The notes under the pieces: model-generated
Database searches by the model: none
Seen by the model: only the letters and a program-made list of their open reading frames with translations
What the model was told of the DNA's origin: nothing
Position numbers and translations under genes: made by a program
Part shown: piece after piece, positions 1 through 47,377 of the stretch
How the letters are laid out: each line of letters starts with the position of its first letter
How positions within the stretch are numbered: position 1 is the stretch's first letter
Assembly (NCBI GenBank): GCA_015058275.1
Contig: SVCQ01000016.1
Span: 1-47,377 of the forward strand
DNA length: 47,377 nt
Direction of reading: 5' to 3'
DNA from: Clostridiales bacterium
GTDB taxonomy: Bacteria > Bacillota > Clostridia > Peptostreptococcales > Anaerovoracaceae

Positions 1-14
1 TGCAACAATGGAGT

Positions 15-70
15 TTGCCAGATTTAATGCAACAAAAAGTGTGCATTTACTTTGGCAAGTGAAGCTTTTT
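15..70 (+). terminator. Possible hairpin/terminator of an upstream gene
   Basis: Two nested inverted repeats can fold together: TTGCCA (15-20) with TGGCAA (53-58), and inside it AATGCA (26-31) with TGCATT (42-47). A short T-run follows at 66-70. It may end a gene lying left of the window. The stem has internal mismatches and the T-run is not adjacent, so the call is weak. Nothing else is recognisable in bases 1-185 except a -10-like TAAAAT at 116-121. Confidence 0.25.
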
Positions 71-185
71 GGTAACACTGTGTCTCCAAAGCGTGAGTTA
101 TCCGTATAAGTAGTGTAAAATGAAATATGAGGAACAGTTCCGAAGGGGAAAAGTGAACGCTCCGGCCAACTACATAGACTGAAAA

Positions 186-1814
186 ATGAGACTCAGCAGA
201 GCGATAACAGATTCAATAGCAAAAAGGCCGCAGGACACTGTGATGGTATATCCGGGAAGGGATATATCAGGAGAGGAGTTTCTTGCGCTGACAGCATCCT
301 GCGCTCTGGCTTTAAAGGAAAAAGGGATCAAAGCGGGAGACTGGGTCGCTGTGTGCTCAACAACTACGGCAGAGGCCGTAGCTGCAGCTATAGCCTGTCA
401 TAATATCGGGGCAGCTGTAATGATGGTCAATCCCGCGGTGAGTGACGGTACAATATGCTCGATCCTGAAGGATAGCGGTACCCGGCTGATCTTTGTTCAC
501 GAGATGCTGATAGACAGGATAAGGCAAGGGCTGAAGGGAAGCGGCATAGAGACGGGAGTGATCATTTCAGACATGGACTCGATGCCTGCGGCACTGAAGC
601 TCCTGAGGGGGTTCGGAGTCATACCGCATAATGAGATCACATCCATCTCCGGCATGGAGTTCGTGGTGTGGAACGAATTCATAAAAAAAACGGATCCGGA
701 TGACGCAGTCCGCATACTGGACGAGACAGAGGAAGAGACAGATCCGGAAACACCGGCTTTGCTGGTGTGGTCATCCGGCTCAACCGGAGAACCGAAGGGA
801 GTCCTGCTTTCAGAGAGGGCGCTTCTGGCACAGCTGAATATCACGGGATTTGATCCTTTTACAGACAAAGGCACCGCATTTGCGGCACTGGGCAGCCTGT
901 GGTCCGCCACCGCATATATCATAACGATCCTTGTGATGCTGGTGATGCCGCGAAAGATCGTCATGCCGCTGGGACAGCCAATGACTGATCTGATCACAAA
1001 ACAGGGGGCGGACATGGTTTTCAGCACGGCGAGCGGATGGATAAGAACCATTTCATCGGGATCTTTGGATAAAGCCGATATTTCCCGCCTTGAATTCACG
1101 GCTTGCGGAGGAGAACGCACCGCTCCTGCAGCGGAAAGAGCGGTGAATGCTTATTTCAGGGAGCATGGGTGTCGCTGCGAGCTGACAGATCTTTGGGGCC
1201 TCAGCGAGTTTTCGTCTTTGATGACCGACAACATCAGCAACAATAAAAAAGGCAGTGTAGGAAGACCTTTTCACGGGATACGCATAGAAGCCTTTGACCC
1301 TGTCCGCCCGAGCTTACCGCTCGAAAGGGGTCATAGCGGCGAATTGTTTGCCGAATCCCCTGCGGTCATGAGCGGATACTACGGCGACGACAAAGCGACG
1401 GAGGAATTCTTCTTCACAGATGAAGAAGGCGTCGTATGGGGCCGCACCGGTGACGCAGGGTATGTGGACAGTGAAGGCTATGTATATGTGTACGGCCGCA
1501 GAGACAGCGCGATCTATCCTGACGGAGTCAGTGTTGTTTATCCTTCGGAAATAGAGAATGTCCTGGCAGAGGATGCCAGGGTCCTGAATTGTGCCGTGGT
1601 AATAAGTGGCGCCGGCGGAGAGATAACGGCTCATATATATGCATCCGCGCAGGATGAGACAGAGCAGGCTGCACTTACCGATACTCTTAAAGGCCTGTGC
1701 AAAAGCAGGCTGTCAAAAGACAGAAGACCTGAAAGATACATATACTGGCCGAAGGGTCTGCCTTTAAACGAATTCGGAAAAATCGCACGTAATGAACTGA
1801 AAGAATATACATAA
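186..1814 (+). CDS. AMP-forming acyl/aryl/amino acid ligase of the RiPP-like cassette
   Basis: 542-aa adenylate-forming enzyme (ANL superfamily) that should activate a carboxylic acid as an acyl-adenylate; the substrate cannot be read from the sequence. The P-loop SSGSTGEPKG lies at residues 196-205. A GLSE motif corresponds to motif A5, GRTGDAGYVD and YGRRDSAI to A7/A8, and the C-terminal FGKIAR supplies the usual catalytic lysine. The ATG at 186 is chosen because an in-frame stop lies six bases upstream and the N-terminal fold would be lost from a later start. No good ribosome-binding site precedes it. The stop is 10 bases before the small peptide gene, whose strong SD follows directly, so the two are almost certainly co-transcribed. 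It has a canonical P-loop, unlike the three ligases at 7.3-15.2 kb, so it belongs to a different subgroup. Confidence 0.85.
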   Translation: MRLSRAITDSIAKRPQDTVMVYPGRDISGEEFLALTASCALALKEKGIKAGDWVAVCSTTTAEAVAAAIACHNIGAAVMMVNPAVSDGTICSILKDSGTRLIFVHEMLIDRIRQGLKGSGIETGVIISDMDSMPAALKLLRGFGVIPHNEITSISGMEFVVWNEFIKKTDPDDAVRILDETEEETDPETPALLVWSSGSTGEPKGVLLSERALLAQLNITGFDPFTDKGTAFAALGSLWSATAYIITILVMLVMPRKIVMPLGQPMTDLITKQGADMVFSTASGWIRTISSGSLDKADISRLEFTACGGERTAPAAERAVNAYFREHGCRCELTDLWGLSEFSSLMTDNISNNKKGSVGRPFHGIRIEAFDPVRPSLPLERGHSGELFAESPAVMSGYYGDDKATEEFFFTDEEGVVWGRTGDAGYVDSEGYVYVYGRRDSAIYPDGVSVVYPSEIENVLAEDARVLNCAVVISGAGGEITAHIYASAQDETEQAALTDTLKGLCKSRLSKDRRPERYIYWPKGLPLNEFGKIARNELKEYT

Positions 1815-1824
1815 GGAGGTTGCT

Positions 1825-2094
1825 ATGGATTACAACAATGTGATTGAGCATTTTGCTCAGAAAGTTGATGAACCGAGAAGAGAAGAGTTCAAAGCAAAGG
1901 CATCGAAGATAGAGGATGTTTCAGCGGCCGATGCACTCGCAAGGGAATTTGGCATTGAACCTTCAGAAGAAGACAGGAAAGAAGTGATAAAAATGTTAGG
2001 TGTTATGGAACTTTCACCTGAGATGCTTCGTGATATCGCGGCTGGCTGTAACAGTCCCGTGTGTGGAGAGTGGGGTTACTGCGAAGATAAATGA
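1825..2094 (+). CDS. Candidate RiPP precursor peptide, Nif11-like leader with Cys-rich core
   Basis: 89-aa peptide with a strong SD (AAGGAGG) just before its ATG. Residues 1-70 are charged and helical, with a pattern like Nif11-type leaders: an FKAKASKIED segment, then a GIEPSEED segment, then MELSPEMLRDIAAG, which resembles the ELSDEELDxVAGG end of many leaders. Right after the AG-type site (residues 73-74) comes a 15-residue tail, CNSPVCGEWGYCEDK, with Cys at 75, 80 and 86 plus Trp and Tyr. That leader/core architecture is what I see; a precursor role is inference. The gene sits between an adenylating ligase and a U32-family protein, either of which could modify the peptide. No transporter or radical-SAM gene is adjacent. 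An alternative is a small regulatory or metal-binding protein. No phosphopantetheine Ser motif is present, so it is not an obvious carrier protein. Confidence 0.55.
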   Translation: MDYNNVIEHFAQKVDEPRREEFKAKASKIEDVSAADALAREFGIEPSEEDRKEVIKMLGVMELSPEMLRDIAAGCNSPVCGEWGYCEDK

Positions 2095-2095
2095 T

Positions 2096-3007
2096 ATGTC
2101 GTGGCGCGTTCCTGCATTATTTAATAACGACAGAGCAGCATTGAGATTAACACATCTACTCAGACCTCATCTGGGAGGTCGGCTATTCGGTTCGGTATAT
2201 GGTGCGCCTGCGTCTGCGTGGTCAGGAGGCCGTCCGTGCATCGTAAAAGAAGAAGCAGATGAAGTTTGGCTGCGCAGGTATTTCGAAGCATACAGAGCTG
2301 AAGGTATCAGATGCTCCCTGACCCTGACGAGAATGAATGTAAGCAAAGATGCGCTCAGCGATCCATATTGCAACATGCTGCTTGATCTGATTGAGGAATA
2401 TGACGGCGAAGCTATAGTGTTCAACGATGATCTGGCTGAATATATAAGGCAGACACATTCGGGGATACCTCTTGTAGCGTCGAATATAAAGCCCGCGACG
2501 GACTTTTTGAATGCCTGGGCAGGCTGCGCGAATGAATCTGAATACTACAGACGGCTTTTAGAAAGTTATGACCGCATAGTCATAAGAAGCGAAGCGGCCC
2601 TTGACGGGAAGATAAGAAAAAGCCTGAGGGATATAGCTGACCGCTGCGAGATCATAGTAAATCCGCGTTGCATACCGGACTGCCCTCATTGTCTCGATCA
2701 TTATAAGAATATAGAGAGAAAGATGGAGGATAAGGAGCACAAAGCGGGCTGCTATTACAGCGATGAGGATGATCCGCGCATCTACAGCATGAGCCTCAGA
2801 GAGGAGCAGCTCAGGGAGCTTGCAGCGGAAGGCTTTACGCAGTTCAAGATCGAAGGCCGCAATATATCCCCGGACCTATTCACCAGATACTGTATGAGTT
2901 TCATTCTCGGAAAAGAAAAGAGTGAAGAGATACAAAGCGCTATGGATAACCGGGAAATCTTTGAGCTTTTGCTGCTCATGACACAAAAGGCAGCAGGAAC
3001 ACTATGA
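2096..3007 (+). CDS. Divergent peptidase U32-family (UbiU/UbiV/RlhA-like) protein
   Basis: 303-aa protein whose ATG lies one base after the stop of the peptide gene (TGATATG), so translation is probably coupled. The family call rests on the C-terminal KIEGR motif (residues 251-255, preceded by QF), characteristic of U32 proteins, and on a Cys cluster CIPDCPHC (Cys 192, 196, 199) plus Cys 219, placed like the Fe-S ligands of UbiU/UbiV. The N-terminal half fits a TIM-barrel-like fold but shows little clear similarity. U32 relatives include oxygen-independent hydroxylases (UbiUV on ubiquinone precursors, RlhA on 23S rRNA), so a hydroxylation or other modification of the neighbouring peptide is plausible. 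This is inference. The protein is shorter than typical U32 peptidases (about 400 aa). A terminator follows about 85 bases downstream. Confidence 0.6.
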   Translation: MSWRVPALFNNDRAALRLTHLLRPHLGGRLFGSVYGAPASAWSGGRPCIVKEEADEVWLRRYFEAYRAEGIRCSLTLTRMNVSKDALSDPYCNMLLDLIEEYDGEAIVFNDDLAEYIRQTHSGIPLVASNIKPATDFLNAWAGCANESEYYRRLLESYDRIVIRSEAALDGKIRKSLRDIADRCEIIVNPRCIPDCPHCLDHYKNIERKMEDKEHKAGCYYSDEDDPRIYSMSLREEQLRELAAEGFTQFKIEGRNISPDLFTRYCMSFILGKEKSEEIQSAMDNREIFELLLLMTQKAAGTL

Positions 3008-3090
3008 TGCCATGACTCCTGGGCAGCTTAATTCTATGGAGCATAGTTCCAGGCAAAAAGAACGCATGCCGGCAATGCAGAGTATGAATA

Positions 3091-3120
3091 CCCCTGATCG
3101 TAGCGGTCAGGGGCATTTTA
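3091..3120 (+). terminator. Rho-independent terminator after the RiPP-like cassette
   Basis: A 10-bp stem (CCCCTGATCG with CGGTCAGGGG, one G-U pair) closes a TAG loop at 3091-3113, followed by CATTTTA. It separates the cassette at 186-3007 from the membrane-protein operon. Confidence 0.75.
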
Positions 3121-3147
3121 CTGTCCCGGATCGCGGCTCCGGCGTTC

Positions 3148-3176
3148 TTTAAAACACAGGGGATGTCTGTTATAAT
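3148..3176 (+). promoter_or_regulatory. Extended -10 promoter for the 3255-7243 operon
   Basis: A perfect TATAAT at 3171-3176 is preceded by TG at 3168-3169 (extended -10), with a weak -35 TTTAAA at 3148-3153 and a 17-base spacer. It lies just after the terminator, as expected for a new transcription unit. Confidence 0.6.
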
Positions 3177-3254
3177 TTTTCTGAATAAATACTTGATAAC
3201 ACGGCATTGTTTAAGGAGAACCAGGATGATTATCAAAGGGGGAGCGTGACCACG

Positions 3255-4166
3255 ATGGGGAAACCTGCCAGACAAAACAAGAGAAGATACCTGATATCTC
3301 TTTATCATACGCGCAGCGTGCTTGCGCTTGATGCCAGCATCCTGGTCTTTTGCATTACTGCATTCTCTATAGGCTATGAGCTCCGTCAATTCGATACATG
3401 GAGCACCAACATGTTCTGCTTCTTTACTATCCTGTCGAACATGTTCGCCGCCGTAGGTGCAATGCTCATGAATCCTTATGCGGTGGAGGGCATCCGCAGG
3501 AAGCGCTTTGAACTTCCGGGATGGATAGTCATGGTGCAGTACTCCGGAGCTGTATGTGTTGCGGTAACGATGATGACCACGCTGCTGCTTCTCATCCCTG
3601 TTGAGGGAGAGGCTGCCATAGCCGGCACCAATCTGTATCTGCATCTCATAACACCTCCGCTTACGATACTCTTGTTTGCCAGCGTAGAGAGCTGCCACAA
3701 ACTGCCGCGCTGGTGCATCCCGGTTGCACTTATCCCTTACTGGATCTATATGATCGTCTATTACGTCAACGTGATCGTGATAGGCGAGGAAAACGGCGGC
3801 TGGAAGGACATATACCATATCGCTGAATTTTGGCCTGCATGGATATCCGTGGTAGGCATGTTCATTGCGGGGCTTGTGATCGCCTGGGCATTGCTGTGGG
3901 GTCACAACCGTCTTACAGAAAAAAGCATCAAGCGCCTGACGGATATGTGGACTGATGATCTTGGGGACGCGGACCTTCTGGTCGAGGCTTTCGGCCTCGG
4001 ACGCTACATGGGCAAGCACTGTGATGCAGCCGGCCTGACCATGCCTCTCGATATCTTCTACATGATGCATGACAGGTACGGCATCCCGGTCGAATCACTC
4101 GCAAGGGCCTTCTACAAAGGGGCGCTCGACAGCATGGAGGAGAGGAAAGCAAAGCATGACATTTGA
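3255..4166 (+). CDS. Six-TM integral membrane protein, Pr6Pr/FAR-17a-like
   Basis: 303-aa polytopic protein with about six hydrophobic helices in residues 15-220 and a cytosolic tail of about 80 residues. The FFTILSN motif near the second helix, and Trp/Tyr-rich segments such as WPAWISVVG, resemble the Pr6Pr/FAR-17a (AIG1-like) membrane family. Some eukaryotic members hydrolyse fatty acid esters; the bacterial ones are uncharacterised. The ATG at 3255 is preferred over an upstream TTG (3207) because GGGGGAG at 3238-3244 is well spaced for it. A seven-codon open frame (3226-3249) with its own SD overlaps this site. The gene overlaps the next membrane gene by 11 bases, suggesting the two act together. 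Confidence 0.6.
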   Translation: MGKPARQNKRRYLISLYHTRSVLALDASILVFCITAFSIGYELRQFDTWSTNMFCFFTILSNMFAAVGAMLMNPYAVEGIRRKRFELPGWIVMVQYSGAVCVAVTMMTTLLLLIPVEGEAAIAGTNLYLHLITPPLTILLFASVESCHKLPRWCIPVALIPYWIYMIVYYVNVIVIGEENGGWKDIYHIAEFWPAWISVVGMFIAGLVIAWALLWGHNRLTEKSIKRLTDMWTDDLGDADLLVEAFGLGRYMGKHCDAAGLTMPLDIFYMMHDRYGIPVESLARAFYKGALDSMEERKAKHDI

Positions 4167-4938
4167 TAATTTCTGGTTTGTAAAGACCGACACAAACACT
4201 TTTCCGGAAGATATGCCTTTCGGAGTTTTTACTCCGGGGCATCTGATATGGGTTCTGATCACACTCGCTGTGATCATTATCTGTGCACTCTGCTATGTCA
4301 GGGGCAATAACAAGACCCGTGCGAATATAAGATATATCATTGCTCTTGCCATGATATTCAGCGAATTCTGGAAGGTGAGCCTCTGTGCACTCAAGGGGGC
4401 CCTTCCACACGAATACCTGCCACTCGAGGTATGCAGCCTCGGCGAATACATGATACTGATAGATTCCATGTGGCCGGACAACAGGATCACAAAGCAGCTC
4501 CTCGCATTTGCGTTCTTCCCTGCGACAGTGATGGCGCTGGCGTTCCCGGCTGCAAGCGGCTATCCTTCATTCGGCTTCATAATAATCAGGTTCTTCGTGA
4601 TGCATGGAGGCATCGCGGTATATTTTGTCTGCCGGTATGCAGCCGGAGAGATAAAGCCAAAATACGTAGGGCTTTGGGGCTCGCATCTGTTCTTCCTGGG
4701 CCTTGCCATCATTATGCATCAGTTCGACGTCAGGAACGGATTGAATTACATGTTCCTCACAGATCCTCTCGGCAATCCTGTCTTACAGCTGCTCTGGGAT
4801 ATCTCAGGAGGCAAAGGCGGGGCGCCTTACATATTTGCGCTGGCAGTCTTTGTTGCGATCATCCTGCATATATTCTACGGTATCTACAGACTTGATGCCG
4901 CAAGAGCAGGCAGGAAGAGAAGGAAGCAATCAGCATGA
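4156..4938 (+). CDS. YwaF / TP0381-family integral membrane protein
   Basis: 260-aa, mostly hydrophobic protein with about seven membrane segments. The FTPGHLIWVLI opening, the YLPLEVCSLGEY segment after the third helix, and the later HGGIAVYF helix match the TIGR02206/YwaF (TP0381) family of unknown function. The ATG at 4156 overlaps the end of the preceding gene and has a purine-rich SD (GAGGAGAGG) about 12 bases upstream. The C-terminus is basic. It overlaps the next gene in an ATGA arrangement, so the three membrane genes 3255-5759 are translationally coupled. Confidence 0.7.
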   Translation: MTFDNFWFVKTDTNTFPEDMPFGVFTPGHLIWVLITLAVIIICALCYVRGNNKTRANIRYIIALAMIFSEFWKVSLCALKGALPHEYLPLEVCSLGEYMILIDSMWPDNRITKQLLAFAFFPATVMALAFPAASGYPSFGFIIIRFFVMHGGIAVYFVCRYAAGEIKPKYVGLWGSHLFFLGLAIIMHQFDVRNGLNYMFLTDPLGNPVLQLLWDISGGKGGAPYIFALAVFVAIILHIFYGIYRLDAARAGRKRRKQSA

Positions 4939-5759
4939 AATACGTATTGATTTCGTTTGTGGCCTTCGGGGTGTTCATCCTGACCGGATGGATGGTGACC
5001 AGCCGGATCGACCGCAGACACGCACTGTCTGAGAGCCAGAGGTTTGTGACATCGGTGATAATCGCCGTATCGCTGGCTATCGTCTCTTTTCTGGGATTCA
5101 TGGGAGTCTACTACCATGCCGATGACAGTGTCAGCGCTTATCTGGTCAGCAACGACACGGTCAAAGTCGAGGAGAGTGATGATGCATACTTCTTTGACGG
5201 GCCGGGCGATTCGTCGGCAGTCATATTCTATCAGGGCGGCAAGGTCGAAGAGACCGCGTATGCGCCGCTTATGCATCGCATGGCAGAGAGAGGCACGGAC
5301 TGCTTCCTCATGAAGCTCCCGCTTCGCATGGCAGAACTTGATGCCTCAGCCGCGGATGACATCATAGAGGAATACCGTGATTATGAATGGTACCTGATGG
5401 GTCATTCCCTCGGAGGGACAGCGGCCGGTACATATACGTCTTATCATCCGGATGAGGTAAAGGGGCTCATACTGCTTGCCGCATATCCTGTCAACGATCA
5501 GGACAGGTCGTGCAGACTGCTCAGCATCTACGGAGACAGGGACGGCGTACTTGAGATGGAGGCGTACAACAGACAAAAGACCTGCTGGCCGCCGGACGGC
5601 AGCGAGCTTGTGATAAGCGGAGGCAATCACAGCGGCATGGGCTGCTACGGCCTGCAAAAAGGCGACAACAAAGCGAGGATAAGCAGCGATGAACAGCAGA
5701 CACAGGTCGCTGTAGCCGCTGCAGAGTTTATAAATAATGGCTTGAAGGGAGAGAGATAA
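4935..5759 (+). CDS. Membrane-anchored alpha/beta hydrolase
   Basis: 274-aa protein. Two hydrophobic segments (about residues 3-20 and 38-58) anchor an extracytoplasmic hydrolase domain that begins near residue 85. The nucleophile elbow is GHSLGG, a strand-turn with YGDRDG supplies the acid, and GGNHSGMG supplies the histidine, so a complete Ser-Asp-His triad is visible. It matches the Abhydrolase_5-like family, often annotated as alpha/beta hydrolase or carboxymethylenebutenolidase-like; the substrate is unknown. The start overlaps the previous stop (ATGA). The stop overlaps the aspartate ammonia-lyase start (TAATG), so the two are co-translated although their functions do not obviously relate. 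Confidence 0.8.
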   Translation: MKYVLISFVAFGVFILTGWMVTSRIDRRHALSESQRFVTSVIIAVSLAIVSFLGFMGVYYHADDSVSAYLVSNDTVKVEESDDAYFFDGPGDSSAVIFYQGGKVEETAYAPLMHRMAERGTDCFLMKLPLRMAELDASAADDIIEEYRDYEWYLMGHSLGGTAAGTYTSYHPDEVKGLILLAAYPVNDQDRSCRLLSIYGDRDGVLEMEAYNRQKTCWPPDGSELVISGGNHSGMGCYGLQKGDNKARISSDEQQTQVAVAAAEFINNGLKGER

Positions 5760-7243
5760 TGCATATAGAGGAAATGCTCAGAAGTACAGTCGGCTGGCCG
5801 GCAGGAGGGGATACCGCTGTTGACTTTTCGAAAGCAGAGCCGTCCGAATACAGGATAGAACACGACTCCATAGGAGAGAAGAAGATACCTGCGGAGGCAT
5901 ATTACGGCATACAGAGCATGCGCGCAGCCGAGAACTTCAGAATCACGGGCCTGGATACCCATCCGGAGATGCTCTGCAGCATCGCGTACATCAAGAAGGC
6001 CGCGGCACTCACCAACTGCAGTACGGGAGCTCTTGACAGGGATAAGGCGGATGCAATAGCACAGGCCTGCGACGAGATTCTGGACGGAGGTTTCCGCAGC
6101 GACTTCATAGTGGACCCCATGCAGGGAGGAGCCGGTACTTCTCTCAACATGAATGCCAATGAGGTCATTGCAAACCGCGCCATAGAGATCCTCGGAGGGA
6201 CCAAAGGAGATTACAGCCTCATCCATCCGAACGACCATGTCAATCTCGGGCAGTCCACAAACGACGTCATCCCTACAGCAGGCAAGATGGCTGCTATCAG
6301 GATGCTGACAAGACTGAGGATGCAGCTCCAGGTGTTGCATCTTGCTCTGTCAAAAAAGTCAGAGGAGTTCGATCATGTGATCAAGATGGGCCGCACTCAG
6401 ATGCAGGATGCAGTTCCTATCCGGCTCGGGCAGGAGTTCAAAGCCTATGCCGATGCAGTTGAGAGGTCGATCCTGCGCATAGAGAAGGCTGCGGATGAGC
6501 TCAGGGTCATCAATCTGGGAGGCACAGCGATCGGTACAGGTGTGAACGCAGATGATGAATACATAGGCAAGATAGTTCCGGTGCTCTGCGACATATCCGG
6601 GATAGATCTGGTGCAGGCAGATGATCTGATAGATGCGACTCAAAACCTCGATCCGTTTGTGAGCGTATCGGGAGTTGTAAAGACATGCGCGGTGACGCTG
6701 TCAAAGATCTCCAACGATCTGAGACTGATGTCATCCGGCCCTAAGGCTGGATTCGGCGAGATAAGTCTTCCTGCCAGGCAGAGCGGATCCTCTATCATGC
6801 CGGGCAAGATCAATCCCGTCATACCTGAGGTCGTCAATCAGGTGGCATTCAATGCGATCGGAAATGACACGACTATAGCTCTTGCGGCCGAAGCCGGTCA
6901 GCTAGAGCTCAACGCATTCCTGCCGATAATATTCTACAATCTGTTCCAGTCCATAGACACGCTCGGCTTTGCGGTGGAGACATTCGCCGACAACTGCATC
7001 ACGGGCATCACGGCCAACGAGGAACGCTGTCGCAAGCTCGTAGAAAGCAGTGTTGGAATTGTCACGACCCTTGCAGCTGTTGTGGGTTATGACAAGGCGA
7101 CCGACATAGCAAAAAAGGCTCTGATCCAGGACCGTCCTGTCAGGGAGATAATACTCGGGGAAGGTCTTCTTGATGAGGATGAGGTGACAAGGCTTCTAGA
7201 TCCTGCAAGGATGACAGGGATAGGCAGCGAAGACAGGAATTGA
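5759..7243 (+). CDS. aspA: Aspartate ammonia-lyase (aspartase)
   Basis: 494-aa cytosolic enzyme converting L-aspartate to fumarate and ammonia. The fumarase/aspartase superfamily signature GSSIMPGKINPV lies near residues 342-353, and GQSTNDVIPT and GRTQMQDAVPI are also present. The core begins at RIEHDSIGEKKIP, where most aspartases start, so this protein has an N-terminal extension of about 32 residues. The ATG at 5759 is kept because GGGAGAG lies directly upstream and the gene overlaps the preceding stop; no Met occurs just before the core. Fumarase is a possible alternative, but the RIEHDSIGE start and overall pattern favour aspartase. It is last in its operon. In an anaerobe it would feed fumarate and ammonia from amino-acid fermentation. 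Confidence 0.9.
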   Translation: MHIEEMLRSTVGWPAGGDTAVDFSKAEPSEYRIEHDSIGEKKIPAEAYYGIQSMRAAENFRITGLDTHPEMLCSIAYIKKAAALTNCSTGALDRDKADAIAQACDEILDGGFRSDFIVDPMQGGAGTSLNMNANEVIANRAIEILGGTKGDYSLIHPNDHVNLGQSTNDVIPTAGKMAAIRMLTRLRMQLQVLHLALSKKSEEFDHVIKMGRTQMQDAVPIRLGQEFKAYADAVERSILRIEKAADELRVINLGGTAIGTGVNADDEYIGKIVPVLCDISGIDLVQADDLIDATQNLDPFVSVSGVVKTCAVTLSKISNDLRLMSSGPKAGFGEISLPARQSGSSIMPGKINPVIPEVVNQVAFNAIGNDTTIALAAEAGQLELNAFLPIIFYNLFQSIDTLGFAVETFADNCITGITANEERCRKLVESSVGIVTTLAAVVGYDKATDIAKKALIQDRPVREIILGEGLLDEDEVTRLLDPARMTGIGSEDRN

Positions 7244-7283
7244 TCAGTCGATTTTTTGCCGACAATCTTGTAGGAAATAATAG

Positions 7284-7328
7284 TATAATACGAGTTAGTT
7301 TAGTATTACGCAGCATATGATGCTGCGT
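7284..7328 (+). promoter_or_regulatory. -10 element and 5'-end hairpin ahead of the ligase operon
   Basis: TATAAT at 7284-7289 has no convincing -35 at 16-18 bases. About 18 bases downstream is a perfect inverted repeat: ACGCAGCAT (7308-7316), a three-base loop, ATGCTGCGT (7320-7328). If transcription starts near 7297, the mRNA begins with this hairpin, which could stabilise the long transcript. The hairpin would also bury the GTG at 7327, one reason for preferring a later start. Confidence 0.45.
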
Positions 7329-7359
7329 GAGCAGGAGCAATCAAACAAACCGCTTAGCA

Positions 7360-9771
7360 ATGAAAAAAGCCAGAACATCAGACATAACTGCTGCCAGGAA
7401 GCGCGTCAAAAGGACGCAAAAAGCCTGGAAGTTCATACGGGATGTCAACAACACATCCCTTGCCGATCTGAATAGGATCGCGCTCGAGGACGGGACCAGG
7501 AAGTATACATACGGACTCATGTTCCGTGAGTGGGAGAGGTACGCTTCCGTGTTCTCTTCACTTGGGATGAGCCGGGAGAAGGGTTCCCGCGTGGGCATAC
7601 TCGGTTCCACCTGCGCTGAAGTCATCTTTGCGGTATACGGTCTCAACATTACGGGAGCTGATGTATCGCTCGTACCGGCCTACAGCGCACTGACACCGAA
7701 GAGAGTGTTCAATACCATCAAAAGCGAGCATCTCACTGACTTTATCGTCACAGATGATTTCGCCCAGGCCAATATCATCAACGACCTGCTGGTGCGCCGC
7801 AAGGAGCTCGGAATCAATAACGTCATCGTGATACACGTGCCGGTCAAGGGTCCTGCGGTCAATGCAGCTGTCACAGCCATACAGGAGTCCAAATACGCTT
7901 ATTTAAAGACCCTGTATGCTCCGATCTACATGGACAATCTGCTTGCCGCTTACGGCAATCATCCGGTCAGCTATGATGCAGAGGGCAGCACCGATACAGC
8001 GGTGATACTGCACACATCCGGTACGACAAGCGGCACGGGCAAGCCGGTCGCGATGTCGGACAGGGCCATCAACGCGGCTGCAGCCGGCTTCTACGATATG
8101 GATGATCTTGATCTGCCGTGGGATGATCTTGTAACGGCTGTCATAGTTGATCTCAGCAATGCATACGGTCTGATAGATCAGGTACATCTGCCGTTTGCGA
8201 TGGGTGCCACCGTGGCTGTCGTGCCGGGAGGCATACTCAATCCATGGTTCTACAAGGCGATCTCCGGATTCGGCATCACATTTATGTTTACCATCAGCGC
8301 CATGTTCGAGCGCTGGATAAAGATGAAAAACAAAAAGGCCTTCGACTTTTCGAGCCTGCGCTTCGTTGTACTCGGAGGAGCGGCAGTATCCGCATCGGAC
8401 AAGCGACGCTTCTATGACTTCATGCAGGAGCGCGGTGCAGGGGACATTACTCTCCTCAACGGATACGGAGTATCCGAACTCGGAGGGGCCTGCTGCCTGT
8501 CCACTGCGGACATAGATGATGAGGCCATAGGCTATGCGCTTCCGGGATTCAATGTGCGCCTGTTTGACGATGACAGGGGAGTGTTCCTCTCGCAGGACGA
8601 CGCTCCATGCGAGGGAGTTCTTTATCTGAATTCGCCTGCACTTGCTACATCCGAGCTCGACGGAGTGGAGATAATGAAGACCGAGGAGACCGGCCGCAGG
8701 AAGTACATCTGCACCAACGATCTTGTACGGATGGACAGAGACGGCAAGCTTACATTCCTTGGCAGAGCCAACCGCTACTTCATCAATGATGACGGCAAGA
8801 AGTACGAGTCGGGACGCGTCGAGACAGAGTTCGCGCGTCAGAGCGATATCGAGAGCTGCGGGGTAGTGCCTGTATATATCAAGACGACACACGACAATAT
8901 CCCTATGCTCTGCGTCAAGGTCCTTGATTTCTGCAAGGATCCGCTCGAGACGGTCAGGGCGGATCTCGTAAAGGTATTCATATCCGAAAAAACGCTCTCA
9001 GAGGACAATATCCCGTGCCGCGTTATGATAGCTAAGGAACTCCCGCTGAACCGCAACGGCAAGATAGATCTGTACAGGATGAGTCGCGGCGAGGTAGAGG
9101 GAGATGTATATACAGTAGATCCTGTCCGTGACAGACAGGGCCTCAGGGACTTCAGACTCAGGCCTTATGAGGACGGACCTGCGGACATGATCAGGGAAGT
9201 ATTCGACGGTATTACGGCAGAGATCAAAGAGAATCTGCCGTTTAATAAAAACAAGTCAGAGGAGGAAGACAAGATGAACGCCAAAAAAGCATTCGAAGAC
9301 TGGAACGCAATGAACAAGATGGGCAGACAGATGATGCAGAACATGATGAGCCAGATGGGTCAGAACATGAGCTCCATGCCGGGCATGCCTGACATGTCCA
9401 AGATGATGGGCGGTATGCCTGACATGTCCAAGATGATGGGAGGCATGCAGGAGATGAACAAGAAATTCATGTCCGGAATGCCTGATGTACAGGGCATGAT
9501 GCAGAAGCAGGCTCAGACAGCTCTTCCTGTAATGCAGCAGCAGATGAATCAGATCGTCACATGCATGAGCCAGATGAACCAGACTGCTCTTGAGCTGATG
9601 CAGAAGATGTTCGATCAGCACTGCGAGATGATGAATCAGATGTTCGAGATGGCTCAGAAGGCGGCAGCAGGCGAGATGCCTAAGGCGGCAGCCAATGCTG
9701 AGAAGCCTGCAAAGGCAGAAGCCAAGCCGGCAAAAGCATCATCCAAGCCTGCCAAAAAGGCAGATAAGTAA
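7360..9771 (+). CDS. AMP-forming ligase with Met-rich, phasin-like C-terminal extension
   Basis: 803-aa protein. Residues 1 to about 600 are a divergent adenylate-forming domain. Its P-loop HTSGTTSGTGKP (about 218-230) carries an extra residue relative to the usual SGTTGxPKG; it also has YGVSELGG (A5), CTNDLVRMDRDG (A7) and LNRNGKIDLYR (A10 with the catalytic Lys). The last 165 residues are different: roughly one residue in five is Met, with repeated PDMSKMMGGM units, then long amphipathic helices (ALELMQKMFDQ region) and an Ala-Lys-Pro tail. That layout resembles phasins or other hydrophobic-surface-binding proteins. A strong internal SD precedes an in-frame ATG at 9274, so the tail may also be made alone. 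Start choice: ATG 7360 has no clear SD; GTG 7327 is the alternative. First gene of the 7.3-15.2 kb ligase operon. Confidence 0.7.
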   Translation: MKKARTSDITAARKRVKRTQKAWKFIRDVNNTSLADLNRIALEDGTRKYTYGLMFREWERYASVFSSLGMSREKGSRVGILGSTCAEVIFAVYGLNITGADVSLVPAYSALTPKRVFNTIKSEHLTDFIVTDDFAQANIINDLLVRRKELGINNVIVIHVPVKGPAVNAAVTAIQESKYAYLKTLYAPIYMDNLLAAYGNHPVSYDAEGSTDTAVILHTSGTTSGTGKPVAMSDRAINAAAAGFYDMDDLDLPWDDLVTAVIVDLSNAYGLIDQVHLPFAMGATVAVVPGGILNPWFYKAISGFGITFMFTISAMFERWIKMKNKKAFDFSSLRFVVLGGAAVSASDKRRFYDFMQERGAGDITLLNGYGVSELGGACCLSTADIDDEAIGYALPGFNVRLFDDDRGVFLSQDDAPCEGVLYLNSPALATSELDGVEIMKTEETGRRKYICTNDLVRMDRDGKLTFLGRANRYFINDDGKKYESGRVETEFARQSDIESCGVVPVYIKTTHDNIPMLCVKVLDFCKDPLETVRADLVKVFISEKTLSEDNIPCRVMIAKELPLNRNGKIDLYRMSRGEVEGDVYTVDPVRDRQGLRDFRLRPYEDGPADMIREVFDGITAEIKENLPFNKNKSEEEDKMNAKKAFEDWNAMNKMGRQMMQNMMSQMGQNMSSMPGMPDMSKMMGGMPDMSKMMGGMQEMNKKFMSGMPDVQGMMQKQAQTALPVMQQQMNQIVTCMSQMNQTALELMQKMFDQHCEMMNQMFEMAQKAAAGEMPKAAANAEKPAKAEAKPAKASSKPAKKADK
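9257..9276 (+). promoter_or_regulatory. Internal ribosome-binding site and start within the ligase gene
   Basis: AGAGGAGGAAG lies five to eight bases before an in-frame ATG at 9274. Initiation there would yield a separate 165-aa Met-rich protein ending at the normal stop at 9771. The spacing is ideal, and this SD is better than that of the full-length start. Confidence 0.5.
9385..9444 (+). repeat. Two-copy 30-bp tandem repeat in the Met-rich tail
   Basis: Two adjacent 30-base units (9385-9414 and 9415-9444) encode MPDMSKMMGG twice. They differ at only two positions near their ends, suggesting recent in-frame duplication. Confidence 0.85.
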
Positions 9772-9786
9772 AAACGAGAGGGTATT

Positions 9787-11697
9787 TTGAACGGCACCGG
9801 ACGAAGACAGATCGAAAAGAGGATCAATGACGGCAGCATAAACGAGCAGAGCATATGGAAGTATATCAGGGAGAAGAACACCGCTGATCCGTATATGCTC
9901 TGCCGCACCGCCGTGATCGACTGCACGAGGGAGTATACCTACGGGCAGATGTTCACCGAATGGGAGCATTATGCCCGCGTCTTTTCGGCTCTCGGCATGA
10001 CAGGGAAAAGCGGCGCCAGAGTCGCCATTGCCGGCACCATCTCAGCGGAGCCTCTCTTTGCGTTCTACGGTCTCAACATGACAGGCGCTGAAGTCTCGAT
10101 GTTCTCATATCCGGACTTCCTGCCGGGAGGCATGTGGAAGACCATGGCCGCAAATGAAAAGATCACGGACCTGATCATATCCGATATCATGATCAGCCCG
10201 GATACATGGCATGACATCAAAAAGACCGCAGATGAACTGGGCATGCGCAACGTGATACTTGTGCACTCAAAACTCGGAGGGCCGTGCTGCGGTCCGGCTG
10301 AGCTTGTATATAACGAGATTAACGGCCATGCACTCAAGCGTCTCGGCGACACCGTGTTTATGGATGACCTGATCAAAAGATACGCTTCGGCGCCGATATC
10401 TTACGGCACGGGCGACCCGGATCATCTCGCCGTGATCACACATACCTCGGGCACTACCAAGGGCACGCGCAAGCCTCTGCCTTACAGCGAGAGGTCAGTC
10501 AACACGGTGGCTACGCATTTCTCAGGCAGCTTTCAAAGAATGTCTCTCGGTACGGATAATGCCGCTCAGTTTCGTGTGACGCCGAGCTTTGACTTCAGTT
10601 CATTCCTGTGCATGTGCGGAGTCGTAAATGCATTTTTCTCAGAAGGACAGACGCTGGTGCTCACATTCTTCGGATTCATGCATCCCAAGTTTGTCAGAGC
10701 TGTGGGGTATTACGGCATCAACGTATTGTTCACTTCCGGCTTCATGATCGACAGCTGGATGGACAGGTCTGATCACGGAGACATAGATTTCTCTTCAGTC
10801 GTGGTATTCGGCTGCGGCGGTTCGTACATGCCGCCTGACAAAGTCAGGAAGTATACGGAATTCATAAAGAGCCGTGGTTTCAGGGGCGAGATGAAGAGAG
10901 GGTACGGCATGTCCGAGACAGGAGGGGCAGAGCTCTACGTACCTCTGGGCTGCATGGACGATATCCTCGGATTTCCTGCCAACAACGATGATTACCGTAT
11001 ACAGGATAGCGAGGACGGTCGGTTCTACGCTCCTGATGAGGGAGTCAGGACGGGAGTCATGTATGTGGCTTCGGATTCGCTTTGCATGAACGAGCTCGAC
11101 GGAGAGACTCTGTTTGAGTTCACTAAGATAGATGGCAGGGATTTCCTTTGCTCTAACGATCTTGTAAGGGTAAACGAGGACGGCAGCTTCTCATATGCCG
11201 GCAGGGCCGACAGATATTTTGTAAACAATGACGGGGTACGCTTTGAGGCGGGCCTTGTAGAGACTGAGCTGTCCAGGCAGCCGGGCATAACCATGTGTGC
11301 GGTCGTACCGGTGCTCGATAAACGCATACACGACACCGTTCCGGTGCTGTATGTGACGACTGATGCCGGAGCGGATGACCCCGCAGAGACCGTCAGGAAG
11401 GCCCTCAAAAAGGTCTTCGTTGATGACGGGCTCATCGCGAAGAGCATACTGCCTACGCAGTTCGTTATCACGGACGAGATACCGTGCAATTCAAACGGCA
11501 AGATAGACATTTACAGGATCACAAGGGACAGACTGAACGGAGAGGCTTATAACATTGCCGCAGTGCACAAAGGAGATGCTGTCACGGACGTCAGCTGCGA
11601 GCTGACAGAGCATACCGAAAGCATCAAGGCGGGAACCCTCCCTGAGGGCATGGGCTCCGGATCTGCACTGGGCATATTCGAACTCTTCAACAACTGA
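9787..11697 (+). CDS. AMP-forming ligase (stand-alone) of the Met-rich cluster
   Basis: 636-aa adenylate-forming enzyme, paralogue of the ligase domains on both sides. The P-loop THTSGTTKGTRKP (about residues 218-230) has the same one-residue expansion. YGMSETGG, CSNDLVRVNEDG, GRADRYFVNNDG and NSNGKIDIYR are the A5, A7, A8 and A10 equivalents. TTG at 9787 is used as start: GAGAGGG lies just upstream, the next Met is 36 codons in, and the N-terminus (QIEKRINDGSINEQ) aligns with the linker of the fusion protein downstream. It ends with AGTLPEGMGSGSALGIFELF, a tail shared with that fusion (AGTLPQGLENNSAYNMFDLF). No carrier protein or CoA-specific feature is obvious. It starts 15 bases after the previous stop. 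Confidence 0.75.
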   Translation: MNGTGRRQIEKRINDGSINEQSIWKYIREKNTADPYMLCRTAVIDCTREYTYGQMFTEWEHYARVFSALGMTGKSGARVAIAGTISAEPLFAFYGLNMTGAEVSMFSYPDFLPGGMWKTMAANEKITDLIISDIMISPDTWHDIKKTADELGMRNVILVHSKLGGPCCGPAELVYNEINGHALKRLGDTVFMDDLIKRYASAPISYGTGDPDHLAVITHTSGTTKGTRKPLPYSERSVNTVATHFSGSFQRMSLGTDNAAQFRVTPSFDFSSFLCMCGVVNAFFSEGQTLVLTFFGFMHPKFVRAVGYYGINVLFTSGFMIDSWMDRSDHGDIDFSSVVVFGCGGSYMPPDKVRKYTEFIKSRGFRGEMKRGYGMSETGGAELYVPLGCMDDILGFPANNDDYRIQDSEDGRFYAPDEGVRTGVMYVASDSLCMNELDGETLFEFTKIDGRDFLCSNDLVRVNEDGSFSYAGRADRYFVNNDGVRFEAGLVETELSRQPGITMCAVVPVLDKRIHDTVPVLYVTTDAGADDPAETVRKALKKVFVDDGLIAKSILPTQFVITDEIPCNSNGKIDIYRITRDRLNGEAYNIAAVHKGDAVTDVSCELTEHTESIKAGTLPEGMGSGSALGIFELFNN

Positions 11698-11741
11698 TCA
11701 CGCTGATCCTTTTCATACATAACACATAAGGAGAGAGTAAA

Positions 11742-12176
11742 ATGTTTGATTTTTCTGACGATCACAAGAATCCATTCATGTTCATGATGAATATGAACGA
11801 AGAGGATGCGGAAGCCATGGAGTCATTTGATTTCGGGAGCTTCAGCAATCCGATGATGTTCATGCAGCAGGCCTTCATGATGCAGATGCAGATGGCTGCA
11901 TACATGTTCATGATGCCTCTTCAGATGATGAAGTCGATGGCGGGAATGGTGAGCGGGGCCATGAACGGCGAGACTGAGGAGAAATCCGAAGCGGCTCCGG
12001 GAACCATCAAGATAGGCAACTTCAACGTTTCCCCTGAGATGCTCCAGAAGCTGATGGCAATGGACATGAGCCCGGAGAACCTCGAAAAGCTCCAGAAGGT
12101 GCTTGACTTCACACTTGGCATGATACCTGACAAAAAAGCAGAGAATGATTCTCAGGAGGTCAAAGATGGGCAGTAG
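11742..12176 (+). CDS. Small Met-rich, phasin-like protein
   Basis: 144-aa protein with about 26 Met residues and many Phe, in a block of residues 10-75 such as NPMMFMQQAFMMQMQM. An acidic linker follows, then a conserved-looking segment: GTIKIGNFNVSPEMLQKLMAMDMSPENLEKLQ. It has a good SD (AAGGAGAG) before the ATG and overlaps the next gene by 11 bases. The Met/Phe-rich helices have no charged residues for long stretches, so the protein could bind a lipid or polymer surface, or a hydrophobic ligand. I know no named family. It has the same bias as the tail of the 7360 ligase, so the two probably do the same job. Metal (copper) binding by Met is possible, but the even helical spacing argues more for a hydrophobic surface. 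Confidence 0.65.
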   Translation: MFDFSDDHKNPFMFMMNMNEEDAEAMESFDFGSFSNPMMFMQQAFMMQMQMAAYMFMMPLQMMKSMAGMVSGAMNGETEEKSEAAPGTIKIGNFNVSPEMLQKLMAMDMSPENLEKLQKVLDFTLGMIPDKKAENDSQEVKDGQ

Positions 12177-15100
12177 CGACGGAATCGGCAAGACAATAAA
12201 GCGCGAACTCTTCCGTGCGATGATGGAGCGTGTCCAGAGCATGGATACGATGAAGATGATGAGCGCCTTCGGCGCATCGGATCCTGTCATGTACGATGAT
12301 GTGGAGGAGACTCTCAATATCGCATATGTAAATCGCGAAGAGACTGCTCTTGCGATGGATATCTTCAAGCCTAAGGTCCCAAAGGGCACAGAGCTCCCTG
12401 TCATCGTAATAATCCACGGAGGCGGACTTTTCATGGGAGACCGCGGTCTCGAAAGACCATACAGCCGCCTGTTGGCCCACAAGGGATATCTCGTATTCTC
12501 GCTCGAATACAGACTCGCTCCGAGAGCCACTATAGGACAGCAGCTCGATGATGTATGCGCAGGCATGGACCTGGTAGGGCAGAAACTCGTCGATTATGAT
12601 GTGGACTTCAGCCGCATGTTCCTCATGGCTGACAGCGCAGGCGCATATCTGGCATGCTACGTTACGGCAATGCACGAGTCCGAAAAGCTCCAGAACATCA
12701 TCGGCTACAAGCCTTCGAGGATGGTGTATGCTGCTGTAGGCTTCATGAGCGGCATGTTCTATACCAACAGGATGCTTGCCGATCAGATATTCGGAGACAA
12801 AAGGGATGACGAGAAATTCCTCAAGTACATGAACCCTGAGCACCCTGAGATAGTAGGCAATCTGCCGCCGGCATTCCTGCTGACAAGCTGCGGCGACAGC
12901 TTCAACAACTACTCACTGAAGTTCAACAAGGCCCTCAAAAAGGCCGGCAGGGTATCTAAGCTGCTTTATTTCGGAGATGAGGATCTTCAGCATGTATTCA
13001 CGATCACAAATCCGGAACATCCGAGGAGCATAGAGGCTACCGACAAGATGCTCGCGTGGTTTGAGGAGCAGGCAGACATCAGGAGGAATGCACGCAAAAA
13101 GGACTCGGCAGGCGCCGAAGCAAAGAAAAAAGTCGAAAAGCGCATCAAGGACGGCAGCATTACAGATCAGAAGGTATGGCGTAATCTCAAAGAGAGGATC
13201 GATGCCAACCCTGCGTGGCTCAAAAAGCCTGCGATCATAGACTGCACACGCAGCTACTCATATGAGCAGATGCTTGAGGAATGGGAGCGTTATGCCAGAG
13301 CCTTTACGGGCATCGGCATAGGATACGAAAATAAATCCAGAGTCGCTCTCTGCGGCACTATCACTGCTGAGCCGCTGTTCGCCTTGTACGGACTCAACAT
13401 GGTTGGAGCCGAAGTCTCGCTCTTCTCATATCCGGACTTCCTGCCTCACGGCATGTGGAAGGACATGATCGAAAAGGAGCATATAACAGATCTTGTGATC
13501 TCAGACATTATGGTCACATCCGAAGTCTGGGAGGAGATAAAGGAAGTCGGCAGGAAGTGTGGCCTTCGCAATGTGATACTCATGCATTCGCTGATGGGCG
13601 GACCGGCAGTAGGACCGGCAGAGCTCACTTTCAATGAGTTCAACTATCACATGCTGAAGAGAAAGCCTGAGACTGTCTTCATGGACGAGCTCTGCAAGAA
13701 GTACAGACACACAGAGATCAAATATGATGAGTCAAAGGGAGACCGCATAGCATTCATCACACACTCATCCGGAACCACAAAGGGAACACGCAAGCTCCTG
13801 CCGTATACCGACAAGGCATTCAACGCTTCGATCGATATCATCCCGGGCAGTCTGCGCGGCTTCGTCAGGGGGATCGAAGAAGGCAAGCAGCTCAGGATAA
13901 TCCAGCTCTTCGACTTCAGTTCCATAATGGCTCTGGCAGGACAGCTCAACGGATCGTTTATAACCGGTGAGACTGTTGTGCTGACATTCTTCGGATTCAT
14001 GCACCCTAAGTTCATACGTGCGATCGATTACTATAATGTCAGCTTCCTGATGATAACCGGATTCATGGTCGATAAGTGGATCGACAGGACGGATATCGAC
14101 GACATCGACTTTTCGTCACTCAAGGTCATTGGCCTTGCCGGAGGATACACATCGCCTGACAAGCTCGAGAAGTACAAGGCCTTCTTCAAGGCTCACGGAT
14201 ACAGGTATGAACTCATGTCCGGATACGGCATGTCAGAGGCAGGCGGCAAACCGCTGGTCACAAAGGCTGACGCCAAGAAGGATGTTATCGGAAAGTTTGA
14301 CGACCCTGACGAGATACGTATCAAGGACGAGAACGACGGTAAGTTCTACAGGCCGGATGAGGGTCCTCGCACAGGCCTTCTGTACAGGATGAATGAGGTT
14401 CGCCCTGACAACAAGCTCGACGGACAGGTCCTCTACGAGTACACGAATATCGACGACAGGGACTTCCTTTGCACAAACGACCTCGTACGCGTCAATGAAG
14501 ACGGCAGCCTTTCGTTTGCCGGCAGGGCCGACAAGTACTTCGTCAACAATGAGGGCCTCAAGTTCGATTCCGGCATAGTGGACAATGCCATGGCTTCACA
14601 CAGCGCGATCGACAGATGTGCCGTAGTACCTGTCATGGAGAAGCGCATACACGATACAGTGCCTGTGCTCTATGTCATCCCGGCCAGGAAGGGCGAGGGT
14701 GCGGCTGAGAGCATACGCAAGGCCTTTGTGGATGTCTATGTAAAGGACAAAAAGATCGCTTCGGACAATCTGCCTACTCAGTTCATGATCGTGGACGATA
14801 TCCCGCTCAACCCTAACGGCAAGCTCGATATCTACAGGATCACACGCGAGAGGCTCGAGGGAGATGCCTACGACATCGTACCTGTGATGACAAAGGGAGA
14901 GCTTACGGACATAAAGACAAAGCATGTCGAGAAGGTCAACAGCACGACTGCGGGCACCCTGCCTCAGGGCTTGGAGAACAACTCCGCATACAACATGTTC
15001 GATCTTTTCACAACTCCTCCGTCAAAGGATCAAAAGGACGATTTCTCGTTCATGGATCTCTTCAAACCATGGAAGTTCTTCATGCCTGACAAAGGTGATG

Positions 15101-15225
15101 GTGACAAGGGCTCCGCACTTCCGGAGATGCCTGAGGAGATGAGAAAGCTGCTGCTCAAGTACGGCAACAGGATCTCCGGCATACCTAACGGACGCAAGTC
15201 CATAGACTTCGATTTTGAAGACTGA
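12166..15225 (+). CDS. Fusion of HSL-type esterase and AMP-forming ligase
   Basis: 1019-aa two-domain protein. Residues about 40-300 are an alpha/beta hydrolase of the hormone-sensitive-lipase type: oxyanion HGGG at 84-87, nucleophile motif ADSAGA with Ser157, and likely Asp244 (CGDSF) and His276 (LQHVF). A charged linker (about 305-320) leads to an adenylate-forming domain (about 320-935) with P-loop THSSGTTKGTRKL, YGMSEAGG, CTNDLVRVNEDG and NPNGKLDIYR. The C-terminal 80 residues are rich in Phe, Met and Lys and end in an acidic tail. ATG 12166 has AGGAGG seven bases upstream. An esterase that releases a carboxylic acid joined to a ligase that re-activates it suggests acyl exchange or remodelling; that is inference. 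Closest paralogue is the ligase at 9787. Confidence 0.75.
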   Translation: MGSSDGIGKTIKRELFRAMMERVQSMDTMKMMSAFGASDPVMYDDVEETLNIAYVNREETALAMDIFKPKVPKGTELPVIVIIHGGGLFMGDRGLERPYSRLLAHKGYLVFSLEYRLAPRATIGQQLDDVCAGMDLVGQKLVDYDVDFSRMFLMADSAGAYLACYVTAMHESEKLQNIIGYKPSRMVYAAVGFMSGMFYTNRMLADQIFGDKRDDEKFLKYMNPEHPEIVGNLPPAFLLTSCGDSFNNYSLKFNKALKKAGRVSKLLYFGDEDLQHVFTITNPEHPRSIEATDKMLAWFEEQADIRRNARKKDSAGAEAKKKVEKRIKDGSITDQKVWRNLKERIDANPAWLKKPAIIDCTRSYSYEQMLEEWERYARAFTGIGIGYENKSRVALCGTITAEPLFALYGLNMVGAEVSLFSYPDFLPHGMWKDMIEKEHITDLVISDIMVTSEVWEEIKEVGRKCGLRNVILMHSLMGGPAVGPAELTFNEFNYHMLKRKPETVFMDELCKKYRHTEIKYDESKGDRIAFITHSSGTTKGTRKLLPYTDKAFNASIDIIPGSLRGFVRGIEEGKQLRIIQLFDFSSIMALAGQLNGSFITGETVVLTFFGFMHPKFIRAIDYYNVSFLMITGFMVDKWIDRTDIDDIDFSSLKVIGLAGGYTSPDKLEKYKAFFKAHGYRYELMSGYGMSEAGGKPLVTKADAKKDVIGKFDDPDEIRIKDENDGKFYRPDEGPRTGLLYRMNEVRPDNKLDGQVLYEYTNIDDRDFLCTNDLVRVNEDGSLSFAGRADKYFVNNEGLKFDSGIVDNAMASHSAIDRCAVVPVMEKRIHDTVPVLYVIPARKGEGAAESIRKAFVDVYVKDKKIASDNLPTQFMIVDDIPLNPNGKLDIYRITRERLEGDAYDIVPVMTKGELTDIKTKHVEKVNSTTAGTLPQGLENNSAYNMFDLFTTPPSKDQKDDFSFMDLFKPWKFFMPDKGDGDKGSALPEMPEEMRKLLLKYGNRISGIPNGRKSIDFDFED

Positions 15226-15322
15226 TCAGATAACAGGACAATCAATAGAGCACGGCCCTTGTCATGAAAAGGCGGGGCTATGCCTGCATTGAACGGCCGT
15301 TACAAAGATAAAGGAGATATTG

Positions 15323-16876
15323 ATGAAAGGGATAAAGACTGACAAGAGCAGACTGAGAAAGCTGGTGTTCTCCGAGGTGGCCAGACTTGCATACGAGGGG
15401 AGCGCTCCTGAGGCGTTCGATGATCTCCCGTACAAGCTCGTGGATACCACAGAGGATCCGTACCGCGAGACTATATTCCTCGAGCGAAGCCTCCTGGGAG
15501 AGAGGATAAGAGCATGCATGGGCATGTCTCTTCGCAAGCTCGATGAGCATACGCCGGTCTCCAAGGGGCTTGAGGAGGCCATGGACTCGCAGAAGTACTA
15601 CGAGCCTCCGCTGATCGACATCATCAAATTCGCCTGCAACCGCTGTCCTGACAAGAGGGTCTATATAAGCGACGGCTGCCAGGGCTGCCTCGAGCATCCC
15701 TGCAAGGAGGTCTGCCCAAAGAAGTGCATCACTCTCGAGAGGAGAGGCGGACGGGCCGTCATAGACGAGACTCAGTGCATCAAGTGCGGCAGATGCATGC
15801 AGGAATGCCGCTTCAACGCGATCATAAAGCAGGAAAGACCATGCGTAAGTGTCTGCGGCATGGGAGCGATAGAGCAGGATGAGTACGGCCATGCCGAGAT
15901 CAACCAGGACAAATGCGTCAGCTGCGGGCAGTGCCTCAACAGCTGCCCGTTCGCGGCTATAGTTGACAAGAGCCAGATATATCAGACTGTAAGGGCACTG
16001 GTATCGGATACGCCGGTCTATGCCATCATAGCCCCGTCAATGGCGGGCCAGTTCGGCAAGGGACTCACCGATGAGAAGATAAGAGGAGCCTTTGCGGAGC
16101 TCGGATTTGACGATGTATATGAGGTAGCTGTGGGCGCGGACCTGTGCTGCATAGAGGAGGCGGAGCACTTCATCAGGGAAGTGCCGGAGGAACTCCCGTT
16201 CATGTGCACAAGCTGCTGCCCGGCGTGGTCAAAGATGGCCAAAAAGGAATTCCCTGAATTTGCGGACTGTATCTCCATGGCGATGACACCGATGGTGCTG
16301 ACCGCCAGGCTCATCAAGCAGAGACATCCGGAGAGCATGATCGTATTTGTCGGACCGTGTCTTGCCAAAAAGAAAGAAGCAAGCCGCCGCGCGGTCAAGA
16401 GCTACGTGGACTTTGTACTCACTTATGAGGAGCTCGACGGCATGTTTAAGGCAAAGGAAGTCGACTTTGACGCTATAGAGGACAGCACTCCTCCACTCAG
16501 AGCAAGCGCCGATGCTTTTGGCTTCGCCAGAAGCGGAGGAGTAGCGCAGGCTGTGGTAAATCACGTCAGGAGGATCGATCCTGACAGAGAGGTCAAGATA
16601 GTCAAGGCTGAGGGCCTGGATGAATGCATGAAGATGATGCGCAGGGCGGCCAAGGGCGAGTATGACGGTTACCTGCTCGAGGGCATGGCCTGCCCGGGAG
16701 GCTGCATCGCGGGCGCGGGCACTATGCAGCCTGTGACCAAATCCTCTGTCAACTTAGACCTCAAGATGAAGTCGATGCCTGTGGAGAATTCCACTGATAC
16801 GGCGTTCGCACACATGCTCAAATCACTCGAAAACTATCCTGAGATAATGGAGATAGATCCGTTTGAAGATTTATGA
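15323..16876 (+). CDS. [FeFe] hydrogenase, group B
   Basis: 517-aa iron hydrogenase-like enzyme. H-cluster motifs are TSCCPAW (296-302), VGPCLAKKKEA (343-353, in place of the MPC motif of group A) and EGMACPGGC (453-461). The substitutions TSCCPAW and GPC are typical of group B. The N-terminal part has a Cys-rich region (105-135), then two 4Fe-4S ferredoxin-type motifs (CIKCGRCMQEC around 152-162, CVSCGQCLNSC around 198-208). Group A enzymes catalyse proton reduction with ferredoxin; the role of group B is poorly established. ATG 15323 has AAGGAG seven bases upstream. No maturases HydE, HydF or HydG are in the window. It overlaps the next gene (ATGA). Confidence 0.88.
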   Translation: MKGIKTDKSRLRKLVFSEVARLAYEGSAPEAFDDLPYKLVDTTEDPYRETIFLERSLLGERIRACMGMSLRKLDEHTPVSKGLEEAMDSQKYYEPPLIDIIKFACNRCPDKRVYISDGCQGCLEHPCKEVCPKKCITLERRGGRAVIDETQCIKCGRCMQECRFNAIIKQERPCVSVCGMGAIEQDEYGHAEINQDKCVSCGQCLNSCPFAAIVDKSQIYQTVRALVSDTPVYAIIAPSMAGQFGKGLTDEKIRGAFAELGFDDVYEVAVGADLCCIEEAEHFIREVPEELPFMCTSCCPAWSKMAKKEFPEFADCISMAMTPMVLTARLIKQRHPESMIVFVGPCLAKKKEASRRAVKSYVDFVLTYEELDGMFKAKEVDFDAIEDSTPPLRASADAFGFARSGGVAQAVVNHVRRIDPDREVKIVKAEGLDECMKMMRRAAKGEYDGYLLEGMACPGGCIAGAGTMQPVTKSSVNLDLKMKSMPVENSTDTAFAHMLKSLENYPEIMEIDPFEDL

Positions 16877-17454
16877 TCAAGGCCGATAACACAGAATCAA
16901 CTTTAAAACTCAGAAAGCATCAGGACACGCTGATCACCGTAGGAAAGGGCATCATAACATTTACGATATGGTCCCTTGTCAAGACTGTCTCCACTATGGT
17001 GATAAACCGTGAGGAACTGACAGATGCGTTCAGGACCATAATGAGCCGCAGTGATGCCCAGGCTGCGGATGCCATGTCGGATCTGCTTATATATACAGTC
17101 GTCATGTTTATAATGCTCTTTTTCATTCTCATAGACGTGATCCTAAGAGTGTATGTCGGCAAGGCGGCGATCAGGGAGGGATGCGGCGGTAAGAAAGGCG
17201 TTTTTTATCTTGTCCTGACATTTCTCATGATACTGGCATCGATCTCGATGCTCATTTCTTTCGTTCGTGGGAGAAGTCAGACAGAGACGGATATTCAGAT
17301 CGCCCGTGCCATGGGGGAGGAATTATCTGTTTCTGTCGTTGTCATCGAGTTAACATCACTCGCAATGATGATTGAGATGTTCTATAGCGCGTGCTATGTA
17401 AGGAAACACAGAGCCCGCTCGGATGATGGAAGGGAGGCGCGGAATGCAGCTTGA
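16873..17454 (+). CDS. Four-TM membrane protein of unknown function
   Basis: 193-aa protein with four hydrophobic helices (about residues 24-44, 70-95, 105-128 and 150-172) and a basic C-terminus. The ATG overlaps the hydrogenase stop (ATGA), so it is co-translated, but I recognise no family and see no redox-cofactor motif. The 3' end overlaps the next gene by 11 bases. A membrane partner for the hydrogenase or for the downstream DUF6765-like protein is possible. Confidence 0.6.
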   Translation: MIKADNTESTLKLRKHQDTLITVGKGIITFTIWSLVKTVSTMVINREELTDAFRTIMSRSDAQAADAMSDLLIYTVVMFIMLFFILIDVILRVYVGKAAIREGCGGKKGVFYLVLTFLMILASISMLISFVRGRSQTETDIQIARAMGEELSVSVVVIELTSLAMMIEMFYSACYVRKHRARSDDGREARNAA

Positions 17455-18610
17455 CTTCCATTATTACGCTACATACTGCGCAGCGATCATCGCGGGCTAT
17501 ACACATGACGAGAGCCTTGATATCGCATACAGCGCCCAGTTCGTGGATGAGTGCACCCGCACTCTGCTAGGCAAGCTGGGAGGACCGCTTGCGGCCGCGA
17601 CCACGCAGATGAAGTCCGAGCTTATGGACGCAGGCATTGACCCGATCAGTCTGCAGGACATCACGAGGATATGGGCGTCATTCCACTTCCTGCCGGGTGA
17701 TCTCTACGCCAAGAGAGACGGGTGCACGAAAAAATACCTGCACAAGTACAGACTCATATGCAATACAAACGGAGAGCTTCTCAAGGATACGGTAGAGCTC
17801 GCCAGGGGCAAGAGCCTCCAGGCTGCCGGGATAGCAATGCACGTCCTTGCGGATACATGGGCACACAGATACTTTGCGGGCACTCCTTCGTACGCGATCA
17901 ATAATACCAACAATTACTTCTTCGAGATAATTCCCGACGGCAACGGATTCACGGAGAGGGAGATCAGATTCAACAACAATCCCGCCTCGGCTGATGACCC
18001 TGACAGGGGAGTATACACAGCCAGCATGAGACAGGTAAATGAGAATACCATAATGAACCTCGGCCACGGCAGGGCCGGACACTTCCCCGACTACAGCTAT
18101 GCCAGATACAGATATCTGCCCGCCTGGGGACAGTACGCAGAGGTCGTCAAGGATAATCCGTCGGATTATCTGCACGCGTTCTGCCAGATGATCTATGCCC
18201 TTAAGTCACTCAGAGACGAAAACGGCAGCTTTGAGACGGACAGATATGAGGTCAATGACATACTTCCATACCGCTATGAGATCAGGGATATACTCGTGAA
18301 GCGTCAGACTGACGCCTGCGCGGAATGGAAGGCACTGGCGGAGAGACTGTCGGGACATGAGGTCGAGGACTTCAGCATCTCGAAGTATCAGTCGGGGTAC
18401 AGGCTCGCTGATCAGGAGCGTAAGGACGATACCTTCCTCGGCAGATTCTTTGTCGCCGCCCTCGCCCAAAAGAGCATGGTCACCAACAGGATATACAGCT
18501 CGGGCAACAGACTGGCCGGAGTCTCTATCGACTATGACGAAAAGGGCTTCAGGGGCATCAGGGACTTCCGCCTGCTTTTGGAGCGGAGATCGGAGGCTGA
18601 GGATGAGTAA
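17444..18610 (+). CDS. DUF6765-family protein
   Basis: 388-aa soluble protein beginning MQLDFHYYATYCAA, the hallmark of the DUF6765 family. AGYTHDESLDIAYSAQFVDE and later HVLADTWAHRYFAG give a set of Asp/His residues arranged like the metal-binding core of zinc-dependent phospholipase C-like proteins (HVLAD...AH). Metal binding is therefore likely; the substrate is unknown. ATG 17444 is preferred over 17423 because AGGGAGG sits seven bases upstream and the conserved MQLDFHYY then forms the true N-terminus. No signal peptide is seen. It overlaps the genes on both sides. Confidence 0.7.
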   Translation: MQLDFHYYATYCAAIIAGYTHDESLDIAYSAQFVDECTRTLLGKLGGPLAAATTQMKSELMDAGIDPISLQDITRIWASFHFLPGDLYAKRDGCTKKYLHKYRLICNTNGELLKDTVELARGKSLQAAGIAMHVLADTWAHRYFAGTPSYAINNTNNYFFEIIPDGNGFTEREIRFNNNPASADDPDRGVYTASMRQVNENTIMNLGHGRAGHFPDYSYARYRYLPAWGQYAEVVKDNPSDYLHAFCQMIYALKSLRDENGSFETDRYEVNDILPYRYEIRDILVKRQTDACAEWKALAERLSGHEVEDFSISKYQSGYRLADQERKDDTFLGRFFVAALAQKSMVTNRIYSSGNRLAGVSIDYDEKGFRGIRDFRLLLERRSEAEDE

Positions 18611-19145
18611 TCTAAAAAGAATAATTAATATTCTTATAGCGCTCCTTATGCTTGCGGCTGCTCTGGCGCTTACGATATACACCGACTACGCTATACCGTT
18701 CATCCTTGCATTCACAGGCATCGGCTTTACGATCAAAGGCCTGTCTATGCTTTTTTACTACTTCAGTACGGCGAGATTCATGGTCGGAGGTAAGACAGTC
18801 CTGTACCGGGGCATACTGCTGCTCGAACTCGGACTGTTTGCTTCATCGATCGCAAATCATCCGGGGCCGTTTGTGATACTGTATCTCGCCTCTATCAATC
18901 TATATAGCGGCGTGGTGCAGATGCTCAGGGTGATAGAGACCTTTAAGCTCAGATCGAAGCGCTGGATGCTCATCCTGATACACAGTCTCTTCTACTTTGC
19001 GACAGGCATCGGAGTCATCTACGCGGGCATCTTCCTCAAGAGGACGGATATAGCCGCCTACGCATATTCACTTGGCCTGACCGTATCGGCGCTCAGCCGC
19101 ATACGGCTGTCATTCACCCGTACTGATATAGTATATATACAATGA
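18603..19145 (+). CDS. DUF308/HdeD-like six-TM membrane protein
   Basis: 180-aa hydrophobic protein with six predicted helices in three pairs, the layout of DUF308 (HdeD-like) proteins. It starts eight bases before the previous stop, with GGAGG upstream. Basic residues follow the fourth helix (KLRSKRW). The function of the family outside enterobacterial acid resistance is unknown. It overlaps the YkvI-like gene by four bases. Confidence 0.55.
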   Translation: MSNLKRIINILIALLMLAAALALTIYTDYAIPFILAFTGIGFTIKGLSMLFYYFSTARFMVGGKTVLYRGILLLELGLFASSIANHPGPFVILYLASINLYSGVVQMLRVIETFKLRSKRWMLILIHSLFYFATGIGVIYAGIFLKRTDIAAYAYSLGLTVSALSRIRLSFTRTDIVYIQ

Positions 19146-20212
19146 CCAGGAAACTTAACTGGATAGAGATAACAAGCCTGTACATAGGCGTCATAATGGG
19201 GGCGGGCTTCGCATCCGGGAGGGAGTGCTGGCAGTTCTTTGGAGTATTCGGAAGTAAAGGATACCTCGGAGCAGTAGTCAGCACCGTTTGCTTTGTGATA
19301 CTCGCCTGCATGCTCACATATATATCCAGGAGCAAAGGCACATCTGACCTCGGCAGGCTGATATCACCGTTTGACAGCGGTACAATCGATGAGATCATCG
19401 GATGGGTGCTGGCGATCATATACTACTCGCTTATTATAGCGATGACTGCTGCGGGAGGGTCTCTCCTGAACCAGCAGTTCGGCATCAGCAAGCTCATCGG
19501 AGGGGCAGTTATAGCAGTGCTCTGCGTAATAACCGTCCTGGGGGATTTCGAGAGGATATCCAAGGTGTTCAGACTTATGGTACCGGTGCTCTTTGCGGTC
19601 GGGATAGTAACCATACTTCTCACCATACACGCCGACTTCCCTCAGAGCGGAGCGACCGTGGGCTACCGCCCGGGACGAATGTCCCCGAACTGGCCTATGT
19701 CAGCGATCATATTCATGGCATATAACTCTCTTGGTATGATCACGATGGCCGGAAACTCAGCGATCAACGCAAAGGATAAGAGAACTGCATATATTGGCGC
19801 CGTGACCGGGACACTGTGTCTGGGCGGCCTGACGCTGCTGCTGCTGAGGGCGCTTCTTACGGATATGGCCTTCTCATCATCGCTGGATCTGCCGATGCTC
19901 GGCTTCGCGGGGAGGATATCACCGATACTCAATATCATATATGCCGTCATACTCTACGGCTCTGTATATTCCACGGGTGCGAGCACATATTACGGCTTCA
20001 GTACAAAGATCAGGCCGGGCAGGACCAAACAGATCATCATTGTATCGGGAGCGGCCGCGGGATTCATCCTCGGACTCACGGGATTCAAAAGGCTGGTGGA
20101 GTTCATGTATCCTACGGAGGGGTACATAGGGATACTCTTTATAGTCCTGATAGTCATCAACTTCTTTAAACAGCTCATGGCCAATAAGGCCCGTATTGAC
20201 GGGGAAGCATAA
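19142..20212 (+). CDS. YkvI-like amino-acid/APC-type permease
   Basis: 356-aa protein with about ten membrane helices. The first helix carries GVIMGAGFASGRECWQFFG, the motif typical of YkvI-family proteins, which are distant relatives of the LeuT/APC transporters. Helix 6 has an unwound-looking AYNSLGM segment. Substrate unknown. The ATG overlaps the end of the DUF308-like gene, completing a run of five overlapping genes from the hydrogenase at 15323. The following 70 bases hold no terminator that I can see. Confidence 0.75.
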   Translation: MTRKLNWIEITSLYIGVIMGAGFASGRECWQFFGVFGSKGYLGAVVSTVCFVILACMLTYISRSKGTSDLGRLISPFDSGTIDEIIGWVLAIIYYSLIIAMTAAGGSLLNQQFGISKLIGGAVIAVLCVITVLGDFERISKVFRLMVPVLFAVGIVTILLTIHADFPQSGATVGYRPGRMSPNWPMSAIIFMAYNSLGMITMAGNSAINAKDKRTAYIGAVTGTLCLGGLTLLLLRALLTDMAFSSSLDLPMLGFAGRISPILNIIYAVILYGSVYSTGASTYYGFSTKIRPGRTKQIIIVSGAAAGFILGLTGFKRLVEFMYPTEGYIGILFIVLIVINFFKQLMANKARIDGEA

Positions 20213-20282
20213 CGGTCGTAAAATATTAACATCCTGTGCAGAGTCCGCGCTGCGGTGCGGCGTTTAAGAAAGAGGTGACGAT

Positions 20283-20729
20283 ATGGGTTTATTCGATAAG
20301 TTCAAAAAAGACGTCAAAGAGGACGCCAAGACAGTCGAAAAGGACGTAAAGGCAAAGGCAGTCGAGGTCGAGGCAAAGGCAAAAGAGGCCAAGGACAAGG
20401 CCAAAGCTATCACTGAGGATAACCTCAAAGTAGCTGCCGCTGAGAAGAAAACAGCTGATGCCAAGTATAAACTCGCAGTTGACGGTGAGTGGGGCCCGGC
20501 ATCCATCACAGCCACGCAGCACCTCCTCGGAGTTACAGAGGACGGCATCTGCGGCCCTGAGACTATCAAGGCCATCCAGAAGAAGGTCGGAGCTGCCGAG
20601 GACGGCGTATGGGGCACTGAGACTTCAAAGGCTATGCAGAAGTTCCTCGGAGTAGAGCAGGACGGCATCGCAGGTCCTGTTACATTCTCCGCATGGCAGG
20701 CATGGGTCAACAAGGAGCTTGGCTTCTAG
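20283..20729 (+). CDS. Coiled-coil protein with four 20-residue DG-repeats (PG-binding-like)
   Basis: 148-aa protein. Residues 1-62 are a Lys/Ala/Glu-rich helix resembling a coiled coil. From residue 67 come four units of exactly 20 residues (67-86, 87-106, 107-126, 127-146), each starting DG and following the pattern DGxxGxxTxxAxQxxxG. This is the motif of the peptidoglycan-binding domain PG_binding_1, but here every unit is joined directly without the usual spacing of about 30-40 residues. No signal peptide or membrane segment is present, so a wall location would need another route. The SD (AAGAGGTG) is well placed. A strong terminator follows, so the gene is probably monocistronic or the operon's last gene. 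Function unknown. Confidence 0.65.
   Translation: MGLFDKFKKDVKEDAKTVEKDVKAKAVEVEAKAKEAKDKAKAITEDNLKVAAAEKKTADAKYKLAVDGEWGPASITATQHLLGVTEDGICGPETIKAIQKKVGAAEDGVWGTETSKAMQKFLGVEQDGIAGPVTFSAWQAWVNKELGF
20481..20720 (+). repeat. Four in-frame 60-bp repeat units
   Basis: Units at 20481-20540, 20541-20600, 20601-20660 and 20661-20720 encode the DG-repeats. They are diverged at the DNA level but keep an exact 60-base period and open with GACGG(C/T). Confidence 0.8.
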
Positions 20730-20755
20730 GACTGCCGCTATATATCGCTATCACG

Positions 20756-20780
20756 GGCCGGGTCATCCCGGCCTTTTGTT
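20756..20780 (+). terminator. Rho-independent terminator
   Basis: GGCCGGG (20756-20762), loop TCAT, CCCGGCC (20767-20773), then TTTTGTT. Strong 7-bp GC stem. It ends the DG-repeat gene before mnmA. Confidence 0.9.
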
Positions 20781-20869
20781 GTGCCTGTACATCCTCGATG
20801 CGATGATGATACTTTTAATGCCGGGACAAATAGAGTAGAATACTTGTATTGCGTTTACGGCAAAGGCAG

Positions 20870-21946
20870 GTGAGAGATATAGCAAGGATAGTGGTAGGGC
20901 TTTCCGGAGGAGTGGACAGCGCAGTAGCTGCGTACCTCCTCAAGAAGGCAGGACATCAGGTAATAGGGGTGACGCTGAGGACATGGGAAGCGGGGAGCGG
21001 CGCATACAGCCGCTGCTGCGATATTTCCGATGCCCGCAGGACAGCCATGCAGCTTGAGATACCTTATTACAATATCAACAGCCTGCCGGAGTTCAAAGAG
21101 CATGTGACGGAGCCATTTATACAGTCATATATAAGCGGGCTGACACCTAATCCATGTGTCGCGTGCAACAGATACGTGAAATGGGACCGCATGCTGAGAT
21201 TTGCCGATGAGATCAATGCTGATCTCATAGCTACCGGCCACTACGCGCGTATTGTCAGGACCGATGAAGGCAGGTACAGTGTCAGCCAGGCGGGAGCGGC
21301 AGCCAAGGACCAGACATACATGTTATATATGCTGACCCAGGAGCAGCTAAGGCGCACTGTGATGCCGCTTGCCGATCTGAGCAAGGACGAGGTCAGGAGC
21401 ATCGCGGCTGAGGCGGGACTTGATGTCGCTTCAAAACGGGACTCGCAGGAGATATGCTTTGTCATTGAGGGCGGATACGCCGAGTACATAGATTCCCACT
21501 ACGACGGCAAGCTGCCGCCTCCAGGCGATTTCGTCGATACTGACGGCAATGTGATAGGGCGTCATAACGGCATAGTCAACTATACGGTAGGACAGCGTAA
21601 GGGCCTCGGCCTGGCTCTCGGATATCCGGCATTCGTAAAGGAGATCGACGCGGAGCATAACAGGGTAGTGATAGGAGACGCCTCGTCCGTCATGCGGACA
21701 GAGATACTCTGCCGGGATCTGAACTTCATGTCGATCAGTGATATTGATATCGGACAGAGCATTGAAGCCGATGTCAAGATAAGATATCATCATGCGGCAG
21801 CTCCCGCCCGTCTTGAGAGGACAGATGAAGAGACTCTTATGGTCAGATTTGAAGAGCCGGTAAGAGCGCCTGCTCCCGGACAGTCAGCTGTGTTTTATGA
21901 CAGCGCAAAGCGGGTCCTGGGAGGAGGGATCATACAAAGAAATTAA
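20870..21946 (+). CDS. mnmA: tRNA-specific 2-thiouridylase MnmA
   Basis: About 358-aa enzyme that thiolates U34 of tRNA-Lys, -Glu and -Gln. The PP-loop GLSGGVDSAVAAYLL lies near the N-terminus, the catalytic Cys pair is in NPCVACNRYVKW and QEICFVI, and GQRKGLGL is present. GTG at 20870 gives the short N-terminus (MRDIARIVVGLSGG) normal for the family; a TTG at 20849 is possible but sits about eight bases from a -10-like TAGAAT (20836-20841), leaving almost no leader. SD is weak (AAAGG). A sulfur source would be a cysteine desulfurase such as the one at 33401-34558. The adjacent small zinc-ribbon gene follows after 20 bases. Confidence 0.92.
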   Translation: MRDIARIVVGLSGGVDSAVAAYLLKKAGHQVIGVTLRTWEAGSGAYSRCCDISDARRTAMQLEIPYYNINSLPEFKEHVTEPFIQSYISGLTPNPCVACNRYVKWDRMLRFADEINADLIATGHYARIVRTDEGRYSVSQAGAAAKDQTYMLYMLTQEQLRRTVMPLADLSKDEVRSIAAEAGLDVASKRDSQEICFVIEGGYAEYIDSHYDGKLPPPGDFVDTDGNVIGRHNGIVNYTVGQRKGLGLALGYPAFVKEIDAEHNRVVIGDASSVMRTEILCRDLNFMSISDIDIGQSIEADVKIRYHHAAAPARLERTDEETLMVRFEEPVRAPAPGQSAVFYDSAKRVLGGGIIQRN

Positions 21947-21966
21947 ATGTTTTGGAGGGACAGGAT

Positions 21967-22191
21967 ATGGATATATACGACAAGATAGAACTTCACGAAT
22001 GCCCGTACTGCGGAGGCGCCGGACTCCTCGATGACGGCAGCGGCTGGTGCTGGACTGTCACATGCATGGACTGCGGCTCGCAGACCGGAGAGTTCGCGTT
22101 CAAAAATGAAAAGGAGAGAGAGGAGGCAGCCGCAAAGGCGGCCTACGTCTGGAACATCGGCAAGGTGATCAGGAGCGATCTGAGCGAGTGA
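21967..22191 (+). CDS. Lar-like zinc-ribbon small protein
   Basis: 74-aa protein with CPYCGG near residue 12 and CMDCGS near residue 33, plus a C-terminal AAYVWN segment. This is the layout of Lar (restriction alleviation)-like zinc ribbons, in which the final AxxxWN is typical. ATG 21967 has GGAGGGACAGG upstream. Such proteins occur in phages and in chromosomes; no phage genes surround it here, so a role in restriction relief is not supported. It probably shares the mnmA transcript. Confidence 0.65.
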   Translation: MDIYDKIELHECPYCGGAGLLDDGSGWCWTVTCMDCGSQTGEFAFKNEKEREEAAAKAAYVWNIGKVIRSDLSE

Positions 22192-22216
22192 TACATATCG
22201 CTTGCATTGTTTTGTA

Positions 22217-22244
22217 TTTATGCCATAAATTTTAAATTTATAAT
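22217..22244 (+). promoter_or_regulatory. AT-rich promoter region of gap
   Basis: TATAAT at 22239-22244 lies in a strikingly AT-rich stretch (22211-22246), with TTTATG at 22217-22222 as a poor -35 (16-base spacer). The leader to the gap ATG is about 75 bases. Confidence 0.4.
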
Positions 22245-22326
22245 TGTGTATCCGACCACATGGTGATAATATTTCGAGGTGCATAATTAAAATAACAGAC
22301 ATGCAAATGAAAGGAGACTACTATAG

Positions 22327-23337
22327 ATGAGAGTAGCAATCAACGGATTCGGACGTATCGGCAGACTTTCGTTCAGAAAGATCTATAAAGAAACAGACAT
22401 CGAGATCGTAGCTATCAACGACCTCACAAGCCCTCACATGCTGGCTTATCTTCTCAGAAACGACAGTGTACAGAAGAGATTCGATGCTGTAGTTGAGGAG
22501 GCTGAGGACGGCATCATCGTAGACGGCAAGAAATTCCCTGTATACGCTGAGGCTGACGCAAGCAAGCTCCCTTGGGGAGAGCTTGATGTAGATCTCGTGC
22601 TCGAGTGCACAGGCTTCTATACATCCAAGGCTAAGTCGCAGGCTCACATCGATGCAGGCGCCAAAAAGGTCCTGATCTCGGCTCCTGCCGGCAATGACCT
22701 GCCTACAATCGTTTACGGAGTAAACCACGAGACACTGACAAAAGAAGACACTATCGTATCCGGAGCTTCCTGCACTACCAACTGCCTTGCTCCAATGGCA
22801 AAGGCTCTTGCAGACTACAGAGAGCTCAGGACAGGATTCATGACTACTATCCACGCTTACACAGGCGACCAGATGATCCTCGACGGACCTCACAAAAAGG
22901 GCGACCTCAGGAGAGCCAGAGCCGGCGCCATCAACATCGTTCCTAACAGCACAGGTGCCGCAAAGGCTATCGGACTTGTAATCCCTGAGCTCGCAGGCAA
23001 GCTGATCGGTTCTGCTCAGAGAGTACCGGTCCCATCGGGCTCCATCACTATCCTCGACGCAACACTCAAGGATGAGACTGACACAGTATCCGTAGAGGGC
23101 ATCAACGAGGCAATGAGGAACGCAGTATCCGAGTCTTACGGATACACTGAGGAGGAGATCGTTTCCAGCGACGTTATCGGAATGAGCTACGGTTCACTCT
23201 TCGACGCTACACAGACTCTCGCTCAGCAGTGCGGAACTCACATCTTCGAGGTCAGAGTAGTATCCTGGTACGACAACGAGATGAGCTATGTAAGCCAGCT
23301 CGTAAGGACACTCAAGCACATGGGTACACTTATCTAG
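22327..23337 (+). CDS. gap: Glyceraldehyde-3-phosphate dehydrogenase
   Basis: 336-aa type I glycolytic enzyme, oxidising glyceraldehyde-3-phosphate with NAD to 1,3-bisphosphoglycerate. NAD-binding NGFGRIGRL is at residues 5-13, the catalytic Cys is in [12 protein letters not shown], and WYDNEMSY is near the C-terminus. Length is standard. The SD (AAAGGAG) precedes the ATG. Codon usage looks strongly selected (few codon types, many CTC/GAG/AAG), fitting high expression. It has its own promoter region and terminator. The rest of the lower glycolytic operon (pgk, tpi) is not next to it. Confidence 0.96.
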
Positions 23338-23350
23338 TGAAACGCTCAAA

Positions 23351-23378
23351 GCTCCGGTGATCTCACCGGAGCTTCTTG
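23351..23378 (+). terminator. Rho-independent terminator of gap
   Basis: Perfect inverted repeat GCTCCGGTGA (23351-23360) and TCACCGGAGC (23363-23372), followed by TTCTTG. Confidence 0.85.
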
Positions 23379-23429
23379 TATGCTGTCACGGCATGAACAG
23401 TAAATCGGTGACAATTCCCGGACAATTTA

Positions 23430-23459
23430 TTGAATACAGGTGCCTGTAAAGTGTAAAAT
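23430..23459 (+). promoter_or_regulatory. Promoter of the amino-acid ABC importer
   Basis: TTGAAT at 23430-23435, an 18-base spacer and TAAAAT at 23454-23459 (with an upstream TG, GTGTAAAAT). It lies between the gap terminator and the lipoprotein gene. Confidence 0.6.
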
Positions 23460-23501
23460 CTTACTCAATATACAAACAAATCAAGATCGATCAACAGTGT
23501 T

Positions 23502-24353
23502 ATGAACAATGCATTCCGGCATACAATCAAATACGCCTCAGCGCTTCTCGTGATCATGTCACTGAGCCTCGTTCTTGCGGGGTGCGGTGCATCCGGATGG
23601 AAGTATGATCCGATAACGGATGTCAATGATCTTGAGGGCCGCAGGGTCGGCGTCAACCTTGCGTGGGAATCGGACTACTATCTGGACGGCCGAAAGGACA
23701 TGGAACTGGTAAGATATGACACGACTGCCGACATGATCATGGCTCTCAAGTATGACAAGATCGATGCGATAGCCTTGGATGTCGATTCAGTAAAGCTGCT
23801 ACTGAGCCTCAGTGAAGGTATAGAGCGGGTTGAACCGGCCTTTGCCGAGGTAGGCAGCATAATGTATTTTAGCGGTGACAACGAGGCTCTTAAAGAGGAG
23901 TTTAACCAATACCTTACGGAGTTCAAAAGAACGGACGAATATCAGGACCTGCTGAAACGGATCGATGAATATGACGGCACTGAGTATATAGGCAGCGATA
24001 TACCGCTGACCGGCAAGGGTAAGGTCATCCGGGTCGCCGCGGATCCAGACAACTTCCCGCGTGCGTTTCTGTATCCGGGAGATGATATCCTCACCGGATA
24101 TGATGTCGAGATATTGAAACGTTTTGCCAACGATCACGACTATCAGATCGAGTTCTCGTACTCCAACTATGACGACGGCATAATCGGACTCAAAAGCGGG
24201 ATCTATGATATCATGACAGGCTATGTAACCGATGTATTTAACGAAGATGCCATCAGGGAAGGTCTGCGCCCGAGCGATGCAATGTTTGAATTCCCGATGT
24301 ATTTTGTCCAAAAGAACCAAAGAGATATCAAATCCGAGACATCCGAGCTCTGA
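23502..24353 (+). CDS. ABC-importer substrate-binding lipoprotein with permuted SBP_bac_3 order
   Basis: 283-aa lipoprotein. The signal peptide ends with lipobox LAGC (Cys28), so it is membrane-tethered outside the cell. Residues 44-160 (DLEGRRVGV..., then FNQYLTEFKRTDEYQDLLKRI) match the second lobe and C-terminal helices of family 3 binding proteins such as GlnH. Residues 174-275 (VIRVAADPDNFPRAFL, LTGYDVEILKRFA, YDDGIIGLKSGIYDIMTG) match the first, N-terminal lobe. The order is thus lobe 2 then lobe 1: a complete domain, circularly permuted. The usual TxxR ligand-binding motif is not obvious (GYVTDVFNED instead). SD is weak. Permease and ATPase genes follow, so it feeds an amino-acid-type importer. 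Confidence 0.8.
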   Translation: MNNAFRHTIKYASALLVIMSLSLVLAGCGASGWKYDPITDVNDLEGRRVGVNLAWESDYYLDGRKDMELVRYDTTADMIMALKYDKIDAIALDVDSVKLLLSLSEGIERVEPAFAEVGSIMYFSGDNEALKEEFNQYLTEFKRTDEYQDLLKRIDEYDGTEYIGSDIPLTGKGKVIRVAADPDNFPRAFLYPGDDILTGYDVEILKRFANDHDYQIEFSYSNYDDGIIGLKSGIYDIMTGYVTDVFNEDAIREGLRPSDAMFEFPMYFVQKNQRDIKSETSEL

Positions 24354-24382
24354 CAGCATAATAAAACAGAAAGGGGTATACC

Positions 24383-25060
24383 TTGCTAGATTCACTTTAC
24401 GAAAAAATCTACGTGACCTTTATATATCAGGACCGATATCTGTTCTTTTTGAACGGTCTTAAGGTGACACTCCAGCTTACACTTGCCAGCTTTATACTCG
24501 GTACAGCCGTAGGCGTTCTGCTCTGCGCCGCTTCGAGGTCCTCTCACGCATGGATGCGTAAGGCAGCAAGGCTGCTGGTATCCCTGTTTACCGAGATCCC
24601 GACCATGATGCTGCTGATGATATTCGTCTATATCATATTCGGTTACAGTATGCTTCCGGTACTCTGGATAGTCGCGTTCGGGCTCACACTCAAGGCGGGG
24701 GCTTATCTGTCTGCTATCTTCGGCTCATCTCTTGATACAGTCGAGGGAGGAGAGGTCGAAGCGGCCCGCACACTGGGCATGACGCGCTGGCAGGCATTCA
24801 GATATGTGGCTCTGCCTCAGACTGTGACAGCTGCACTGCCGCTTTACAAAAACCAGTTCATCATGTCGATGCAGGAGACTTCCGTAGTAGGATACCTCGC
24901 TGTTGTGGATCTTACCAGAGCAGCCTCGATCGTCCAGAGCCGTACTCTGGATGCCTTCTTCGGACTGATAACCGTGACACTTATCTATTTCCTGATAGGC
25001 GCTGTAGCCAAATCCATATTCCGGATTCTGTCCGGACGAATGGGAGGTGCTGAAGCATGA
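24383..25060 (+). CDS. Amino-acid ABC transporter permease
   Basis: 225-aa His/Glu/Gln/Arg/opine-family permease. About five membrane helices and the EAA loop (EVEAARTLGMTRWQAFRYVALPQ) that docks the ATPase are present. The start is TTG at 24383, with AAAGGGG seven bases upstream and the expected short N-terminus (MLDSLYEKIYVTF). It overlaps the ATPase gene (ATGA). One permease gene is seen, so the channel is likely a homodimer. Confidence 0.88.
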   Translation: MLDSLYEKIYVTFIYQDRYLFFLNGLKVTLQLTLASFILGTAVGVLLCAASRSSHAWMRKAARLLVSLFTEIPTMMLLMIFVYIIFGYSMLPVLWIVAFGLTLKAGAYLSAIFGSSLDTVEGGEVEAARTLGMTRWQAFRYVALPQTVTAALPLYKNQFIMSMQETSVVGYLAVVDLTRAASIVQSRTLDAFFGLITVTLIYFLIGAVAKSIFRILSGRMGGAEA

Positions 25061-26142
25061 TATCTGTACGCAATATTACCAAGGACTTCGGTACCGGCCC
25101 TATTCTTGAAAATGTAAGCATGGACATCAAAAAGGGAGAGTCCGTGGTCATCATCGGCGGCTCGGGCTGCGGCAAGAGCACACTCCTGAGATGCATGAAC
25201 CGTCTGATCACACCCGAAAAGGGAGAGATATATATCGACGGTGTCAATATACTGGATAAGAATACCGACATCGACAAGGTGCGCCGCAAGATGGGCATGG
25301 TCTATCAGCACTTCAATCTCTTTTCCCATCTGAACGTGCTGGAGAATATAATACTTGCACCGATGAAGGTGGACGGCAAGAGCCGTGAGGAGGCCGAGGC
25401 AGAGGGAAGAGAACTCCTCAAAAAGGTCGGTATGAGCGGCCGTGAAGCCAACAGGATATCCTCTCTTTCGGGAGGGCAGAAGCAGCGTGTCGCCATAGCG
25501 CGTACTCTTGCAATGCATCCTGAAGTGATACTTTTCGACGAGCCTACGAGCGCCCTGGATCCTACCATGGTCGATGAGGTGGAGAGCGTTATAAGGAACC
25601 TTATAACAGACGGCATGACAAGCGTCATCGTCACTCATGAGATGCGCTTCGCCCGCAAGATCGCCTCGAGAGTCGTATTCCTGGCCGAAAAGGGGATATA
25701 TGAGGAGAATGCACCTGAAGAGTTATTTGGTAATCCAAAAAAGATACTGACTCAGCGCTTCCTATACCGCTCGCGCATGTACGAGACCGTTCTTGAGGCG
25801 GAGTCTTTCGACATGTACTCGCTGGTAAGCGAGCTTCTGGACTTCCTGCGCCGCTTCGAGACTACCGAGCAGCAAAAGAGCCTTATCAAGGTGGTATGCG
25901 ACGAGCTCCTGTATCCGCTCTTCAACGCGGAGGATCAGCCTGCTGCCAGGATGAATCTCAGGCTGCTTTGCAGCGAGACCGGAATCAATCACATCCTCAG
26001 GATAAATGTGGAAGGCATCGGAAGCGATCCTCTCGCAGAGCCTTATCTTGATGAACTGAATCTAAAGATACTCGAGAATTATGCAGGCTTTGTATTCAGC
26101 AAGAAGGCCGCAGATGACTGGGAGATCGTGATACAGATGTAG
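25057..26142 (+). CDS. Amino-acid ABC transporter ATPase with C-terminal extra domain
   Basis: 361-aa protein; residues 1-240 are a complete ABC ATPase of the GlnQ type: Walker A GGSGCGKST, Q-loop VYQHFNLF, signature LSGGQKQRVAIARTLA, Walker B VILFDEPTSALDP, switch VTHEM. Such proteins normally stop near residue 245. Here residues 240-361 form an added domain with a VVCDELLYPLFNA helix and later strands ending DDWEIVIQM. The VxxDELxxxxxN pattern recalls the N-box helix of RsbW-type ATPases (a helix with conserved Glu/Asn), but catalytic motifs are not convincing. It may sense a ligand and regulate transport; unproven. It ends at a strong terminator. Confidence 0.85.
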   Translation: MISVRNITKDFGTGPILENVSMDIKKGESVVIIGGSGCGKSTLLRCMNRLITPEKGEIYIDGVNILDKNTDIDKVRRKMGMVYQHFNLFSHLNVLENIILAPMKVDGKSREEAEAEGRELLKKVGMSGREANRISSLSGGQKQRVAIARTLAMHPEVILFDEPTSALDPTMVDEVESVIRNLITDGMTSVIVTHEMRFARKIASRVVFLAEKGIYEENAPEELFGNPKKILTQRFLYRSRMYETVLEAESFDMYSLVSELLDFLRRFETTEQQKSLIKVVCDELLYPLFNAEDQPAARMNLRLLCSETGINHILRINVEGIGSDPLAEPYLDELNLKILENYAGFVFSKKAADDWEIVIQM

Positions 26143-26170
26143 GTTCATTCAGCCTTTGTTCCAAACGTTA

Positions 26171-26201
26171 TGGTCTGACTGACGTTGTCAGACCATTTTT
26201 T
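26171..26201 (+). terminator. Rho-independent terminator of the ABC operon
   Basis: TGGTCTGAC (26171-26179) pairs with GTCAGACCA (26187-26195) around a 7-base loop; six T residues follow at 26196-26201. Confidence 0.93.
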
Positions 26202-26287
26202 AATTGCCGTAATGGAAAAATCTCTATTCGATCACAAAAAGTGGTAAAATCATAATCAATAGAGACAAAATCACCGGGGGAATACAG

Positions 26288-26920
26288 ATGAACGTATATG
26301 ACTTTGACGGGACGATTTTTTATTCGGACTGTTCCATAGGCTTTGCCCTGTGGTGCATGAAACGTCACCCAAAGCTTTGGATAACTTACTTCCCGGGACT
26401 TATGAAATGCCTGATACAGCACAAACTCGGCAAGGTCCCGAATTTCCAGCTTCAGCGCAAGCAGTTCAGCTATCTGACAATGATAGATGATTTCGATGAG
26501 CAGATCGAGCTTTACTGGGACAAGTATGAAAGCAGGATCTCGGAGTGGTATCTGGCTCAAAAGAGACCGGACGATCTCATCATAAGTGCTTCTCCCGACT
26601 GCATCATCGGACCTATAGCGAAGAGGCTCGGAGTCAATTACATGGCTACGGAATTCGACCGTGAATACGGTATATTCCTCAACAATCTGATGTATGCAAA
26701 GGAGAAGGCAAAATACATCATTGATCACGGTTTCCCGATGATCGAGAACTTCTATTCTGATTCACTGGCTGATACGCCACTCGCTCTGTGCGCCGAAAAG
26801 GCACATCTGGTCAAAGACCATGCAAGCACGGTTGTCGACTGGCCTGACCTTGATGACGAGACCATGAGTAAGGTCAAAAGAAAGGTCGACACCGGATGGA
26901 ACATCCATCTCAAGGAGTAA
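26288..26920 (+). CDS. HAD-superfamily (subfamily IB) phosphatase
   Basis: 210-aa cytosolic hydrolase. Motif I is DFDGTIFYSD with the Asp nucleophile, motif II SASP (Ser), the motif III Lys probably lies around AKEKAKY, and motif IV is YSDSLADTPL. This is the HAD-IB pattern of phosphoserine phosphatase-like and CicA-like enzymes; the substrate is a small phosphate ester. The SD (GGGGGAAT) is good. The following exporter gene starts 23 bases after the stop, so the two may share a transcript. A -10-like TAAAAT precedes it at 26245-26250. Confidence 0.82.
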   Translation: MNVYDFDGTIFYSDCSIGFALWCMKRHPKLWITYFPGLMKCLIQHKLGKVPNFQLQRKQFSYLTMIDDFDEQIELYWDKYESRISEWYLAQKRPDDLIISASPDCIIGPIAKRLGVNYMATEFDREYGIFLNNLMYAKEKAKYIIDHGFPMIENFYSDSLADTPLALCAEKAHLVKDHASTVVDWPDLDDETMSKVKRKVDTGWNIHLKE

Positions 26921-26943
26921 TACTGAGGAGAGGAATCAGATTA

Positions 26944-28656
26944 ATGAGAGGCTTTTGCGAAAAGAAATTCACGTCAATGCTGGTGTCAGGTACATTTACC
27001 AAGGCGGTCATGTACCTGATGCTGCTTAGCGACAGCATAATAGCCGGATACTTCATCGGCCAGTCCGGTGTAGCGGGGATCAACGCGATCACGCCGGTCA
27101 CAGCTGTCGTCACATTCTTCGGAGATCTGGTATCGACAGGCGTCGGTATCGTTTTTGCACGCGAAGTCGGGGCTATGAGGAAGGACCGGGCCGATGAGAT
27201 CTACAGCCAGGGTCTGATCATCAGTGTCGGCATGGGTCTGATATCTGCACTTCTGATCTTTGTGTTTCAGAATGCATATTTCAGTCTTTGCGGCGTCACG
27301 GGAGACATTTTAAAAAATGCGCTTCAGTACTACCGCTGGATCCCGGTCAATGCATTTCTGACCATTGTGATCTTCTATCTTGAGCAGATGGTATACAGCG
27401 ACGGAGATGAGCTCATCAATAATATCTGCTACGGGTTCCAGATCGGAGGGAACATCATCTGCTCCGTTCTGCTTGCCAGACATCTTGGCATGACGGGCAT
27501 CATCCTCGGATCCATCATAGGCAACAGCCTGGGCATCCTTACATGTCTCCTGCACTACTTACGCAAAGAAAGTACGCTTCGCTTCACATGGCATCTGTCC
27601 TTTAAGGACTTCCTGCTGACGTCAAGGTACAGCATCGTGGATTCTTCTGTATATATCTGCTGGGGCCTGATGGACTATGTAATGATAGGCTTTATTTCGG
27701 GCCGTTACGGGGAGTCCGGACTGATCACTCTGGCTGTAGTCGTCAGCCTGATCGAATTCGGTGTTGTAATGGACGGCGTCGGAATGGCGATGCAGCCGCT
27801 GATAGGTACTTATTTCGGAGAAAAGAACCATAAGCTTATCAGGAGGGTAATGAAATCCGGTATCAAGGCTGCGATCATAGAGGGTGTAGTCGCCACTGCA
27901 CTTATCTGGATCTTTGCAAGACAGTTCTGCGGACTGTTCGGGATCACCGGCGGAGAAGCTCTTGATCCTTCGATAACAGCACTGCGGATAGTATCGCTTG
28001 GCTTTGTGTTCTGCAGCCTGGTATCGCTGACAACTTCCTATTTCATGCTTATCGACCGCATAGTCCTGGCGACATGCATAGCGTGCTTCCAGAACGGTCT
28101 GCTTTATATCCTGCTTCCGATACTGGGGTCAGCCTTGTTCGGCTTTTACGGTATCTGGGGCGGATTTGCCGTATCGCCGATGCTGACTCTGGCTGCTGCC
28201 ATGCTCTTTATATATCTGCGGTTCGGCAGGGACAATTTCCCGTTCCTGTTAAACAACATGCAGACAGAAATCATAGTAATGGACGATACTCTTTCGGCCG
28301 ATATTGTCGCTGAGCTCTCTGAGAATGTGGGGAGATGTCTCGAAGAGCATCAGTATGCCAAGGCGGATGCAAACCGTGCGGCTCTCTTTGTCGAAGAGAT
28401 CATCCTGACTCTTATAGAAAAGAACAAAGATGCAAAGAAGCCCGTTCTGGTTGAGATATCTCTCTTCTTTGAGCAGGACTCCGTACTCATCATAGAAAGG
28501 GATTCAGGAGAACTGTTTGACCTGACGGATCCGGACCTGCAGATCAGGGGTCTCAGCGGATTCGTGCTCAGCGGGCTGATGGAAGCAAATAAAGAAAAAG
28601 CATATCTTGTGACCACGGGTTACAACAGGAACATGATACGTTTTCAGCACAGTTAA
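26944..28656 (+). CDS. MATE-family exporter with C-terminal ATPase-like domain
   Basis: 570-aa protein. Residues 1-435 have about twelve helices of the MATE (NorM/DinF-type) family, antiporters that expel organic cations or other compounds. From residue 439 (MQTEIIVMDD) a soluble domain of about 130 residues follows. Its helix ALFVEEIILTLIEKN and the later LSGFVLSGLM segment resemble the N-box and the glycine-rich region of RsbW/anti-sigma-type GHKL ATPases, though the G1 box is poor. ATG 26944 is chosen since GAGGAGAGGA lies nine bases upstream; an earlier ATG at 26896 would overlap the HAD gene. Such fusions are known in clostridia, and the tail's role is unknown. Confidence 0.82.
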   Translation: MRGFCEKKFTSMLVSGTFTKAVMYLMLLSDSIIAGYFIGQSGVAGINAITPVTAVVTFFGDLVSTGVGIVFAREVGAMRKDRADEIYSQGLIISVGMGLISALLIFVFQNAYFSLCGVTGDILKNALQYYRWIPVNAFLTIVIFYLEQMVYSDGDELINNICYGFQIGGNIICSVLLARHLGMTGIILGSIIGNSLGILTCLLHYLRKESTLRFTWHLSFKDFLLTSRYSIVDSSVYICWGLMDYVMIGFISGRYGESGLITLAVVVSLIEFGVVMDGVGMAMQPLIGTYFGEKNHKLIRRVMKSGIKAAIIEGVVATALIWIFARQFCGLFGITGGEALDPSITALRIVSLGFVFCSLVSLTTSYFMLIDRIVLATCIACFQNGLLYILLPILGSALFGFYGIWGGFAVSPMLTLAAAMLFIYLRFGRDNFPFLLNNMQTEIIVMDDTLSADIVAELSENVGRCLEEHQYAKADANRAALFVEEIILTLIEKNKDAKKPVLVEISLFFEQDSVLIIERDSGELFDLTDPDLQIRGLSGFVLSGLMEANKEKAYLVTTGYNRNMIRFQHS

Positions 28657-28677
28657 GGAAAATGGGGGTTATTAACA

Positions 28678-30159
28678 ATGGCATATAACGGATGGGCAAT
28701 AGACGAATATCTGGACGCCGATGAAGTCAACAGACAGCTCGAGGTACTTAAAAGAGGCCCTGTTTACGGCGTAAAGCCGGAAGCTCTTGAATCGTATGTG
28801 AAGGATTATTTCGAAACCAAATGCAGAGGCTCAAAGGAGCTTACTGAAGAGGCAAAGAATTATATTCCGGGAGGGGTACAGCACAACCTCGCATTCAATT
28901 ATCCTTTCCCCCTCGCGATGGCCAAGGCGGAGGGCGCCTATTTTTACGATGTGGACGGCAACAGATACTACGATCTGCTCCAGGCGGGAGGACCTACTGT
29001 GATAGGGAGCAATGATCCTGTCGTCAGGCAGGCGGTCATAGATCTGATCAATGAATGCGGCCCGTCGACGGGGCTCTTTCATGAATATGAATTGAAGCTC
29101 GCAAAAAAGATAAGCGAATGCGTGCCGAGCGTCGAGGTATTCCGAATGCTGGGCTCGGGCACAGAAGCCGATATGGTGGCTGCCAGGATAGCAAGGCTCA
29201 GGACAGGCCACAAGAATCTTCTGAAGATGGGCGGTGCGTATCACGGCTGGAGCGATCAGCTCGCATACGGTATCAGGATACCGGGTACGAAGGGAATGCA
29301 GTCGAGAGGTATACCGGGCTATGTGTTCAGACATACCGACGAGTTCTTCCCGGGCGACCTTGAGGACCTCGAGAGAAAGCTTAAAAGAAATAAACTTGAC
29401 GGCGGCACAGCGGCCGTATTCATAGAGGCGATAGGGCCTGAGAGCGGCACGAGGCCTGTGACCAAGGCCTTTGTAAGGGGCTGCGAGAGGCTGGCCCATC
29501 AGTACGGCGCTCTGCTCGTCTGCGATGAGGTCGTGACAGGCTTCAGGATCGGCCTTGGCGGCGCTCAGGGCTATTTCGGGATAGATCCTGATCTTACCGT
29601 GTTCGGAAAGGTCATAGCCGGAGGCTATCCTGGCGCAGGCGGGATCGGCGGCCACAGGGACTGCATGGCTCACCTCGGAGCGGGTCTCGATTCATCGGGC
29701 AAAAAGGTGAAAAAAGCTCTCTGTGGAGGCACACTTGCTGCGACCCCTATATCCTGCGTGGCAGGCTATACGACCATATGCGAGATAGAAAAGAGAAACG
29801 CGTGCGAGACGGCCGGCCGTATGGGAGACAGGCTCACAAAGGGCCTGCAGGAGCTTATAAAAAAGCACGGACTTCCGTTCGTTGCCTTCAATCAGGGCTC
29901 GGTATGCCACCTCGACAGCGTAGGCACGATGCAGTACGCCATCAACTGGAAGAAGCCTTGGGAGCTGCCGACCATACTCAAGGAGACCGGACGCAGACAA
30001 AAGGAGATGGAGCACATCGGCGCTGCGTACATGGCAGAGGGCATCGTTACTCTGGCAGGCTCAAGGCTCTATACGAGTGCAGCCTACACTGAGGAGATGA
30101 TTGACGACGTACTGGCGAGGTTCGACAGGGTATTTGCAAACTGCGGTTTGCTTGACTGA
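28678..30159 (+). CDS. Class III aminotransferase, glutamate-1-semialdehyde-aminomutase-like
   Basis: 493-aa PLP enzyme. LLVCDEVVTGFRIGLGG gives the PLP-ring Asp, and FGKVIAGGYPGAGGIGG holds the Schiff-base Lys. GSGTEADMVAARIAR and GAYHGWSD are family motifs. It is about 60 residues longer than HemL at the N-terminus (residues 1-60 charged, VKDYFETKCRGS), and no hem genes are nearby. The neighbours are a class II aldolase and a sugar-type kinase, so it more likely aminates a carbohydrate-derived or other keto/aldehyde compound than makes haem. GGGGG lies about 10 bases before the ATG. First gene of a four-gene unit. Confidence 0.8.
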   Translation: MAYNGWAIDEYLDADEVNRQLEVLKRGPVYGVKPEALESYVKDYFETKCRGSKELTEEAKNYIPGGVQHNLAFNYPFPLAMAKAEGAYFYDVDGNRYYDLLQAGGPTVIGSNDPVVRQAVIDLINECGPSTGLFHEYELKLAKKISECVPSVEVFRMLGSGTEADMVAARIARLRTGHKNLLKMGGAYHGWSDQLAYGIRIPGTKGMQSRGIPGYVFRHTDEFFPGDLEDLERKLKRNKLDGGTAAVFIEAIGPESGTRPVTKAFVRGCERLAHQYGALLVCDEVVTGFRIGLGGAQGYFGIDPDLTVFGKVIAGGYPGAGGIGGHRDCMAHLGAGLDSSGKKVKKALCGGTLAATPISCVAGYTTICEIEKRNACETAGRMGDRLTKGLQELIKKHGLPFVAFNQGSVCHLDSVGTMQYAINWKKPWELPTILKETGRRQKEMEHIGAAYMAEGIVTLAGSRLYTSAAYTEEMIDDVLARFDRVFANCGLLD

Positions 30160-30174
30160 TAACGGAGATATACC

Positions 30175-31239
30175 ATGTATTACACAGAGACAGAAGCAAG
30201 AAGGATCGTAATAGAGGCAGGACACAGACTTTGCGAGAGCAGACTCGTCGCACGCACATGGGGCAATATAAGCGCCAGGATAAGCGACTCTCAGTTTGTG
30301 ATAACTCCGAGCGGCAAGGCCTATGAGGGACTAAGCGAAGAGGACCTTGTAGTAGTCGGTACGGACTGCTCATATGAGGGCGATATCAAACCGAGCAGCG
30401 AGAAGGGTGTACACGCGGATGCCTACGCGCTGCGGTCAGATGTATCGTTCATCATCCATACACATCAGCACTTTGCATCCGCTGTAGCTGCGGACTGCAG
30501 GGATACAGACTTCGCTCCGTGCGGGGATTACGGTCTGCCGGGGACATCAAAGCTTCGCAGGAATATGTCAGCCTGCCTGGAGGATCATCCGGAGGCAAGG
30601 ACCTTCCTGATGGCAAGGCACGGAGCTCTCATACTGGGCACTTCCTTTGAGGAGGCATTCGACCTGGCATCGGAGCTTGAGGAAAGGTGCAGGGCTCTTG
30701 TCGAGGCGAGAGTACCGAGCCACGATGCAGTAAACGTGGGCACTTTCGATATATCCGGTATAAAGATCGACGGCATGCCTTATGTAAGGACAGTGAGCGA
30801 TCCGTATGTCATGGAGTGCTGCAAGGCGGGGGTCAGCATCGGCGCGTATATCGATGACTTCGCACAGATCGTGGGACCGGACATTCAGGTCGTCCCTTGC
30901 GATGAGTGGACGGTGCAGCGTGCGCTTCTCGGACAGTCAACGAACAGGGCGGTAAAACACATGACAGGCAGGATCCCTATGACAGGGGCCCTGGACCGCA
31001 TGGGAGGACAGCATCCGGCCGTCACTTCTATCACCGGACGCAATGCTGTGCTTGTAAAGGGAGTAGGAGCCGTATGCACCGGCAGGACAGAGCTGGACGC
31101 TGAGGCTGCCGCCATGATAACTGCCAAGAACTGCGCCGCCGCATGCTACGTGAGACATGCCAGACCTCTCGGGGCAATTGACGCCAGGCTGCAGAGATAC
31201 ATATATCTGACCAGTTACTCAAAGAGGATAGACGACTGA
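30175..31239 (+). CDS. Class II aldolase/adducin protein with second degenerate aldolase domain
   Basis: 354-aa protein. Domain 1 (1-190) has TWGNIS, KPSSE with catalytic Glu76, metal ligands His95 and His97 (HTHQH) and His149 (ARHG): a complete zinc site as in L-fuculose-1-phosphate aldolase. Domain 2 (about 195-354) repeats the fold loosely (NAVLVKGVGAVCTGRTELDAEAAAM) but lacks the histidines. FucA is about 215 aa, so the second half is an addition, possibly structural or regulatory. It starts 15 bases after the aminotransferase. With the downstream FGGY kinase it suggests phosphorylation then retro-aldol cleavage of a sugar or polyol; the substrate is unknown. Confidence 0.8.
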   Translation: MYYTETEARRIVIEAGHRLCESRLVARTWGNISARISDSQFVITPSGKAYEGLSEEDLVVVGTDCSYEGDIKPSSEKGVHADAYALRSDVSFIIHTHQHFASAVAADCRDTDFAPCGDYGLPGTSKLRRNMSACLEDHPEARTFLMARHGALILGTSFEEAFDLASELEERCRALVEARVPSHDAVNVGTFDISGIKIDGMPYVRTVSDPYVMECCKAGVSIGAYIDDFAQIVGPDIQVVPCDEWTVQRALLGQSTNRAVKHMTGRIPMTGALDRMGGQHPAVTSITGRNAVLVKGVGAVCTGRTELDAEAAAMITAKNCAAACYVRHARPLGAIDARLQRYIYLTSYSKRIDD

Positions 31240-31269
31240 TACGAAGCTTTGAGTCATAGGGGGAGCGCT

Positions 31270-32880
31270 ATGGGCAAATACATTCTTGCATATGACATAG
31301 GGACCACAGGTGTCAAGACCTGCCTGTTTGAGGTGGACAGCAGTATCAGACTTCTGTCATCCGCATCCAGGAGCTACCGGCTCTACATACTTGACGGAGG
31401 CGGAGCGGAGCAGGATTGCGACGACTGGTGGACCGGCATGGCTGAGAGCACCGCAGAGGTGATGCGGGATGCCGGAGAGGAGGTAAAGCCTGAGATGATC
31501 TCCGGGATATCCTTTTGCTCTCAGATGCAGGGGCTGGTGCTGGTCGACAGGGACGGGATCCCTGTAAGGCGGCCGATGAGCTACATGGACCAGCGTGCTT
31601 CAGAGGAGATCAAAAATGGCATTGCCAACGGCATACAGATAGCCGGAGCCAATGTCTCAAAGTTGATAAAGAGCCTGCAGATAACCGGCGCGGTCGCCGG
31701 AAGCGTCAAGGATCCGGTATGGAAGTATAAATGGGTGGAGGCTCATGAGCCGGATAAGTTCGCAAAGGTCTATAAATGGCTCGACGTCAAGGACTACCTG
31801 ATCCTCAGATGTACGGGGAACTTCACGATGACCGACGATTCGGCATTCGGGACCCTGCTGTATGACATCAGACCTGATGGCAGATGCTGGAGCCGGGAGA
31901 TGTGCAGGATGCTTGGAGTTAATATGTCGCATCTGCCGGATATCATAAGATCCACCGATGTTGCCGGATATCTGACGGCCGCAGCCGCAAAGGACCTCGG
32001 ACTGGCAGAGGGCACTCCGGTATACGGCGGAGGCGGAGACGCATCGCTTATAGGTGTCGGAGCCGGCGCTACAGGCACAGGCGATACGCATATCTACAGC
32101 GGCACTTCAGGATGGGTCATCACCGTTACGGATAAGCAGACAGTCGATGTCACATCCATGATAGCAGCCATAGTCGGTGCCGACAGGACAAAGTACAATT
32201 ACTTCGCCGAAATGGAGACCGCAGGCAAGTGCCTTGAGTGGGTCAAGGACCACATGGCCAAGGACGAGATAGGTATATATGTCAATCAGGAAGGCGTTCC
32301 TGCGGACTACGAGAGCAGGAACTCTCAGCTATACAGCTACATGACAGAAGTCATCAGGGATGTGGAGCCGGGCTCGGGCGGATTGCTGTTCGCTCCGTGG
32401 CTTCACGGCAACCGCTGTCCGTTCGAAGATCCTTCATCGAGGGGCGTATTCATCGGAATAGGCATCGATACAGGCAAGACCGAGATGATACATGCGGTGC
32501 TCGAAGGAGTCTTCTATCATCTGAGATGGATGCTCGAGTGCCAGGAGAGAAAGGTAAAGACATCGAAGGTAATCAGATTCGTAGGAGGAGGCGCGCTGTC
32601 TCCGGTTGGCTGCCAGATGCTGGCGGACATACTGGGGCGTACTCTCGAGACTGTCGAATCCCCGCAGAATGTCGGATCGGTAGGAGCATGCGCCGTCACG
32701 GCTGTAGGACTCGGCATCATACCTGATATCGAGTCGGTAAAGGACTACGTACCTGTTGCTGATACCTATTACCCGGACATGGACAAGCACAGGGCGTACA
32801 AGCCTTACTACAAGGCATTCAAAAAACTGTATTCATCAAACAAGGGGCTGTTCCGGATGCTCGCAAAGGCCGGGAGATAA
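31270..32880 (+). CDS. FGGY-family carbohydrate kinase (xylulokinase-like)
   Basis: 536-aa ATP-dependent sugar kinase. The N-terminal phosphate-binding loop AYDIGTTGVKTCLFE, the IYSGTSGWV adenosine-region strand, GRVG-type C-terminal helix, and FVGGGALSPVGCQMLADILGR are FGGY signatures; the last resembles xylulokinases. ATG 31270 has AGGGGGAGCG just upstream. Substrate could be xylulose, another ketose or a polyol. It probably works with the aldolase 30 bases upstream. The GtrA-like gene follows after six bases. Confidence 0.85.
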   Translation: MGKYILAYDIGTTGVKTCLFEVDSSIRLLSSASRSYRLYILDGGGAEQDCDDWWTGMAESTAEVMRDAGEEVKPEMISGISFCSQMQGLVLVDRDGIPVRRPMSYMDQRASEEIKNGIANGIQIAGANVSKLIKSLQITGAVAGSVKDPVWKYKWVEAHEPDKFAKVYKWLDVKDYLILRCTGNFTMTDDSAFGTLLYDIRPDGRCWSREMCRMLGVNMSHLPDIIRSTDVAGYLTAAAAKDLGLAEGTPVYGGGGDASLIGVGAGATGTGDTHIYSGTSGWVITVTDKQTVDVTSMIAAIVGADRTKYNYFAEMETAGKCLEWVKDHMAKDEIGIYVNQEGVPADYESRNSQLYSYMTEVIRDVEPGSGGLLFAPWLHGNRCPFEDPSSRGVFIGIGIDTGKTEMIHAVLEGVFYHLRWMLECQERKVKTSKVIRFVGGGALSPVGCQMLADILGRTLETVESPQNVGSVGACAVTAVGLGIIPDIESVKDYVPVADTYYPDMDKHRAYKPYYKAFKKLYSSNKGLFRMLAKAGR

Positions 32881-32886
32881 TTGGCA

Positions 32887-33351
32887 ATGGAAGATAATAA
32901 CAACAAAAGAGAAATAGTCAGGGCAGTAAAGTTCGTCCTGATATCCGTATCAGCTGGTATAGTGGAGATAGCTGTATTTGCTTTACTCAACGAGTTCACC
33001 GGTCTTAAGTACTGGCCCTGCTATCTCACAGCTCTGATAGCTTCGGTTCTGTGGAACTTCACGATCAACAGGCGTTATACATTCAAGTCGGCCAAGAACG
33101 TGCCGCGTGCCATGGCGATGGTGTTCGCATTCTATCTGGTGTTCACTCCTGCGACCACCATACTCGGCAATTACCTTGCCGAGACGCTGCACTGGAACGA
33201 GTACCTCGTAACAGGCATCAACATGGCGCTCAATCTGACTCTTGAGTATCTCTATGATACCTTTGTGGTGTACAGGGGAGATATGGACAATAACGACATC
33301 GCCGAAAAGGAAAAACAAAAACAAAAGGAAAAAGCACGCAAAGAAGCTTAG
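32887..33351 (+). CDS. GtrA-family four-TM membrane protein
   Basis: 154-aa protein with four helices in residues 10-130. The REIVRAVKFVLISVSAG start and SVLWNFTINRRYTFKS motif are characteristic of GtrA (PF04138), proteins thought to help flip or transfer polyprenyl-linked sugars. The C-terminal 25 residues are a highly charged Lys/Glu run. ATG 32887 is used; a TTG lies two codons upstream. It closes the aminotransferase-aldolase-kinase unit, which may hint that the pathway supplies a surface sugar. Confidence 0.85.
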   Translation: MEDNNNKREIVRAVKFVLISVSAGIVEIAVFALLNEFTGLKYWPCYLTALIASVLWNFTINRRYTFKSAKNVPRAMAMVFAFYLVFTPATTILGNYLAETLHWNEYLVTGINMALNLTLEYLYDTFVVYRGDMDNNDIAEKEKQKQKEKARKEA

Positions 33352-33368
33352 TATCAAGGCAATAAAAC

Positions 33369-33400
33369 ACGCGGGCCCGGATTATCCGGACCCGCGTTTA
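33369..33400. terminator. Bidirectional terminator between convergent genes
   Basis: A long stem (ACGCGGG with CCCGCGT, one mismatch, then CCGGA with TCCGG, loop TTA) at 33369-33397. It has TTTA on the + side and AAAACAC on the other, so it can serve both the GtrA gene and the reverse cysteine desulfurase. Confidence 0.85.
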
Positions 33401-34558
33401 CTATCCGCAGATCTCAGTGAGAGCCCTGATCGCGGCATCGATCTCATCCTCGGTATTGAAGTTGCCGAAGCTGAATCTGATCGTGCCGGTAGGGAAGGTG
33501 CCTATGGTCTTGTGGGCGCTCGGCGCACAGTGAAGTCCCACTCTTGTCATGATGCCGTACTCGAAGTCAAGTCTGAATGCAGCATCGGCGCAGTCGACGG
33601 TGAGAGTCTGTATAGATACGACTGCAGTGCGCCCCTCTGTGCCTCTGAGCCCGAATATCTTTACCTTGCCGGCTTCCTCGAGAGGACCGAGACCGTCTAT
33701 GAATCTCTTTGTGAGTCCGAGCTCGTGAGATGCAATGGCATCAAGACCCTTTTTGTTTATCCATTTGAGTCCTGCGTGAAGACCTACGATGCCCGGGATG
33801 TTCATAGTGCCCGGCTCGAATCTGTCAGGCATGAAGTCAGGGATCTCCTCTGTGTGGCTGATCGATCCCGTGCCGCCTGAGAGCAGAGGCTCGATACGCG
33901 AGATCATGTCCTCATCAAGTATGAAGCCGCCTATGCCCTGAGGACCGAGCAGGGACTTGTGGCCGGTAAAGCAGAGAGCATCTATGTGCATTTCGTTCAT
34001 GTCTACCGGAAGAACGCCGGCGGACTGGGCTGAGTCCACGATGAATTTGAGCCCGTGCCTTTGGCATATCTCTCCGACTTCCTTTATCGGATTGACAGTG
34101 CCGGTGAGATTGCTTGAATGGGTCATGACCACAGCCTTTGTATTCGGCTTTATCATGGCTTCGACTTTGTCAAGTTCGAGCTCGCCTGTAGGCCTGCCCG
34201 GTATCCTGTCAAATTCCACGCCCTGTTTTGACAGCTGGACGAGGGGCCTCATGACGGCATTGTGCTCCATTGAAGAGCAGAGCACGTGATCGCCCGGCTT
34301 CAGGAAACCCTTGAGCACTATGTTGAGAGACTCGGTAATATTCTTTGTAAATACAACGTTCTTGCAGTCGCTGTATCCGAAGAGATCGGCGAGCATCTCA
34401 CGTGTCTCGAAGACGGTGCCCTCAAGGTCGTATGCGGCCTGATAGCCGCCGCGGTTTATGTTGGTGCCGACGCTGGTCATGTATTCATATACCGCGTCGG
34501 CGACTTCCTTTGGCTTGGGAAATGAAGTCGCTCCGTTGTCAAGATAGATCTTTTCCAT
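33401..34558 (-). CDS. Cysteine desulfurase-like class V aminotransferase
   Basis: 385-aa PLP enzyme of the family often annotated TIGR01977 (EF2568-like), related to SufS/CsdB. YLDNGATSFPKP at the N-terminus, SAQSAG with the PLP Asp, TGHKSLLGPQGIG with the Schiff-base Lys, and RVGLHCAPSAHKTIGT with the reactive Cys are visible. It should release sulfur from cysteine for Fe-S cluster or thiolation pathways. Reverse-strand start: GGAGG lies about 11 bases before the ATG. It is divergent from purR across 136 bases. No scaffold gene (SufU/IscU) is adjacent. Confidence 0.88.
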   Translation of the reverse strand: MEKIYLDNGATSFPKPKEVADAVYEYMTSVGTNINRGGYQAAYDLEGTVFETREMLADLFGYSDCKNVVFTKNITESLNIVLKGFLKPGDHVLCSSMEHNAVMRPLVQLSKQGVEFDRIPGRPTGELELDKVEAMIKPNTKAVVMTHSSNLTGTVNPIKEVGEICQRHGLKFIVDSAQSAGVLPVDMNEMHIDALCFTGHKSLLGPQGIGGFILDEDMISRIEPLLSGGTGSISHTEEIPDFMPDRFEPGTMNIPGIVGLHAGLKWINKKGLDAIASHELGLTKRFIDGLGPLEEAGKVKIFGLRGTEGRTAVVSIQTLTVDCADAAFRLDFEYGIMTRVGLHCAPSAHKTIGTFPTGTIRFSFGNFNTEDEIDAAIRALTEICG

Positions 34559-34694
34559 AAATTCTTATCCTCCGTGCAAATCATAACGCATAAGCGGACT
34601 ATAATCACGGGTTTTGCTATTGAAATAAGCTATACTTCTGCTGAATTTGACCGCGGCGTGACTTTGCCGTATTATCAGACCGGAGGGACTGACA
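34559..34694. promoter_or_regulatory. Divergent promoter region, cysteine desulfurase / purR
   Basis: On the + strand TATAAT at 34600-34605 is the best -10 for purR; no good -35 is seen. On the - strand TATGAT (about 34580-34585) could serve the desulfurase. No clear PurBox pair was found by eye. Confidence 0.35.
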
Positions 34695-35507
34695 ATGAAG
34701 AAGAACAAAAGGATAGGGATGCTGCTGGATGAACTCACAAGCAATCCGAACAGATCATTCAGCTCAAAGCATTTTTGCGACAAATACGGAATAGCCAAGT
34801 CCAGCCTTTCGGAGGACATACGCCTGGTCAATGAGATACTGGGCGAGAACGGCAGCGGACGCATACAGAGCGTATCCGGAGCCGGCGGTGGCATTAAATA
34901 CATACCGGGCATCTCAAACGAAAGGGCTGCCGCGCTCCAGCAGGATCTGATCGAGGCTCTGTCCGACAAGTCCAGGATGCTCGGAGGCGGATTCCTGTAT
35001 ACATCGGATATCATGTTCGACGGCCACTTTGTCGAGGACATGGCCAGGATATTTGCCGGCAGATTCGCGGAGACGCCGGCGGATTATGTCGTCACGGTCG
35101 AGACCAAGGGCATCGCTCTGGCTGCGAGAGTGGCGTTCCTCCTTGACCTTCCTCTGGTAGTCATCAGGCGCGAGGCCAGATACTCCGAGGGGTCGACCGT
35201 AAGCATCAATTACTTCTCCGGCGCCGCAGAGCATATCCAGAAGATGTCCATAGCCAAAAGGGCGGTCGAGCCGGGCTCCAAAGCCATCGTGATCGATGAC
35301 TTCATGAGGGGAGGAGGGAGCCTCAAGGGCATACGCGATATACTCGGCGAATTCGATATCATGACAGTTGCCACAGGTGTAGCGCTTGTAGCAAGAGAAC
35401 CTGAGCGCAAAAAAGTCAGCGACTATCTGCCTATACTCATAATCGAGGAGATCGATGAGGAGAACGGTATCATACGCATAAGCGCCAATCCTGAGATTTT
35501 TCTTTAA
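34695..35507 (+). CDS. purR: Purine operon repressor PurR (PRTase-type)
   Basis: 270-aa Gram-positive PurR. An N-terminal winged helix (residues 1-70, KHFCDKYGIAKSSLSEDI) precedes a type I phosphoribosyltransferase domain with the PRPP loop AIVIDDFMRGGGSLKG. PRPP relieves its DNA binding at PurBoxes ahead of purine genes. Length is standard. The SD (GGAGGG) is good. In clostridia purR often precedes spoVG/glmU/prs; here murC takes that place, with prs following. Confidence 0.92.
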   Translation: MKKNKRIGMLLDELTSNPNRSFSSKHFCDKYGIAKSSLSEDIRLVNEILGENGSGRIQSVSGAGGGIKYIPGISNERAAALQQDLIEALSDKSRMLGGGFLYTSDIMFDGHFVEDMARIFAGRFAETPADYVVTVETKGIALAARVAFLLDLPLVVIRREARYSEGSTVSINYFSGAAEHIQKMSIAKRAVEPGSKAIVIDDFMRGGGSLKGIRDILGEFDIMTVATGVALVAREPERKKVSDYLPILIIEEIDEENGIIRISANPEIFL

Positions 35508-35545
35508 AACAACACCAAATATCGCTAACAGAAATCACACATACA

Positions 35546-35554
35546 TGGTATACT
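35546..35554 (+). promoter_or_regulatory. Extended -10 promoter of murC
   Basis: TGGTATACT at 35546-35554 fits the extended -10 consensus; the -35 region is poor. It lies about 55 bases before the murC start. Confidence 0.4.
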
Positions 35555-35609
35555 TATCGCGGTTTGAAGAGACTAAGTCTATTCTCAACTGAAGCAGGAG
35601 AGATACAAT

Positions 35610-36998
35610 ATGGATTTCAATCAATATAAACGCGTACACTGCCTGGGTATCGGAGGGATAGGCCTTTCGGCCGTTGCTGAGATACTGGCCGACAGAGGCC
35701 ATATCGTCAGCGGCACAGACATCAACCCTTCCAAGGTAACCAGGCATCTTGAATGCATGGGGATAAAAGTCTATCCGTCACACGAGCCCGAGAACGTCGA
35801 AGGCGTTGACGCTATAGTCTATTCCGCCGCAGTATCGGATGAGAATCCCGAGGTCATCAGGGCCAGAGAGCTCGGCATCCCGATGTTCTCGAGAGCCGAA
35901 GTCCTCGGCATGATAATGAGCGACTACGAGCATTCGGTCGCTATCTGCGGTACCCACGGCAAGACCACGGTAACTTCCATGACTTCTCTTATACTCCGCA
36001 ACGCAGAGTACAAGCCGACCATACTGGTAGGAGGCAATCTCCCTCAGATCAACGGCAATGTCGAGATCGGAGGACACGAGTACTTCGTGACGGAGGCCTG
36101 CGAGTACATGGACAGTTTCCTCCAGCTCGTGCCGAGCATCGGAGTCATACTCAATATCGATTCCGATCATCTTGACTACTTCAAGGACATGGACCACATA
36201 GTCAAGTCCTTCAGCACCTTCGTAGAGCAGATCCCCGAGACGGGCGTCATCATCGCATTCGGCGACAACCCGTTCGTAAGGAGCATCCTCAAGGGACATA
36301 CCAACAAGATCACTTACGGATACAGCGAGAGCAATGACTTCTATGCCGAGAACCTCGAGTTCAACGAAAACGGTTTCCCGGTCTTCGACATATGCCATGA
36401 CGGACGCAGGATCACCTCGATCGAGCTCTCCGTACCGGGCGAACACAACGTGCTCAACGCCATGGCGGCATTCGTGACCGCTTCGTATCTCAAGGTCGAC
36501 ATCCCGACCATAGTCAGCACTCTCAAGGAGTACAGCGGTACCAACCGCAGATTCGACTTCAACGGCACGACATCCAACGGAGTCAAGGTGATAGACGATT
36601 ACGCCCATCATCCGACCGAGATCAAAGCGACACTCGCGGCGGCCCGCAACGTCAAGCACAACAAACTCTGGCTGATCTTCCAGCCTCATACATATACGCG
36701 CACAAAAGCGCTGTTCGATGAATTCGTAGACGCCTTCAATGACGCTGATGTGGTGGTACTGACTGACATATACGCAGCCCGCGAAAAGGACATTTACAAC
36801 ATCTCGTCCTACAAGCTCATGACCGCGATGAAGGCCAAGTACCCTGACAAGCCGGTATATTACGTCAAGGACTTTGAGGATATAGTCAAGTACATCCGCA
36901 AGTTCGCCGGCAAGGACGATATAGTTATGACTATGGGAGCAGGCGATGTCTACAAGGTAGGCGATATGCTCCTCGATGAAACCGAAGCCGACATCTAA
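35610..36998 (+). CDS. murC: UDP-N-acetylmuramate--L-alanine ligase
   Basis: 462-aa cytosolic Mur ligase adding L-Ala to UDP-MurNAc in peptidoglycan synthesis. GIGGIGLSAVAEIL is the UDP-binding N-terminal loop, GTHGKTTVTSM the ATP loop, and DDYAHHPTEI and PHTYTRT are MurC-specific. Length is normal. The SD (AGGAGAG) is good. prs follows 29 bases later, suggesting co-transcription. Confidence 0.96.
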   Translation: MDFNQYKRVHCLGIGGIGLSAVAEILADRGHIVSGTDINPSKVTRHLECMGIKVYPSHEPENVEGVDAIVYSAAVSDENPEVIRARELGIPMFSRAEVLGMIMSDYEHSVAICGTHGKTTVTSMTSLILRNAEYKPTILVGGNLPQINGNVEIGGHEYFVTEACEYMDSFLQLVPSIGVILNIDSDHLDYFKDMDHIVKSFSTFVEQIPETGVIIAFGDNPFVRSILKGHTNKITYGYSESNDFYAENLEFNENGFPVFDICHDGRRITSIELSVPGEHNVLNAMAAFVTASYLKVDIPTIVSTLKEYSGTNRRFDFNGTTSNGVKVIDDYAHHPTEIKATLAAARNVKHNKLWLIFQPHTYTRTKALFDEFVDAFNDADVVVLTDIYAAREKDIYNISSYKLMTAMKAKYPDKPVYYVKDFEDIVKYIRKFAGKDDIVMTMGAGDVYKVGDMLLDETEADI

Positions 36999-37027
36999 GT
37001 GAAGCAAACGAAGGGAGACACAGCGAC

Positions 37028-37993
37028 ATGGCAAACAACACCGGCAGCGAAGCTTTTTCCAATCTGAGACTCTTTGCGGGCAATTCCCATCCGGAACTTG
37101 CACAGGAGATTGCAGAACACATGGGTGTGGAACTGAGTAAATCAACCGTAACCAAATTCAGCGACGGAGAGATAAGCGTAAGCATTTGGGAGTCCGTAAG
37201 GGGCAAGGACTGCTTTATCATCCAGTCGACCTGCGATCCGGTCAACGACAATATCATGGAACTATTGATCATGACGGACGCTCTCAGGAGAGCCTCATGC
37301 CGCAGCGTTACGGCCGTCATCCCGTATTACGGATACGCCAGACAGGACCGTAAAGCCAAGGCCAGAGACCCGATCACTTCCAAGCTGATCGCCAACATGA
37401 TCACGGCGGCCGGCATCGGCAGGGTGATCACCATGGACCTCCACGCATCTCAGGAGCAGGGCTTCTTTGATATACCGGTGGACCACATGGTTGGACAGCC
37501 TATGCTGACTGACTACTTCAAGCTCAAGGACCTCGACGATATGGTCATCGTATCGCCTGACCACGGCTCGGTTACAAGAGCCCGCAATATGGCCAAGCCA
37601 TTTAACGTACCTATCGCGATCATCGACAAGAGACGTCCTGAGCCTAACAAGAGCGAGATCATGAACATCATCGGTGATATAGAGGACAAGAACTGTGTCA
37701 TACTCGATGACATGATCGATACCGCCGGCACCATATGCAACGCGGCCAAAGCTCTCATGGACCTCGGCGCCAGGAACGTATACGCATGCGCGACTCATGC
37801 AGTGCTCTCGGGCCCTGCGATAGAGCGTATCGAGGCCAGCCCGATCAAGGAGATGGTGCTTCTCAACACCATTCCTATCCCGGAGGAGAAGAGACTCAAA
37901 AAGATCACGGTCCTCTCGACAGGCCACATATTCGCAGAGACTATTTCGAGAGTATATTCGAACAAGCCGATATCGGTAATGTTCAGCGAGTAA
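37028..37993 (+). CDS. prs: Ribose-phosphate pyrophosphokinase
   Basis: 321-aa enzyme making PRPP from ribose-5-phosphate and ATP. LFAGNSHPELAQEI, the flexible-loop YYGYARQDRKAKARDPI, and the PRPP loop ILDDMIDTAGTICNAA are visible. Its product is the effector of PurR encoded upstream. GGGAG precedes the ATG by about 10 bases. Confidence 0.96.
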   Translation: MANNTGSEAFSNLRLFAGNSHPELAQEIAEHMGVELSKSTVTKFSDGEISVSIWESVRGKDCFIIQSTCDPVNDNIMELLIMTDALRRASCRSVTAVIPYYGYARQDRKAKARDPITSKLIANMITAAGIGRVITMDLHASQEQGFFDIPVDHMVGQPMLTDYFKLKDLDDMVIVSPDHGSVTRARNMAKPFNVPIAIIDKRRPEPNKSEIMNIIGDIEDKNCVILDDMIDTAGTICNAAKALMDLGARNVYACATHAVLSGPAIERIEASPIKEMVLLNTIPIPEEKRLKKITVLSTGHIFAETISRVYSNKPISVMFSE

Positions 37994-38003
37994 CTATCTA
38001 TAG

Positions 38004-38615
38004 ATGGGACTTTTCAGAAGAAGCAAATATGAGCCGGGATCGGCCGCAGACAGCTACGTGATAGCGGGTCTTGGCAATCCCGGCAAGGAATACGAAAACA
38101 CAAGGCACAATATGGGCTTCAGGGCCATAGATGTGCTTTCTTGTGATGAGGGGATAGACGTAAGCAAGAGCAAGTTCCATTCCCTGATCGGAAGGGGGCG
38201 CATAGGCGGGCGCAAGATCGTACTGGTCAAACCCCAGACCTATATGAACCGCAGCGGCATCGCTGTGAGAGAGGCGGCCATGTACTTTGACGTACCTCCT
38301 CAGAATCTCATAGTCATATATGACGATATAGATCTGCCGGCCGGATCCATCAGGATACGCAAGGCGGGAGGCCCCGGCACTCACAACGGTATGAGATCCG
38401 TCGTAGAGCAGCTCGGCACGCAGGATTTTATCAGGATCCGCATAGGCGTGGGCGCCGCCGGGTCGGGAGAGGATCTCGTAGACAGGGTCATTGGCAAGGT
38501 GCCTAAGGCCGAGCAGGAGATCCTGCGCGAAGCCGCCGCCGAGGCTGCAGCGGCCGCGCGCGACATAATCACTCAGGGCGTGGATATCGCCATGAACAGA
38601 CACAATCACAAATAA
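38004..38615 (+). CDS. pth: Peptidyl-tRNA hydrolase
   Basis: 203-aa enzyme recycling peptidyl-tRNA. GLGNPGKEYENTRHNMGF (with the catalytic His), KPQTYMNRSGIAV, YDDIDLPAG and GGPGTHNGMRSV are all present. A 17-residue N-terminal extension precedes the conserved start; no other start codon is available and no SD is visible. It is 10 bases from prs and its stop overlaps the mfd start by one base. Confidence 0.94.
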   Translation: MGLFRRSKYEPGSAADSYVIAGLGNPGKEYENTRHNMGFRAIDVLSCDEGIDVSKSKFHSLIGRGRIGGRKIVLVKPQTYMNRSGIAVREAAMYFDVPPQNLIVIYDDIDLPAGSIRIRKAGGPGTHNGMRSVVEQLGTQDFIRIRIGVGAAGSGEDLVDRVIGKVPKAEQEILREAAAEAAAAARDIITQGVDIAMNRHNHK

Positions 38616-41600
38616 TGATCACAAATCACACCGGTATAAGCGGCAGCCGTGTTGCTTACATGCTCGCCGCCGGATTAAGAGAGAATAACAAACTTCTTGC
38701 GGTGGTCTCCTCCGGGCAAGCTGCGGCGTGCCTGGCCGAAGACCTCGTTTTTTGTATGCCGGAGCTGAATTTGATCGTGCTGCCCGAGGAGGAAGATCTG
38801 CAGATCCTCTATGAGGCCAGAGACAGGAGCAGCCTCATCAGGAGGATACAGGCCCTCGTAGCTCTGGCATCACCTGAAGCGTCTGATACAGATACGGATA
38901 CCGGCAAGGGCATGACCGCCGTTATAGCTCCTGTCAGCTCTGCACTCAGACATACGGTAAGCCCTGAGAGGTTCGGAGCCTCGATATGCAGGGTAAGGAC
39001 GGGCGACAGGGTGGACCCGCAGGATCTCAGGAGGCGCCTTGCGGATGCCGGCTACAGTGCGGCTGCCGTCACAGAGTCTCCGGGAGAGTTCACCTCACGT
39101 GGAGGCATACTCGATGTATTCACTCCTTCGCTCGAGGAACCTGTCAGGATAGAGTTCTTTGATGATGAGATAGACTCCATCAGGACATACGACAGCCAGA
39201 CGCAGAGGTCATCGGGCAATATCAGTGAAGTGACTATAGTGCCTGCGGCTGAGTTCATCCCTGACAATCAGGAGCGTGAGAAGGCGCTCGAAGCCATAAT
39301 GAAGGAATATGACAGGATGGTGCGCCGCTACAAAAAGGAGCACGCTCATCCGGACGTCAAGGACGGCAGGATAGACGCGGTCGAGGATCACAGAGGCAGG
39401 ATAAAGGACATGTTCGGAAGCGGCGGAAGTCCACAGATCTATGCTGACTTCATTGATTACTTTGCCGTTGAGAAGTGCAGGCTGTGGGACCATGTGAAGC
39501 AGGGATCCATCGCTGTCGTCGATCCGGCCGGCATCGAAAACGCTCTGCCGGATTCGATAAAGCCGGAGGATTTCCGGGAGGTCTACGACGGTGCTTACGG
39601 AACAGCCTCAAAGCGAAATGTGGATATATATACACCGTATCCGGAGAAGATAGCAGGTGCTGACAGGCTCGACAGGATAGACAATGTCAGGAGCCATCAG
39701 ATAGCTCCGTTCAACGGACACATAGAGCTCTTTGCATCCGAGGTAGCCAAGCTGGCAGGCAAGGGCTTCAGCATAATGATCGCTGCCGGAAGCGATGAGC
39801 GTAACGACAGGGTCAGAGAGTATCTGGATATAGCAGAGACCGGAGGCAATATATCCTACAGGAGCGGAGTCCTATCATCGGGCTTTGTGATGGAGGACGA
39901 CAGGGTCTGCTGGATATCCGGATCAGATATATTTGCCGGCGGATCAAAGGCTCCGCGCCGCAAACCTCGCAGGAAGAGCTCGAGAGAAAGCATACAGTTC
40001 TCAGATCTTCACAAGGGAGACTACATAGTGCACGAGGCTCACGGCGTCGGCAGATTTGAGGGCATCAGGCCTGTTACTGCCGACGGCATGACGCGGGACT
40101 ATCTCATAATACGCTACGCCGGCTCCGATATGCTGTATATCCCTACCGAGCAGCTCGATGTGATACAGAAGTACATCGGCAATTCCGGCAACGCGCCTCA
40201 TCTCTCGAGGCTGTCAGGCAGCAGCTGGAAGCGGACGAGAGAGCGTGCGCGTAAGGCGATCATGGAGATCGCGGAGGATCTTGTGAAGCTCTACGCAAAG
40301 AGGCAGGCCGAGGGAGGCTATGCCTTTGGACCGGATACCGTATGGCAGGCAGAATTCGAGGATGCATTCCCGTATACGGAGACTGACGATCAGCTCAGAG
40401 CTGCGGAGGAGATCAAGGAGGACATGCAGAAGCCTCTTCCTATGGACAGGCTTCTCTGCGGAGATGTAGGCTACGGCAAGACCGAGGTGGCTGCCCGTGC
40501 GGTATTCAAGTGCATATCCGAGGGCAAGCAGGCCGCCATACTCGCTCCGACGACGCTTCTTGTCAATCAGCACTATCATAATCTCAGGGAGAGGTTCGGA
40601 GACTTCCCGTTTGAGATCGAGGAACTCTCGAGATTCAAATCGGCATCTGCGATCAAAAAGACCGTAAAGGGCATCAAAAACGGCAGTGTCGATCTTGTGA
40701 TAGGCACACACAGGCTTTTGTCAGAAGATGTGAAGTTCAAGGATCTCGGACTTCTTGTAGTTGATGAGGAGCAGAGATTCGGTGTGCGCCACAAGGAGAA
40801 GATCAAGGAGCTCAGGAGCAATATAGATGTACTGACTCTGTCGGCGACGCCTATACCGCGCACCCTCAATATGTCGCTTACCGGCATCAAGGATATAAGC
40901 ATAATCGACGAGCCGCCGGGAGACAGGATACCGGTACATACATACGTGACTCCTTATGATGAGGAGATGCTGCGCAACGCCATCGAGCGGGAGCTCGCAA
41001 GAGGCGGGCAGGTATTCGTGGTCAATAACAGGATCACGGGCATCAACCAGGTAGCCGAGACTATCTCGTGTCTGGTCCCGGATGCCGTTATAGGCATAGG
41101 CCATGGCAGGATGAACGAAGAGGCTCTCGAGAACACCATGCTCGACTTCATAGAAGGCCGCATAAACGTCCTTGTGGCCACGACCATAATCGAAAACGGC
41201 ATCGACATACCTAATGCCAATACGATGATAATCCTGAACGCCGACAGATTCGGACTGGCTCAGCTCTATCAGCTGAGAGGCAGGGTGGGCCGATCCCACA
41301 GGCTTGCATACGCATATCTGATGTATCAGCCGGGCAAGGTCCTGACTGATATAGCAAGGAAGAGACTCGCGGCCATCAGGGAGTTCACGGAATTCGGCGC
41401 AGGCTTCAAGCTCGCGATGAGAGATCTAGAGCTCAGGGGCGCAGGTAATATACTCGGCGAAGCCCAGAGCGGTCATATTGAGAGCATAGGATATGAGCTA
41501 TACTGCAAGGAGATCGACAGGGCGGTCAGACAGCTCAAGGGTGAGGATGTCGGCGAGGCGAGATCCGAGATCAGCATAGACCTGCCTGTGAGTGCTTCCA

Positions 41601-42040
41601 TCCCTGAGTCATACATTCCGGATGAATCTCTCAGGCTTGAGGCGTACCGCAGGATATCCGCCATCATGGACGGCGAGGACGCGATGGATGTGACGGACGA
41701 GCTGACCGACAGATACGGTGACATACCCGAGGAGGCGCTCAGACTCATCAAGGTGGCTGAGATAAGAGCCCATGCGGAGTATGTAGGCGCTGTTCATATA
41801 GGAAGGAACGAGAAGTGGATACAGATCCGGTTCTCAGACAGGATCAGACTTCATCCGTTCGTATTCGTAATGGCCAAGTCGGAATTCGGAGAGGAACTGA
41901 CTATATCCGACGGCAGGGCGACTATGATGCAGCTATACAGCGGTAATAAGCTCGATCTGGACAAGCTCCTCAGTCTCATGAGGTATCTCAGAGACATGAA
42001 GATACAGGCCGCCGAGGCCGAGGCTGCTTCTTCACATTGA
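38615..42040 (+). CDS. mfd: Transcription-repair coupling factor
   Basis: 1141-aa SF2 translocase that removes stalled RNA polymerase and recruits UvrA. The N-terminal UvrB-like region includes EFTSRGGILDVFTP; the RNAP-interacting domain begins with GDYIVHEAHGVGRFEGI; the helicase has GDVGYGKTEVA (Walker A), DEEQRFGVRHKE (motif II) and TATPIPRTL-like SATPIPRTL; QLRGRVGRS is motif VI. The C-terminal TRCF domain is complete. Translation appears coupled to pth (TAATG). The end overlaps the -35 of the next gene's promoter. Confidence 0.97.
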   Translation: MITNHTGISGSRVAYMLAAGLRENNKLLAVVSSGQAAACLAEDLVFCMPELNLIVLPEEEDLQILYEARDRSSLIRRIQALVALASPEASDTDTDTGKGMTAVIAPVSSALRHTVSPERFGASICRVRTGDRVDPQDLRRRLADAGYSAAAVTESPGEFTSRGGILDVFTPSLEEPVRIEFFDDEIDSIRTYDSQTQRSSGNISEVTIVPAAEFIPDNQEREKALEAIMKEYDRMVRRYKKEHAHPDVKDGRIDAVEDHRGRIKDMFGSGGSPQIYADFIDYFAVEKCRLWDHVKQGSIAVVDPAGIENALPDSIKPEDFREVYDGAYGTASKRNVDIYTPYPEKIAGADRLDRIDNVRSHQIAPFNGHIELFASEVAKLAGKGFSIMIAAGSDERNDRVREYLDIAETGGNISYRSGVLSSGFVMEDDRVCWISGSDIFAGGSKAPRRKPRRKSSRESIQFSDLHKGDYIVHEAHGVGRFEGIRPVTADGMTRDYLIIRYAGSDMLYIPTEQLDVIQKYIGNSGNAPHLSRLSGSSWKRTRERARKAIMEIAEDLVKLYAKRQAEGGYAFGPDTVWQAEFEDAFPYTETDDQLRAAEEIKEDMQKPLPMDRLLCGDVGYGKTEVAARAVFKCISEGKQAAILAPTTLLVNQHYHNLRERFGDFPFEIEELSRFKSASAIKKTVKGIKNGSVDLVIGTHRLLSEDVKFKDLGLLVVDEEQRFGVRHKEKIKELRSNIDVLTLSATPIPRTLNMSLTGIKDISIIDEPPGDRIPVHTYVTPYDEEMLRNAIERELARGGQVFVVNNRITGINQVAETISCLVPDAVIGIGHGRMNEEALENTMLDFIEGRINVLVATTIIENGIDIPNANTMIILNADRFGLAQLYQLRGRVGRSHRLAYAYLMYQPGKVLTDIARKRLAAIREFTEFGAGFKLAMRDLELRGAGNILGEAQSGHIESIGYELYCKEIDRAVRQLKGEDVGEARSEISIDLPVSASIPESYIPDESLRLEAYRRISAIMDGEDAMDVTDELTDRYGDIPEEALRLIKVAEIRAHAEYVGAVHIGRNEKWIQIRFSDRIRLHPFVFVMAKSEFGEELTISDGRATMMQLYSGNKLDLDKLLSLMRYLRDMKIQAAEAEAASSH

Positions 42041-42059
42041 ACGGGCGATATAGTATAAT
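42031..42059 (+). promoter_or_regulatory. Promoter for the amidohydrolase gene
   Basis: TTCACA (42031-42036), 17-base spacer, TATAAT (42054-42059): five of six and six of six matches to the sigma-A consensus. The -35 lies inside the last codons of mfd. Confidence 0.75.
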
Positions 42060-42108
42060 AGCCCAATGCAATCCGGCGAATTGTTAATAATCTTGGGAGA
42101 CAAACGAT

Positions 42109-43398
42109 ATGCTTTTCAAAAAAATCGGAATCATAGATGAGAATTTCAAATACAGACCTGACATGTATGTCGGCACGAACTGTCACAGGATAGTATATGT
42201 CAGCAGCGAGCCTCCTGAGGACGAGGAGAAGTTCTTTGAGACATATGACGGCAAAGGCAAGGTGCTCATGCCGGGCTTTTATAACGCTCACGGACATTCA
42301 GCGATGACCCTCCTCAGGGGTTATGGCGAGAACCTCCCTCTGGACAGATGGCTCAACGACAGGATCTTCCCGTTTGAAGACCATCTGTACGGTGACGGCA
42401 TCTACTGGGCAACGCTGCTTGCGATGGCTGAGTCTATCAGATTCGGAATAGTATCGACAACTGACATGTATTTCTTTATGGATGATATGGTCAGGGCGAT
42501 CAGCACAGCGCATGTCAAATCCAATCTGTCCAGGGCGATCTCTAATTTCGGCACGCCGGTATCCGAGAGCGCTTCTCTCAAGGAGAGCGAACAGGCAATA
42601 AAGATGTATTACGGCATGGATGACGGACGCATACTCATCGATGCCTGCTCTCATGCGGAGTATACCTGCGACACAGACATGATAAAGGCCATAGCAGATA
42701 TGGCCAAGGAGTATGATGTCAGGACGCATGTACACATATCCGAGACCAAAAAGGAGACTGACGAGTGCATCGCGAGGCATGGCAAGACGCCTGCCGAGCT
42801 CTACTATGAACTGGGCTTCTTTGATCAGCCGTCTACAGCCGCGCACTGCATCTGGGTATCTCAGCATGATCTCGAGATCTTTAAGGAGAAGGGCGTCACT
42901 GTAGCCAGCAATCCATGCAGCAACATGAAGCTCGCAAGCGGCATGTGCAACGTGCCTCCTATGTATGACATGGGTATCAACGTAGCTATAGGCACAGACA
43001 GCGTCGCCAGCAATAACAGCCTCAACTTCCTTGAGGAGATGAAGTTCTTTGCGATGACCGGCAAGATCACATCCATGGATCCTGCATCCATGAGACCTGA
43101 ACAGGTGCTCTACAGCGCCACCAGAGCCGGAGCTCTCTCCCAGGGCAGGGAGGACTGCGGACTCATCAAGGAAGGCTTTAAGGCCGACCTGATCGCTATC
43201 GACGTGAGCGGTCCTAATATGTGGCCTAACGACGACATGGCTAATGCCCTGATTTACTCTGCGGACGGCAAGGACGTATGCCTTACCATGGTCGACGGCA
43301 GCGTGCTATACAAAGATGGTGAGTATACATTCCTGGATGTTGAGAAGGCCTGCTGGGAGACTGAGAAGGCCAAACAGGAAATACTCAAAAAATTATAG
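42109..43398 (+). CDS. Amidohydrolase, MTA/SAH deaminase-like
   Basis: 429-aa metal-dependent deaminase of the MtaD/TRZ/ATZ family. PGFYNAHGHSAMTLLRGYGENLPLDRWL gives the first metal ligands (HxH), HVHISET the third His region, and GTDSVASNNSLNFLEEM the metal Asp. 5-methylthioadenosine or S-adenosylhomocysteine is the usual substrate, but related enzymes deaminate other purines, guanine-like compounds or triazines. The SD (GGGAGA) is good. It has its own promoter. Confidence 0.85.
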   Translation: MLFKKIGIIDENFKYRPDMYVGTNCHRIVYVSSEPPEDEEKFFETYDGKGKVLMPGFYNAHGHSAMTLLRGYGENLPLDRWLNDRIFPFEDHLYGDGIYWATLLAMAESIRFGIVSTTDMYFFMDDMVRAISTAHVKSNLSRAISNFGTPVSESASLKESEQAIKMYYGMDDGRILIDACSHAEYTCDTDMIKAIADMAKEYDVRTHVHISETKKETDECIARHGKTPAELYYELGFFDQPSTAAHCIWVSQHDLEIFKEKGVTVASNPCSNMKLASGMCNVPPMYDMGINVAIGTDSVASNNSLNFLEEMKFFAMTGKITSMDPASMRPEQVLYSATRAGALSQGREDCGLIKEGFKADLIAIDVSGPNMWPNDDMANALIYSADGKDVCLTMVDGSVLYKDGEYTFLDVEKACWETEKAKQEILKKL

Positions 43399-43416
43399 AT
43401 AGGACAAGCATATTAA

Positions 43417-45132
43417 ATGCAGAATATGATAGACGACGACAATTTAAAAGAAGCTCAGGAGACTCAGGAGTTACAGGATACCGGGGACATTCAGGAGACA
43501 CAGCCGGACATGGCCGTCAGAGGCAGATCCGCCTCAAAGACGCTTATGAAGGGAGCTGCGATACTTGCGGTCGCGGGCATCGTCAGCAAGGTCTTCGGCG
43601 CTGTATTCAGGATACCTCTTACCAACATGATCGGTGCCGAGGGTCAGTCGTATTACTCAGCTGCGTATCCGGTATACCAGCTCTTTACGGTCATAGCCAC
43701 GGCAGGATTCCCGGTGGCCATATCAAGGATGGTATCCGAGAGGATAGCGAAGGGCGATTACATCAACGCCCACAAGGCCTACAAGCTCGCACTCAAGGTA
43801 TCCGCCGTGCTGGGCATAGTTTCCTTTGCGATCATGTTCATCGGGGCCGGCGCCATAGCAAGGTTCTACAAGAACCCGGGAGCCGAGGCTTCGATGAGGG
43901 CTGTTTCGTTTGCGCTTTTGTTCCTTCCGTTCCTTGCATCCCTCAGAGGATATTACCAGGGCAGACAGGAGATGAGACCTACAGCTCTGACAGAGGTAGT
44001 CGAACAGATGGCGAGAGTGTCTGTCGGTCTGTCGCTTGCCTTCGTGTTCTATAAGACCAGCCTCGAGAACGCCGCAGCCGGCGCTACATTCGGAGCATCC
44101 GCAGGTGCAATCGTCGCGCTCCTGGTCATGACTATCATATACCGCAGTGACCGCGGCAGGCGCAAAGAGCTTGTAAAGCAGTCCGCCCTCAAAAAAGAGA
44201 CCGACAAGGAGAGGCTCAGGGAGCTTCTCATATTCGTCGTACCGATCACTATCGGCTCATCCATAATGCCGATAATGTTCAATATCGATGCAGCCATAGT
44301 AATGAGAAGGCTGCTCGCGACGGGTTGGAGCTACGCCCAGGCCAAGACCCTCTACGGTCTGATGGGAGGCTATGCGGACCCGATAGTCGGCATGCCTTTC
44401 GTATTCGTCGACGCCATATGCATCAGCATGATGCCGGCTGTCACGACTGCCTTTACACTCAAGAACAAAACAGAGCTCGACAACCATATCAGGACAGGTC
44501 TCAAGACCATGATGATAATCACATATCCATGTGCCGTCGGACTCATAGTGCTTGCCAATCCTATATTATCCATGCTTTATCCGAGGAAGCTCGATGAGGC
44601 TGCCATGGCAGTGCCTACGCTTCAGATACTCGCGGTGTCCATAGTGACGCTTGCGATCATGAGGGCGTTCTCCACGAGCCTTCAGGGCATAGGAAAGATG
44701 ATGCTTCCTGTATGGAACCTCTTCCTCGGAGCTGTCATGAAGACCATCACTTCGTATGTGCTTGTCGGCATACCGGCTCTCAATATCAAGGGCGCAGCCA
44801 TAGGGTCTGTAATCGCGTATGTGACTGCCGGACTTCTCAACTGGATGGCGCTTCGCAAGTACGCGGGAGTGAGCCTTGATGTAAAGGGCGTATTCATCAC
44901 ACCTCTCACAGCATCTGTCATTATGGGAATCGGTGCATTCGCCTCGTACAAGCTCATATTCATGATCACTTCCAGCAACGCATTGTCGACGCTTCTGTCC
45001 ATATTGATAGCTGTCGTGATCTACTTCGTGGCTGTATTCAAGATAAGGGTAATAACCAAAGAAGAGATAGAGCTCATCCCTAAGGGAGACCTGATCTACA
45101 GGATAGCAGTAAGGATGAAAATAGCAGGTTGA
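43417..45132 (+). CDS. Polysaccharide biosynthesis/SpoVB-MurJ-like flippase
   Basis: 571-aa membrane protein of the MOP superfamily with about 14 helices. Residues 1-35 are an acidic Gln/Glu-rich cytosolic tail (EAQETQELQD), then KGAAILAVAGIVSKVFGAVFRIPLTNMIG, which is the typical SpoVB/YtgP start. Such proteins flip lipid-linked cell-wall precursors. Its place between mfd and hup matches spoVB in other clostridia. ATG 43417 lacks a good SD (AGGA 13 bases upstream). The tail is unusual and could bind a partner. Confidence 0.85.
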   Translation: MQNMIDDDNLKEAQETQELQDTGDIQETQPDMAVRGRSASKTLMKGAAILAVAGIVSKVFGAVFRIPLTNMIGAEGQSYYSAAYPVYQLFTVIATAGFPVAISRMVSERIAKGDYINAHKAYKLALKVSAVLGIVSFAIMFIGAGAIARFYKNPGAEASMRAVSFALLFLPFLASLRGYYQGRQEMRPTALTEVVEQMARVSVGLSLAFVFYKTSLENAAAGATFGASAGAIVALLVMTIIYRSDRGRRKELVKQSALKKETDKERLRELLIFVVPITIGSSIMPIMFNIDAAIVMRRLLATGWSYAQAKTLYGLMGGYADPIVGMPFVFVDAICISMMPAVTTAFTLKNKTELDNHIRTGLKTMMIITYPCAVGLIVLANPILSMLYPRKLDEAAMAVPTLQILAVSIVTLAIMRAFSTSLQGIGKMMLPVWNLFLGAVMKTITSYVLVGIPALNIKGAAIGSVIAYVTAGLLNWMALRKYAGVSLDVKGVFITPLTASVIMGIGAFASYKLIFMITSSNALSTLLSILIAVVIYFVAVFKIRVITKEEIELIPKGDLIYRIAVRMKIAG

Positions 45133-45195
45133 CAACAGCGACTTGATAATTCGTAAAGACATTGATATTCAAGCCTTTGAGGCAGCATATAATTG

Positions 45196-45225
45196 TTGAC
45201 AATCAAAATATGCGAGCTTTATAAT
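45196..45225 (+). promoter_or_regulatory. Strong promoter of the HU gene
   Basis: Perfect TTGACA (45196-45201), 18-base spacer and perfect TATAAT (45220-45225), about 38 bases before the HU ATG. Confidence 0.9.
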
Positions 45226-45263
45226 ATTGCCAGATGTCATATCGCTGTTAAGGAGGGTTTGTT

Positions 45264-45542
45264 ATGAACAAGGCAGAATTGGTTGCAAAGGTTGCAGATA
45301 AGACAGGCTTCAAGAAAAAAGACGCAGAGATGGCACTTGACGCAGTTCTCGAGACTATCGAGGATGCACTCGTTGCAGGAGACAGCGTAAGACTTATCGG
45401 TTTCGGTACTTTCGAGACAAGGAGCAGGAAGGCCAGAACCGGCAGGAACCCGCAAAAGCCTGACAGAGTTATCTCGATCCCGGCATCCAAGGCACCGGTA
45501 TTCAAGGCCGGTAAATCACTCAAGGACGCAGTCAACAAATAG
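45264..45542 (+). CDS. hup: DNA-binding protein HU
   Basis: 92-aa histone-like protein that bends DNA as a dimer. [15 protein letters not shown] at the start, [22 protein letters not shown] with the DNA-contacting beta-arm signature, and the short C-terminal helix are standard. Strong SD (AAGGAGGG), strong promoter and own terminator fit an abundant protein. Confidence 0.97.
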
Positions 45543-45559
45543 TTTAGATACGAAGAGGC

Positions 45560-45589
45560 GCGGATAGCCCGGCTATCCGCTCTTTTTTT
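45560..45589 (+). terminator. Rho-independent terminator of hup
   Basis: GCGGATAGCC (45560-45569) and GGCTATCCGC (45571-45580) form a near-perfect hairpin, followed by a run of seven T (45583-45589). It reaches to just before the rqcP SD, so rqcP may rely on read-through. Confidence 0.94.
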
Positions 45590-45601
45590 CGAAAGGATTA
45601 T

Positions 45602-45844
45602 ATGAGATTAGACAAATACCTAAAGAACTCAAGGATCATCAAAAGGCGTACTGTAGCCAAGGATGCATGCGAGCAGGGCAGGGTCGAGGTCAACGGCAAG
45701 GTAGCCAAGCCCGGCCTCGAATTAAAAAAAGGTGATGAGATATGCATCACCTTTGGTACTAACATATTGAAGGTCAGGGTGCTTTCGATGCCCGAGACCG
45801 TTCGCAAGGATGAGGCTGAGAGCCTCTATGAAGTGATCGGCTAG
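45602..45844 (+). CDS. rqcP: S4-domain ribosome quality-control protein RqcP
   Basis: 80-aa RNA-binding protein; MRLDKYLKNSRIIKRRTVAKDACEQGRVEVNG is the classical S4 motif, as in B. subtilis RqcP (YabO), which assists RqcH in C-terminal Ala-tailing on stalled 50S subunits. AAAGGA precedes the ATG. In many relatives yabP, yabQ and divIC follow; here the reverse-strand folT does. Its TAG shares the CTAG palindrome with the folT stop, so the genes overlap tail to tail by four bases. Confidence 0.9.
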   Translation: MRLDKYLKNSRIIKRRTVAKDACEQGRVEVNGKVAKPGLELKKGDEICITFGTNILKVRVLSMPETVRKDEAESLYEVIG

Positions 45845-46359
45845 TTCGTCGATCTGTTGCGGACAGCCTTTATGACGGATCTGTCCATGGCCACTATCAG
45901 GAGAGCCATAACAGGTATCGCAACGATCTCCTTGACGGCCCTTGATGCGAGCAGGACCTTGAAGCCCTTGCCGATTATGAATGTGAGCCAGAATGTATTG
46001 AGTATGAGGTTGACTCCCAGACACACCAGCGCTGATGCTATCAGCGCTCTTGTTATAGTTACTTCCTTATTATACAGAACGAATCCGAAGATAAGTCCCG
46101 TGAGCACGGCGGATACGGTAAAGCCCGGGAAGAAAGTACCCGTAGGCAGGAGCCATGCGCCAATGAGATCGGCGAGGCCGTAGCCGAGGGCTGCGATCCA
46201 CGGACCGTACAGTATCGCGAGTATGGCTATAGGCAGGAAACCGAAGCCGATCCTGAGAAACGATATGTTGATGGAAATGAGCTTGGACAACACTACCGAT
46301 AGTGCTGTCATGAATGCCGTTACCACCATAACTTCAGTTGAAAAGCGTGTCTTTTTCAT
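45841..46359 (-). CDS. folT: Folate-type ECF transporter S component
   Basis: 172-aa membrane protein with about six helices. The N-terminal STEVMVVTAFMTALSVVLSKL and FLPIAILAILYGPWIAALGYGLADLIGAWLLPTGTFFPGFT segments are typical of FolT/FolT2-like S components, which bind folate and dock to a shared EcfA/A'/T module (not in the window). The start MKKTRF is used, with GGGAGG seven to nine bases upstream; an ATG seven codons earlier lies before this SD. The upstream THF riboswitch independently supports folate as substrate. Confidence 0.88.
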   Translation of the reverse strand: MKKTRFSTEVMVVTAFMTALSVVLSKLISINISFLRIGFGFLPIAILAILYGPWIAALGYGLADLIGAWLLPTGTFFPGFTVSAVLTGLIFGFVLYNKEVTITRALIASALVCLGVNLILNTFWLTFIIGKGFKVLLASRAVKEIVAIPVMALLIVAMDRSVIKAVRNRSTN

Positions 46360-46365
46360 ACAAAA

Positions 46366-46444
46366 ACCTCCCGGAATCATGCAATTGCAACACTTTCACG
46401 AATCGCTATCCTGCAGCAATCACAGTCCGGAAGGTCGTACTTCC
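46366..46444 (-). promoter_or_regulatory. Expression platform of the folT riboswitch (SD sequestration)
   Basis: On the reverse strand ACCTTCCGG (46427-46435) can pair with CCGGGAGGT (46366-46374), which contains the folT Shine-Dalgarno, with one G-U pair. The same segment can instead form a local hairpin GGAAG/CTTCC (46429-46444). These two exclusive helices form an on/off switch acting on translation. Confidence 0.6.
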
Positions 46445-46464
46445 GCTATTTATTGTCCTGCAGT

Positions 46465-46559
46465 AGCGGATGCAATATCAAACCGCAACTTTGTAAGTTT
46501 TCGTTCCCGGGCAACATCCCATCCCGCGGACACTTGACGCTTGATATTTACTCTACGCC
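46465..46559 (-). ncRNA. THF (tetrahydrofolate) riboswitch aptamer
   Basis: Read on the reverse strand, the segment from GGCGTAGAG (46559 side) through AAATATCAAGCGTCAAGTG, GGGATGGGATGTTGCCC, to GCGGTTTGATATTGCATCCGCT (46465 side) matches the THF class: P2 pairing AATATCAA with TTGATATT, the GGGATG internal segment, and the conserved TTGCATCCGCT 3' end pairing back near the start. It lies just after a good promoter and before folT. It should reduce transporter expression when reduced folates are plentiful. Confidence 0.88.
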
Positions 46560-46563
46560 TCGG

Positions 46564-46593
46564 ATTGTAACACAGTTGACAATTTGTTTTCAA
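46564..46593 (-). promoter_or_regulatory. Promoter of the folT riboswitch transcript
   Basis: On the reverse strand TTGAAA (46588-46593), an 18-base spacer and TACAAT (46564-46569) with a TG one base upstream (extended -10). Transcription would start at the 5' edge of the aptamer. Confidence 0.75.
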
Positions 46594-46633
46594 TATTATT
46601 GTTTACAGGTAACTGGCGGTTTTTGCATGTTTT

Positions 46634-46661
46634 TTGAGGGATACTTTTCTTTTTATATATG
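46634..46661 (+). promoter_or_regulatory. Possible promoter of the LytTR gene
   Basis: TTGAGG (46634-46639) with an AT-rich TATATG-like -10 at 46656-46661 (16-base spacer) just upstream of the 20-bp palindrome. Weak match. Confidence 0.3.
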
Positions 46662-46671
46662 TCAAGATATA

Positions 46672-46691
46672 CGACATAGATATCTATGTCG
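46672..46691. promoter_or_regulatory. Perfect 20-bp palindrome, putative operator
   Basis: CGACATAGAT followed directly by its reverse complement, between the likely promoter and the LytTR start. CGGTCAA occurs as a direct repeat at 46690-46696 and 46702-46708 (12-base period), the first copy overlapping the palindrome end. Placement suggests control of the LytTR gene, possibly by its own product. Confidence 0.5.
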
Positions 46692-46730
46692 GTCAAACGC
46701 ACGGTCAAGACACATATTAAGGAGGGAAAC

Positions 46731-47219
46731 ATGCAGCAACACACCGTTAACAAGATGCAGCGCAGCAAGCTTCCGGAATTCATATCCGTAATAAGTGCAA
46801 ACAGCTGCGCCAGGATCCGTATCGATGACATAGAGGTCATCGAACAGGACGGACGCAAGATACACGTTATTACCGCAGACAGGGACTACACTTTCTACGG
46901 AGCGATGAACACCCTGGCCGAGTCACTCAATGAGAGGGCATTCTTCAGACCTATCAGGCGCATGATAATCAACCTTGATCACATCAGGGACATAAGCGGG
47001 TTTTATATCAACTTCAACTCAGGCCAGTCTGTGGCGATGGGGCGAAATGCCATGGCGGATACCAAAAAGGCATACAAGAGATATCTCCTGAGATATCCGC
47101 CTTATACTCTGTGGGAGCCGGCAGGTCTGATGCACGATGCCGTAGCTGAGAGCATAGTCCATCATGAGCCTCTGCACGAGGATGAAATGACCGACAATCA
47201 GGACGCTCTTGAGGCCTGA
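46731..47219 (+). CDS. Stand-alone LytTR-type DNA-binding regulator
   Basis: 162-aa protein. Residues about 20-120 fit the LytTR beta-rich DNA-binding domain: RIRIDDIEVIEQDGRKIHVIT, LAESLNERAFFRPIRRMIINLDHIRDI, matching the typical F.RIHRSYIVNLDHI pattern. No receiver or membrane domain is attached, so it is not a classical response regulator. The C-terminal 40 residues are acidic and His-rich (HDAVAESIVHHEPLHED), perhaps a sensing or contact region. ATG 46731 has AAGGAGG at ideal spacing. It lies directly upstream of a probable rRNA operon, but nothing shows that it controls it. Confidence 0.8.
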   Translation: MQQHTVNKMQRSKLPEFISVISANSCARIRIDDIEVIEQDGRKIHVITADRDYTFYGAMNTLAESLNERAFFRPIRRMIINLDHIRDISGFYINFNSGQSVAMGRNAMADTKKAYKRYLLRYPPYTLWEPAGLMHDAVAESIVHHEPLHEDEMTDNQDALEA

Positions 47220-47237
47220 TTTCGGGCCTCTGAGAGC
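47205..47237 (+). terminator. Hairpin after the LytTR gene
   Basis: GAGGCC (47211-47216) pairs with GGCCTC (47225-47230), and outer arms GCTCT (47205-47209) with AGAGC (47233-47237). There is no T-run, so termination would be weak; the hairpin overlaps the stop codon. Confidence 0.45.
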
Positions 47238-47253
47238 ATCCCAAAATTACTTC

Positions 47254-47313
47254 AAAAAAAGTTAAAAAAAGTTTAAAAAAGCTGTTGACAGATACTGGGG
47301 GTTTGCATATAAT
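47254..47313 (+). promoter_or_regulatory. rRNA-type promoter with phased A-tracts
   Basis: Three A-tracts (47254-47260, 47264-47270, 47275-47280) are spaced about one helical turn apart, giving intrinsic bending or an UP-element-like site. They are followed by perfect TTGACA (47285-47290), a 17-base spacer and perfect TATAAT (47308-47313). This is the strongest promoter in the window. Confidence 0.92.
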
Positions 47314-47320
47314 AATGAAG

Positions 47321-47377
47321 CTGTCGCTGAAAAGCACAGCGGAACCTTGAAAACTTCATAGTGCAGAACAGGTCTTG
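47321..47377 (+). other. Leader of a probable rRNA operon, cut by the window edge
   Basis: After the promoter come a small inverted repeat (GCTGT near 47321, ACAGC near 47336) and CCTTGAAAACTTCATAG, which resembles the boxA antitermination sequence (core TTGAAAACT) of Firmicute rRNA leaders. A 16S rRNA gene probably begins beyond base 47377; it is not in the window. Confidence 0.7.

Follow-up and report, generated by a model that had tools for sequence, protein, structure and literature searches.

A known counterpart of the locus analysed here is found in the PHA granules of Pseudomonas, on which, in the granule-protein account drawn on here (PMC5658603), phasins and PhaC reside together with the depolymerase PhaZ and the acyl-CoA synthetase ACS1. 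In the same account, the phasin PhaF consists of an amphipathic helix followed by AAKP repeats (PMC5658603). We compared with this system a cassette of four genes in a 47,377-nucleotide stretch from a Clostridiales bacterium (contig SVCQ01000016.1, hereafter the window). Among the literature matches listed, judged on titles and abstract openings, none describes such a gene set. From sequence, we propose with slightly less than even confidence that the esterase and three ligases encoded by the cassette are held on a hydrophobic surface or a self-made condensate.

Gene content and distribution of the cassette

The four co-directional genes A-B-C-D occupy positions 7327-15225 of the window, with gaps of 15 nt (A/B) and 44 nt (B/C) and an overlap between C and D.

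7327..9771, + strand: gene A, with an AMP-forming ligase over about residues 1-640, a Met-rich tail and a K/A/P-rich C-terminus (Pfam AMP-binding 2.7e-43; SGTT, GYG.SE and NGKID motifs; A clade 100/100)
9260..9265, + strand: Shine-Dalgarno (SD) sequence AGGAGG within gene A, 8 nt before an internal ATG (internal SD scan)
9274..9771, + strand: predicted nested gene A', a free phasin-like tail of 165 aa in frame with A (conserved ATG, SD energy)
9787..11697, + strand: gene B, AMP-forming ligase with FDxS motif and the C-terminal end SALGIFELFNN (Pfam AMP-binding 6.2e-25, AMP-binding_C 2.2e-5)
11742..12176, + strand: gene C, free Met-rich protein of 144 aa with conserved C-terminal SPENLxKLQKxLDF (alignment of 10 C proteins)
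12166..15225, + strand: gene D, N-terminal HSL-type esterase fused to an AMP-forming ligase (Pfam Abhydrolase_3, BD-FAE, AMP-binding)
15202..15222, + strand: acidic C-terminal peptide of D, IDFDFED (C-terminal pattern scan of ORFs)

For gene A, the ATG at 7360 is an alternative start to 7327; the ORF of gene D opens at 12145, and 12166, with AGGAGG just before it, is the likelier start. A Pfam search with gene C returned no family. ORFs, Pfam and composition confirm the gene roster of an earlier note on this DNA, which listed a ligase with Met-rich tail, a ligase, a free Met-rich protein and an esterase-ligase fusion. A promoter scan gave 7 sites against 8.2 expected, and terminator-like sites numbered 14 against 5.7 expected, 12 of the 14 on the opposite strand.

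The cassette was found in 11 genomes with differing flanking genes. The Met-rich tail, C and D are present at all 11 loci and B at eight, a count that leaves out L050 (a 3.2-kb contig with a fragment of D) and L060/L061, which repeat L045/L046. Co-occurrence of the Met-rich proteins with these ligases elsewhere, which the earlier note had put forward as a check, thus held at every locus. Outside the four genes, every gene family is limited to at most three of the ten compared cassette loci (L119 left out). As it recurs in 11 loci, the pattern is not due to chance. The loci share descent, and L119 belongs to the genus of L048 and L049, which makes it only a partly independent test. The distribution is rare and patchy; carriers include gut bacteria, a number of which come from ruminants, and a host is named for three of the loci, a ruminant each time. 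Two further candidates were set aside: a mobile element (of 53 pattern matches in IMG/VR none is a relative; on plasmids the esterase part only, at 35% identity in two records) and the tocopherol-cyclase/OYE/AFOR neighbours of L062, which are not common to the other compared loci and were dropped as evidence.

Ligases, esterase and terminal peptides

In a tree that leaves out L086D, A_L047 and L119, the A-type ligases form one clade (100/100) and B and D together another (100/100), with a weak split between B and D (83/49), which bears out the earlier description of three paralogous ligases. The A3 P-loop, A5 and the A10 catalytic Lys are all present in A, B and D of the window; in some of the other rows, the simple motif patterns failed to find a motif or put it in the wrong place. 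The A3 P-loop carries an insertion (SGTTKGTRKxLP) that we take to be GH3-like, and D has a GH3 match below the Pfam cut-off. The cassette ligases fall far under the cut-offs of all NCBIfam ligase models among the matches listed (best 103.6 of 476 bits).

The cassette could instead be a carrier-free relative of NRPS chemistry, a possible but doubtful reading in which the acids activated by the ligases would be amino or aryl acids, the esterase would act as a transferase or releasing enzyme, the product would be a small amide or ester and the tails would merely hold the enzymes together. The FDxS in B and D resembles motif A4 of amino-acid adenylation domains, with which the FDFS of B aligns (HMMER alignments), although the A4-equivalent position of A is ambiguous in the alignment, for which reason a pocket specificity code for the ligases was dropped. 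DltA, NRPS A-domains and DHB-AMP ligases are among the relatives of solved structure picked up by sequence, whereas the best ligase matches of D are aryl-acid and CoA ligases and TIGR01733 scores far under its own cut-off. Distant relatives in three genomes (G456, G488 and G505) adjoin multi-module NRPS genes, and a Condensation match occurs somewhere in 16 of the 18 searched genomes (one assembly counted twice), including, on another contig, the genome of the window. However, the carrier G013 and the relative G385 have no Condensation match at E 1e-10, and within the four genes Pfam detects no carrier or condensation domain, nor a PHA synthase, as the earlier note had stated. Because of the FDxS in B and D and the NRPS-adjacent distant relatives, the acid activated by the cassette ligases may be an amino acid.

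Judged by its sequence, the N-terminal domain of D is an HSL-type esterase, with an HGGG and catalytic Ser/Asp/His; H84GGG, S157, D244 and H276 are invariant in 10 aligned D proteins. The short conserved terminal peptides carried by B and D are new here and absent from the earlier note. The IDFDFED pattern has an exact C-terminal match in nine of 341 ORFs, all within or adjoining this enzyme family (L119 excluded; some ORFs are counted twice, as the stretches L055/L056 and L057/L058 overlap), and is exact in 6 of the 10 scanned D proteins.

The Met-rich tail and its nested start

Met makes up 18% of C and 21% of the tail of A, compared with a median of 3.5% over 134 ORFs from the window and eight related loci. 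In the window, the tail has a mean hydrophobic moment of z=7.1 and a basic end. The mean hydrophobic moment exceeds that of all 300 shuffles in 7 of the 11 tails; the amphipathicity of the tails of L049, L051, L052 and L119 is matched by 4, 12, 32 and 49 of 300 shuffles, respectively. A K/R/A/P/T/S-rich tail end (at least 22 of 25 residues) is found in eight of 11 and is absent in L047, L051 and L052, whereas other ORFs reach at most 17 such residues (93 ORFs of at least 150 aa from six loci, with the A genes and the L048 tail gene excepted). In its sequence, the tail of A has a PhaF-type layout that is newly recognised here: a predicted amphipathic Met-rich helix followed by a Lys/Ala/Pro/Thr-rich basic end. 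AlphaFold models A poorly (mean pLDDT 49.9, the tail mostly under 50). C is amphipathic in L062 only, and a profile comparison of the A tail with C shows no relation (probability 5.8). Low-complexity tails of quite another kind on related ligases hint at a wider class.

The likeness to PhaF is not backed by phasin profiles: neither Phasin_2, PhaP_Bmeg nor PHA_synth_III_E matches the tails over its cut-off. Four of 10 tails give a sub-threshold Phasin_2 match, the best at E 0.014; BAR_3 likewise matches four of the 10 and reaches a better E, 0.00092. Weak matches among five further tails (PHA_synth_III_E 0.038, PhaP_Bmeg 0.064, Phasin_2 0.081) are outscored there by DUF5930, CIS_TMP and DUF5394; since these families and BAR_3 score better, the phasin signal may be generic to coiled coils. 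The tail of L119 has a histone-like HC2 match (5.3e-7, below cut-off). A Phasin_2 scan of 19 genomes yielded sub-threshold matches only; among 14 control genomes it matched in nine, over the cut-off in two.

That the cassette serves a PHA-like granule with an unrecognised polymerase, A' and C forming the coat and D acting as depolymerase and reactivating ligase, is improbable. Its functional set is similar to that of the Pseudomonas granules as given in the account cited above (PMC5658603), and the tail is PhaF-like. However, the PHA synthase models TIGR01836 and PF07167 each match in none of 14 genomes (12 distinct, as G008/G443 and G022/G444 are the same assemblies; 10 are cassette carriers; several assemblies are incomplete; G961 lies outside the set), while the Caulobacter control matched, below the cut-off for TIGR01836 and above it for PF07167. 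These null results argue against a known polymer core. A search with PF03007 (WS/DGAT) was negative in 11 genomes, but no control matched either. Of the earlier interpretation, co-occurrence and tail layout stand, whereas the searches do not support a storage granule or sequence homology to phasins.

The internal ATG at the tail start is kept in all nine aligned A genes, a set that leaves out L047 (A cut by the contig end) and L048 (ligase part absent at the contig start). Among the 57 ATG columns that are conserved across A, B and D, this junction ATG has the lowest mean SD energy (-10.3 versus -2.8 kcal/mol). Among the internal ATGs of each gene, the junction SD ranks first in eight of 13 genes and second in three; it ranks low in L053 (12 of 72) and L067 (14 of 40), and in L119, which was fetched afterwards, it is first of 37. 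Across the 13 genes, 3-78% of synonymous recodings reach the observed junction SD strength. No clear junction start site was found in four further tailed ligases (L082, L084, L085 and L090). L067, with its weak internal site (-3.3), carries a separate gene for a free tail, which has an SD of its own and shares 59% identity over 80 residues with the tail of the L067 ligase. In L048, a tail gene that begins at the same start stands alone at a contig end. The in-frame ATG with its predicted SD is thus conserved beyond the other internal ATGs of gene A. Gene A probably yields both an enzyme-scaffold fusion and, by internal initiation, a free scaffold, a feature that is new here and that the earlier note does not have.

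It is very unlikely that the low-complexity tails are neutral, functionless repeat expansions: lengths do vary (104-265 aa for the tail, 116-212 aa for C) and both contain short repeats, but tails are kept in all 11 loci, nine columns are invariant among 10 aligned C proteins and the SD-ATG is conserved at the ligase/tail junction. M-x-M and M-x-x-M runs, of a type that binds copper, are visible in the Met-rich sequences. Least probable of all is that these segments bind copper or sense redox with the enzymes as unrelated operon passengers, for which yeast Pbp1, whose Met-rich low-complexity domain is presented as a redox sensor controlling condensation in the account of PMC8394241, is a precedent, since the linkage to the ligases holds in 11 of 11 loci, the N-terminus does not resemble a signal peptide by eye, and the L062 tail, with only 7% Met, keeps its amphipathicity and basic end.

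Proposed mechanism and comparison with known systems

In the surface-held arrangement that we favour, the enzymes would co-localise on a lipid or polymer inclusion, a membrane patch or a condensate formed by the Met-rich proteins themselves. In the direction that we infer, the esterase domain of D would free an acid from an ester, and the three ligase domains (A, B and D) would activate acids to acyl- or aminoacyl-AMP, with CoA, an amine or another molecule as acceptor. A would be anchored by its own PhaF-like tail, the second ribosome-binding site in gene A would supply the same tail as the free coat protein A', C would be a second, low-complexity scaffold, and B and D would dock through their terminal peptides. 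More tentative is the idea that gut Clostridia possess an enzyme organelle that is independent of PHA and has not been described before, in which a tethered ligase and a nested-start coat from one gene, a Met-rich partner and peptide-tagged clients would form a droplet that opens esters and activates the acids. If right, the proposed arrangement would be a compact compartment design, with an enzyme fused to its scaffold and the scaffold:enzyme ratio tuned by a nested start codon. It would also offer a function that can be tested for ligases scoring far under the NCBIfam cut-offs, in gut bacteria for which the chemistry of esters and acids (plant phenolics, lipids) is important.

The cassette shares with the Pseudomonas PHA-granule set (PhaF/PhaI, PhaZ and ACS1, as covered in PMC5658603) the amphipathic helix and AAKP-like basic end of the A tail, and the pairing of a hydrolase with AMP-forming acid activation. 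It differs in fusing scaffold to ligase and hydrolase to ligase, with no PHA synthase found and no significant phasin match. The Met-rich low-complexity segments recall the condensate scaffolds yeast Pbp1/ataxin-2, a likeness of composition, these being eukaryotic RNA-binding proteins in the account of PMC8394241. With the ANL superfamily (acyl-CoA ligases, NRPS adenylation domains, DltA), the ligases have in common the A3/A5/A10 motifs, AMP-binding in A, B and D and AMP-binding_C in B and D; the inserted P-loop, the tails and the terminal peptides set them apart. Among HSL-type (Abhydrolase_3) esterases, D matches esterase B (PDB 4n5h, E 9.1e-31) and retains the HGGG and invariant Ser/Asp/His. 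The window's D has ADSAGAY where GDSAGG is the usual form of the motif in these esterases and, unlike them, is fused to a ligase.

Composition and recurrence of the cassette

The four-gene layout proposed in the earlier note was borne out, with all genes on the forward strand of the window (contig 36 of a 1.82-Mb assembly that is 83% complete):

7327-9771, +, gene A, ligase with a Met-rich tail (Pfam AMP-binding)
9787-11697, +, gene B, ligase (Pfam AMP-binding)
11742-12176, +, gene C, Met-rich protein without any Pfam match
12145-15225 (better start 12166), +, gene D, esterase-ligase (Pfam HSL-type hydrolase in the N-terminal part, and AMP-binding)

Motif patterns identified the adenylation motifs in A, B and D of the window, with a P-loop insertion that presumably resembles the GH3 loop; the Pfam GH3 match of D lies under the cut-off. 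NCBIfam ligase models score far under their cut-offs on the cassette ligases (best 103.6 bits vs 476). The esterase of D should be active, given that the HGGG motif, Ser157, Asp244 and His276 are invariant in an alignment of 10 D proteins. Protein C has a conserved C-terminal stretch (SPENLxKLQKxLDF) and is Met-rich, without amphipathicity except in L062, a locus from the same genus as the window.

The cassette is real, conserved and rare. Six peptide patterns, scanned against one genome for each of 84,980 species, returned nine loci, including one fragment (L050, a piece of D whose record names red deer). With the window, L062 and L119 added, the cassette is found in at least 11 genomes (the window, L045, L046, L047, L048, L049, L051, L052, L053, L062 and L119). 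The tail of A, C and D are each present in all 11 loci and B in eight, not being seen in L047, L051 and L052. The order is A-B-C-D in seven loci (the L048 contig carries only the tail gene of A), A-C-D in L047, A-D-C in L051 and L052, and A-B-D-C in L062. The flanks vary: outside the four genes, no family is common to more than three of the 10 cassette loci compared.

Within the window's genus, 4 of 47 genomes have a true D, the window's own among them (a fifth match, in G026, comprises paralogs only, 36-40%), as do 3 of 61 genomes of the genus that includes L048, L049 and L119, and 1 of 79 genomes of L053's genus, where the best matches of the other five genomes are paralogs (33-40%). Two of 391 genomes pass in a class-level search, the window's own and one with an A-type ligase (G385), and A as query in the family of L053 retrieved 1 of 397 genomes, namely L053's own. 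Sources named in the records are sheep ileum (L046), roe deer rumen (L048) and sheep rumen (L051); L045, L047, L049 and L052 bear RUG names, which we take to mean rumen. L047 is labelled Chloroflexi in the database.

All A-type ligases form one clade (100/100), and B and D jointly form a second (100/100). The six B proteins other than that of L062 form a clade (100/98), D and the B of L062 are grouped with weak support (83/49), and B and D of L062 pair with each other (100/99), so duplication or conversion in that locus may have been separate.

Several other features lie in or near these loci. The window encodes a bacterial TMEM164-family protein (4069-4938, +; 4e-28) and a THF riboswitch (46462-46557, -; 79.8 bits) ahead of the gene at 45841-46380 (-). 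Terminator-like sites number 14 at 7000-15700, vs 5.7 in shuffles, mostly on the strand opposite the operon. Adjoining the cassette in one genome (L062:660-6724, -) are an aldehyde ferredoxin oxidoreductase, a tocopherol-cyclase-like protein and an OYE-FAD-SDR fusion.

A candidate nested start in gene A

Every A gene has an in-frame ATG at the beginning of the tail (9274 in the window), from which a free tail is predicted to be made, and GGAGG precedes it in 9 of the 10 loci examined first. When internal ATGs were ranked by pairing of the upstream sequence with the 16S tail, the tail ATG led in eight of the 13 tailed-ligase genes compared and took second place in three, the exceptions being L053 (12 of 72) and L067, a further tailed-ligase locus (14 of 40). 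It ranks 1 of 37 in L119, a locus obtained after the rule was set, though from the genus of L048 and L049. No clear start site is seen at the junction of four more tailed ligases, whose tails are of different kinds. In the aligned genes (nine of A, eight of B and eleven of D), 57 columns hold an ATG in 70% or more of the rows, and of these the tail ATG pairs most strongly, at a mean energy of -10.3 kcal/mol vs -2.8 on average. The second strongest (-9.0) is in D, downstream of the conserved HGGGLF, whose Gly codons force GG, and the third (-7.7) is in B, downstream of GGMWKT (window's B).

It counts against a nested start that between 3 and 78% of synonymous recodings per gene attain the observed SD strength, so that the amino acids by themselves go a long way towards producing the site. 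According to one study, highly expressed genes generally avoid SD sequences within their coding regions (PMC5100845). In L048 the tail is a gene by itself and begins at the same start, to be read with caution as it lies at a contig end; L067, weak at the internal position, encodes in addition a separate free tail that has its own SD and is 59% identical to the fused tail over 80 residues. Both are natural splits consistent with a nested start.

Terminal peptides and related ligases

The peptide SA[FYL][NG]xF[ED]L[FL] occurs at the terminus of six of seven scanned B proteins and in 4 of 10 D proteins. The acidic pattern [FY]x[FYIV]E[DE] stands at the C-terminus of 9 of 341 ORFs, each of which belongs to this enzyme family or adjoins a member of it; six are D, and the remaining four D have similar ends without an exact match. 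Short GMGCD-type peptides, C- or N-terminal, are found in five paralogous ligases (L054, L055, L056, L058 and L064). We infer that such peptides may be docking tags.

Related ligase and esterase-ligase clusters in the window's genus (L054, L055-L056, L057-L058 and L059) occur with MFS_2 transporters, MatE proteins and SDF symporters, one MatE protein being fused to a HATPase domain. Other low-complexity tails are found in L053's genus: GYGQNPMQ repeats (L082), Tyr/Gln-rich (L084/L085) and GMGMPGM (L090). Relatives in G456, G488 and G505 adjoin NRPS genes. At L082-L086, esterase-ligase relatives and tailed ligases adjoin multi-module NRPS genes, and small STAS-like and anti-sigma-like genes were seen by eye. 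A Condensation match lies in a 427-aa frame near an AMP-ligase match in the window's genome (G000:C12:120801-121733), and frames of ~440-510 aa with such matches occur in several other genomes.

Proposed function and comparison with phasins

Enzyme gathering is the best-supported reading of the function that we infer for the cassette. A, B and D would activate acids, D would liberate an acid, and the A tail and C would make up, or cover, a surface or droplet. FDxS is present in B and D, and in B HMMER alignments place it at the A4 motif of NRPS adenylation domains, in which the A4 Asp binds the amino group; an amino acid is therefore a serious candidate substrate. PHA synthase models had no match in any of the 12 distinct genomes searched, which include 10 cassette carriers, but several of these assemblies are incomplete.

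The A tail is 104-265 aa long. Its mean hydrophobic moment is above all 300 shuffles in 7 of 11 loci; elsewhere, 4 (L049), 12 (L051), 32 (L052) and 49 (L119) of 300 shuffles reach it. Eight of the 11 tails have a Lys/Ala/Pro/Thr/Ser end (at least 22 of 25 residues), vs a maximum of 17 for any ORF other than an A gene or the stand-alone tail of L048, in a set of 93 ORFs of at least 150 aa from six loci. The AlphaFold model of A (mean pLDDT 49.9) draws tail helices at low confidence only and carries no weight here.

Phasin_2 matches 4 of 10 A tails, only under the cut-off, and BAR_3 likewise matches four, with a better E-value. PHA_synth_III_E and PhaP_Bmeg match one related tail under the cut-off and are outscored there by two unrelated families. 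A Phasin_2 scan of 19 genomes gave sub-threshold matches only; controls matched in 9 of 14, two over the cut-off.

No such gene set was seen among the papers listed in literature searches. New are the ligase-scaffold and esterase-ligase fusions, a scaffold gene that is probably nested in A, and the combination with no recognised polymer synthase found, whereas the enzyme classes and phasin-type scaffolding are of already known kinds. The Pseudomonas PHA-granule phasin PhaF has an amphipathic helix plus AAKP repeats (PMC5658603), a layout that the A tail shares, with its amphipathic stretch and basic Lys/Ala/Pro-rich end.
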